DNA of 64,000 bases from Sinonovacula constricta (Eukaryota > Mollusca > Bivalvia > Cardiida > Solecurtidae): assembly GCA_007844125.1 (NCBI GenBank), contig CM017564.1, positions 19,238,115 through 19,302,114 of the forward strand, written 5' to 3'. This document shows positions 1-64,000 of this stretch, in pieces (the first letter of the stretch is position 1; every line of letters begins with the position of its first letter). Under the pieces are notes generated by a model. That model searched no databases. It was given only the letters and a program-made list of their open reading frames with translations, and was not told where the DNA came from. Made by a program: the position numbers and the translations under genes.

Positions 1-284
1 TTAAGTTAAAGAAGCATCCTAGGTATGAGACAAACAATGAATTATTAATTAAATGAATTATTATTTAAATGAAGCATTTAGTAATACAATCTATTTAACA
101 ACGTGTCTGTTAGAGTTCAACATTCAATATTGCCATTATAGTCATATACAACTGATTTCGATCTACATATTTACATACCATTTGGAATATAATGTAGAAA
201 GGCATGCATAAAGCTATTAATTGTATTGATTGCATATGCAATTGTCTTAAGTTCGGCTTTCGCAGTGGTAAACTTTTTCAATAC

Positions 285-690
285 CATTTCACAATATATG
301 ACGAAGTCATATGAGCAATGCAACATATACAAAAACCTGAAAAGGCACAGGGGACAAGGGATTCACATGCAGGCCAAATGTCAAAGAACAACTCTGTGAT
401 GAGTAATTTAACATAAAGAGCAAACCTGACAGTAACCGCCTTGGAACGGTCAGTCTGCAAAGGGACCTGTTTTATAGAGCTCTAACCTGAGGGGTTTCTC
501 AGATGCAAGCAATAAAAAGAAACCCGATCTATTTGAATATAAAATGTCCAACCGCTGACATTTTAATTGATATGTTATGTCGAAAGTTGTTACGTCATTG
601 AAAAATAATGTCCACATAGAATTTAGAACTTGTTGATTGTAAGTCATATCAATTGTTTGAAACAAGAAAGAAAAAAATTACAAGAGAAGA
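285..690 (+). repeat. Interspersed repeat family B, copy 1, nested in family A
   Basis: It begins like the copies at 32,700 and 37,528 (ATATATGACRAAGTC, then ATTGCAACATATAC) and contains the diagnostic core ACCGCCTTGGAACGGTCAG, followed by ATAGAGCTCTAACCT. The ORFs overlapping it are translations of this repeat, not genes. Confidence 0.6.
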
Positions 691-846
691 TCATGAACCA
701 CTATAAGTATATTTTGTTCTTTTCCTATCAGTTGTTAGTTATCTGCATATTATTTGCTGATGCCCTTTGAGTAACAAGTCAGCAGTGTCCATATGTGTTT
801 ATGTCATTAACTTGATTAATGCAATGATCATGTTTGTCTTGGTTAT

Positions 847-969
<123 letters not shown>

Positions 970-1089
970 TTTGCTTTGTTTTAAAGGTTGTTTACTATAA
1001 TATAAGTACAAACATTCCAATGTCAAAGAAAACATGGTTTTGAGTTTGAATAAAGAAGGACTACCATTGTCTAAAAGAAATAGCGTTTT

Positions 1090-1107
1090 ATCATCATCAT
1101 CATTATT

Positions 1108-1156
<49 letters not shown>

Positions 1157-1205
1157 ACAACAAAAGCAACAACAACAACATCATCATCACCATCATCATC
1201 ATCAC
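1090..1205 (+). repeat. (TCA)n/(ACA)n microsatellite
   Basis: This is an imperfect TCA trinucleotide array with an internal ACA-rich segment. It would encode poly-Ser in one frame, but there is no sign of a gene around it. It lies directly upstream of the exon-like cassette at 1216. Confidence 0.9.
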
Positions 1206-1215
1206 AATATTTCAG

Positions 1216-1341
1216 TCGCCATCCAACTCTGACTTAGAAGTTGCTTCCTCGGCTGATGAAAGAATGGATACACCTGAGGCCATTTTTAATGAATACGGCT
1301 TAAGTACAGTTTTAAATCTTCTAAATTTTAAGATTTAATTG
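1216..1341 (+). pseudogene. Degenerate copy of the SADERMD cassette exon
   Basis: It follows ATATTTCAG and reads SPSNSDLEVASSADERMDTP in one open frame. It is clearly related to the cassettes at 57,358, 57,603, 62,328 and 62,573. About 12 nt near the 3' end (the GSS-coding part) are missing, and the GTATGT donor of the other copies is GAATAC here, so this copy could not splice normally. The frame runs on to a TAA just after 1,335. Confidence 0.5.
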
Positions 1342-2056
1342 ACAAGTATGATATATAAGATATATATATTGTTGCATTATTATAATTGACCCAGGATTCG
1401 CCTTTGCAGATTCGGCAAATTGCGTGCCAGGGGTTTTATTTGACTTTGTTTGATTCATTTTGTATTCAGGGAAGCCTGTGTGCCTCCATTTTTCCTGTAT
1501 CTTTTCTTTAGGTATTTACTTCTGTTTTGTTTTTACCTCTTATTTTAAACATTGCATTTTTTCCGTTGTAAACAATTCTGTTTTTTTTTATTCTAGCATG
1601 CGTCAATGTACTGTTCCAGCATTCTGTCAAACCTGATTTTTTGTTGTATAATATCTTCAAGAGAAATAGTCGCAAGTCTCTACTACATTAGGCATACTAT
1701 AGCTTAAATGCCTGTATTTTTCACTTGAACAAGTGTCCACATTGGAAAACAAAACTTAGATTCTGTAACTCAAAGCTACATTTAATTTTTCTTTCTTTGA
1801 CACGAACCTCGTTTGAGTCCCATGGTATGGCCTTCATCAAGTGTCTAAGGCATATAATGGTTCACCCGATCATGCTTCAAGTCGGTTCTAGAGCTTGCGA
1901 GTTTGAAAGCGGTCTTCATTATTTTCCTATGCACATCTTACACACATAAGTCTTGGCAAACTTTTTTTTTTTCTCTTAACCTTTACTTTGTGGTCGTCTT
2001 ACCTACCCTCTTAAGTCTAAATATGAACAGTTATTATTCTGTTTATTTTAAATCAG
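1342..2056. other. Non-coding stretch upstream of the propeller exon
   Basis: It is AT- and T-rich with short pyrimidine runs. No RING or B-box zinc-finger spacing was found in any frame. The last bases form a plausible acceptor (TTTTAAATCAG). Confidence 0.5.
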
Positions 2057-3551
2057 CTTCGGGCGACACATACTCTGGCATGACAACACCATAATGAAAG
2101 GAGAAAATATTGAGCTTCAGGCCATCCTGGGCGCTGTAGACAGACTGACAATTTTAAAAAGAATTTACAGTAAACAAATGGAGTCGAGTCGGAAATTTAA
2201 CGAAGAATGTTACAACAAAACCTCTGCGGATATTGAACGAATGAGGAAATCTGATGATAACCCCGTCATACAAAATAAACAAAATAAACTAGATGAAATT
2301 GACAATGAAAATAAAAACAACACTAATAAAAACAGAACTAATTTGAAAAACTTAATTAAAAAAATCCTCCTACTGCCAGGCCTAATAAAAAAATGGAAAG
2401 ATGACCCATTTATTGATGCCTTTTTTAAAGGCCAGGAAGTGTTGAAATTGGAAGATGAATTTAAACGCGGCCAGGTGGACAATTCTAAATTGGAAGCACA
2501 TTCAAATGCGGTACAATATTCAGTAATACGAATTGACGCCAGATTATCAGAGATTAAAAATGATAATGCACGGCTCGTTGCTTTAAGAAATAAAGGGAAA
2601 AAAATATTGGAGTTTGAAAGGAAGCTTGAAGAATACATTTATAAAACGACTTTCAAGACGCTTAAAGTAGAAAAAATACAAAGTAAAATACATTGCTCGA
2701 GAAACATATGGAGAGGTTTGTTCGAACCATCGGTAATCGAGCTGTATAACATCCGTACAAAAATGGACATTAATAATAAGTGCTGGGCGCCTGGTATTTT
2801 AGAGCTTACAGAGACCCTACTTATTTTAACTGATTGGAATAACAGCTGTCTGAAATGGTTTGACCTGGACAGTAAAACCATCACATGGAGTTGGTCTCTT
2901 AAGTCAAAGCCCTGGGGTATAACTATAATTCCTGAATCGCGAATAGCCGTGACATTCCCAGACACTCAACAAATCTCATATTTTAAAAGCAATCGGGACC
3001 TTGATTTCTGTGGTCAAATACCTGTAGATGGCAGATGTTTGGATATACATAGTTCCGGCGACAAGCTCTTCGTAACATACATCTGTCCACAGCCAAAGAT
3101 TCAGATTCTTGCCTTGACAGGGAAGGTTCTAAAGGAAATTCAAAGTGAAACATTAGGCAATCTGTTCGTGTGGCCTATGCATTGTGCAGTAAGTCAAGAC
3201 AGCAAGCGGCTGTATGTCACTGACAATGCCAAACACACACTTACATGTTTGGACACAGACGGCACCGGCATAAATGTCCTTTGGACTTACAAAGATCAGC
3301 AGTTCAAGTATCCAACAGGCGTTATTACTGGGTTCGGCGACTGTATCTACGTCTGCAGTGCTATCCATGACGTAAAAACAATCCACGTTGTGTCTCCTCG
3401 CGGCCGCCTACTCGTCGTAATTCTACTGAACAAGAAGGAACTCAATAATCTCCAGGCTATATGTTACAGCAGCCACCACCAGAAACTATACGTGACAAGT
3501 GGTAATTTTATCACGCCATTGCCCCTGATGAAAAGGACCTATACATGCAAG
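2057..3551 (+). CDS. Coiled-coil plus NHL/TRIM-type beta-propeller exon (5' part of a predicted NHL-EEP gene)
   Basis: The frame is open from 2052, and the first ATG is at 2094 with A at -3. A candidate acceptor AG lies at 2055-2056, so RING/B-box exons could lie further 5', although none is visible in this window. From the ATG, residues 1-200 are charged and helical (coiled coil, with an Asn/Lys-rich stretch near 70-85). Residues about 210-475 repeat a propeller-blade pattern: LTDWNNSCLKWFDL, GDKLFVTY, SKRLYVTDN, GDCIYVCS and HQKLYVTSG. This is the C-terminal module of invertebrate TRIM2/3/56/71-like proteins, where the propeller usually binds RNA or protein. The exon ends AAG|GTGAGC at 3551/3552 after exactly 486 codons (phase 0). 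Reading past the donor adds only 29 nondescript residues before a stop. The next exon (4769) is also phase 0. Without a RING, ubiquitin-ligase activity cannot be claimed. Confidence 0.8.
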
Positions 3552-4768
3552 GTGAGCACTTTATTATTCAAATACGCCCGTTTTTACCTACAACCAAAGA
3601 AATGCTTTTTTGCGTGTGTGTCTCACTACAGAAACATATAAATTATCGTTAAATGTACATGTATATGATGTTATAAAAGGTGAAACTAAGATACTTGTGT
3701 AAATCAGACCTTGACCATTTTTGTCTAGGTAACGTTCGCTTGGATTAAGAGGGAAAAGGACGCCGTGACAAGTATTTTTAGATTTTAACTCACGTCATCA
3801 AAAAACAAACACATTATTGAAAACTAAAATCACTATGCATGTACAACAATTATCCAGAATTTCAAATCATTATCACAGTGCGGTCATTAATTTTATTATT
3901 TTCTACTGAGGTTTTTGTATCTTAAAATGCCAGTACAACAGTAATTTAACAAAGCATATTGGCAATCTTCAGTCTAATTTAAAGCCATTGAGAACCACCC
4001 TTAGTTTACTATAACTTAAAATCCGGGTAAAATGAAACTTAACTTGTACAGAGTTGATGAGTTCAATATGACTGGCATGAACAATTGTCACAAGGCGGTA
4101 TTTGTTGTGTTTGTTCTATTTTATTCAAGGTGCCTTCCAGATTACCACAGCCTTAATCTAGGATGTCGCTATTTTTAAATATTAAAGGGGTAAAATTATC
4201 AAATATATTAACTACAACTTCACTAAGGCGCACACACAAGTTAATAAAACTGTTAAAATCACCGAGACAAGTCATTATATAAATAGATAAAACAGGTACC
4301 ACATTGTAACGGTACATCGGCAAACGACTCAACTGGGTGCCCAAAAATCTACAAACTTCAATGTTGCTCGTAGATTTATGAAATTAAGCACTGGGTGTTT
4401 GGATTGTCCAAAACGACTGTCTTGACTGTCTTGAATACTTCCATCTTTAATGTTGTAAATCGATTTTATTCAAATTATTTTTTACGAAATATAAATATTA
4501 TCCTGACCTTTTCTTTACCTGACAATTTTAAGGTGAGTCTAATATTGTTTCTGACACATCTGTACAAACTGCAGATGTATCATTTATGTTTGTACTTGTT
4601 TTAAGTATATAATCTGTATTTAAAATATATGGCTTATTCTTTATTGAAAGCATATCTCTTTAGGCCATTTACCTTAATCATATCCGTCTAATTGGACATA
4701 ATGTCATCACTTTTTAACAAAAGCTGCGAATTGGATTTTGTCTTAAGTTGTCACTATTATTATTTCAG
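3552..4768 (+). other. Intron between propeller and EEP exons
   Basis: GTGAGC at the 5' end and TTATTTCAG at the 3' end give a canonical 1,217-nt intron linking two phase-0 exons. It contains one further candidate: an open segment 4374-4532, bounded by TAG at 4371-4373 and AAG|GTGAGT at 4532/4533, also phase 0. It could be an optional 53-residue exon, but it resembles no domain I know, and its 3' end could equally be read as a pyrimidine-rich acceptor. Confidence 0.6.
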
Positions 4769-5698
4769 CTGACATCAAGGAAAGTTAAAGCTACAGTACG
4801 TGTCTTTGAGCCTGATGAAAGCATAGATACCCAAGAGGGCCATCCTTGTTGCTTGGAAAAAAATAAAATAAAGGTATGCTCCCTTAATGTACGTGGCTTA
4901 AGAACGCGCTTAAAGGATAAAGCATTTAAACAATTTATTTATCAGCACCACATACTCTGTTTGACAGAAACTAATTTGGCGGAAAAAGACACACATTTTC
5001 CCCAACGGGAATATAAACATTATGCACGAATTAGAACACAAGTAAAAACGAAAGGTCCTAAAACTTCGGGCGGTATTAGCATATTTATTCACAAGAGCTT
5101 ATCACGTAATGTCCAGGAAATCGACTGTGATAGTGAATGTGTGTTATGGGTTAAACTGAAAGACGTTTGTCCAACTATTAACGAGCCTCTGCTGCTAGGA
5201 GCTGTATATATGCCAAGACACAATTCACCATTCTGGAACAAAGACTTACTATCCAATTTTGACAACGAAGTTCTCAGTAAGTGCGCTGCATGTAAACACG
5301 TCATATTGACGGGAGATTTTAACAGTCGGACCGCTTTGCTTCGCGATTTTATCCCATATGATGTAGACAACAAATATAGAGTATTAAAAGAGCTATCTAT
5401 TCCCCTAAACAGATCATCTACGGATGATTCATATGTAAATACTAATGGAGCAAGATTAATCGAAACGTGTCAAGATAACAACTTACTCATGTTAAATGGA
5501 CGATTTTCACAAGACAAAGGTGAATACACATTTTTTGTTAAAAGATTAAGCAAGAAAACAAAAGAAGTAACAGAAATAAAAACACTTATTGACTATACTA
5601 TCGCAACGGTTGAAACTTTTAAAATGATCAAATCATTTCGTGTAATCACAGATGCTCTTGCGTTTAGTGATCACAGGCCACTTCTCTTTGAAATTTAA
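4769..5698 (+). CDS. EEP (LINE-type AP endonuclease-like) terminal exon, probably spliced to the NHL exon
   Basis: This exon has 309 codons and a TAA stop, and follows a pyrimidine-rich acceptor (TTATTTCAG, AG at 4767-4768). The first Met is well inside the nuclease core (VYMPRH), so it is unlikely to be an independent gene start. Phase 0 matches the upstream donor at 3552. Motifs in order are CSLNVRG (Asn), CLTETNL (Glu), GGISIFIH, GAVYMPRH (Tyr), LTGDFNSR (Asp/Asn), LIDYTI (Asp) and FSDHRPLLFEI (Ser-Asp-His). These are the metal and phosphate ligands of the exonuclease III/APE1 fold as found in LINE endonucleases, and all appear present. The protein stops right at the end of the domain. No reverse transcriptase follows, unlike an autonomous LINE. 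Predicted activity is phosphodiester cleavage or hydrolysis; the substrate is unknown. Alternatives are an exonised retroelement fragment, or a separate gene with an unseen first exon. Confidence 0.75.
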   Translation: MTSRKVKATVRVFEPDESIDTQEGHPCCLEKNKIKVCSLNVRGLRTRLKDKAFKQFIYQHHILCLTETNLAEKDTHFPQREYKHYARIRTQVKTKGPKTSGGISIFIHKSLSRNVQEIDCDSECVLWVKLKDVCPTINEPLLLGAVYMPRHNSPFWNKDLLSNFDNEVLSKCAACKHVILTGDFNSRTALLRDFIPYDVDNKYRVLKELSIPLNRSSTDDSYVNTNGARLIETCQDNNLLMLNGRFSQDKGEYTFFVKRLSKKTKEVTEIKTLIDYTIATVETFKMIKSFRVITDALAFSDHRPLLFEI

Positions 5699-5897
5699 TC
5701 TCAAATTGAATAAGATAACTGTTAGCTATTAGTATCGACGAATCAAACTTAGAATGTGTAACGGTTATATACAAATATGCAATGATTTTCTTAGCATTAT
5801 GTTGTAAAACATATTATTTGAGTTATTTATCTTGAAGCGTTATTATTTGTGAATATTGTAAATTGCTTTATTGTGTATTTTGTGAAATTGCCATATT

Positions 5898-5903
5898 ATT
5901 AAA
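5898..5903 (+). terminator. Putative polyadenylation signal for the EEP exon
   Basis: ATTAAA lies 200 nt after the stop codon, followed by a T/GT-rich stretch (TTGTTTCTG). It is the common variant hexamer. No AATAAA lies between the stop and this point. Confidence 0.4.
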
Positions 5904-8900
5904 ATATTGTTTCTGCCTGTCACTCCAATCTTGATCGAACGAGAGGTCGTCGGACCATCAAAGAAACCTTGTAAAATCGAGTTGCTCGCATCATTGTTTC
6001 CCCACATGTATGTTTTCAAAACAAGATCATCTCAATTGCCGTACACTGACATTGTCATAAAATTTCATGCGTTATAGTCTTTTGTGGGGCTATTTCTCAA
6101 CATCCATCATCTCAGTGTACTAAACCTCAATGTTTTTTCTTCTGAATTGCTCAGAGAACTCTACACCTGTAATCAATTTGCCTCATAATATACGAACGTA
6201 TGCCGTATGTAGTGTCCACCTGACAAACAGTAATGGCTATTAGCAATTCTCTCTTAACTTATATACTAATAGCTTATAATAAATAACATTTAATTACTCA
6301 AAAGGTATCCCTACTTAAACAAGCACAATTTGGTGCAATGAGATAAGGTGTGTGTTGGTTGACTAATTACCCACAACAACGACTGCCATAAAAGCGCGTC
6401 GCATGTCATTCCAGAAAAGCAGTGTAAAAAGCAATGACGAATGTATGTTCCAAATCAATTGGCTATTGGGACTTTAAAGGTGTTTTATTGTCACTGCATT
6501 CTTTTCTTCAGCGATCAATTGAATATTTTTATTAATAAACACAGTTTTGACGTGGCCTGCAAATTTGCTCGCATTACAAAATCATATCGATATGTACATA
6601 CGATGGGTTTCTCAGTTAATTTGTTATTATCCATTGTTATTATCCATTATATTTAAAAACAGACGGTAACTATTGTTACTTTATCTATGACTTGTTTGTG
6701 ACCCCTTTATTCTCAAAGTCTTTGGGTTTAAAATAAAATTTAGGTTTTTACGTTTTTTAGGTTTTGTTTAAATTATGAAATTTAAGTAAATGATTGAACA
6801 TGCTTCTTATAAGCATCTAAAATTTATTTTTTCAAATATGACTTAAGATGTAAGAAATAAACATAAATTACTGTCACTTACTTTTTGGTTAGTTAGTACT
6901 TTATAACGACCACATTCAAGACATTTTCTTGACATGATTGTTCCTGAAAGCCGATATTTTTGTATACTTTCAATACAATTAAAAATGAAGGTTACACTTT
7001 AACTTTATAAAAAGGAATAAAGAAAAAGTCAGTTTGAGGCAATACCATAGAACTTTGTTATCTTGACAGCAGATAGGTAACATATGTCTATGCAAATGCA
7101 TGGTCTCAAATCTACTTCTTTATCTTTATTGTACCTTTTATGTTTTACATGAAAATGTATACATTGTTATTTGATCATTCCTCAATGTATTTTCTGATAT
7201 CAAAGTCAAAATTTGAACACTTTAATATTTTCGGTATAAAACCATATGCAGAGTATCTCTGTACTTAATATTTTGTATGGACATTTTTAGGAATATATGT
7301 AAATAGTTTTATTGTCGACACAACCGAAATGATGGAATGTTTGAAATGAAAGTTTAAAAGATGATATGTTTGAATGGTCAGACATCTGATTATATACATG
7401 TGTGGTATTAGAAATAAGCCATTACTTATCGCATTCTGAAGACAATTTATCCTATGTACAATAATAAATCCACATAACCACAATCATATTGTCTTTGTTG
7501 ATGTATTTTGTCCTTTTAATTGTTAAAGTGACTAAGCCAGCTTTAGTACTTTTATGACAATGAAGAATCAACATGGACAGTTCAATTACATGTGTTATTA
7601 GGCTTAAATTGCTTAATAGTAGTTAAAAAGTGTGGCAACGCTTGAATTTCTCACAACCTAAAGACAACATACGCTTCTGAAGTTTGTGACAAGATTAAAA
7701 ATTGAGTACTAGTATGCATTCTAGTTCAACAAATTTTCTCCTATTTGAAAATAAGATAAAAGTTAATACTGTGAAAAGTCACATTAACACTTAGCTTGAT
7801 ACATTTGTTAATAACCGAGACTAATTCTTCAGTCATCTTCTTAACATTGCAAGGCAAGGCTGCCGTGACATATTGCTGGAGATTAAGCAGCAGATAGTAC
7901 AAATCTTGATCAGAAAGCTACCAGCAGGGATCTGCCTGATCTGGATCAACATTACTTCAAAAAGTTGTACTTGTTTAGCAAGCTAAGGGTTAACAGTTCA
8001 CATTTTTTTTTAAGTTTCCTTTTCAGATTTTCTCTAACATTTCATTGAGAGTGTAAGTCTTGCGTATTTTAATCAGACACTAAAATAATCCAGTAAGCAT
8101 GTAATTTCAGGACACTGCAAGTTTGACAATGATTTAAAAAAAATATATCAACAAATCAAGAAAAAAAAAACAGTTACTTATGCGTTTCTTTTCTAGAAAC
8201 TGCATTATTATAATAATTTTATACAATTTAGAGAATTAAAAGGGTGCTATCTAATAAGTTAACTAAACTAAAATAATGCATCCTGTGAAACAATATAACA
8301 AGAATGTAACAATTCAAGACAAGAACTAAATGGCACGGCTTGAAGTCCTTGTTGCTTTAAGAGTTCTTATGGCAAGATTTGACACGTATGCCATCAAAAA
8401 TATTATAAACATCCTAATGGTCCCTAAAAATATAGCTGATAATATCAACATGACCTACGAAAATTAGTCATTTAAGATTTTTGTGCTGCAACCCAGATCT
8501 AGTGTCCATTGAATAGAGCATGTTGCAAAGGTAGTGACTTCGGATGAATTATGACCAAGTCCATTTCCTGAAATAATAAAAAACATATTTAAAACTCCAT
8601 AATGGATGTGAATAAACTTCATAATGGATGTGAACAGTCTCACTTTCTTATCCATTTAAATGGTCCACAATGATAAGTGGCTATTTTAGACAAGAATGAA
8701 TGTTACTATTTTTCAATGTTCCCTCTCTGAATGAAAACGGGTTTAAGGATATATCCAAGAGCATGGGTCAAGTTTCCCCCTTAAACAACAAAACAAATGT
8801 TACCTGAAATGATCACACACAGTACTGTTTATTGGCATCCTAAATATATGTGAACAAATCATAACATCATCCCGGTAGTCTGTTATGTCATTGATAACAT

Positions 8901-10182
8901 TTTTAAGCAGAACCACAAACCCCCACCCCACATCTCATCATGCTTATTTATAGTCTTAGAAAGAACGAACATTCAGAGCAATTTGTTTCATGCTTTGCAT
9001 GTCTAACAATTGAATCTAAATTCCCCAAAACAGTTGAAAAATATTGTTACATGTACTTGATATTTAGCAAGTTGTTGGATATCCTCATTCATAACATATC
9101 ACATTAATTCATCGATTGAGAATAAGCCACACATTGTGCTTTTATATGGTTATCGTCCCACCAACAGTATTTAGCTATCTGGAGACGGTATCCACTTGAA
9201 GCAGATATAGTGCTGCCCTCACTGTGTATAGCATGACTTGAACACCTGGCATGATATCAGGCCCAGTCTCGTTATCCTGACACTGGACCAAGCATTTGTG
9301 TCACTACCCTTATATAAGCTTAATTGATATTAATTCACCTTCACTTTTTACGACTTTACTGGCATTTCTGTGGTAAACAATATAAAAAAGTAAACTATTA
9401 CACACTTACTTATCTCCAAGTAAATATGCATTGTTTACATGTTGAAGCATCACTATACAAACTGATACAAAACAACATAGATATTGTAATTATGTTTATA
9501 TATGAATGAACGACATTAGGAATAAAAAGTGGCATGTTTATGTTCTTTGTTTTATTAAAAAATAACGGCAAGAATAGTAAACAAATGAAACATTGTTTTC
9601 TGCATACATTTTGAGACAATCATGCAATTATGACACTCTATAGAATGTAATAATTATCAAGATGTCATGGCCATGTTTTGATTATATTATATTGTATTTT
9701 TATTTTTTTATGGCATTGGTAGTCAAGATTATTTTAGCATCTAAAACAAGACTCGCCTGTACCTTAATTATTATTTATAAATTAAAAAACAACATTCAAA
9801 AGTTAAAATGTTTAAGAGAAATATAAAGTGACCTACCATCTCATGGCTGTTTGGATGTGTCTTCCTAACTGACAACTCCCAAAGGTAATGAGCAAAACTT
9901 TCTAGTAACAACGCCTCACATAAATATTCAATGGCTGAACATGCATACACGTGAACTCTCCCACTTTTGGAGGGAGACTTTCACTTTTAAGGATAAAAAC
10001 TATTTGAAAATGAGGGGTGTTTTACACATTTTCAGAAATCTCCCTACTTGGAAAGAGAAAACTTCCATCTTTGTTTATATGAAAATAACAAATCTTCCAC
10101 TTTGCAAGTGAAAATCCCCCACATTTCCCTCAGAAAAAAAACATGTATAAACATAGGTGAATAAAAATATTAAAACACCAAT
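5904..10182. other. Gene-free stretch
   Basis: This is AT-rich sequence with only short, unconvincing ORFs. A somewhat less AT-rich patch at 7,850-7,990, and 9,170-9,300 (which includes GTCTCGTTATCCTGACACTGG-like sequence also hinted at near 51,220), look like repeat remnants. No coding region is supported. Confidence 0.5.
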
Positions 10183-10183
10183 T

Positions 10184-10319
10184 GGTTATTCAAAATATTT
10201 TAAGACAACACATGTACCGTTAATGCGTTATTGTGTACAATGGTTCTTACCAGATATAACCATTGAACACAATGAAGGATTAACGGTACATGTATTGTCT
10301 TAAATTATTTAAAATAACC
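10184..10319. repeat. Foldback element / long inverted repeat
   Basis: The left arm, 10,184-10,246 (GGTTATTCAAAATATTTTAA, then GACAACACATGTACCGTTAA), is repeated as its reverse complement at 10,258-10,319, with about 11 nt between the arms. Conserved blocks include CATGTACCGTTAA and its complement TTAACGGTACATG. The arms are diverged (roughly one mismatch per six to eight bases by eye), so it is an old hairpin-forming MITE or foldback rather than a recent one. Confidence 0.75.
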
Positions 10320-11651
10320 CGTCTACACAATCATTGATTGGTCACAATTGTAGGATATATTGACCAAATAAAAACAGTGAGGTCATTTGATATAGATAAG
10401 TGAATGTTTGTGTGTTATGTACTCATGAAACAAACAATTCCTGATAACCGTTAATTAAGCTAATTTAATCCCATTTATTTTTTTTTGTCAAAAAGTGTCT
10501 ATTTAAACAAGAAAAAAAAGATATTCTGATTATTTTCAAACGTGCCCTAGATGTAAATAACAAGACTATTTGCATTATTAGACTTATATGCAACTAAAGC
10601 AGCCCAGATACTTCATTGCAAGCTAACCAAAAGGTCTTATTTACAAGATACAAGATTTCCTTTCCTGTATAGATTTTAGTGTTGTGAGACACAGAAATCC
10701 ATGAACACTTACCGTTTCCACGCCGAAGTTGACGCTTATAAGTGTCATGTGGCCTCGTTTGGAAATGGACATGATCTTTGTTTTATACTTAATCTTGTTG
10801 AAACTGGCACAAAGTTTTTTTCCATGTTCGAAGGAGGGAACATCCAAGTCAACACACATGGCAACAGAGGTATGTTAACATTAACTGTATCACCCATTGC
10901 TTCAACACTCTGGAAGAAAGCTCAAAGCAACAGGAATAATTGACAATTAATCAGCATAAGAGTGTGACCTTCCTGGCTTATATTTGATTGAAAAGTTAAA
11001 AAAAAAATCCGTAATCCATCTTTGACTGGTAGCATCTAACTTTGATGACGTCAGTAGACAGGTTAGAGGATTACTCTCTCAGACAGCTTTGAATACAAAA
11101 CCACTTAGATAATTATACTATCACCCGTTCTTTACTATCCTGCTTTTACTAGCGTACTGACCCTTAAAAATTAGAATTGTCTACATGTAATATGTAATGT
11201 TGTGTAATGTCTGCGAAACTAAGGGTGATGTGACCTTATCCTTTAACTTCTCAAATGCCGTCTTTTGATCCATGCATCCCTAGCAGATTTGACCTGTATG
11301 AGTTTGCGTGACTTTCGACCGTTCAAACAATGATTATTACCAAAACTCCTATAGTAGAATATGTAACCTGTGAACTGGCGTAACACTTATACGTAAGTAT
11401 TTCTTCATCTGAAAAAAAAATATATTGGTATGGCAGGAGACATGCTTTACCGACCTGTTCTAAAGTCTTTCTTCTCGAAATCAGCATACTCATACAGACA
11501 GTTTGCGCTGAAAGGGGAACCTAGTATAGCACTAGTGAAAGCTGACCTAAAATTAACAAAATCCCAATTATGTGTGTTTGTTTGTACGATGAAAACATTT
11601 ACAGAAAGTTTTGTAAACAACATGAAATTTTACACAGGAACAAAATACAAA
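10320..11651. other. Gene-free stretch with small ORFs of no known family
   Basis: Short ORFs on both strands at 10,641-10,943 and on plus at 11,430-11,654 resemble no domain and lack splice or coding support. Nothing else was recognised. Confidence 0.4.
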
Positions 11652-12060
11652 TAGGTAAATAAGAAAGTCCTATCAATGTTTCAATAGATATTTAAATTTT
11701 ATCTACAGGTAGACAAAGGCAAACAAAGTAAATGTAAATGTGACAAAAACACAGACATAACACACAGAAAAGAAAACAATCAGTTACCGCCTTGGAACGG
11801 TCAGGCGGCATAAGGGCCGACTGAGGTGCTTAAACCTGTTTTGTGGAGCGCTCCAACCTCGCAATTCCTGAAGGGTTTTCTATCAAACAAACAGTGTAAA
11901 TAAAAATATCCCGTTAAAGCGAAACAACTAACAGTAAGCACCTGCATCGGAAGTTAAAACAGATACGATGAACTTATGTACATACATCATAACTAGTAAT
12001 AAAATAAACTATCAACATATGTACAGTATGTACAGTAGATTAAAGCCTCGGTAAACAACA
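11652..12060 (+). repeat. Family B repeat, copy 2 (subtype with GGTAAATAAG start)
   Basis: It starts AGGTAAATAAGAAAG, then TAGACAAAGGCAAACAA, AATGTGACAAAAACACAGA, the core ACCGCCTTGGAACGGTCAG, TGTGGAGCGCTCCAACCTCG, and CAAACAAACAGTGTAAATAA, ending near AGTAGATTAAAGCCTCGG. It is collinear with 41,963-42,375. Confidence 0.75.
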
Positions 12061-15000
12061 CAATGTCGATATATTCGAGATAGAATATGCTTGATGGAAA
12101 TGTCGCTGCGCAGTTTCGGCAAAAATGCCGGCTAATCCCAATCCCTGGAATATACTTTGAAAGGAAGAACGGATAAATAATCGAACCCCTAAAACAATCG
12201 TAGCAAAATAAATACAAAAACGATAAATTCCAACTACTCAAAACTCGTCAGTTTGCATTTAAAAATCTGTTATTTGTAGCAAGTAACAATTTCACGCTAA
12301 AATACTGCACACAAAACATAAGACTAACGTAATCTATAAATAGTTTCCTTTTACGGATAAGTTAATGTCTTTAACACAAGAAACAATAGTTAGGTCAGCA
12401 TATCCTAAAAGTATCAACGGAAGTAAAAATACTACCTTCCGGTCAATTAAATTTCGTCCCGACCGTATCAAAAATGACTGAATACTACTTTGAAAATATA
12501 GAGAAAGCAATAAAAATCAATAAGCACAAAACTGACTGGTTATAAGAAATCGCAATACACCATACCATTTCTGGCAAGTTACATAAAAAAAAATAAAAAA
12601 AAAACTTCAACACAAAAGGATCGCTGTTACATGGAAAGTAATGTTCCATGATGATTTTCATCGCAAGAATGTTTTCTGGACCCAAAGAAAGCACTTTTAC
12701 CCCAAAGGGGAAACGCTAGATTGCGTTTACGCACTAGACTATGTAGGGTTTGATCGCGATAACGCGTTGATGTAAACCACGTAACAAGATAAACTTTCAT
12801 ATGTTAACAAGGGTTTCCATGTGAATGAAATTATAAAGACCTTGTCGAAATTGACTTAATGCTATGCAAAAAGCGTTACAAGTTAGGTGTAAACACACGT
12901 TGACTTCGTACCTCCGGTGGGTAGGGTCACATCTAGTTTCAACAACGTAATGGCTGGATCGGCACTGTAATTGGTGTCTTAAATGCATACGGTTTAAGAA
13001 GCCTGTATACACCGGTGTACAGGTTCTATATTCTTTAAATAGTTCCATAAATGGAAGCCTGTAAGCACTGACTTAGTAAATAGTTCTAACAAAAAAATAT
13101 AATAACAAATAGACGAGTATGTAAATATTCCAACGATAACAACTTAACAATAACAATAAAGGCAATATTAAATGTCATGATAGAATAATTATAAACTAAC
13201 TATTCGACGAACTTACCAGGAATGGGCACAGGAGAGCAAACGTGTAAGACCATATGCAGAAAAAACAAAGGAACATAGCTTATAAGACCACATGAGGGTA
13301 AATGAGCGAAACCTTGCTATATATCATACATCTACGTGCTACATTGCAATAAGTTTGTCGATTTTTGTTTTCAACGGAATAAAAACTAATTATCGGATAT
13401 TTATGACAGTAAATGGAAATTAAGCGACGGGTGTCTGTGTGGAAAATGCATTCTGAAAGTTGGATGACCTATGTTAACAAGGTTTATATACTCATGTCGG
13501 CATTTTGCCGACGCATTTATCAGTTCCAGTTGAAGTTTACAAATGAATACAATAAATAATATAATATTACAATTTGACGGTTCTTTATTATACTTAGAAA
13601 TACTAACATCCTACATCATGGTGGTGCAATTGATGTAATAAACTGAGACGGAACATTGCATGAAACCAATCCTTAGAACAATTAAAATATGTCTTAATAA
13701 TGACACAAATAATCTATTATTAATATAACGTCGTCGGACTACACATCGAGAAAATTTATACTTATTGACGGATATCCCGTTAGCCCTAGCGAGTTTTGCC
13801 ATCTAGTCAAGAGAAGAAGTAGCAAATGTAAACATACTGGACTGTGGTTTTAATCGCTATTACTGATTTTATAACTGATAGTCATACATCTCATTGACAT
13901 TCTTTCGACTTTAAATATAGGCCTCATCGTCTGCGGACACAGCAAAATGTGCCTGTATTACAGTGATATGTTTAATCAACTCTTCTGAATATTAAAAAGA
14001 AAATGACAGGTAAGAAAGCCATGGCTGATGATTACTGCTAAAAATCATTTTATTGGTTACTTTCTGTAACTCTAGTTCTAGTTTGTCAATATTTCACGAA
14101 CGCATTTAACAACTGCCGTACTTGCAGTTTTACTGACAAAAACGCATATCAGAATATGAATTGATTGTTATTATTTGGTAATGACTTAAACATCCGTATT
14201 CTGTCATACATATCTACTGATAAATTGTATCTACTTCGTGAGTTCGGGGACACAATTTATAAGATAATGTTTGTGACATATTAAGATTATGTTTTTTTGT
14301 TGTTGTTTTTTTTGTTTTCTTTTTAAATTGTGTTTTTTTCTGATATTGAAGTAAAATGTATAACCATGCTATGGGTGGTTCTATAGCATGCCGGGAACAC
14401 ACTATTTCTGCCGTAGGACAACCTTTTTGTGAGTATGAATATACACTTTACATACACTTTCCAGTCAAAATGGATATTTCAAATGTTTCAAAATTTCTCA
14501 GCAAAACAGTATGGAATCAACACTTCAGATGCTCTGTCGTGAACAAGTTACCTTCTGTCGCGTGCAGTGCCTGTACGTCTTCTAAGGGGTGTTTGTCCAC
14601 TACCTGCTCCCTCAAGGCTACACCCCGTTCTGTTTATTTCTTTAATCTTTGATGGTTCGTTTGTAATTTGTAATATCAATGTTTTTTATTTGCTTTAATC
14701 ATGCTTTAGTCAATATTAAAGCCATTATAAATATTTCTTTTTGTATGTTTCCACTGCTCTTATGTTTAAGATATTCGGTGACTGCAAGTTGTTTCCTAAG
14801 CAACTCTTGATGAAGCAGTCGGACTCTTTAAAACAAATTACCTAATAACATAGATATATAGGTAGTATTCTCCTTCATCACTGTCACGGTCGTTATCTCA
14901 TCAAAGTAGCTCAGCGCACAAATATAAATATCTATGTAGTGTGAACATTGTCAACATCAATCAAAATAATCGCTCAAGTTACTGAGGAAAATACAGAAAT

Positions 15001-15157
15001 ATGTAACAATCAAAGTAAACATGCAAATTAAATTAAATTATATTCACAGTTCACATTTAATATGCATCAGAAAAAATGCATTAATGAGCGCATAACAACA
15101 CAAATGAAGAATGAACACACGGCCAAAATATTTGTCAATATTGTTTCGAAAATTGTA
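12061..15157. other. Gene-free stretch
   Basis: No supported gene. It contains palindromic motifs of the type GGCAAAAATGCC (12,116-12,132) and CGGCATTTTGCCG (about 13,499-13,511), plus short T- and A-rich tracts. The ORF at 14,356-14,652 has no recognisable domain. Confidence 0.4.
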
Positions 15158-15159
15158 TA

Positions 15160-15730
15160 ATTAGTATGTGTTTAATAAGAAAAAGTTGTTCCTCTGCCGT
15201 GATTGGAGCGCAGAGTCTGGAAACTCAAACATACAGAAAAAATCGGTACGGTCGCGACTGTACAACAACCGTTGTTTAAAAGCCTCCTCATTTTCTGTTC
15301 AAAACGCTATAATGCGGTTCTATTTTTAGACAGATCCGTACACTTTTGTATACTGCTGGTTTTAATAAATGTTACCCATAAAATGCATAAAAATGGAAAA
15401 CGGTAACGTACTTTAAAAGAGTTCTAAAATTGTAATTATAAAATGTCAACAATAAGGATTAGTATGTGTTAAATAATAAAAAGTTGTTCCTCTGCCGTGA
15501 TTGGAGCGCAGAGTCTGGAAACTCAAACATACAGAAAAAATCGGTACGGTCGCGACTGTACAACAACCGTTGTTTAAAAGCCTACTAATTTACATTTACG
15601 CGGTTCTATTTTTAGACACATGCGTACACTTGTGTATACTGCTGGGGTTACCCATGAAGTGCATAAAAATGTAAAACGGTAACATACTTTACAAGGGTTC
15701 TAAAATTGTAATTATAAAATGTCAACAAAA
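15160..15730 (+). repeat. 298-bp tandem duplication (2 units)
   Basis: Unit 1 (15,160-15,457) and unit 2 (15,458-about 15,730) share ATTAGTATGTG, a near-perfect block of about 110 nt around CTCTGCCGTGATTGGAGCGC and CGGTCGCGACTGTACAACAA, then GCGGTTCTATTTTTAGACA and TAATTATAAAATGTCAACAA. Unit 2 has lost about 25 nt overall. No ORF is conserved between units. Confidence 0.85.
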
Positions 15731-16294
15731 GGGATGGGATTTGCCGGCATTTTTGCCGATACTGTGCGGCGACATTTGTATCATTATTGCAAAGGGGCAC
15801 TTAAAAGGTGCCCAGGGACTTATTATAAAATGTCAACAATAGTAACATATGTCGAATTTAGGTTCAAGACATTTACTTGCTGTAAACAAATGTTCCCATG
15901 GTCAGTATGGCTTACCATCGAGTAAAGATAGTATACAAGAAATCATTTTTGTGGTTTAAACGCTTTATTGCTATTTCAAAATGAAAGAATCAACATGGAA
16001 CAAAAGAGAATTGGTATGACCCTTCTTTCAGCGTTATGCATAATGCGATAGGTTCGCATGACTATTACGAATTTATCTGAAAAAAAAAATGCTCGAAATT
16101 TGAAACCACGTGTCATTTTCAATCCACACACGCTTGTTACAAAACTGATGTATAGGATGCATGGAAACGTTTCAAATGGTTAAGCAAACACCATTACTTC
16201 ATTGTTCATGGCTAGAACGTTTAAGTCGACGTTTTAAATCAGTGCTTCGCGTTAACACCTTAGATCATACATCGGAGGCTTACGAAAAGTATAT

Positions 16295-16298
<4 letters not shown>

Positions 16299-16355
<57 letters not shown>
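16299..16355 (+). repeat. (GA)n microsatellite
   Basis: An almost pure AG dinucleotide array, followed at 16,376-16,392 by a short (GT)n. Confidence 0.95.
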
Positions 16356-16357
<2 letters not shown>

Positions 16358-16599
16358 TTGGGTGTGTTAGTGGTTTGTGTGTGTGTGTGTGTAAATTATA
16401 TAAATGTCAATATACAAACGCGGTATGACTCACTAACTCCAAAATAATATGTCAATACCTGATAACAATTATCACTAAATTCCACTCCCTGAACTTTATT
16501 GATATATTTACCTGTTATAACTTGTAATATCTACTGGCAAATGCCGGGTACCATATTGCCATATAAATATATAGTAGACAACTCTACAAAATAAAATAA

Positions 16600-16745
16600 C
16601 AATGGTCCAGTGAAGACTTATGTGTAAATTATTAGAAATGTACACATCACATCCTTTAAACACCGCAGTCGGCCCATATTGCCGACTGACCGTTCCAAGG
16701 CGGTAACTGTCGGTTTTGTTTTGTTACGTCGGTAGATATACCACT
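16600..16745 (-). repeat. Family B repeat, partial copy 3
   Basis: The reverse-complement core is at about 16,680-16,707 (GACTGACCGTTCCAAGGCGG), with the CAGTCGG / CCGACTG hairpin partner at 16,666-16,690. Confidence 0.6.
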
Positions 16746-16994
16746 TTGTTTCAACAGATAATTAGAATTGATGGCATCCAATCTTTAAACTTGATAATGA
16801 CGGATAGGTGTCCCGTATTGGGTTGGAGGTCCGTGGAGAAACCAGGAAAAGAGGGGCATACATATTTTACATTGTTGTTATAGTGGTAATACGTTCACGT
16901 GCTGTAATGTACTTAATATATAGTTGTATGTTTTATATTGTCAACTATATATACACACTTTTCCTTATGATTGATGACACAATTGTAAATATTA

Positions 16995-17270
16995 CAGTTA
17001 AATTAACACATGCTGCAAGGCGGTTTTTTAATCTGGAATGTGGAGCGCTCTAACCTTGCCCTTCCTGAAGGTTTTTCCATCAAACAAACAGTGTAAATAA
17101 AGATATCCCGTCAAAGTGAGACAGCTAACAGTAAGTACCTGCATCGGGAGTTTAAACAGATACAATGAAATTATATACAGACAAATTAGCTGGTGATAAA
17201 ATAAACTATCCACATATGTACAGTATGTGCAGTAGATAAAAGCCTCGGCAACTTAAAAATTCTAAATGAG
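16995..17270 (+). repeat. Family B repeat, partial copy 4
   Basis: It matches the 3' half of copies 2 and 11: GTGGAGCGCTCTAACCTTGC, AAACAAACAGTGTAAATAAA, ACCTGCATCGGGAGTTTAAA, CATATGTACAGTATGTGCAG. The core is reduced to CAAGGCGG. Confidence 0.7.
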
Positions 17271-18609
17271 AGAGTAGTTTGAAGTACAACAGCCCAAGCG
17301 CTGACATATAATAAAACAATTTAATGACGTCATACAATGTCATGACGTCATATGCCAAAAGTGTCAAAAGTGATATGTAAAAAATACGAATTTTAGAAAA
17401 CAACCCAAACCAACAAAATAAAATGTAGTATTGTGAGGAGTTAATAGATCATAAGTTTAAAATAGAATATCATAAAAAAGCCGAAGATTTATCCACAGTT
17501 GGCATATTTTATAATAAAGGTACAAAAATATACCAAATGTACAATCTCACGTAAAGGGCATGCAGACTGCTGAAGTTGTCTCACCTGAATAGGGCACGAC
17601 TGGAGAGATCAAGGGACAAGAAGTCCGTCTGTGACTGTCCAATTATGGCTCTAAGTCACTGTTTTTATATAGCCTCAACGACCTGTCCGGTCATCGCGTT
17701 ATTTAAAAGCAATGCAAGTTCTTGACTGTAAAAAGTTCTATTGCAATTAATGCAGTTCAACGAAGGATTTCCGGATTTTAACAGTCCGCAATAAATTTTC
17801 TGATAGGTTTTGTAAAGTGGTCAGAAAAGTTATTGAGAACCTTGATTTTCCTTAACTTGTATAAAACATTTCCATAAAATGCAGGATGGCTTATGCCTTT
17901 CTGCATAACAGTCTTCATACTGCTATTATACTTAGAAGCAATACAATCATTGCGGTGAAATAATTTTGAAAACGCCTTTCTCAATTTGTGAAAACAAAAG
18001 CCTTGCTGTAACAGTAATTGTAATATGCAATATCTGTATATGTTTGTCAAGGAATGTCTGAAAGTCAATGTTGGTGCTAGTGTAAGAAATGGTCGTGGAT
18101 AAGTCAGAACTCAGGACATTTTTGTTATATATATATATAGTCGTCAGACAAACATGTGTTGTTTGAAGTTTGTCTGCAGGTACAAGTACACATTTATCGT
18201 GAATATTCTGAAAAGAAACTGTTATAGGGGTTTTAAGTGGTGGTAAAAACGTTTCTTAGGTAAACTGGAAGGATGGGAGGGGTAGAATTTAACGCGATTT
18301 TTTTTATCTTTAAAATAGGTTTCTTCCGGGTATTGAGTGCTACTGTATCCGTGTTTTCTCTCTTACAAAAGCGATCGGTAGACATATTATTTGCATCAGC
18401 TATTTCATTGCAACAGAGGTAAAAATCTAATTCATTTGACAGGCGATATTTCGGACCCTTAATTTTATTAATTTTTAGTCATCGATGATGTTTAAATCCC
18501 TAGTAATGATATGACCAGAAGGTAAACATAAGAAAGGTGAAGTTGAACAATTAGAAGAATCTTGAGAAGGTCTGCTACAGTTTGGTTGTAATTAAAAATA
18601 ATACCTCTT
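17271..18609. other. Gene-free stretch
   Basis: AT-rich. A short (TA)n lies near 18,128-18,141. The minus-strand ORF at 17,778-18,068 has no known domain. Nothing else is supported. Confidence 0.4.
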
Positions 18610-18723
18610 ATTGGTTTTACTTTCTTGAATTGCGAGGGTGTGGCTCTCCCCAAACAAGGTTTAAGCTCCCCTGTCGATCCTTTTGACGACTGACCGTTCC
18701 AAGGCGGTAACCGCTGTGTTTGT

Positions 18724-18776
<53 letters not shown>

Positions 18777-18895
18777 GTCTCGTCTTTGTGTTTTTGTCAC
18801 ATTTACATGTACCCAGTTTGTCTTTGTCTAGTATTAGTTTAGATTTGAATATCAGTGGAAATTTTGATAGGACCTTTTCTTATTTACCTTTTCAC
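18610..18895 (-). repeat. Family B repeat, copy 5, containing (TG)n
   Basis: The inverted core is at about 18,686-18,712. It is followed by a 57-nt (TG)n at 18,717-18,773, then CGTCTCGTCTTTGTGTTTTT and AGGACCTTTTCTTATTTACC, which are the reverse complement of the family B start. The poly-Val/Cys ORFs here are translations of the repeat. Confidence 0.75.
18717..18773. repeat. (TG)n microsatellite
   Basis: A nearly pure TG array located exactly where other family B copies carry a short (CA)n (for example CACACACACACA near 42,083). Confidence 0.95.
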
Positions 18896-20409
18896 CGCGT
18901 GTCATTACGTGATCCAATAATAAAAACAATCAATGTTTTAGATTTCGATTAACATGTGCTTAAACAATCTTAAATCAAGGTGAATAGTGATAAGGTTGGT
19001 GAATTTGGAAGCTCCAATATGTTTACTATATTAGATGAATATGGCAACAATACAGTCCATGTATAGACATTTGAGAACATAACAAAATGCAGTTAAGATG
19101 CCTGATATGCTGTTATTGACATGATTCTGCGATTCATGGTCTCTACAAGAAGGTTGACGCAAACATTAAAAAAGTACGATTAAATATTTTATAGTTCATT
19201 AATACCCCTATATAAATACTATGTGCATCGAACTTACTAATGCTCTATACTCTATGCCATATTATACAAACTATTTGCTATTCAAATAAAATAGAAACAT
19301 GATGAAGGGAATTTGTATGCAAGTTCATTATCTCATAACTGCACTTAAACTCGTGTTATTTTGTTTTCGTATTTTATCTCTGTAATATGAAACCTATGTA
19401 ATTACAAGTAAAACTCTACAGTTGCTCTACAATGGCATGTACTTATAATGTCCATATGTCTAATCCAAGAAACACTTAACCAATTCTGGAAAAAGTAAGA
19501 ACCTCCTTCTTTCGTCACTGACAACATTAAAATGACTGCATTAACATTCGTCATCATTCTTTAAATGGTGTGTCATGCTATGAGATATTTTGCCGGTATG
19601 ATAACAACCTATCGTGCTAATGTTACTCAATCCCATTGGCATTTAAGATAAAACAGGTAGAGCACTATTGATCTAAGATGTGTATTTCTAAATACGAATA
19701 GTATTTGTATCTGCAATATGTTATTCTTTGCCAATGATACTGATATAAATTGATCCAATTCAATGTAAGCTGATTGGTCAATGTCATTAAAATACGGTTT
19801 TTAAGCATATGAAGATTTGTAATATGAACATTATTGACGAGGTAACTTTTTTAAGTCTACTTTGCAGTAAAATGTTGTGAACTTTAAAATTCACAACAAG
19901 GCGCCTGCGGTCGTAACCGCCATCTATCTTCTGTAGATAATTGACCCCGGTTCCCACTTGGTTCGGACGATTCTCGTACCATTCCTGTAGATGTAGCATA
20001 CCAACACAGATGTATCGTGATGGTGTCTGTCCACTTTCTTCCTTGGCCATCAGTATCGACATGACAGTCGGATTACATACACACATTACATTGACAGCTG
20101 TGTTCTTCAACAATGTGAATACAATTATTTTATATACAATTGTAATTTGGTGACTTTTATTTTCAAGTAATATGTTTCATTCCAGGGTTGGCAATCACTC
20201 AAGTACAACAGTTTACATTATATTTTTATTCGCATGTACTTTAAATTTTAAATCCATCTTGAAACATAAAATAATCGGAATCATTAGCATGAGAACATTA
20301 CACAATATAAAAGTGGATCTATTAATATCAGTTAACTCTGATAAGCATTAGAGATCCAATTCTCTATTACTTGAAACATCATGCAATTGTAGTTTCGTTT
20401 TGTTTTTGA
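18896..20409. other. Gene-free stretch with one unresolved minus-strand ORF
   Basis: Only 19,787-20,113 (minus, 108 codons) stands out. Its middle part is less AT-rich than its surroundings and reads plausibly (HLQEWYENRPNQ), but it matches no family I know and there is no clear exon structure. Confidence 0.35.
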
Positions 20410-20558
20410 AGTTTATTGCAGCAAGCTGGCAAGTCAGCTGGAAAACCTTCTCACATTAAAGCATTAGCTCCGAACGGGACTCAAACCCACGCGGTGAGAG
20501 GCTAAGCAGTCAGAGGAGTTACAAATCGGCGACTCTACCACCACACCACGGGCGCCCC
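20410..20558 (-). mobile_element. tRNA-derived SINE, copy 1
   Basis: On the minus strand a tRNA-like head has an A-box-like TGGTGGTAGAG and a B-box-like GGGTTTGAGTCCC. A tail follows with GAAGGTTTTCCAGCTGACTT. The same head and tail order recurs at 22,115, 32,203, 56,605 and 61,575, which identifies a SINE family rather than a functional tRNA. Confidence 0.75.
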
Positions 20559-20559
20559 A

Positions 20560-22114
20560 TGTACAATTATATAAAACCACTAATATATGTAGCGGACATT
20601 GAAATTGCACCAACATATATTTAAATTATACCTACTAATGCAAACAACGAAATAACACCCAAACATATGAGCATTGTACAGTCTCAGCATTCACACTTAC
20701 AGATTTGTGTAACCGAATATTTTAGGATATCTTGTCTTGCTTTCGTGCTTCTGTTGCCTTTGCTATTGTACCTACAATTTAAAATAGTAAAAAATAGAGA
20801 ATGTGCAACAGTTACAAATAAAGTTGAAGTTTAAAGTAAGTTAGACTATTTATGTATTCCCGTTAAACGACCGTCATCTTTACATAGACTAAGTGTAAAC
20901 AATGGAAATTAGCTTTCTCTATGCATGTCCAGTGCAAGACTGACAACCTATCAGAACCAAACTAATCCAATTAAGCAATGTATATAGAGATACAGATTTG
21001 CATTCCTTTGGTCGGGAAAAAGTTATTGTCAAGAATTTCTAATAATATTCAACACGACGACAGCTATCTCCTTCGATAATCTTAAATACAAATGTAAATA
21101 ACATCAAAATCGATGTATTTAAATACAAATGTAAATAACATCAAAATCGATGTATTTAAAGTATTAAATTGTTCATTTAAACATACATTGTAAATAAACA
21201 GTATTGCTTTAAATTTAAGACATGGTAAGTGAATTACATAAAATATTAAAATCATTCAAATTTTATGTGTGATCCCGTCAATGATTGTTTATGGTATTAT
21301 AAATGTATCAGCAATATTTCACAAAGTGACGGATTATGAGAATCCCACTATCACGGTCGCAGGATAGTGGAACATCTGAGGTACTAAAGTCATCTCAGTA
21401 AAGGCAGCAACTGAAGACTAACAATGGTTAACGGATTTAATTTTGTTAGTAATCGAATTCGAATAATTGTTAAAGTCAAAAAAACAAATTAATCAATCAT
21501 GATATATCAAATTACATTGAAAAACTGTTCGAAATATTCAGTCAGACTGGTAGTGAAGTGTAGACGTATGGGACCTGCGAAAGAAATGGTATAACGTGGG
21601 TTGCAGACATATGTAGGTAGGCGGGTGGTGTACTAGTTCCTTAAGTACGGACGAAGTTAATCATTTTAGGAGGCATTTAATCGATGTAGTAATAAAATAT
21701 ATTTATTTTAAACGACAAAATCCTTTATCAACATTCATAGAAATCGATAAAATGCTTTATATAGAATACGTAGTACATATTATTTCAATACTTGTTAACT
21801 CGACTACAATTTCAATAGCATTGCTCCTTCTTGTGACCGGGACATATAGTTCCAATAATAAACAAATTGAGAATATTAATCCCATGCCAACAGCTGCTCT
21901 TCAATATTGTTCTTCCTATTCCTAACGCGGTCCGATGTATGTCTAAACAATGTCCTACCACCATAAATAAAACAAAGTAAAACAGAAATAAAATGAAGAA
22001 GTATGAATATATACAGAAATGGGATCGTATAAAATCGTGATTTCAAAACATCGCAGGGAAACAATTATACATATTCAAACTAATTTGTTTGAGAAAGATC
22101 ACAGATAAATTTCC
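20560..22114. other. Gene-free stretch
   Basis: Apart from the 37-bp duplicate at 21,083 nothing is recognised. ORFs are short and AT-driven. Confidence 0.4.
21083..21157. repeat. 37-bp tandem duplicate
   Basis: The unit containing AAATACAAATGTAAATAACA and TCAAAATCGATGTATTT occurs twice in succession with no visible difference. Confidence 0.95.
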
Positions 22115-22262
22115 AGGTAAAAGCTACGGCGACGGCATGTAAGCTGGAAGAGCTTCTAAAAGGCCTTCGTCTCGTCGGAGTTGGGACCCACACGCTGAGA
22201 TACAGATACAAAGAGGTCAGAGGTGTGGCAAGACTTTAACTCTACCCCTCGACACGGGTGCA
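22115..22262 (-). mobile_element. tRNA-derived SINE, copy 2 (diverged)
   Basis: The minus strand shows GTGTCGAGGGGTAGAGTTAA (A-box region) and GTGGGTCCCAACTCC (B-box region), then a tail with AGCTCTTCCAGCTTAC. The layout matches copy 1, but with more substitutions. Confidence 0.65.
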
Positions 22263-22599
22263 CAGGATTTTAAAATTGTATCATGTAATAAATAAATAAT
22301 ATTGACTACGTCGTAGGTCATCAAATTTTCCTGTTTATTTTTTTCCTCATGCAGTATGTGTAGGGACATATTACAAGTTGCCCGAGGATGCCAAAATACT
22401 CGAATACTGACACATATAGCCGGATCTTGACATGTGGTATAACGGTGCCTCTAAAGTAGGTAAAGTGGCGTAATGAGGCGTAAATAAACACTGATAAAGA
22501 TTCATTTGTCCCACCCACAAACAAAAGAAAATCTAACAGGTCATAGGATGCGTAGATCGAATCTCAAATAGTAAATTATATTTCTGTTTTAAGATTTTT

Positions 22600-22880
22600 C
22601 CATAAGGAGTGTTAAGTGGCTTTGAAGACCGGGAAAGTTGGGTTTGTTTTAGTAGGCACATGCAGGCACGTGACTGGCAAACCAGCTCCCCTCCTTGTTG
22701 GTGTGCTTGCAGATAACTTTTGCCGTCTGACCGTTCCAATGCGGTAACTGTTGTTTATTATGTGTGTAATGTCTTGTCTCCGTGTTTTGGTCAAATTTTT
22801 ATTTACCCTGTTTTCGTTTGTGTAGAGCTAGATTAAATTTAAATATTTAAACTTTGAAAGGACCTTTTCTACTTTACATG
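22600..22880 (-). repeat. Family B repeat, copy 6
   Basis: The inverted core has one change (CCAATGCGG for CCAAGGCGG) at about 22,735, then ATGTCTTGTCTCCGTGTTTT and AAAGGACCTTTTCTACTTTA. This is the most diverged of the copies that keep the GGTAAATAAG-type start. Confidence 0.65.
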
Positions 22881-24109
22881 TTAACAGCTGGATAGTGAAA
22901 TATAGACATTGGTCATTGCATGCCCAGTGTAGTTTCTTTCACAGACGGTTATTTCAATATAAAGCAATATAAAAAGATTAATGATAAAATATACAATTTA
23001 AATTTTGATGCAAACAGTTTTGAGGAAATTTGTAAGTACACATTTTCAAAAATAGACGTGAAATAACTCCACAGTAAAAGGATACTGCATTTCGCGTTTG
23101 TGGCGCAACGCAAATTTCTGGTTGTCAATAAACAAAGCATTATAACAGTTTATTCATAACTGGATAGTTATTGAATAAATCAACTCATCTGGTTTATATG
23201 GCGTTTTTATCTCCAATTTTAATCATCGGTACAATACAAGGCAGTCGCGATATACCGGTATTGTGATACTGAGTAAGGTCAATAGTGTACCGCGATACAC
23301 AATGACCGTACCGGTTTTTTGACGATAATATCTAAACGTAGATTGCTGCCATCATTTTGTAAATACGTTTAAGTGACACTTGTACAGATGATAAACGATG
23401 ACCGTCAAGCGACGGAAAATGTTGTCTAATGTCGAATCCAGGCAAGTTCATTCCAAAACATCCAGGGAAATGCGGCGTACTTGAATTGTCTTTGCAGTAT
23501 CTCTAACAATAAGAGGTTTAAGCAAAGATTTGACTTATTGGCATTTTTTTTTTCTTTTCTAAATCTAAGCAAAACGAATTGTGCATAGATTATTAGTATT
23601 ATTGAGCATATAATATTTTTCAAGTAGCCACAATGTTATCAGATATTTACTTACAACATAATTATTTCCCCATGCAATATAATCGAACTGGACCGTTGCC
23701 AATTGAATACAACATGTTAGAGCCGATCGATTCTTTCGGAAGAATGCCGAATTTAATGGCAAAAAAGTGAAGTGTGGAATCCCTTAATTCAGGCTGAAGG
23801 TGAACAGACCAACACAGAAAAAATGTTGAAGGTATTGCATTATGTCGACATTGCAACGCGCCTGGGAAATATATTGTAGGTGCAACCAGCCTACATACAC
23901 AGGTTAAACATCGTGACCAAAACTAAGTGACAGGATCATCACTACATTGTCATAAATGTTGCAGAGATTTATGTTGTTTGAATGTAAAAGGCGATCTTGA
24001 TAGTTATAGTCATATTACTTGTCTGTATCTTTGTTTGCCTGTTATAAAGCTCTTTCATATTTAACATAGATAATTTCTTTGTTCATTCAGCTCATCATAT
24101 TAAGTGAAA
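22881..24109. other. Gene-free stretch, possible transposon remnant
   Basis: It contains TCGCGATATACCGGTATTGT-like sequence at 23,240-23,320, of the kind seen inside hAT elements. The plus strand at about 23,440-23,500 reads KFIPKHPGKCGVLEL, faintly like a piggyBac-type transposase segment, but no longer frame supports it. Confidence 0.3.
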
Positions 24110-24222
24110 TAGCCCCATATTATAGTATGATCAACTATGGCAATATATTGTGGTACGTTTTGCAATATGTTCTGTTTTTATCACAATATATTGTGATACA
24201 CTTCAACCGTATCGTTGCAGCC
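24110..24222. mobile_element. hAT-like terminal sequence
   Basis: ACAATATATTGTGATACACT followed by CAACCGTATCGTTGCAGCCC is the typical look of one end of hAT elements (TGGGCTGCAACGATACG when read inward). The matching other end was not found, so this is a solo end or remnant. Confidence 0.4.
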
Positions 24223-27200
24223 CAAGTAAAATAAATACTATTTCTTTGCTGTTAACAGTTGATGTAGTAGGAACAATTTAATTATCAGCAAACGATTTTA
24301 CGCGTGCCTGTCTCATGTTACCATTATACCGTAATGGGTTGGCAAGACACGCATTTTTTGGTAAGAAAAAAATATCGATGGTATGTTACCGGCAGTTATA
24401 TCTCTATTCACAATCACCTGCACTGATTTATTTTTTTTATCTTAAAGAAGTTGCTTCAGATTAGTATGATATAATGTCAGCACATTCAGGTCATTCCAAT
24501 TTTCAATCGCATGCTTTTATAAAATTATTTTATTATTCCTACTCTTAAATATAAATAACACCCAGACTGCAATATTCACACAACATCATTAAATGATGGT
24601 TGGTTATATGTCAATTATTAAACATGATATAAATAGCACTTTCAAGTCATGCTACGTTAAAACTCAGCTACGGCTGGTCTTCTCCATTAAGATTTAAATG
24701 CTATAAGATTCATAGCAACACATAAAAGCTTACGTGTTGTTGATAAAATAAGAGAAGCAATTTGACAAGTCAAGAGTCAATAACAAATTTTAACGTGTGG
24801 GGTATAGATACAGATCCTTGCACACACAAGTACCTACACATTAAAACCTGACTAAACTAACAATACTTTATTGTATTACTCTGACAAGTTTGCAAATCTC
24901 AGGTCATAACATCTTTGTTAATACTAACCGCGTAAAATATAATCGTTCACCAATTAGGCAATATGATATGTAAGCATTATGCGTCAAAGGTTTTGTTTTG
25001 TTCAATGGAATATCTTGAATTTAATAGTTGGCACATGGATCTTCTGTTTTATAAATAAACGCTATCTTCACTTAAAGGGGAGGGTCTCCCTAACTGTAAT
25101 TTTCAAGTAAAGATCCTTCCCAATTAATAACCACCACAATTCTAAATATGTAGATGTTGAAATTACTTCGCTATGTTGATATATTTATCTTCTACTGTGG
25201 CACTACTTTATTTTATTTTATGACGCCAGTTCTTAAATCTAATCATGCGCTCTCGTAACGGCTGAGTATGATCTATTTATGTAACATCTCAATTAATTTT
25301 ACGTTTACACGTGACTGTCATCTTGGCCTATGTTATAATTTGTGACGTTAAACATGCTATACATCCAATAATATGGGAGGTTTCCAAAGGATTCCACATA
25401 CGCAAGAAATATACCAACGTCCAACTTAATAAATATGAGTAAACAAATGATATTCCACTAGCAGAACACAGAGTCACATGTAGCAGCAACAATTCAAACT
25501 TATATTTATACTGTATACACGATATTTCTAATGCCTAACTACATCATTTATAAATTATTGCAAGAAAAGTTAGCGAAAAGTTTATACTTAATTTTATAAA
25601 TTATTTCAAAGAGTAAATCAGTAAGTGCAGTATTTGCGGTCAGATTTTCTTCGAAATAATTGAAATATATTTTATCTATTTATTTTCGCTTGCAATCAAT
25701 GTAATACATGATTGCCTTACAAGTTGAACAAAACCAGCGTAACGTAGTTGAAACTAGATATTAAGTACAGTGTATATTAGCCGCCTCAATGGCTCCGTTG
25801 GTAGAACTATCAACAGTCACAACAGACATGTAAACCGATATGTTCTGGTACAACGTATATCTCATTCATTTTAACGGACACAGACTGGTACTTTTGTTTT
25901 AACCTAGGCCTCCCGTAGCTTAAACCGCCATGTATAATTTCAAACATTTGTTTCAAGTTTCAAGACCCCTGTGTAACTTGTCAGAATAAATCCCCATATT
26001 AACTTGTACAACTGTCATTGAATATTTAGAACTTTAAAGGTGGTATCTCACAGTTTGGACCAACATTTCTTTCAATGACGTCACATATTTTGTTCTTACT
26101 CTTACATTTGGCTTACATGTGAATACCAGTGTCCTGTGCCTTTTCAAATTTCGATATTTGCTGCAATGCTCATATGACGTTGCCATATATTATTTTTATC
26201 AAATATCCAAACAAGTCATTGTTACTTGCAAAGGTCCTGCATTATGCTATTTATTGATATGGATATGTGTGAACTGTCAAGCATAAATCCCCACTCGTCA
26301 AAGCAAACAGCTTTTTCCTAATCGAGCAACGCTGCAGGATTAGCTATTTTAAGCTTAGCAAACCACGTGACCGTTTACGTTTTATATCACTTTTCATCCG
26401 GGTTATCCGCTCTGACGTCGTATTTATTTTAAGCAGAAAACACTAAGGAGTTTTTTATACTTTTGGAATAATACACATTCAGATGATCTTTTCGCAATTA
26501 ATTCAGTCTAACCATTCAATTAGTGTTCAAAATTGTATTTCTTAAGACTATAGTATGGGTTTACACAATAAATATTCCTCAAAGGAGTGATTCGATGATG
26601 TTTTATGTATTTGATATAGGCAAACTGTCAGATAAAACCATAAAAGTGTTTAGATTTTATTCGTTAAATATGTGACTGCAAGTGCCTGCATTGAAACATC
26701 CTCAATGGGTTGTCTCATTTAATACAAATGCATTAAGCGCTGGGTTATACTTATACCCATTATACTTACATCACTGAAATTTAGGCGTCCAACCTATTAG
26801 TGTTGTTGAATTCATTTTTAGTAGGGATGTTAACGAATATTCGAATATCGAATATTTTATAATTTGTATTTCACTTTTGTTAAGTTTGAAAAAAAATTGA
26901 AAAGACATTTTTAGTTGATCGTAGTGTCTCCCAGCGACTTAAGACGCTAGCGATATGTGATCTCGCTCGCTCTAAGATACAGGTGGTGGGTCATGTCTCC
27001 TGATAACGAACTGCCATCTGGTTAACAGTATGAAATCACCTTACCGCGCACAGCCCCTTCTCTGCCCCCTCTCCCACTTAGACCCGGTCACATCACTATA
27101 CAGCTGTGGAAACATTTGCCAAAGTACAATAAACACACGTGGCAGTTCAATGCTGCGGCAATTAGCTATAGCAATTACGTAACACTGACTCTATCCAGCT

Positions 27201-27984
27201 TCGGTCAGGATAGTGGAATACCCTTCTTCGTTATACTGCAATTGGTTCAGATGCAGATTTCCAAGTAATCCAATCAAAATTTCAAAAGATAGTGTCACCA
27301 GCATATTTAGCATATGTTCATAAACTCTATTCTAAAAATTCAGTTTTTGCGTGACGTAATTTCAATAGAAAATGCCGAAATATTCAGAGCACAAAATAAT
27401 GCAGCCTACACTTGGCGCAATAATACACACACACTTTTTGCCAGGATAGTGTATAATAAATACATTATATACGGCCATACTTATTGATAATAGTCTAGCA
27501 GAACTTCTTTTATTTTTAGAAAGCACAATTAGATCATTGTCAAACAAACTTTAATTGCAATCACTTATTGTTTTGTCACTATACTTCATACTTGTTATTT
27601 TATTCCTATACAATACCGCGACATCTGTTATTTTTTGTCACCGCGATTTTCTGTTCTCTGTTTTTGCTTCGTTCTCTCGGAATAATAAAATGTAAATCGT
27701 CTTTTTAATTGTTCGTCCTAGGTTTACTTAACACACTTAAAACACACGAGCTTACAACTTTAATTATTCTTTATGTATATATTGGTTGGTACTTCATCAG
27801 TTTATTAACAGTCAGGTAATCTTGACACTAGTCAATTGCAGTAATTGTCGTCATCAAATGGTTTTGTTTACCCTCGCCTTTCATCCATAAGCATATGGCG
27901 AGCAGGGTCGTAATTGTCACTTGTGTATTGGTAACTAAATGTCCCTAATTGACATGTTATGGCTTCGGATTAACGCCCTTAGCG
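24223..27984. other. Gene-free stretch
   Basis: Contains a tRNA-like fragment at 25,781-25,815 (GCCGCCTCAATGGCTCCG, then TTGGTAGAACTATCAAC, A-box like) and a second hAT-like end at 26,822-26,868 (TAGGGATGTTAACGAATATT, then CGAATATCGAATATT). No supported gene. Confidence 0.4.
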
Positions 27985-27990
27985 ATATCA

Positions 27991-28125
27991 GCCAATCACA
28001 ATAAAACATCAATCAGACCACCAACCAATCAAGACCGTTAATTGGCTGTACACTTGAGCGATTTCCCTTCATAAAACCTTCGTGGTTTTGCCTAACTGTC
28101 TTACAGTCGATCCAGTATCATCCGC
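27991..28125 (+). promoter_or_regulatory. Candidate RNA polymerase II promoter
   Basis: Two CCAAT motifs (27,992 and 28,025) and an inverted one (ATTGG at 28,041) are followed at 28,070 by CATAAAACC, a TATA-like box. About 25-45 nt later comes a pyrimidine-rich possible start region (CTGTCTTACAGTCG). The spacing is typical of a metazoan core promoter. No coding exon follows directly; the closest spliced-looking element on this strand is at 30,704. Confidence 0.3.
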
Positions 28126-30700
28126 ATTGTTTCCTTTTGAAAATACCTTCTTTAATCATTAATGTATTTTATAAGATTAGTTCACAAAACATAATTGACT
28201 GTTTGTTGTTATTGTTTGCTGTTAGTAGAGTAAAATATTTAAATTTTGAGCTATTTTGCATGTGTTGTACAGTTTCATCTAATAAAAGTATGATATGGTT
28301 TTATTAAATCGATATGTTTACATTAAAGGAACTTAATTAGCCCTTTTAATACGTCATATGTTAATACACATAAATAATTAAGTACGCAAAATGCCTTTAA
28401 ATTGTAAAGGTTATTACACGAAGTACAACACGTAACAAAAAGACAGCCAAGTTTTAGATGACTAATTAAAAATGTATATATTACACGGGACTTTGCAGGT
28501 CATCTTAACATTGATTGGTTAATAATAATACTAATAATGATAATAATAATAACAATAATTGTAACAATGACATTGTTTACGCATTTACTGGCATTCTTCA
28601 CTGACAGTATGACATTTAAGTTTCGGTGTGCCGTAAAACTCAAAACACAAATACAATATCTTTACGTTGAACTTCTTTTTTTTAAAAGATTGCCCATAAC
28701 AAAGCTTTAGAAATACTGACATTACTATGCGGCAATTCTATTGTAATAGTCTTGGATTTCCCTTAATATAATTGCTTCACAACATTTCATTTTTGTTTTT
28801 GTATTTGATAATATTTTTTAAGGTAGAGTTTGTTTACTTATATTTTTTTTCCAAGTCATGTCACATTATTTTTCTAGCCAGACGTCAATAACCAATTCTT
28901 ACTTTTAGCTATCCCATTGATGTTAACCTCTTTTACAACTATCATACTGTATATCGAATACATGCAGAGGCTTAATAGGTGGTCATTTTTGTTTTCATTT
29001 TATGACCAGACCCAGGGAAATTGTTGTCTTCGTGACAAAAATGCCAAGGGAGATATAAAGTAGTATCAATCGTCTACGACCTGGCAAGATAAAGTTTCAC
29101 ATAATTACATTGTCTTGAAGTTGTAAAGGTTAAACACGCCAAATGCATATATATTATTTTTGCTTATTGGATTTTATTTTCAAATATATGTTGTTATTTA
29201 ACATAATTCTTAATCACATGCTAAATTGTTTAAACAAAAATGTTACTAATAGGAATCACATTTCCACTAGCCACGTTCGCACAGTTTCTAACTAACCTAA
29301 ATCTCCTACTCGGCGCCGGCAACCGTACCAATCTTTCGCGGGCGATTTAGTGTGGAGCGCCCGAATGAAGCAATTGCGTACTCCCATTTGTATAGAATCG
29401 CTGATATTAATATGAAACAAAAACCATTATAAAACCTTTTTAAATTTTCTTTATAGATTAAGATCAAGTTATTTCGTGAAGCCATGTGTGAGAAATGAGT
29501 GAAGGAGCAAGGATTTGCAACCCGGCCAACATATTACGACAAGAACAGAAACGACAGAACAATGTGGTTAAATGTGGCTAATTATGCTGCCCTTACTTCC
29601 TGCCTCCGTCCTTATGCCATATAGAACCGGCTTTGCTAGATAAAAGGGCACTTAAATATGAAGAAAATAATTAACAAATTGTCATTGTGACTATTATCCA
29701 TGGCTGAACGTTCTCGTTGAACTGTAGGCCACTATGTTTCATGGATGGTTTATTCAAGCTCAGTATATCCTTTAGATAAAAAGGAGACTGTTGTCATTGA
29801 CTGCCTGTGATGTCATGTATAAAAGATTCGTCTGTCATTTAATACAGTGTATACGACTATTTAAGATAGTAAATATATTGTTTATAGGAAAGCAATTTAC
29901 AGCAAACATTAATATGTGTACACAGTACATGAACCTTTTTATAACTAAAATGACAGTGTTTGACATTTAATTTATTTTCAAGCAAATATTGTACAGTCGA
30001 AATAATAACAGCACTTAAGGTAATTCGCACATATTGATCAGTCATAGGTCAATAGGAAAAGACACTTTTCTTCAAGAGTCAACGCTATTTTTAATAGACA
30101 ACAATAACAAACATAATAAACGGGAAACATTCTTAGCGAATATGTGGTACAATATGAATCAACCACGAACACAGCTGGTTATCCCGGGTCTTTACCAATG
30201 TTAAATTAAATGTGATTGGCCTCTGTGTGATGGTTCCTATCTGCTTTTCACAAAGACAACTCCATGCGTATGTCGGACGCACATAACCGCAACCATTTAA
30301 GACGCTGCTGTTGTGTGTGGTTTGTATGAGCTCCAATTAATCGGCAACCCGTCTCAGTCTGTCAGGGACAGAAAGTTAATAATTGATCATTTGTTGCGCT
30401 GGCGGGCGGGGCATTTTCAAACAATAAACAAGGAATAACTTCTTAAGCAACGAATGCAAATTTTCTAATTATATGACTGGAATTTCTGCTATTCGTTTCA
30501 TAACTATGAAATAATTGGAGTAATCTTTGTCTCCTAACATGAAATTTGACACCGGTAAAATATTAAAATATATGTAATCATATTTACACATAAACAAAAC
30601 ATATGTAAACTACTGCGTATGTACATCAACTGCATAAATGTAAAGCTGCTGTACTAACGCATATAGCAGCGATCCAACCTGTGTTTATGCTTTCCTCTTT
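28126..30700. other. Gene-free stretch
   Basis: AT-rich, with a short (TAA)n-like tract at 28,525-28,560 and a less AT-rich patch at 29,290-29,380. Nothing else is supported. Confidence 0.4.
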
Positions 30701-30703
30701 CAG

Positions 30704-30811
30704 GTCATTGACAGTTATCCAGGTGTAATAGTGGTAGAGTGATCTTAACCAGAATGTCTGGGTGACATTATCAAGAATAGCATAGGAGGTGAGGTTATTC
30801 AGCCTGGCCAG
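30704..30811 (+). ncRNA. Candidate non-coding exon (5' UTR or lncRNA)
   Basis: A strong acceptor (TTTCCTCTTTCAG, 30,691-30,703) and a strong donor (CCAG|GTAAGA at 30,811/30,812) bound 108 nt. All three frames contain stops, so it cannot be an internal coding exon. A second small AG...GT pair (about 30,853-30,876) lies just downstream. Confidence 0.35.
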
Positions 30812-31269
30812 GTAAGAATTCTCGAAAATTCAGCAGTCGTCACAGTCTTCCAGGTCAAGCGTTGGTCTTCGTACAGGTAACAAATGCCAGCGAGATACAG
30901 TAAAACTCATCGCAGCCAATATGTCCTTAAATGTCGGAAGACATATCACTTATAATAAAGAAAAAGCGTTTGGAACAGTGTCAGGTACTGTTAGACCGAT
31001 TTGTATTCACGGATGAATTCATATATGTGACTGATGCAATGTTAGCTCCACTTAACTACTTAACTATGTTTTTTGAAGCCATATGTTATGTAACAAACGT
31101 TAGTCTTAACGTTTTTATCTACCATCACAATTACCACCACTTCCTTAAAAGCTGTGATGGATGATAATCTCAAACTTTAAGTCAGATCGTTCTCTTAAAG
31201 AGGAAAATATATCTTTATCATTTAGAATTATAACAACGGACGCCAGGGAAGGACCCTACTTAGTGTAAA

Positions 31270-31610
31270 CTAAACCACTGATAACTTAATCGGGACTGCG
31301 TATTGCACCCCGCAGTCGGCTGGAAACAAGCTTTCGTCTTCCTGGATATTGGCGTTTAGGAAACATTGCCTTATTGATTCTTTGTACATCAGGGAGTTGC
31401 AGTTCTCGTGCTGCATGCACGACTTGATGCACTTGCATGTCGTTGATGTTTTCCATCTGACCAAAAGGGTCTCCATATGTGAATTTACATGTGTCTTTGA
31501 TAAACTCGTAAAACATGATTTCCCAAAAGGTGAGGCCTATACTAATTAGAGAAAAGACAGCGAAGAGTCTCAACATCATACATTTGACCACTGCCGTCTA
31601 TAGTTTTCTC
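31270..31610 (-). pseudogene. Small secreted PAN/apple-like protein, frame-shifted
   Basis: On the minus strand an acceptor (TTTTTTGCAG) opens an exon at 31,610, and the ATG is at 31,579. The first frame gives a hydrophobic leader (MMLRLFAVFSLISIG) and DTCKFTYG. The second frame, one base off, continues with TTCKCIKSCMQHENCNSLMY, then QCFLNANIQ and ADCGVQYAVP to a TAG at 31,270. The Cys spacing (C-x-C-x3-C-x5-C, then Y...C) is typical of PAN/apple domains, which are extracellular ligand-binding folds. The shift falls between about 31,470 and 31,490: the downstream frame has a stop (TGTAAA region) just 5' of this point. Either this copy is broken or the sequence has a one-base error. No further exon was found. 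Confidence 0.45.
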
Positions 31611-31619
31611 CTGCAAAAA

Positions 31620-32202
31620 ATATTAAAATACCGAAACATTTGAACTTTCAAAATAACAATGCACTTACATCCTTAGTTACTATTTCTACAGACTCACAAG
31701 CTATATGTCTACGAAGGCGCCTAGTTGCAAACTGAAGCACTACATGGCACAACATAGACAGTCTTTTTTGTCACCGAATAAAACGTTAATTATCCTATTT
31801 GCTCTTTTATTGACACAAATAACTACTTTACGGTGGCCTTTATTCGGTTGTGAGCAACTTAAATGAATAGATGAGTTTTTGCTTTCTGGCCGGATTTATC
31901 TTCTTTTTTGGAGAATTCTTAGCAGTTAAATCTAAATGTCTGTCGAATTTTTGTTTATTGCTTGGTTTATTGCCGCAATTATTTTATATAATATAGGATT
32001 GTTTGTATTTTACGGCACACAGACACTTGATAGGTCATACGGCGCTGAAATATATGTTTAATAATGATTCATAATTAGAAATTGAGATAGGGTTTTAATT
32101 ATATGTTTCGATTTTATTTTGCCAACATAATTTCAAAAATCTTTCTTGACGGAAATATCATTGTATCTATGTTTTCTTATAAAGAATCAAGTACGCACAC
32201 CG
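31620..32202. other. Gene-free stretch
   Basis: AT-rich; it would be the intron or upstream region of the PAN-like gene on the minus strand. No first exon was recognised. Confidence 0.3.
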
Positions 32203-32338
32203 TAAGTCAGTTGGGAGACCTTGCCAAATTAAGTCCTTTGCCCCTAACCGGACTTGGACTTGGACACATGCCGTGAAATGCCAAGCAGTCAGAGGAATTA
32301 CAAGTCGGCGACTCTACCGCCTGGTCACGTGCGGCCCG
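32203..32338 (-). mobile_element. tRNA-derived SINE, copy 3
   Basis: The minus strand shows GGCGGTAGAGTCGCCGACTT (A box) and a degenerate B box (GTGTCCAAGTCC), then the tail AAGGTCTCCCAACTGACTTA. It shares GTAATTCCTCTGACTGCTT with copy 1. Confidence 0.7.
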
Positions 32339-32699
32339 TAATGATCATGTGGAGTGTCCATTATACTATGTTAACCTTAAATACACCTATTGATTGACAT
32401 TGCTTAATCGACATTTTAGGTCTTAAATTACTTGATGCCGTCAAAGTTATTGCGTTGAAAAACTAGCACCCACTCAGCGACTCGAAGCACCATAGTAGCA
32501 GATCTCAATATTGTTTTTTTAAAAGAAAGGAAGCATTTTCCGTAAAAATTTAATGTTTAACCGTTTAAATGACATTGTGTTTCTTACACATAATTTGAAG
32601 GTAGCAAACTGGTGACTTTTGGTTTAGTTTAGTTAACTCGCCCTATGAATGTAAATGTGTCAGTGGGATAAAATCAGTATTCATAAACTTCAATAATAT

Positions 32700-32890
32700 A
32701 AAAAAGAATATATGACAAAGTCCTATGAGTATTGCAACATATACCAAACTCCGAAAAGGCACAGAACAAAGGTATTTCACATGCAAGCCAAGCGAAAAGT
32801 AAGAACAAATTTGTGATGAGTCATTTAAGGAAAGGAGCAAACCCCACAGTTACCGCCTTGGAACGGTCAGTCGGCAATATGGAATATAAA
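32700..32890 (+). repeat. Family B repeat, copy 7 (3' truncated)
   Basis: It is almost identical to 37,528-37,705: TATGACAAAGTCCTATGAG, GCAACATATACCAAACTCCG, then the core at 32,850. The match stops just after CGGCAATATGGA. Confidence 0.75.
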
Positions 32891-33393
32891 ACTCACCTCC
32901 AAACAATAAACATAAACTTTGTGACAAAATAAAAAAAAAACTCACCTACAAATAATGTTCATGCACCTAAAACGACACATATATAAAACAAAATATTCAT
33001 ATGATATGAGTTTTATAATGTATGCTAGTTTGTTCCGGATATCAATACAACCTGCTTGGGAGTATATCTGGACTACTAACACTTTACGATATGTTTTCAT
33101 TAAGTTAAATGCATAATGCCAACTCAATGGGACCGTAAAGTATTTTTATCCCTAACATTGTATCATTTTAAATTAATGGTTATAAATACAAACATCCTTC
33201 AAATCAAAATCAACTTGACTTCAAGAAATATTGCAAAATGAAGATGTACTCATAGAAATACACACGCTTCTCCTTTATTTTATATGAATTAGAACCCTCT
33301 AAACAATAAATATGTTCCATCTCATTAGCTAACTTCTTGGCCTTAAACAAAGCTTACAACTTAACATTTGTTTTTACTTATCTTTCATTTAAG

Positions 33394-33648
33394 CCCACAG
33401 TTCCACGATCCCTGCGCTTGGAAGTAAAGGAGCGATGCATGCAGGCTTTATATTCTTGTCGGTCCTCAAACAAGGAATGTCTAGAAAAGACAAAGGCTGA
33501 TTTAATTCTGTTTAAGTCAGATGTAGTTACGCAATTAAACAAAATTAAAAAGGAGATACTGAGCAAGGCTATGAAGCAGAATGAAGAAAACAACAAGAAG
33601 ATTGAAGACTTGGATCAAAAGATAGCATCACACAGAATTCACAGATAA
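33394..33648 (+). CDS. Candidate terminal exon encoding a short coiled coil
   Basis: After a pyrimidine-rich acceptor (TCTTTCATTTAAG, AG at 33,392-33,393) the frame is open for 84 codons in phase 0 to a TAA. The residues are charged and heptad-like (ECLEKTKADL, DVVTQLNKIKKEIL, NEENNKKIEDLDQKI), like the coiled coil of TRIM-type proteins. They are loosely similar in style to the coil of the propeller exon at 2,094. AATAAA at 33,796-33,801 could be the poly(A) signal. An in-frame ATG at 33,439 would allow a 70-residue product. No partner exon is certain; function unknown. Confidence 0.35.
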   Translation, partial: PTVPRSLRLEVKERCMQALYSCRSSNKECLEKTKADLILFKSDVVTQLNKIKKEILSKAMKQNEENNKKIEDLDQKIASHRIHR

Positions 33649-33801
33649 TCTGTTCTGAAAAACTCAACCAAGACATAAATATACAAATTTACACGAAGTG
33701 CGTGGATGGGGCCTGATATAAATCTAATGGGTCATTTTGCTGACATTTCTTCTAAAGTGGTATCTGTTGTTTTTCTCTTTGCAGAAAGTCTGTACAATAA
33801 A

Positions 33802-34914
33802 CTGTAACTATCTTTATTATGTTGTGTTCTCATCACATATTCAACATTATTACTTTTAAAGATTGATCAGTTATTCTAGTTTAATCGACCAAACTATCAA
33901 ACAAGGTTTTCGGATTCATTAACACAGTATGAACACAATATTTGTTTGTTGTTTTTTCAACAACACAGATGTTCACTTACAAAGAACGTAGCTTTTTTTA
34001 GGAATTAGACTTGTATTTACTTCGCCAATAGGTGTGTCAGTGTCGCGGCTATCCCACCAATTTACAATTTTATTAATTGACAATTAACTAAAGACAGCAA
34101 AGTGCGAACAAATAAAGGCATTTACAAACAGGTTTTCATGAAAATGTCGTTACACGTATATTATTGCATACGCACAATACTGAATTAACAGACTGTTGAC
34201 ACTGTCCAACCGTGCTTAGATTAGAATGTTAACCAGTTAATGTTTTCATCTATCTTTTTATTGGATGTTTATGGATACAGTTATTAAAGCGCATTATATA
34301 CATGATACCACCATTTGTTGTAAAAGCGGCACATTAGTAAATGTTATTTACTGCGTAATGGAACAGCATGCAAGATATTATGTTACATTGCACGAATAAT
34401 GTTTTATTTTTGTTTTGTATGAATAAAATATTGAAGTAGTCTGTCTAAGTTGGGTTACGATAAGTTACAAGTATATTCTGCTATTTGCTAAATTTCCACG
34501 ACATAGAAAAGGTAACATTTATATGTCATTAAACTCAATTTGTGTACAAGAATACATAAATAATTAAAAAGGTTGTGTTTGTTTATACTTTCATGTGTTT
34601 CAGATTGTAGGCAATGGGATCGTTTAAATGCAATTTCTTATTTAGAGAAGTAATTAAAGTACATAATTGTCTTGTATTTCCTCAATATTTAATGAATTTA
34701 CAGCATAAAATGTTATTTTCCGTTGTGTCAAAAATTCAGAAACAATATGGAGTCTAGATAAAAGGAAGGTACTACTTTTACGTTTCGTTTATTTTTTTGT
34801 GTTTGTATTTTGGGTTATACGGCACACGTGAGAAAATTAAAAACATATTAGGTTAGAAAATGTGAATTATAAGTGAAAACAGGTTAACATATTAAACAGT
34901 TGAAATATTTAACG
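33802..34914. other. Gene-free stretch
   Basis: AT-rich, no features recognised. Confidence 0.4.
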
Positions 34915-37195
34915 TAAGCGTAATATACCGTTTAAAAAATATAACTTATTAAGAATACCTATCTCGTTCAGGAAGCAAACAAGTTTGGAGTCGGACACTG
35001 TTTTAAATAGTTCGTATTTGTTATTGACATTAAAATATTAAGACCGAATATGGCCTTTGTCAATACAATAAAATGACATATGACTAGCTGTGAGTGGTTC
35101 CTGGCAAGGAACACATTCATGCTGAACTTCCCTCTTTAATAGATATAAATGAGTTAATCTAGTATGTCCAACGCGACAGCGGGTAAGAGCTACGTCTTCC
35201 CGCCTATTTCTCTGCAAATAGAGATATTAGTACCGACGATAGGTTTAATTGCGTTTAACTTGTTATTAATGGTATTGTCCCAACTTGTTTGCCATTTTGT
35301 TAAAATATATCGATTGATAAGTTTCTTAAAATCTGTGTGTGGGATGGAAAATTCTGTCTCATTAAGGGTTTAGGTTTCTTCGGATGGCTACATGACTAGT
35401 TATCCAAGAAAAAACAATATGCTTATTAAGAGAAAGTTCATTGAGTTTCAAAAGTAAATCTCTAATGTGAGGGTTGGAAAAAAATGAGGTTTTTTAATGG
35501 ACTGTAACACTGACAAAGAGTCATTTAACATTACAAATTTATCGCCAGGATGATTTGAAATGAATGAAAAGAAAGGTTACCAGCCTAGATTTCGGCTGTA
35601 AAGGTGGAAGATTCGGGGGTAATTTTTGTTTAAAACAATGAATTTTGCTTACAGAAGCACAGCCGACATATGAATCTGCTGTTGAGCCATCAGTATATAT
35701 CGAAGTAATTTGAGTATTTCTTGTTGCGCAGTTTGTTAAAATTTGAGCGAAGTACGAAAGGGTCTGTTTTTGACTTATTATATGTACAGAGAGTCAAATG
35801 AACATTGGGAGATTTTAATTGCCATGGTAGAAATTCCAGAACATTATTTTCTATTACTTGATTTAAATTCATTTGTGATGTGTGTTTGATTTCCAGCATG
35901 CGTAAACCAAACATTTTAATTGCCTTTGGTTTACGCTCGTAACAATGTTCGTATTTAGGATTACACTATATGCGGATTTTTTTGGATTAGATTTAACTTT
36001 AGTAATGAACTGAAGCGCAAGTTTCTCTCGTCTTCGATATAATGAAGGCTCATTAGCTTCAACGTAAAGCCTCTCTACAGGAGAGGTCCTGAGATCTCCA
36101 AGGGCCAGACGGAGTCCCTGGTTGTGATAAACGTCTAGCAACTGAATATATGACCTTCTTTCAGAGCCGTAAACAATGCTGCCTTAATCTAGTTTTGATC
36201 TTTCTAGTGATCTATAAAGTTGAAATAAAAGTTTTCTATTAGCTCCCCAGTCGGTATGGGATAAAAGTTTCAACAGGTTAAGAGATTTAAGACATTTAGA
36301 TTTTACTTATTTGATATGTGGTATAAAAGATAATTTGCTGTCAAATATGACACCAAGAAATTTGGTTTCCTTGACAACAGAAATACGAGTGTTATTAAGA
36401 AATAATTCAGGATCGTTGTGTTCTTTTCTGACAGAAATGTATGCAGTTTGTTTTGATGACTGAAAATTTAAAACCATTGTTGTTACTCCAAGTTTGTAAT
36501 TCGTTGAGGCATTGTTGTAATTGCCCTTCTATTGTGTTCATATTTTTGGAACGATGACATATAAGGAAATCGTCCACATGTAGTGAACAATTTGGAGTGT
36601 TTACACGTTTATTTATTTTCTAGTTAAAGAGAGTAACTGACAATATACTACTCTGAGGGACACCTTGTTCCTGTTTATGAATTTCAACTTGAAAATGTTA
36701 GAATGTCAGAAAGAAAACTGTTAATAATTGTGGGTAAACGACCCTTGAGACCAAGGTCACCTATATCTTTTAAAATCCCATGTTTTCATGTAGTATCGTA
36801 TGCCTTTTCAATATCAAAGAACACCGCTACAGTGTGTTCTTTCTTGATAATTGCATCTCTAATAAAAGTTTCAAATCGAACGAGATGATCGAGTGTACTC
36901 CGTTGGTTTCTGAATCCATTTTCAAAATTCTGTGAGTAAATATTTGATTCAAGATACCAAACGAGTCTATTATTTATCATCAGTTCTAAAGTTTTACATA
37001 TACAACTAGTCAAAGCAATTGGACCGTCTCCAGATAACTGAAATACTGTTGGTGGGACGATAAACCTAATAAACAAAGAAAGCAATTGGCCTGTAACTTA
37101 CAGGATCTGTTGGATCCTTGCCTTGTTTAGGTATTGGAATGACGAATCCATTTTCCAAGAATTTGGAACTTTTCTAGAAAACCAAGTTTCATTAA
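34915..37195 (-). mobile_element. 5'-truncated jockey-like LINE retrotransposon
   Basis: Reading the minus strand from 37,195, I can follow the second ORF of a jockey-clade non-LTR element. In order: FVIPIPKQGKDPTDP, then the reverse transcriptase with LTSCICKTLELMINNRL and AVFFDIEKAYDTT (about 37,110-36,786); VPQSSILSVTLFN; the catalytic region as HVDDFLICHRSKNM (about 36,560); the post-RT part GLRLALGDLRTSPVERLYVEA (36,120-36,060); an RNase H-like start IYTDGS (about 35,690); and a C-terminal part with HECVPCQEPLT (about 35,110) and KLVCFLNEIGILNK (about 34,970). The endonuclease and first ORF are missing, as expected for 5' truncation. No poly(A) tail or target-site duplication was identified. 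Confidence 0.88.
35040..37110 (-). pseudogene. Broken jockey-like RT/RNase H coding region
   Basis: The conserved Trp after AYDTT is replaced by a TGA stop. A segment between the palm motifs is lost, with a frame change. The GVPQG motif reads VPQSS. The first residue of the YxDD box is His. Further stops break the post-RT region, and the RNase H-like part is in several frames. It therefore encodes no working enzyme. The pieces remain easy to recognise, suggesting moderate age. Confidence 0.85.
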
Positions 37196-37527
37196 TTTAT
37201 ATCAGATTTTATAGTTAATGAGGTATGTAAGACATCTACTTTAATTTTAACCATGTTTTATAATAGTATAAAATATAATATAAATAGGATTTAAAACATG
37301 TACTGTTATTTTCTGTTTTGTATAAGCAGGCATAGAGTGTCCTACATTTATGTTTTTACCATGGTGATAATATTTTATTATTTGTGTGCTTATTTGTTTC
37401 ATACAAACTTTAGATGAACAAAAATGACATTTATTTTCAAAGAAATTTCACTTTCTCATATTCATTATCATATGTTTCCTGCTACTTATAAAGTTGTATT
37501 GTAGATTTTGTCATGAATTCTCAATAA
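37196..37527. other. Short gene-free stretch 5' of the LINE remnant
   Basis: AT-rich, no LINE endonuclease motif; the retroelement homology stops here. Confidence 0.4.
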
Positions 37528-38020
37528 GAATATATGACAAAGTCCTATGAGTATTGCAACATATACCAAACTCCGAAAAGGCACAGAACAAAGGTATTTC
37601 ACATGCATGCCAAGCGAAAAGTAAGAACAAATTTGTGATGAGTCATTTAAGGAAAAGAGCAAACCCGACAGTTACCGCCTTGGAACGGTCAGTCGGCAAT
37701 ATGGACCGACTGGGGTGCTTAAACCGGTTTTACAGAGCTCTAACCTCGCACTTCCTGACGAGTTTCTCAAATGCATGCAACGAAAAGAAAAACGATCGAT
37801 TTGAAAACAAAATGTCCATGCGCTGATATTTACTATACGTAAAATAATGTCCACATAGTGTTCAGAAAAGGAATATGGTATTATTTCGATTTGAAAAACA
37901 ACACAAAAATGGTTGACCACAATTAAAATTAACTTTCTGAATCATGAACAAACATGACCAGAGACGAATAAATGGTTGTAGTATCCTGTTCATGTGAAGA
38001 TGGAATTGAAGAACCAATGT
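37528..38020 (+). repeat. Family B repeat, copy 8 (longest of its subtype)
   Basis: It runs from ATATGACAAAGTCC through the core (37,671-37,695), the hairpin pair CAGTCGG / CCGACTG, CAGAGCTCTAACCTCGCAC, TGTCCATGCGCTGATATTTA, and on to AATAAATGGTTGTAGTATCC. The last part recurs at 40,550-40,580. Confidence 0.75.
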
Positions 38021-38173
38021 TCAATGTCCATCAAGGGAAATACACGTAACAATCCTTAAAGGATGAATTAAATGACAACATAGATTACAATGCAAATAAT
38101 GTTCTTTATCAATACTACAAACAAGTTGTTCAGCCAAATTCTTTAATGCGTGTAAACTTATAAAGTGAACATC

Positions 38174-38450
38174 AATGTCATCATCATCAGCAGCAGCAGC
38201 AACATCAACAGCATCGTCATCATCATTATTATTTATATTATTATCATCAGTAGCAGCATTACCATGATCAGCATTATTATCGTTGTCGTCGTCATCATCT
38301 GCATCAGCAGAAGCATTATCATCGTCGTCATCATCGTCGTCTTCGCCATTATCATCATCATCGCAATCATAATCATCATCTTAATCATTATCATAATCTT
38401 CATCATCGTCATTATCATCATCATTAGCGTCATCATTATCCTCTCATTTG
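38174..38450. repeat. Imperfect (TCA/TTA/GCA)n trinucleotide tract
   Basis: Mixed TCA, TCG, TTA and GCA triplets over about 280 nt; the poly-Ile and poly-Met ORFs on either strand are artefacts of it. A related tract lies at 38,781-38,912. Confidence 0.9.
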
Positions 38451-38584
38451 CAATTAGCATTATCCATCAATGTGTTTATTAATTAATTAATTATTTATTT
38501 TAATTATTTATTTTATATTTTATTTTATTTTGTTTTATATTTTAATCTTACTTTATATTTCATGTTATTGTATATTTTATTTTT

Positions 38585-38588
<4 letters not shown>

Positions 38589-38673
<85 letters not shown>
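38589..38673. repeat. Compound (AT)n(GA)n microsatellite
   Basis: (AT)n at 38,589-38,619 switches at TACAG to (GA)n to 38,673, with a further short (AT)n after it. The same TATACAGAGAG junction occurs at 16,291-16,300. Confidence 0.95.
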
Positions 38674-38676
<3 letters not shown>

Positions 38677-38912
38677 TATATATATATAATTTGTTTACTT
38701 TTATTGCATATTTTATTTATTTACAAAATAATTATTATAATTAACAAAAACATAATCAAGACTTTAACACTATACCATTCAACATCATCGTCATCAGCAA
38801 CAGTATCATGACAATCAGCAGCATCATCACAGAATTATCACTATCATCATTATTATCATCATCATCATCGTTGTCGTCGTCAATATCATCGTCAAGATCA
38901 TAATCATTGAAT

Positions 38913-39819
38913 CACAAATATAGCAATTTATCGGACACGTGATGTCATATTTATATAGTTGTGGAAAAATATATAGAAAAGCTTAGATATAAAAGCACAC
39001 AAAATAAATGTTTGATTAGGAGATTGCATTTCACCTTCAATATAAGTGACGGTACAGGTTTGCACGGGCAAACAGTAGCTCGAAAATATGTACGAGAACA
39101 AACTATCTGAAGACTGTTAGGTATTTACTGCAACCATTAAGAATTGAACTTGTTATCTTTTTAAGTTCATATGCCAATCATTGACAAAGGGCAAACCTGT
39201 AAGTGTCTAATCGTCGATATTGTCAACAGATGAAACAATATCATATGAAATGTGTTAGAAGAGATGATGCGTGACCTGAAGATAATACAACGGAATGAAT
39301 TTTACGTGCTCATTACAGGACCAAGATAAACACACATTGTTCAAGAGCAACGCTTCCATTGTTACAAAACGCTCCGTATGGTCTAGCGTAAAAATCTGCC
39401 TTTACAAATTTTACAATATCTTTGTGCCCCAGTTAACGCGGCGGGTAATGATACATTAAGAATCGCAGTACATTGATTGTATTGGTGTTGTCCTCTACAA
39501 TCCTAAGATAGGGTACGCTTTCAACATATTTTATTTAGAGGACAAATGATTTTAAAATGAATAGCATAAACACATTTACTGTCTGTCGTTGCGATTTGCG
39601 GTTTTATTCTTGAGTAAAATACTCGCACTTTGCAACCTAGCTTAGAATCAAAGGTGAAGAAAGGTTCGCAATTTTCCGTTATACAGCAGCAATTACGTTC
39701 TTAACAAGTCGTTCCATATCTGAGTGATATTTGAACTGTTATCATATATAAGAATCTTATTATACATGCACGATTGCATTACAATAATTTCATTGATATT
39801 TGCAATATTTATAAATAAT
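38913..39819. other. Gene-free stretch
   Basis: No features recognised. ACACTCGCATTTTGCAACCTAGC-like sequence near 39,628 also occurs at 54,980 and 59,948, so part of this is a dispersed repeat. Confidence 0.4.
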
Positions 39820-40010
39820 GAAAGATGACAAAGTCCTGTGAACATTGCAACATATACTAAAATTTGAAAATGCACATGACAAGGGCATTCACATGCAAGC
39901 GAAATGTATAAGTAAGAACAAATCTGTGATGAGTCATTAAACAACAAAAGAGCAAACACAACAGTCAGCAATAGGGACCGACTGGCGTGCATCACCTGTT
40001 TTCCTCAACA
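39820..40010 (+). repeat. Family B repeat, copy 9 (core deleted)
   Basis: It starts GATGACAAAGTCCTGTGAAC and keeps GTGATGAGTCATTAAACAA, but the core ACCGCCTTGGAACGG is missing: the sequence jumps from ACAACAGTCAG to CAATAGGGACCGACTGG. Confidence 0.65.
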
Positions 40011-40289
40011 TATTCTTCTAAACATCTCATATTGTCAGGGTTTTTTTTATAATTTGCATTAGCAAATATCAGTTGTTACTGTACAGGTAGGAACAATCTG
40101 GCTCTGGCAGTGAGGAAATTACATTGTTCACAGGAAATGTCGACCAGGTGATTTGGTCACGTATTCATTCTTATAAAGACATTAAATGTTACAGTAGCAA
40201 TATATATGCACTTTAACATTAGCATACCTTGTAACTGAACAAGAGCAACTTATTGACAGTGTGCCCTTTTTCTCTCAGTGATAGTATAA

Positions 40290-40600
40290 TGTAAGCTGCT
40301 ACAGTTGCAAGCCAAATATAAAAGAAAGAACAAATCTGTGATCTGTAAGACATTTAACAAAAAGAGCAAACACGACAGGTACCGCGTCACGTCAGTGAAA
40401 AATAATGTCCACAAAGTGTTAAGAAGAGAGAGAGGGAGAGAGAGAAAAAGGGGGAGAGGTTTTATTTTGATTAGAATAACTACACAAAATTATTGATTTT
40501 AAATGAAATTAACTTTTTGTATGAAGAAATATGTAAGGAAAATGACCAGAGAATAATAAATGGTTGTAGCATCCTGTTCATATGAAAATGAAAATGAAAC
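40290..40600 (+). repeat. Family B repeat, copy 10 (core rearranged, GA-rich insertion)
   Basis: It has AAGAACAAATCTGTGATCTG and GAGCAAACACGACAGGTACCG, then an altered core, AAAAATAATGTCCACAAAGT, a GA-rich stretch at 40,428-40,458, and AATAAATGGTTGTAGCATCC. Confidence 0.6.
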
Positions 40601-41957
40601 CGTAAGCACAGAAGACAATCATTCATCTCAGACGGTATCCTAACGTCAAGGGATATAACCCACTTATCCTAACGATATACAATTTATTATGTCATCGGTG
40701 CAGATACACGTTCAACATACAACAGATTTATGTTCTTTAGTTAAAGTGACCATATTGGCATTTACACAACCTGACAAGCTGATAATACGAGGTATGCAAA
40801 CAGAAAACATGGGATCATGTTATGTTAATATTTATAGTTGGCATGCAAGTTATGATGCCCTAAGAAAGACTGTGATGTCTTCAGGTCGACAAAAAAAAAA
40901 AAAAAAACGTTGCGATTGTTTCACCATACCTTTTACTAAATTAAACTCAGAGGTCAGTGTTTCGTCTATCATAAACAGTAAAGTGATTGGTTCGATTACT
41001 GTATAATAAACATGAATTACGAATGTTGTGACTTTCTATAATGAAGTATATATAAGTCCGTGCTGCATAATACTTAAACGATACAAGAAAGAAACGTTCA
41101 TACCTTTAGCTTTTTTTAACTTTCAATATATGATCTTCTTGCAAACAATGTATCATATTCCAAAACTAAATGTCCCCTACAACTCCCAACAATAGATCAG
41201 TTGTCCGTGACTAGGTTTATTGAATTCAAACGGAGATAGAATAATAGAAAGTTGAACAGGCGTAAAGACAAAAGACACAATGATCCATGTATACTTAAAT
41301 AAACGTAATGGTATTTAGTGGTATATCAATAAGCGAGAGAAGTCAAATCAGTACTGCCTTATAGCCGCCTGCATCTTATTTTCAGCAAAGGCAGATCACT
41401 TTTTTTAAAACCCACAGTCGCACGGCAGAAGAGTTGAATGGAATCAAAATAACAAGATTTCGATCAACCGATTTACTGACACATTTGGAATATAATGTGA
41501 AAAAGGTATGTATACATTTATTTATTCTATTATTTGCATGCTCGAAATTGCAATCATCTTAAATGGTTCAATACCATGTATGACTATCTAATAACATGAA
41601 CCACCATAAATATATCTAGTTTCTTTCCTATAGGTTGTTAGTTATCTGCATATTATTTGCTAATGCCTTTGAGTAACAAGTCGGTAGTGTCCATTGTTGT
41701 TTATGATTATTGCAGTGTTAATACATATTTGTTTTGCTTATTCGAGATTTAAATGTTTTGCTTTGCTTTAAATTTGCTTACTGTATTATAAGTAGACAAT
41801 TTCTGGTGCCGCGCATAAAACACGACTAAATAGACCATTAACGAACAATTAAAATATTTAAAATGTTATCGTACAATTAGTATTTGCGCTCCAATAAAAT
41901 AGCACACTGCCCCATATCGGTGGGGCTTTATTATTACTGCTTAGAATGATTTTTTAG
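40600..41957 (+). repeat. Family A repeat, copy 2 (most complete)
   Basis: It runs from the CCTAACGTCAAGGGATATAA block (40,640) through ATACACGTTCAACATACAAC, ATTTGGAATATAATGTGAAA (41,483), TTGTTAGTTATCTGCATATT (41,635), to CCATATCGGTGGGGCTTTAT (41,914). The ORF at 40,689-41,006 is repeat-derived. Confidence 0.7.
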
Positions 41958-41962
41958 ATAAA

Positions 41963-42375
41963 TAGGTAAATAAGAAAAGGTCCTAACAAAATTTCCACAG
42001 ATATTTTAATTTTATCTACCTGTAGACAAAGGCAAACAAGGTAAATGTAAATGTGACAAAAACACAGAGACGAGACATAACACACACACACACAAAAACA
42101 TCAGTTACCGCCTTGGAACGGTCAGTCGGCCAAAGGGCCAACTGGGGTGCTTAAACCTAGTTTGTGGAGCGCTCCAACCTCGCACTTCCTGGAGGTTTTT
42201 CTATCAAACAAACAGTGTAAATAAAAGATATACCGTCAAAGTGAAACAACTAACAGTAAGCACCTGCATCGGGAGTTAAAAGAGATATAATGAACTTATT
42301 TACATAAATAATAACTAGTAATAAAATTAACGAACAACATATGTACAGCATGTACAGTGGTAAAATCTAGAGATG
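41963..42375 (+). repeat. Family B repeat, copy 11
   Basis: It is collinear with copy 2 (11,652-12,060) over its whole length, including the core at 42,106-42,126 and a short (CA)n before it. It sits between two family A copies. Confidence 0.8.
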
Positions 42376-42399
42376 GTCTTGGTAACCATAATGAGATGT

Positions 42400-42960
42400 T
42401 GATATCGTGGTATCTTTATTTTAGAACAAACGGCATCAGTTAAAACCCCGTGTAATGTATGTGTAATTGTTTCTACAAATGATGTTAGTTAAAAAAAACT
42501 ATTCACCAAAGACAAATAGTATTTTCTCGCTGTTTGTTGTTGCTATTTTTATTTGCTTTTATTCGTTGCGAGGTAGTTATCTGCACATTATTTGTTCATG
42601 CCTATCGAGTAAGTCGGTAGTTTCCGCATGTTGTTATGTAATTAACAAGAGTATTGCACTATTTTTATTATATGTGTTTCGTTCAGTTGATGTTAAATGT
42701 TCAGCTCCAATGACGGTGTTTTTTTCCTCAAGTATAATACAAAAATTCTAATGTCAAATAAAGCAGGACTACATTGATCTTTAATAATGTTATGGTCTAA
42801 AAATGTTATCGCACGATAATCATTTGCGCTGCAATAAAATATGCAACCTGCCTCGTATCGGTGAGGCTTCAAATATATCTTTCTTCCTTGGTTGGATTAT
42901 AAGATAATATAGAAGCTATAGATGATTAAGCTGTACGTCAATTTCATTTACTACTGCGCC
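42400..42960 (+). repeat. Family A repeat, copy 3 (5' truncated)
   Basis: It has AGGTAGTTATCTGCACATTA (42,570), AATAAAATATGCAACCTGCC and TCGTATCGGTGAGGCTTC, each repeated from copy 2. It is therefore a second copy in the same orientation, not the continuation of copy 2. Confidence 0.6.
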
Positions 42961-44064
42961 ATTTATATGTCTTACTTGTAGAGTAATTATACTGCAGGAA
43001 AACTAACAGTAATCTAACAATCGTCAGCAGTGCACACATTTGGTTTATGTTCGCAACCTTATCTAGAATTATTGTATTAAAAGGAAAAGCTGGCTGAAAA
43101 GAGTGTAAATACTGTCAGAACTTTAGGTTTAGAGTAATCACATCCCCCACATCAAATGATAACTTATACAGAAAGTTTAATACAAGCTATACAGATGTAA
43201 AAAGTAATGAAACAGATTAAGGAGAGAGTGATATAATGGCCTCTTAAGAAAGGTTATAATTACAATTAACCACTTTCTGAGGTGTATTAAAAAACTTAAC
43301 TACATGGCATTAAACTAAACACAATAATGTTTTGACAAATGCTCTGTATTGACATCTTTTGGCAAAATCATTCGACCATTTTTAGTAAAGTCGGTTTAAA
43401 CTTTTCCTTTAATAACTGCTCATTATAAACTGCCGTTAATGGCGACATCAACCACACACACAAAAAAAATAGCGGAGGGCGTCTTGGTGCGACGGGTCTT
43501 ATTGTGACATGCTAATTTTGCGGGACCATGTACAAATCTAAGATTCTTCTGTACACCTGATTGAATATATTTCATAATCAGAAGCGGTGTATAGAGCGAT
43601 CTATCAAATGTACCAATCAATATTTAATGAATAGGGTAGGTTTCAATTAAAGAAAATTACCACACTTATGACATTGATAATACTTCTTTTCATCACGGTC
43701 TTTTCACATAGTCCTAAGATGTCAGAATTTGTCTATCGACTTATTTTACTGTCAATTATTTGTATAAATTTCTGTCCGCGATGTTGAATATCACACGGTG
43801 TCACTGACACGTAATGTTATATTAAAGATTGCTTGTAACCATGTCAATGACCAGGTTGTAAGGTAAATAATTGTTCTAGAGCTCGCCGAGATATTCGCTT
43901 CTCGCTCACCAGATAAACTTTCTCATTCTCGGCACCAACCATATATTCTCTATATCGTCACCACATAAATAATAAACAATGCCGAATGTTCATAGACAAT
44001 ATAAAGACTCATACGTTATATGTAATAGGTAATACCAAGTTATAGTCTACTTTCAAGCTACTGC
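42961..44064. other. Gene-free stretch
   Basis: No features recognised. Confidence 0.4.
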
Positions 44065-44327
44065 TCGTTCAGCCGACTTAACAGTTTACCCCCTGGTCAT
44101 TGGGTATATTCGTCAATCCCGTACAATGGCAGCTGACACATGGCGCTGGGAAGCCATATTACTGACCCGAATAACCCATCGCAGGTACCCATTTATACAC
44201 CTGGGTGAAGTGGAACAATTCGAGGTAAATTTCTTGCTCAAGGAAATTAGCGGTGACGTGACCGGGGTTCGAACCACGGACCCCGTGATCCGGAGTCGTG
44301 CGTCCTACCACTGGACTATTCCGCTCC
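44065..44327 (-). mobile_element. tRNA-derived SINE of a second type
   Basis: The minus strand starts with a clear tRNA-like head (44,250-44,325): TAGTCCAGTGGTAGGACG (A box) and a perfect B box GGTTCGAACCC. It is followed by CTTGAGCAAGAAATTTACCT and CACCCAGGTGTATAAATGGG. I recall a CTTGAGCAAG...TTTACC...AAATGGGTACC body from other molluscan repeats. The anticodon stem does not pair well, so it is not a working tRNA. Confidence 0.7.
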
Positions 44328-45679
44328 TTTCAACATCCTGAGAACAGGAAACATCAACAACAGTTGTTTAATTAAACTTAACAGGATTGTTGATTTGTTC
44401 TTGGTTGTAATAACTTTTAACATTACAGTTTGTTTCCTTCATTGAACTAGTCTGGTAAAGGAACCGCTAAAATTCACTTGAGACACTTTCTTTATTTTGA
44501 CTGTAACCTTCACAACTACAAAAAACATGTCAATTACTAATTAAATATGATTTATAATTTCTTCTTCACCTTCCAATGTAGACGTGCTATATCCCCCGTC
44601 TGCTCCTTTAGAAGAATTGTGATTTATCGATTTTGCCATAAAAATCTGTCTGTCTGTCTGTCTGTCTGTGTGCGTGCATGCGTGCGGTCTCGTCTTGTAC
44701 TTTTTACAAAGGAATGTTCGTACGTAAGCTATGTCAAACAAAAAGATTTTGATTAGAAGAATTCCTAAACGTTGTTTTATTTTGAGCCGACTTCAAGCGA
44801 CACATGAAACCAAAGAACTAGACATACGAGAGTTTAATACACTCAGAAATAATAATAATAAAAAACGTTGCTAATTAAAAAAGCAACCTTATTAATTAGT
44901 GTTAATTGAACTTGTCAGAAATCTTACAAGATACACTTTAAATGGTGATCAACTAAACCGACACAGAACCAAACGCACACTCGCACCCAAGTCTCTAATT
45001 ATAACAACATGACATAACCATACACATTCGAGATCGCTCAGAACGCTTGGTTAATAGCTTTCTGGTACTTTGTCGGCGAGAATCGTTCAAGTGATTGCAA
45101 TAAACGTATCAGAGAGGAGTTTGTTACGCTTCATTGTTTTGTCTAAAATAACAAGCTGTCGCAAAGTATTCGCCAAAAAGGACGTGGACTGTCGTTTGGT
45201 TTTGTTATATATAAATTTGTCTTTGCTGTGTAAACAAGTTTTAAACAGACTAAATGCTGTTGGTTTTTCAAGTAACATAATATCTTTGTTGAATTTTCAA
45301 ATATTAGTATATGTTTCAGTCCTCTTTTGTAAGCCAGAAAAAAAAGTAAAATGGCAACGTTGGCATGATTGAATCATCATTTTAAAGGTTGCTATTTGAA
45401 TGCATTGGTTCAAATAACGGTCTCAGTATCTCTGTAACAGGTATTGTGATTGTATAGTGGCTATGGAGTGAGAAAAGGGTACTTCTGTTCAGTTCGAACT
45501 TTATTTGGAAAAACTCAGCGTTATGCAAACGAAGAACAACGACATGACGTCAGCAACGTCACTCATCGTGCACGGCGTATGCTGCTATAAACTAACGATG
45601 TCCTGGAAAATCTCAGTATCTAGGTCTATCGTAAATTGAAGTTGCGCCAACAATAATTCATCACAAGGGATCGTAAACT
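44328..45679. other. Gene-free stretch with (TCTG)n
   Basis: A (TCTG)n/(TG)n tract lies at 44,645-44,686. An ORF at 45,070-45,372 is open on both strands but matches no family. Confidence 0.4.
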
Positions 45680-46830
45680 GAAGCTGCGCGAACGTATGCA
45701 CAGACGGCAATAATTCATCACAAAACGTAATCGGGGGTTATACCTCCCTTACCCTACCGGTATACAATGATAATAATAATATTTCGCCAGTGCAGTTATA
45801 CGTTCTACGTTCAGTAAATGTATGTTATTTTGTTAAAGTGTGCATATTAAGTTTGTGCGATAAATGATACCATCTTAAACAAAGTATCAAGTTGATAAAG
45901 CGAGCAGACACAAAACATGTGTTAATGTATCGCATTATGTTCAAATATTTAGTAGGCAACCATCTAACCAATCCTTCAGCAAATCAGCAAAGTGCTCCCT
46001 ACAATTCTTATCAATGGGATATCTGTAATCGATACACTAAAGGCCAGAGTTTATGTTTATTGTATTCTAACGGATATATAAATCTGATTATACACTTGAA
46101 TACAACACGACTATACATGTTTGGTACAAAGGAATGAATGGCCTTTAGAAAACCGTTTGTAATGTTTTCAATGGAACCGTTTGTCAGACCGTGCATAGCA
46201 ATCTGTATTGCCATTATAGCCGCATGAAACTGATCTCGATCCACACATTTATATACGCACTTGTAATATAATGTGGAAAGGTATGTATACAGTTTTAATT
46301 GTATTGTTTGCATGTGTACAATTGCAATCAACTTAAATTAGACGTTAACAGGGGAAAATGTTTCAATACCACGTGAAACTAAGATCATGAAGAAGCATTA
46401 TTATATCTATTTCGTTTTCTTTTATGTTGCGACCATATTCTCCTCTGTGTTGTTTGTCCGCCGAAGGAGTTAAGTAACATTATTTCCTCTTGCCTTTGGG
46501 TAAAAGTCATTGTCCATTTGCTTTATGTAATGTAACTGATATTTGCTATGTTTACATCATATTTGTTATGTTTATTTGAAATATTTATTTTCTTTTGCCC
46601 TGCTTTAGAGTTTTGTTTACTATAGTATAAGGAGAAATATTCTGATTTCATATAAATAAAACAGCACTACATGGACCTTTAAACAACGGTATTTGCCGAA
46701 AAAAAAATCGTAATATTAGCATTTCCGCTACAATAAAACATGCAAACTACCCCATATCGGCCAGGCTTTAATTAGATATTACTGCCTACAATGGATAATC
46801 CATTCATATTACACTTGAACAGACAACGAT
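45680..46830 (+). repeat. Family A repeat, copy 4
   Basis: It shows GGTTATACCTCCCTTACCCT, GCAGTTATACGTTCTACGTT, GTAATATAATGTGGAAAGGT (46,263), AACAGCACTACATGGACCTT and CCCATATCGGCCAGGCTTTA in the same order as copy 2. Confidence 0.65.
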
Positions 46831-47196
46831 GTAAGCTATGGGACCAACTATTGTATGCTAAGTTAAATATCTGTGGTATGTACAATCTGTAAGGTGCCTA
46901 TACGGTCCGGTTTATACACATCAGATTATGTCTTTCAAATCTGAACAATAGGCGTCCTATAATCTGATCTATTTTGAGCTACAGTACTGTCACAGATAAT
47001 TGGGTTCATTGCGCCCAAATTGAGATAATTGCAAGAAGCTCCTGGATACACACAATTAAATAAGGTGTAAAGGACGGGACTAAAGAATGTCTTTATGAGT
47101 TATTTCTCCTACATAGCATACAAAGTGCATAAGCAAATTTTCTATATTCTCTAATACCGTAGTTTACACCTTATTTAATTGTATAATTGTATATAT

Positions 47197-48518
<1,322 letters not shown>

Positions 48519-48526
48519 CACACACG

Positions 48527-48596
<70 letters not shown>
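48519..48596. repeat. (CA)n microsatellite
   Basis: CA array with two CG-containing interruptions near its start. Confidence 0.95.
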
Positions 48597-48598
<2 letters not shown>

Positions 48599-49466
48599 TA
48601 TATAAATGTGTATGATGCAAATATGTTTATATGCATATACGTACATTTGAAACCAGATCGTACTAAGATATATCAGACCTCGTCTAGTGTTGTAGTTTAA
48701 TGGCAGCGTTAGTCAATATACTGGAAATAATGGTCATTTCCTTCTTTGTCTTCGCTTGTTTTTCATTTTGCCGAACTTGGAAAATGAATAAATAAGCATA
48801 GCTTGTTTATATTTTGTTCGTACCTAGGTGCATGTTTGTTCAATCATCAGATCTCACTTTATTCTGTCCCGAGATACTGCACGGATAACAATAAAGAAAT
48901 TGTGCACCTTAAACAAATTGTGTATACAATGTTTATATATTACGAATGACTGTTAACTTACAATTGTTTAGTTTTACTACAACTATTCAAATTACACTGT
49001 GTTATTGCTGTTAGTATTAAATTTCTAGCTTCAAAAAATTATTATTTTGACATTGATACTGGATACTGTTGTATTATATGGTATGAAGGCAGATATTACC
49101 TTTTGACTTCCACTATTTAGAAAGGAGGATACACAATATCAAAGTTTTAGATTGCATCTGTCAGCAAAACGTATTTCGTCATTGTGCACAAATTATACAT
49201 AACGTTCCTAAATGTTGACATACACTGTGCAATCTTAAATTCGGTCGACAGTACACTCAAAGTACAAAAATTTGGATTTAAACATAGAAATGTATATAAC
49301 GTTCTTATTATATTATCTGTCGTATAAACGGTCTGTTTGAATCATATCTATATATTAAAATAAAAGGAAATGCATATTTAAGAACAGGTTATTAATAAAA
49401 TAATTAAAATAATTCCGGTATTTTTATTATTATTATTTTCCTTTCAAATACGAAAACTTCGATTGA

Positions 49467-49853
49467 TTTGACACAATTTCTGAAAATGATTACTCAATTT
49501 GTACACGATACTACCAAATTGTTACACACTATGTACACATTTCTACTAAGTGTTTGAACAAGAACCGTCCAATCCAGGAAGAATTATCATTTTCTATATT
49601 TATCGTGTTTATTTTGTTACCAACCCAAAAGGATTTAAATGGCGTTACTTTTAGGATAACTCCTGAATAAATAAGAAATATAGACTCAAAATGGAAGTCA
49701 AAACTTATTTCGGCAAAAGAAAGGAGGAGGGATAAACTTTTTCCTACTTTGTATAATTTATATAAACATTTACAACAAATGATCGTGTATGTCAATGGCA
49801 ACAATATACCAGGCGGTGGTAGTATGTCGAAGCCCATAAATGACAATACCTAG
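49467..49853 (+). pseudogene. Possible decayed coding segment with one internal stop
   Basis: This frame is open for 129 codons apart from a single TAA at 49,668-49,670. It reads naturally after the stop (WKSKLISAKERRRDKLFP, then NLYKHLQQMIVYVNGNN) and ends at TAG 49,851. In such AT-rich sequence so long a nearly open frame is unusual, but the minus strand is also open over 49,529-49,846, so chance or antisense mirroring is possible. I recognise no family; there is no acceptor or donor of note. Confidence 0.2.
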
Positions 49854-50929
49854 AACAATCACTGCATGTAATTATAATTAGTATAAATTTCAGGCAATAC
49901 AAAATGAAGAAATTAAAGTTAGTATAAAATGAAGTTGTATAAAACTTTGAGCCAAAATGTCCGACGTTTTGTTTACATTACCCTTACGTTATTTTGGTTA
50001 GGATGTATTGCCTGATCTGTTTTATTATCACCCTGACATACAATACTGCACCATGAATTGTTTTATGCGTCAATATTTAGACATTAATGAATAATATTAG
50101 TGAAAATATTATTGATATCCACGGAGAACATAGAACTTAGTATGTACACCTATCACCATTTGAACAGTCAACCAAGTACTGTTATCATTTTGGGTGTGAA
50201 GACGACATGTTATCAACAAGCATTTAATATTAGGGTTAAATTAAACACAAATATTACACATTTTAAACAGCAAAACATATGTTACTAATATAATTTCATT
50301 ATATACAAACATATGACCTAACCTTTTTACAAAATACAATCTATTTATCATTAGAGGTATTGCACTTAGTTAAACTATTTTAGAAATTCCAATTGACTTT
50401 TAAAATCAAAAAGCTTGTAGCTTGCTCAACATAAAACTGTCGAATCTGTTATAATTGATGGTATGTTTGGCTTTTTTCTTAGTTGTACACTTTTTATTTT
50501 TGTATAACATAAAAATAAGCTTTACTTTTATTTAAATTATAAAACACTATTTTTCACAAACACGCGATGTTTACAGATCTTGCACATTACTGCATGCGGC
50601 CATAAATCACAAAATCATACAATTAATGTAGAGCTTTGTACATTTAATTTAATATTTCTATTTCAAGTAACCAACTATAATACAGTCTGGAATTTTAAAT
50701 GTGTAACATAATTTCGACAAGACGAACCATTGTTGTTAACATTTAACATAAGATTTCTAAGATATTAAAACACAATGCAACACTCTAAGGACTTGTCATC
50801 CTTTCGTATTAGCTCCAATTAATGGGTTTGAAGTGGCAACATTAACCTATCTTAATTAACCTTTTTGTAACTTATGGTATCTGAAGTCAAATTAATTTTT
50901 TTTTTCGAATTGCGTTCTTATTTTTTATC
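49854..50929. other. Gene-free stretch
   Basis: No features recognised. Confidence 0.4.
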
Positions 50930-51800
50930 ACGACCAAAAATGTCAGCTGCGGAAAAGTAAGCGCAGATGACAACAATTCACCACCGGTGGTCATTCTAAC
51001 GTCAGCGTTACACCCCAGTTACCATACTGTTATACAATCAAATAACTAAGTCATCAGTACATGTATACGTAAAACGTACCGGACCTGGAAACACATTCGC
51101 TATAGCACCGGCTCATAATACGGGAGGCCCCGGGGTCGAACCCAGGCCGCGACATACCAAATTCTTAAAAATGATAGTGGTATAGCTCCCTTCCCAAACC
51201 TCCAGCAAATACAAGGGTAGTTCCACGACTGGTGTCAGGATAATGTGACTGGATGTGGGATTATGCCATATTTTAACGGTATGCTACACACAGTAAAGGC
51301 AGAACTACATCACGTGGACACCGTCCCCATGGTGACACATAAATACAATTAATTTTGTCAAATGTAACATTTTACTCTTGTTTTCTGTCGACCATGTTTC
51401 CAATTACAAAACCAAATGCCCCCTATAAGTCATAACAATGAGAGATCGGTTATAAACTCCACTACGGTCACAGCCATCATGTTTATTCACACAGACATTT
51501 AGACTTCTATCAAGCACTCACTCAAATAGATAGTGAAATTAGCCGTTGACGTAAAAAATTAAAGTATGGGACTTAAGAATCAATGGCTACTTAAATAAAG
51601 CGTTTCAGCAATGACTGAAAAGCTCGCAGTGCAGATTAGTTGAATAAAATTAAAACAAAACGTTTTCCTATTTACATACACATTTGGAATATATTCTATA
51701 TTAATGGGAACGTGTGTACTAAAGTATTAATAGTATTGTTTGCATTCACACAGTTGCAATCATCTAAAGTCCGACCGACCTTCACAGTTATAAACTGTTT
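50930..51800 (+). repeat. Family A repeat, copy 5, interrupted by a tRNA-like fragment
   Basis: It has CATTCTAACGTCAGCGTTAC, then ACGTAAAACGTACC at 51,067. This is broken by an unrelated stretch (about 51,080-51,340) containing an inverted B box (GGGGTCGAACCC at 51,132) and GGTGTCAGGATAATGTGACTG. It then resumes at CAAAACCAAATGCCCCCTAT and ACATTTGGAATATATTCTAT. Confidence 0.55.
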
Positions 51801-51994
51801 TAAGACCATGTACTAACACCCCAAAACATGACCCTCCATTATTTCATAAAGAGTTGGAGTTGGAGAATATTTCCCAATCAAATGAACAGCTTTAATCACA
51901 CTACTCTTGATATTTTAAATACTTTTACCAGAGGGATTTTTTGTATAAAGGACTTAACTTTTAGAGACAACTAATGAAGATTTAACATGTCGAT

Positions 51995-51997
<3 letters not shown>

Positions 51998-52025
<28 letters not shown>
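51998..52025. repeat. Short (AT)n
   Basis: A 28-nt AT run. Confidence 0.95.
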
Positions 52026-52902
52026 CGTACGTCTAAGCGTGACCTTCTTAAATATTAACATCATCAACATATATACGTTTACGATTTTCTTTGCGTTCGC
52101 ACAAATCTATTCGGTGCCTAATATTCACCTTAATCCTATACACTGATTATGCATATAACATTAATTCTTACTAAATGTCGCACTGTATAATTTAAATATC
52201 TTTATTAACGCGCTTATTTCAAATCCATCAGTAATCATTTTCTCTTCATTAATCTTTATTCTGATTACACAAGGTCATAAGGTTTAATTGTAAGTAGTAT
52301 ATCCATTATCCGTTTCCTTTTTCTTTAGCTATGTAAAAGTCATATACTGATTGCATCCTTCAGAGAATCTTGAAAGTAAAAGTAAACAATTAAAACTTTA
52401 CAGATACATGTAGAACTGACTATGATTTTTAACTTGTTAAAATCACTTTTTCGAAATCGGCTGAATATCACTGAGTAATTATATAAACTAGGCCAGGTTG
52501 TATGCGATATTCCGCTACGACTCTGCACTAGATCAGCAATAGGCACCTAGATTAAGATCAAATGGGTGTTGTGTTGTTGAAATAATTTACGGACATCGCT
52601 TTGTCAATCAATGGATGTTTCGTTCGAAGTGTTGGTCACCATAATATATTGGTAAACATATCGATCTTATGCACAAATCTCTTTGACATACATGACTTTT
52701 GACTAGTTTTTTACATTGATCAAATCCGACAAAACTGTCGTTGCGATGACCCTGTTGTTAAACATATAATGTTTATTTAGAAAAAACGAGCTTAAATTGA
52801 CCATCTTTCATTGACAGCGCAGAGATCGGGAAGAACATAATTAATCTTTAAACATTTAATATAAACTAACCAACTTCCGTATAATGTAGAAGTGTAAAAT
52901 GT
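52026..52902. other. Gene-free stretch
   Basis: No features recognised between the short (AT)n and the TIR element. Confidence 0.4.
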
Positions 52903-54071
52903 TACTGTGGTATCATTTTATTTAGCGATGGTTTAATTTTCGCGTATTTCGCGCTCGGGCCAGTGCGCGAATTTAAAACCTAAGCTAATATTCAACCATA
53001 TAGTTCAACATACGTATCCGAAACGTGCTAATGTCCGAATGATCCTACACTTTGTATTTAGTTGTCCGTATCGCTATTTGATAAAAATTTGAAGTATTTC
53101 ATATGAATAAAACAAAATATCATTTGCTGTAAAGCTGTAAAACTTTTTGAGTCTTTTCTGTTCATTATTATGTATAAAGCTTACCTTTTTTAAGAATTCG
53201 TAACACATCCAATTACTGTGTTAATATTTGTTGGTCTATTATTTCAATTTGCCAAGAGCTATGAAATGTGTGACAGTGAAATTGGGACCAGTAAAATTAG
53301 CACATTTCAACATCCCGGCTGTCAGTTTTAAGATTTCTTTTGATCTACGTCACAGTAAGCGAGTGTACTGGGAGAAATCTGGAGAATTGTTCACAGTAAA
53401 AAAAGATAAAAGGCTCACTTGCGGTTAGTGTTAAAACTCTGCTTCAGAGATATGATCGGATGAGGGACAAAGGTCAACAACAACAAAATGGAAGGAGTTA
53501 TATTGAAGTTTAGGTAAAGGAATTTTTTTGCTGACCTAAGCCGTTTACACGAACAAAAGGGTGATTAAAGCTGTAAGTTAACTTATTAGTGGGTATCTAC
53601 TCTATAGGGAAGACCGACATGTTTCATTCGACCAGTGGGATTCAGTTTGTGTCACGTCCCAATCATCCGGGAATTTCACACCTTTGGGCAGTGACATTTC
53701 TGTTTTCTGTGTAGATCAGCTGCGGTGGGAGAAGGGAGCCGCTCTTGTTTACCTATATAACGGGTACACCAATATACATGCCAATTACATGCCAGTTAAA
53801 GTATGATATAAATGGTGCAACTGTCCAATTAGCGGCTCCGAATAAACAGCGGTCCGATAATTGACTACTAGTAACAAAGGAAGTGGTAACTGATAGGAGC
53901 CAACTGACACATGATTTGCTGGAGTGTTAAAAAAAGCAATATTGATAACGGGTCAGTCATTTATTGATTATAATTATATTTTTATTTGCGCGAATTTACG
54001 TCCGCGCGAAACAGCCTTTTTCCGCGATTGCGCGAAATTTCGTGCCAGCGAAATTAAATGATACCACAGTA
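52903..54071. mobile_element. Non-autonomous DNA transposon with terminal inverted repeats
   Basis: The left end TACTGTGGTATCATTTTATT is repeated in inverse at the right end (AAATTAAATGATACCACAGTA, 54,051-54,071). It is followed inward on both sides by CG-rich GCGCGAA-like sequence, in contrast to the AT-rich surroundings. TA at both borders is compatible with a TA target-site duplication. The interior has only a 66-codon ORF (53,228-53,428) with no transposase motif, so the element would need an enzyme supplied elsewhere. The superfamily is not assigned. Confidence 0.75.
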
Positions 54072-55559
54072 TACATAGCCTTAGACAAAAACCGTAGACA
54101 ATCATTGTAATGGTGTTGTCGTTGCATTGTTTATGTCGTCATACTGCATGCATTGTGCGAAGATATTTGTTCTTAGACTTCCTTTTCTGTTATTCGCTGT
54201 TCAAGACGTTGTTACTTTTGCCCTCTAAGCTATAACATGTGTAAAAACAATGACCATTTTTTTCCGCGGTATATCAAATGTACAACGCAATGGAAATTTG
54301 AATACAGGCACGTTTCAGTTGCTAGAAAACACATCTTCTAAAATAAAGATTAAACAATGTGACATCAATTACACCAGAGTCACTAACATCCGAACATTGA
54401 AACCATTTTATAAACATTAATGATTTCTATTTGATTTTACATTTTATCTTAAATTGGGTCTAAGAATGCTCATATATGATACCGGATTTGACCAAAATAA
54501 ACTAAGTTTGAAATTAACTGTTTCCTATTACATCAGTTTGTTCTGTATCTAAAACTTCCGAGTGCGTCATTCTTCTCTGAACGCGTGCAGTAGCGACAGG
54601 GATGCTAAGATGGCTTGTGTCACGAGAAAAAAGGTTTGTCAGACTTTTGTTTTAAATTGAGATTTTTAATGTAAGATGTTCATTGGGCTATTTTTGAATA
54701 CAATAATTGTTTTACATTGTTTGCCATACTATGAATTAAAATATGATATTTTGAGCAAGCCGTTAAAGGTGACCTATACGTTTAATGTTCTTTCCGACCT
54801 ATACGTCGTAACGTCGGAATTGGGAAAGGATACTACAAAAGCAAAATAAAATGTGATTATAATATGGTATACTGTGACGAGTAAAATCTGGTATACAATC
54901 AGTAGAATCGTGATATTATCAATGCTTTTAAGTTCATATTGACTTATGGTTATAATTTTGAGCAAAAAATCCCCAAAACACTCGCATTTTGCAACCTAGC
55001 TTTAAATCATGGGTAGGGAAAGTTGCGGATTTTCCGTCATACAACAACTATGACGTTCTTACCAGAACAATTTATATTTGAATTGTTATCCCTTCTTAAT
55101 GAATTTAATTACATATCCACCATTTCAGCACAATAATTTCGTCAACATTGACAATAATGTTCCAATGAACGTTTAAAAGAAAGAAAAGTCTCGTCAACAT
55201 CAGATCATATTTCAAAATGTTTCTAGCGAAACGAGCTTATAATGCAGAATAAATTTTTATAATTTGAGGAGCATTTTTTAGCATCTATTGTACATAGTTA
55301 CAATATAATAAATAAGCTGGTAAACAAGACTAACTAATTACCATCAAGCAGCTTTGTCAAATATTTTAATATAAACTTTTTATCGTATGGCTAATAACAT
55401 TTTAACAACAGATTACATACTTAATTTTATTTAGTACCTAGGTGTTCGTTTAAATCATGAAAATGGGTAAATTATCAAAATTATATGAAATTACCACGCC
55501 GATTTAAGTAACACAGTAAACTTAATAAAAATAGAATTGTTTTCTGCGGTATTATGGCC

Positions 55560-56389
<830 letters not shown>

Positions 56390-56604
56390 TAACTTGAACC
56401 GAATTATAATAAAGTAAAATTAATATTTATCTTACAATTAGGTAAAACCATCCAGTGGATATCAACATTTTTTCACACAGGAAAAGTAAATCAAAAAAGG
56501 CTTTACTTTGGCCTGAAAGTAGGCAGTTAGAGATCGTTTGTTTCTGTTGTTTTAATTGCAACAACTTTTCTGGTTGAAGGACGACACCGGACGTATGTCT
56601 AGGT

Positions 56605-56744
56605 AGAACCACAGACGTACGCCATGCCAGCTGAGAAACCTTTCCAGATTAAAGTTCTCGCGTCGACGGGACCTAAAATCGACGGCGTGACAAGATGAGA
56701 AGTTACATATAGGCGACTCTTACCGCTCAGTCATAGACCACCCC
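56605..56744 (-). mobile_element. tRNA-derived SINE, copy 4 (unit 1)
   Basis: The minus strand shows GAGCGGTAAGAGTCGCCTAT (A box), a decayed B box and the tail GGAAAGGTTTCTCAGCTGGC, in the same order as the copies at 20,410 and 32,203. Confidence 0.65.
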
Positions 56745-57357
56745 AGTACAAGTTTCTATGCAGGGCTATTCTACTTATTATTACAAAATCTGAAGTAAAT
56801 CCATCAGGAAGAAAAACTAACTAAAACTGTTTAAAAGATTAATGTTGCAAAGTGTGTCTCTGCTTAATGCCAAACTAGACTCAAATTGAACGCTTCTATA
56901 GACTGAATATATTTTTAAACTACTCTGAAATGATATACCAAAGTAGACTGAAAGTATAGCCAAAATAGGATGAACGTACATGCAAAACATGAATAGCTCT
57001 AAGCGTTAGCCAAAGGGTTTCCCCAAATAAGATTAAACTTATGAAGAGCTACATGCTCAAAACAGCTTTTACAACCAGGCTAAATAAATAGCATTTTGGC
57101 TAAATTTAAATAATCGTAAATGGCTTCAAATGAATGTCGAAGTATTCATGCGAGTGATTCAAAATATATTAACTAAAAGAGGTGCAATTGGAAATCCAGA
57201 CATCGGTGACTAAAGCTCCACCCTTTACCAAATATTTATATTAACGTAAGCAAGATAAGTATCATCATAATAATTATTTTCATTGTTTTTAGCATTTATA
57301 TTAGCAATTGTATTATTATTACTATTATTTTCATTAGTATTATCATTATTATTTTAG

Positions 57358-57445
57358 TTGTCATCCGACTCTGAGTTAGAAAGTTGCTTCCTCGGCTGTT
57401 AAAAGAATGGACACACCTGAGGCCATTCCTGGCAGTTCGTTTAAT
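57358..57445 (+). pseudogene. Degenerate SADERMD cassette exon, unit 1
   Basis: An acceptor (ATTATTTTAG) and donor (TTTAAT|GTATGT) are kept. The 88-nt exon has one extra A (GAAAGTTGC versus GAAGTTGC), and GATGAA has become GTTAAA, giving a frame shift and a stop. It shares ACACCTGAGGCCATTCCTGG with its neighbours. Confidence 0.5.
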
Positions 57446-57602
57446 GTATGTGGCTTAAGTACAATGATAAATCTTCAAGATTTTATGAATTTATTGACAA
57501 ATATTATATATATTGTTTTTTAGTCGAGAGGTATTTGCATTACTGTAATTGTTGTTGTTATGATTACTATTTATGATTGTGATTATATGATTTTTATTTC
57601 AG

Positions 57603-57680
57603 TCGCCTCACTTAGAAGATGCTCCCTCGGCTGATGAAAGAATGGATAAATATGAGGCCATTCCTGGCAGTTCTCTTAAC
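57603..57680 (+). CDS. Small symmetric cassette exon, unit 1
   Basis: The acceptor (TTTTTATTTCAG) and donor (CTTAAC|GTATGT) enclose exactly 78 nt. One frame is fully open for 26 codons in phase 0-0, containing LEDAPSADERMDKYEAIPGS. It is acidic and probably disordered, with a single Tyr in a DKYEAI context that could serve as a docking or phosphorylation site in a cytoplasmic tail (speculative). The host gene is not visible: no clear partner exons were found within the unit. Four relatives lie in this window. Confidence 0.45.
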
Positions 57681-57848
57681 GTATGTGGCTTACATATTTA
57701 AATCTTCTAAATTTTAAGATTAAGATTGACAAGTATGATATACTTTGTTTTTAGTCGGCAGGTATTTGCATTAGTATTAGTTTATTATTATTAGGGTCAT
57801 CCGACTTCAGTCGCATGACAATCTACTTATTCTACTGTTTTGTCATCC

Positions 57849-57891
<43 letters not shown>
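57849..57891. repeat. (TTA)n microsatellite, unit 1
   Basis: About 14 TTA repeats before TGTTATTTTTC. Confidence 0.95.
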
Positions 57892-58526
57892 GTTATTTTT
57901 CTTTGAACTTGTTTCAAATGCATCTACAGCAAAATGTTCTGCACCGACTTTTTCAAATTTTCAGGTATTGTGGGCACTAATCAGTTAGGCAATGTCCAGA
58001 TTTTTAATTTTAACTTTGTAGAACCACCTATTTCAAATTATTTCAAACTTTTGACGATTTGAGTGTATGGCGCTGGTTGATTTCTCTGACAAGGTATAAG
58101 TGCTTGAAAGGTGAAAATTAGACGGTCGTTAATAGAATGGTGTCCCTTGCCGTCCATAAAAGCTAAATTGATAAGTCTGTACAATCCTGAGGTGCATCTT
58201 CTCAAAATTGACTGTTACAGATTCTCGGCAGAGAAAATCATGTTTTACCAATGTTCAAAATTTCATAACTCTGTTTTAGGAATTTATCCTTGAAACCTTT
58301 CCAGCGTGTAGAGGTTGATATGGCAAATATTTCATTCGCATGTACTATGGGGGACGGACTTAACCGTTTAACCACAGTCCGCAATTTAGTTGGGAATACC
58401 AACGCCAAATAATACAAAGCCGTTAAATCTATATGGTTGTAGAGGTACATACAATCTTCTGCCACTGTTAGTGGAGCTTAACTCGCCACTACAACACATC
58501 ACCTGTGTATTTACACCTCCCTTTTC

Positions 58527-58712
58527 ATGTTGAATGAAGTCGCTCTTGTGTTAACACTTCCTCAATTTTCAAAATATCCTTACTCTGCCTATTTTGGGAA
58601 TTTATCGCCTGAACTTCACCCGTGTGTCATCCTCGATAACTTAAACATTTCATTTACTGGTACTCTAGCAATTAAAACAACGGTTTACAATTCAGTGACG
58701 ATTACAATTTAG
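58527..58712 (+). other. Conserved small ORF of unknown status, unit 1
   Basis: A 61-codon frame from ATG to TAG (SKYPYSAYFGNLSPELHP, then ISFTGTLAIKTTVYNS). The unit 2 copy at 63,521-63,706 is the same length. Six base differences separate them, four changing the residue (L/F, F/Y, C/F, N/Y), which does not suggest constraint. No domain was recognised. The strand opposite 58,238-58,465 is also open. Probably not a gene, or a fragment of one. Confidence 0.2.
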
Positions 58713-60527
58713 TTCAAAGAGCTATGCATTCATTTGCTATTAGCAACAACTGCTGTATGTGTTGATAGCGTCTAAGGTAGACAATTCTGTTAACAAGTAT
58801 TCTTGTGAAGCTTGATGGGTTATATTGCTTGTTCATTAAATATGTGATGGTAACGCGCAAAGTTGTCGTCTCTATCTAGAAATCATTATATAGCAAATAT
58901 ATTTACGCGCCTATGATAAACTAATATATGAACTTTGTATATGGGAGTATGTTAAATTATAACGGATTTGATGATTATTCGGGGTACACACTGTTCACCT
59001 CCACTAGAGGTTTAAACATTAATATTGTAGCAACGGATCTTTTGGACAAATGAATTTCAAATTCATATGACCGCACAAACAAATGACTTGTCCACACTAA
59101 GGCAGATTGTTCTTTAATTTATTTTGTTAGCAGTCATTCCACATATCCTCACCATGACTTAAAACTTTCTCTTTTCTTATTCTGAATACTTGTGCTTAAT
59201 ATCCTGTTGGTTTCCATCGTGTTTGATGAGTTTTTTTTTTTGTTTTTGTGAAAATTACTGAACTTCTAGGGTGAATTTTGCATTATGTCACCGGCCTATG
59301 TGACACTAAAATAAAGATTAAACAATGTGACATCAATTACACCAGAGTCACTAACATCCGAACATTGAAACCATTTTATAAACATTAATGATTTCTATTT
59401 GATTTTACATTTTATCTTAAATTGGGTCTAAGAATGCTCATATATGATACCGGATTTGACCAAAATAAACTAAGTTTGAAATTAACTGTTTCCTATTACA
59501 TCAGTTTGTTCTGTATCTAAAACTTCCGAGTGCGTCATTCTTTTCTGAACGCGTGCAGTAGCGACAGGGATGCTGAGATGGCTTGTGTCACGAGAAAAAA
59601 GGTTTGTCAGACTTTTGTTTTAAATTGAGATTTTTAATGTAAGATGTTCATTGGGCTATTTTTGAATACAATAATTGTTTTACATTGTTTGCCATACTAT
59701 GAATTAAAATATGATATTTTGAGCAAGCCGTTAAAGGTGACCTATACGTTTAATGTTCTTTCCGACCTATACGTCGTAACGTCGGAATTGGGAAAGGATA
59801 CTACAAAAGCAAAATAAAATGTGATTATAATATGGTATACTGTGACGAGTAAAATCTGGTATACAATCAGTAGAATCGTGATATTATCAATGCTTTTAAG
59901 TTCATATTGACTTATGGTTATAATTTTGAGCAAAAAATCCCCAAAACACTCGCATTTTGCAACCTAGCTTTAAATCATGGGTAGGGAAAGTTGCGGATTT
60001 TCCGTCATACAACAACTATGACGTTCTTACCAGATCAATTTATATTTGAATTGTTATCCCTTCTTAATGAATTTAATTACATATCCACCATTTCAGCACA
60101 ATAATTTCGTCAACATTGACAATAATGTTCCAATGAACGTTTAAAAGAAAGAAAAGTCTCGTCAACATCAGATCATATTTCAAAATGTTTCTAGCGAAAC
60201 GAGCTTATACTGCAGAATAAATTTCTCTAATTTGAGGAGCATTTTTTAGCATCTATTGTACATAGTTGCAATATAATAAATAAGCTGGTAAACAAGACTA
60301 ACTAATTACCATCAAGCAGCTTTGTCAAATATTTTAATATAAACTTTTTATCGTATGGCTAATAACATATTAACAACAGATTACATACTTAATTTTATTT
60401 AGTACCTAGGTGTTCGTTTAAATCATGAAAATGGGTAAATTATCAAAATTATATGAAATAACCACGCCGATTTAAGTAACACAGTAAACTTAATAAAAAT
60501 AGAATTGTTTTCTGCGGTATTATGGCC

Positions 60528-61359
<832 letters not shown>

Positions 61360-61574
61360 TAACTTGAACCGAATTATAATAAAGTAAAATTAATATTTAT
61401 CTTACAATTAGGTAAAACCATCCAGTGGATATCAACATTTTTTCACACAGGAAAAGTAAATCAAAAAGTGCTTTACTCTGGCCTCAAAGTAGGCAGTTAG
61501 AGATCGTTTGTTTCTGTTGTTTTAATTGCAACAACTTTTCTGGTTGAAGGACGACACCGGACGTATGTCTAGGT

Positions 61575-61714
61575 AGAACCACAGACGTACGCCATGCCAG
61601 CTGAGAAACCTTTCCAGATTAAAGTTCTCGCGTCGACGGGACCTAAAATCGACGGCGTGACAAGATGAGAAGTTACATATAGGCGACTCTTACCGCTCGG
61701 TCATAGACCACCCC
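61575..61714 (-). mobile_element. tRNA-derived SINE, copy 5 (unit 2)
   Basis: Duplicate of the SINE at 56,605 carried by the tandem duplication; one visible difference (CTCGGTC for CTCAGTC). Confidence 0.65.
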
Positions 61715-62327
61715 AGTACAAGTTTCTATGCAGGGCTATTCTACTTATTATTACAAAATCTGAAGTAAATCCATCAGGAAGAAAAACTAACTAAAACTGT
61801 TTAAAAGATTAATGAAGCAAAGTGTGCCTCTGCTTAATGCCAAACTAGACTCAAATTGAACGCTTCTATAGACTGAATATATTTTTAAACTACTCTGAAA
61901 TGATATACCAAAGTAGACTGAAAGTATAGCCAAAATAGGATGAACGTACATACAAAACATGAATAGCTCTAAGCGTTAGCCAAAAGGTTTCCCCAAATAA
62001 GATTAAACTTATGAAGAGCTACATGCTCAAAACAGCTTTTACAACCAGGCTAAATAAATAGCATTTTGGCTAAATTTAAATAATCGTAAATGGCTTCAAA
62101 AGAATGTCGAAGTATTCATGCGAGTGATTCAAAATATATTAACTAAAAGAGGTGCAATTGGAAATCCAGACATCGGTGACTAAAGCTCCACCCTTTACCA
62201 AATATTTATATTAACGTAAGCAAGATAAGTATCATCATAATAATTATTTTCATTGTTTTTAGCATTTATATTAGCAATTGTATTATTATTACTATTATTT
62301 TCATTAGTATTATCATTATTATTTTAG

Positions 62328-62415
62328 TTGTAATCCGACTCTGAGTTAGAAAGTTGCTTCCTCGGCTGTTAAAAGAATGGACACACCTGAGGCCATTCCT
62401 GGCAGTTCGTTTAAT
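62328..62415 (+). pseudogene. Degenerate SADERMD cassette exon, unit 2
   Basis: Counterpart of 57,358-57,445 with the same inserted A and lost GATGAA; it also differs at TTGTAATCC versus TTGTCATCC. The inactivating changes therefore predate the 5-kb duplication. Confidence 0.5.
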
Positions 62416-62572
62416 GTATGTGGCTTAAGTACAATGATAAATCTTCAAGATTTTATGAATTTATTGACAAATATTATATATATTGTTTTTTAGTCGAGAG
62501 GTATTTGCATTACTGTAATTGTTGTTGTTATGATTACTATTTATGATTGTGATTATATGATTTTTATTTCAG

Positions 62573-62650
62573 TCGCCTCACTTAGAAGATGCTCCCTCGG
62601 CTGATGAAAGAATGGATAAATATGAGGCCATTCCTGGCAGTTCTCTTAAC
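62573..62650 (+). CDS. Small symmetric cassette exon, unit 2
   Basis: Same boundaries, length and sequence as the exon at 57,603 as far as can be seen, so the exon has been conserved since the tandem duplication. Confidence 0.45.
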
Positions 62651-62818
62651 GTATGTGGCTTACATATTTAAATCTTCTAAATTTTAAATTTAAAATTGAC
62701 AAGTATGATATACTTTGTTTTTTAGTCGGCAGGTATTTGCATTAGTATTAGTTTATTATTATTAGGGTCATCCGACTTCAGTCGCATGACAATCTACTTA
62801 TTCTACTGTTTTGTCATC

Positions 62819-62819
62819 C

Positions 62820-62895
<76 letters not shown>
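62819..62895. repeat. (TTA)n microsatellite, unit 2 (expanded)
   Basis: About 25 TTA repeats, roughly 33 nt longer than in unit 1. The poly-Leu ORF here is an artefact of it. Confidence 0.95.
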
Positions 62896-64000
62896 GTTAT
62901 TTTTCTTTGAACTTGTTTCAAATGCATCTACAGCAAAATGTTCTGCACCGACTTTTTCAAATTTTCAGGTATTGTGGGCACTAATCAGTTAGGCAATGTC
63001 CAGATTTTTAATTTTAACTTTGTAGAACCACCTATTTCAAATTATTTCAAACTTTTGACGATTTGAGTGTATGGCGCTGGTTGATTTCTCTGACAAGGTA
63101 TAAGTGCTTGAAAGGTGAAAATTAGACGGTCGTTAATAGAATGGTGTCCCTTGCCGTCCATAAAAGCTAAATTGATAAGTCTGTACAATCCTGAGGTGCA
63201 TCTTCTCAAAATTGACTGTTACAGATTCTCGGCAAGAATTACCAATGTTCAAAATTTCATAACTCTGTTTTTGGAATTTATTTTTGAAACCTTTCCAGCG
63301 TGTTGAGGTTGATATGGCAAATATTTCATTCGCATGTACTATGGGGGACGGACTTAACCGTTTAACCACAGTCCGCAATTTAGTTGGGAATACCAACGCC
63401 AAATAATACAAAGCCGTTAAATCTATATGGTTGTAGAGGTACATACAATCTTCTGCCACTGTTAGTGGAGCTTAACTCGCCACTACAACACATCACCTGT
63501 GTATTTACACCTCCCTTTTCATGTTGAATGAAGTCGCTCTTGTGTTTACACTTCCTCAATATTCAAAGTATCCTTACTCTGCCTATTTTGGGAATTTATC
63601 GCCTGAACTTCACCCGTTTGTCATCCTCGATAACCTATACATTTCATTTACTGGTACTCTAGCAATTAAAACAACGGTTTACAATTCAGTGACGATTACA
63701 ATTTAGTTCAAAGAGCTATGCATTCATTTGCTATTAGCAACAACTGCTGTATGTGTTGATAGCGTCTAAGGTAGACAATTCTGTTAACAAGTATTCTTGT
63801 GAAGCTTGATGGGTTACATTGCTTGTTCATTAAATATGTGATGGTAACGCGCAAAGTTGTCGTCTCTATCTAGAAATCATTATATAGTAAATATATTTAC
63901 GCGCCTATGATAAACTAATATATGAACTTTGTATATGGGAGTATGTTAAATTAGAATGGATTTGATGATTATTCGGGGTACACACTGTTCACCTCCACTA

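Follow-up and report, generated by a model that had tools for sequence, protein, structure and literature searches.

A TRIM/NHL-type gene of Sinonovacula constricta with a predicted last exon that is probably a domesticated LINE endonuclease

A gene of the bivalve Sinonovacula constricta is best explained, with a probability of roughly 0.7, as a TRIM/NHL-type host gene that ends in an exon encoding a domesticated LINE endonuclease and that belongs to a clustered family. It was found in a stretch of 64,000 nt (the window), which is C10 (contig CM017564.1) nt 19238115–19302114 of a 1.22 Gb assembly. This reading, drawn from sequence and structure prediction, is supported by the gene model, the predicted folds, the intact catalytic residues, evolutionary constraint and the family of relatives. 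A first-pass annotation had proposed that a retroelement nuclease and a TRIM/NHL-type propeller form one protein. In favour of this are a twin locus, a third locus, canonical relatives without the donor site, and constraint on the EEP nuclease domain. The features of the window are listed in Table 1.

Table 1. Predicted features of the 64,000 nt window, with positions counted from its first nucleotide.
Feature	Position	Strand	Remark
Exon 1, coiled coil and six-bladed NHL-type propeller	2057..3551	+	open frame; acceptor-like site; similarity to P0007
Coiled-coil region, helices H18-64 to H143-202 of model	2106..2660	+	mostly pLDDT under 50
NHL-type propeller	2736..3521	+	constrained
Donor GTGAGC (AAG^GTGAGC after 3551), phase 0	3552..3557	+	about the stop position of two canonical relatives
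Intron, 1,217 nt	3552..4768	+
Acceptor AG (TTATTTCAG^), phase 0	4767..4768	+	precedes 4769
Linker, 28 residues	4769..4852	+	pLDDT under 50
EEP nuclease domain	4853..5695	+	eight of eight examined catalytic residues present
Candidate poly(A) signal ATTAAA	5898..5903	+	200 nt past stop
Open frame with PAN domain	31273-31536	-	Pfam PF00024, E 3.5e-5
Degraded coiled-coil exon, in-frame stop	33367..33707	+	82% like N-terminal part of L025
LINE reverse transcriptase pieces	36702-37149	-	sole RT matches in window
Tandem duplication, about 4.7 kb	54338-59006 and 59306-64000		98% identical

The coordinates first annotated were reproduced, all on the plus strand: an exon of 486 codons (ATG at 2094 to 3551, within an open frame of 2052–3641), a donor after 3551, an intron of 1,217 nt, and an exon of 309 codons (4769–5695) followed by TAA (5696–5698). 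The open frames are not due to chance; their stop-free runs measure 529 and 326 codons, and the longest run in 20 simulated sequences of 64 kb was 156. By approximate scoring matrices, the donor is among the top four of 3,746 GT sites on the plus strand of the window (itself counted), and the acceptor is within the best 78 of 3,112 AG sites of that strand and is the sole AG scoring above 0 in about 4601–4901. An acceptor-like site at 2057 (score 2.77, approximate matrix) points to one or more further 5′ exons, which makes the start of the gene uncertain, and the predicted length of 795 residues depends on the assumed start codon at 2094. The EEP exon had been described as lacking an early Met, with phase 0 on both sides of the junction, and this holds. 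Its first Met, residue 148, comes only after three of the eight catalytic residues; the domain is therefore not wholly readable alone and needs an upstream exon. Its codon-usage signal is weak (0.055 bits per codon).

It is possible but unlikely that two adjacent transcription units are present, a propeller gene that runs on to the stop codon at 3641 and an EEP exon joined to another upstream exon, or that cassettes are spliced alternatively and the fused form is one among several. The frame of exon 1 does continue open for about 30 codons beyond the donor, other EEP domains of the genome share one frame with a coiled coil and no propeller, and at 18.26 Mb of C10 a coiled-coil exon whose donor is in phase 0 (score 8.42) is followed by an EEP exon, the propeller exon coming only later. 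Against this stand the high rank of the focal donor and its retention, unchanged, in the twin locus L009, whose read-through tail beyond the donor is shifted by a one-base insertion. The coding score also drops across the donor, from +0.195 to −0.153 bits per codon, the first figure being biased because exon 1 served as the training set, and the open-frame list holds no frame of 150 aa or more from 3641 to 4718, an interval in which smaller exons are possible.

Structure prediction, suggested as a check at first pass, recovered both an NHL-type propeller and an EEP fold. The model of exon 1 is poor overall (mean pLDDT 53), and its propeller is clear by fold, resembling the NHL domains of TRIM71, TRIM2 and Brat, and marginal by Pfam (SGL, E 4e-4; NHL, E 1.5e-3; both below the cut-off). 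Lower in the PDB ranking, after the NHL domains, come mostly propellers of other kinds (lactonases, Pizza6, DFPase). Exon 1 has the TRIM-NHL order of predicted coiled coil then NHL propeller. The EEP exon was considered as the source of the last propeller strand and rejected, since the model matches NHL domains to residue 489, within exon 1, and no such strand is needed. Queries with B-boxes gave no match at E 1 within the window and chance-level matches alone (E 0.86–1.8) in the 8.7 kb upstream of it; no credible B-box was found across the 10.7 kb upstream of exon 1, and B-box exons at a greater distance are possible.

The EEP exon belongs to the EEP fold by sequence (Pfam Exo_endo_phos, E 3.3e-9) and by its model, which resembles TRAS1 and APE1. 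The motifs reported at first pass are all found in it: NVRG (residue 40), TETN (66), GDFN (182), LIDY (273) and SDHRP (300). Residues N40, E67, Y147, D183, N185, D275, D301 and H302 occupy what we take, from L1-EN and APE1, to be the catalytic Asn, Glu, Tyr, Asp/Asn, Asp and Asp-His positions of the fold. The LINE order, endonuclease then RT, is absent, the stop codon following directly after the EEP domain.

The focal gene has a young twin, L009, at a distance of 195 kb. Both of its exons are open and without stops, and its donor and acceptor are identical to the focal sites. Protein identity is 86% for exon 1 and 96% for the EEP exon. At the nucleotide level the coiled coil is 91% identical, the propeller 95%, the intron 94%, the EEP domain 98.7% and the 3′ flank 99.6%, a pattern that suggests gene conversion or a later copying of the 3′ part.

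A third locus is more diverged (propeller 48%, EEP 46% identical to the focal gene), and its donor and acceptor, both in phase 0, sit at the equivalent positions. Its coiled-coil-propeller exon, L029, ends with GAG^GTGAGC (phase 0, score 7.54) and lies 9.4 kb ahead of the EEP exon L013, whose phase-0 acceptor scores 3.41; the two exons would belong to one gene. Among the EEP exons L009–L013, a phase-0 acceptor scoring above 1 was found in L009, L012 and L013 and not in L010 or L011, and no propeller occurs in the 13.7 kb upstream of the L011 EEP exon. The two canonical B-box-coiled-coil-NHL genes that were fetched, L040 (B-boxes, coiled coil and NHL) and L042, stop where focal exon 1 has its donor, and neither has a donor above score 2 at that end. 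In another arrangement a coiled-coil frame (L043:4532-4903) comes first, then an EEP exon (L041:167-1327) and then a propeller frame (L041:8934-9830). Phase-0 donors close the first and the last of these, AAG^GTAAGC in the case of the propeller, and a phase-0 acceptor precedes the EEP exon; this suggests exon cassettes, possibly alternatively spliced. With the L041 propeller as query (129 of 573 candidates scored), six propellers stood apart at 49–100% identity, the next being 41%; all six are at 17.6 Mb or 18.1–19.25 Mb of C10, and one is broken.

Selection was assessed by a simple counting method, in which values near dS 1.4–1.7 are close to saturation. Between the focal gene and L009, the coiled coil is fast evolving (dN/dS 1.2; 53 and 11 changes) and the propeller is constrained (0.38; 23 and 16 changes, p 0.004); the linker has eight nonsynonymous and no synonymous changes, and for the EEP domain dN/dS is 0.47, based on 7 and 4 changes (p 0.19). 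Rapid change in the coiled coil and linker, next to constraint on the propeller and EEP domain, would fit conflict at target- or partner-facing parts, and relaxed constraint fits equally. The first-pass annotation had suggested measuring dN/dS of the EEP exon, and constraint is seen across diverged loci: 0.43 for focal-L011, 0.30 for focal-L013 and 0.29 for L011-L013. The value for focal-L014 is 0.37. Propeller values are 0.43 (focal-L029), 0.37 (focal-L041) and 0.61 (L029-L041). In 14 pairs of coiled-coil-EEP loci, EEP dN/dS was 0.20–0.79 in 13, and L014 and L018 were identical. Three independent pairs gave p 0.004 when pooled (with approximate site counts), two of the three being singly not significant. 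The EEP exon thus appears to be kept under selection without an RT.

The EEP query gave at least 130 match rows in the assembly; 128 of 1,663 candidates were scored, so these counts are lower bounds. At least 28 of the 130 rows, about 26 EEP places by eye, fall within 4.7 Mb of C10 (16.6–21.3 Mb). Open frames of at least 1,000 aa are found with 32 of the 102 rows elsewhere and with none of the 28 clustered rows. One clustered place, L021, is a LINE, with an ORF1-like frame and a same-strand RT behind its EEP domain, and the place at 16.60 Mb, only 31% identical, may be one too. Twenty loci, chosen from the best matches and from C10 and hence not a random sample, were fetched with their flanks (18 from the cluster, one from another part of C10 and one from C1). 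An N-terminal region shares a single frame with the EEP domain at 13 of them (L014–L019 and L022–L028). All 13 regions have a match, at E 2e-4 or better, in the coiled coil of L014 or L027, and nine also match that of canonical L040 or L042 (E 1e-3 or better), the four without such a match at E 1e-3 being L019, L022, L023 and L024. L020 has only 39 residues N-terminal to its EEP domain, with no coiled-coil match, and L009–L013 have no coiled coil in frame. Twelve EEP loci have the acceptor in common, and by eye no shared 5′ coding exon was evident in the 330 nt upstream of them; an 80-nt block upstream is common to L016 and L022. The coiled-coil-NHL genes themselves form a very large family (at least 86 matches among 916 first-look candidates), present on C10, C11, C13, C16, C4 and C1, with many crowded at 0.55–1.46 Mb of C10.

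The region is rich in repeats and several family members are broken (frames of L010, L012 and L025, the last within the EEP domain), as expected if dead, duplicated LINE fragments lay beside TRIM-like pseudogenes and the splice sites were fortuitous. That explanation is nevertheless highly improbable. The EEP frames of the focal gene, L011 and L013 are without stops at dS 0.68–1.67, with dN/dS of 0.29–0.43, and the phase-0 junction recurs at the diverged third locus. Furthermore, three LINE queries (E 1e-3) found no same-strand RT in the 1.35–2.9 kb after the EEP domain at 19 of the 20 fetched loci; RT pieces on the other strand or upstream occur at L010, L014, L018 and L026. A recent LINE fragment seen nowhere else, the case which the first-pass annotation had named as fatal to its proposal, is contradicted within this genome.

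All eight catalytic residues are retained in 13 of 21 family rows, the focal gene and L009 included, and five of the other eight (L010, L012, L025, L026 and L041) are partial. Catalytic changes among the partial rows occur in L010, L012 and L025. The open members L013 and L020 have Asn for the aspartate of SDH, and L016 has Lys for Asn in GDFN. Such losses would be expected if the fused protein were made and its EEP domain were not used as a nuclease, serving instead as a decoy or inhibitor of LINE endonuclease, or if it acted on another EEP substrate; EEP folds act on many substrates, and the Foldseek matches include TDP2, APE1 and Crc. The extent of catalytic retention across the family argues against this, and we consider it improbable. 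In one coiled-coil-EEP member (L026:5199-6986) a long repeat (about TSESGKTE) is inserted in the EEP domain.

A tree was built from 33 of 37 EEP sequences, with L010, L012, L041 and P0003 dropped as partial. The focal gene, L009, L011 and L013 group together (support 100), as do 14 loci comprising the 13 coiled-coil-EEP members and L020 (99). A LINE group of the same genome (98) is sister to the host EEPs, and the whole has support 96; the sequences L031–L039 were labelled as LINE by their open-frame length (1,129–1,191 aa). Support for the two host groups being jointly monophyletic is only 31, so LINE nuclease captures may number one or two. Among public proteins, the EEP exon gave four matches (29–30% identical), and the joined protein five, namely P0007 and four LINE-type proteins, three with an RT domain. 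P0007 (88% identical) matches exon 1 only, covering 2055–3383 and diverging ahead of the junction. A query of exon 1 with P0007 returned P0007 itself and one Mytilus protein (25% identity). No fused relative was found among 5.8 billion proteins with these three queries, and no relative among the viral contigs scanned with both exons.

Elsewhere in the window, the coiled-coil exon at 33367-33707 is a second relative, L025 being a coiled-coil-EEP member. A repeat at 1208–1357 was considered as a second EEP copy and rejected, being dispersed, with four further copies at 57350, 57595, 62320 and 62565. Aligned with the exon 2 linker, it has a 32-column stretch scoring 18 (maximum of 17 in 500 random segments), and the linker perhaps began as repeat DNA.

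Under the preferred reading of a host gene with a captured nuclease, splicing of 3551^4769 in phase 0 would give a single protein of coiled coil, propeller, short disordered linker and EEP domain. The family to which it belongs is duplicated and clustered in the same genome, and its TRIM-like coiled coils bear an EEP domain with or without a propeller. If expressed, the protein would probably dimerise through the coiled coil; the propeller could bind RNA or protein, by analogy with Brat, LIN-41 and TRIM71, and the flexible linker would let the metal-dependent EEP domain cut bound nucleic acid. The targets would most plausibly be retroelement or viral nucleic acid, or else the role might lie in RNA turnover. 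A bolder proposal, which we put forward tentatively and hold to be rather doubtful, is that nuclease-armed TRIM-like proteins form an innate immune family specific to this lineage, in which fast-evolving coiled coils and an interchangeable propeller pick the target and the catalytic LINE endonuclease destroys retroelement or viral nucleic acid, the coiled-coil, propeller and EEP exons being of one phase and so recombinable or alternatively spliced. A captured LINE nuclease seems to have founded a clustered family on TRIM-like scaffolds, constrained and with its catalytic residues mostly intact. If expressed, this family would allow direct tests of two questions: whether hosts put a parasite's cutting enzyme to use as a guided effector, and how TRIM-like genes acquire new C-terminal functions.

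In the open literature searched, no TRIM- or NHL-EEP fusion, or expansion of one, was found among the matches listed. The accessible part of one survey places TRIM2, TRIM3, TRIM32 and TRIM71 in subfamily C and describes TRIM-like genes that have lost RBCC parts (PMC3503706); the word 'endonuclease' is absent from that part. Likewise, bivalve LINEs are described as diverse in the available text of PMC10294476, in which 'domesticat' and 'exapt' do not occur.

Compared with known systems, the focal EEP domain is like LINE ORF2 endonucleases (L1-EN, TRAS1-EN and the LINE-size ORFs of the same genome) in its fold, its catalytic residues and its sister position in the tree, but it has no RT, ends directly after the EEP domain and is predicted to be spliced to host exons. 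CCR4/CNOT6, an EEP deadenylase with an LRR domain, likewise combines an EEP enzyme with repeats, but going by its general description both the repeat domain and the EEP lineage are different. TRIM-NHL proteins (TRIM71/LIN-41, TRIM2/3, Brat) share the NHL propeller fold behind a predicted coiled coil, whereas the focal gene adds a C-terminal nuclease exon, and no credible B-box was found in the 10.7 kb upstream of it. To our knowledge, capture of a LINE endonuclease by a host gene has one well-known example, ruminant p97Bcnt, whose RTE-1 endonuclease domain was reportedly described by Iwashita et al. in 2003, 2006 and 2009. According to the accessible parts of two articles, p97Bcnt (bcntp97) is a BCNT protein with the endonuclease domain of the RTE-1 LINE (PMC7284322; PMC6713933). 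It is a precedent, and genes of this kind are thus already known: there too a host gene took up a LINE nuclease domain after gene duplication. The host part of p97Bcnt, however, is BCNT, while that of the focal gene is a TRIM-like coiled coil with an NHL propeller, and the focal nuclease belongs to a family of many members.
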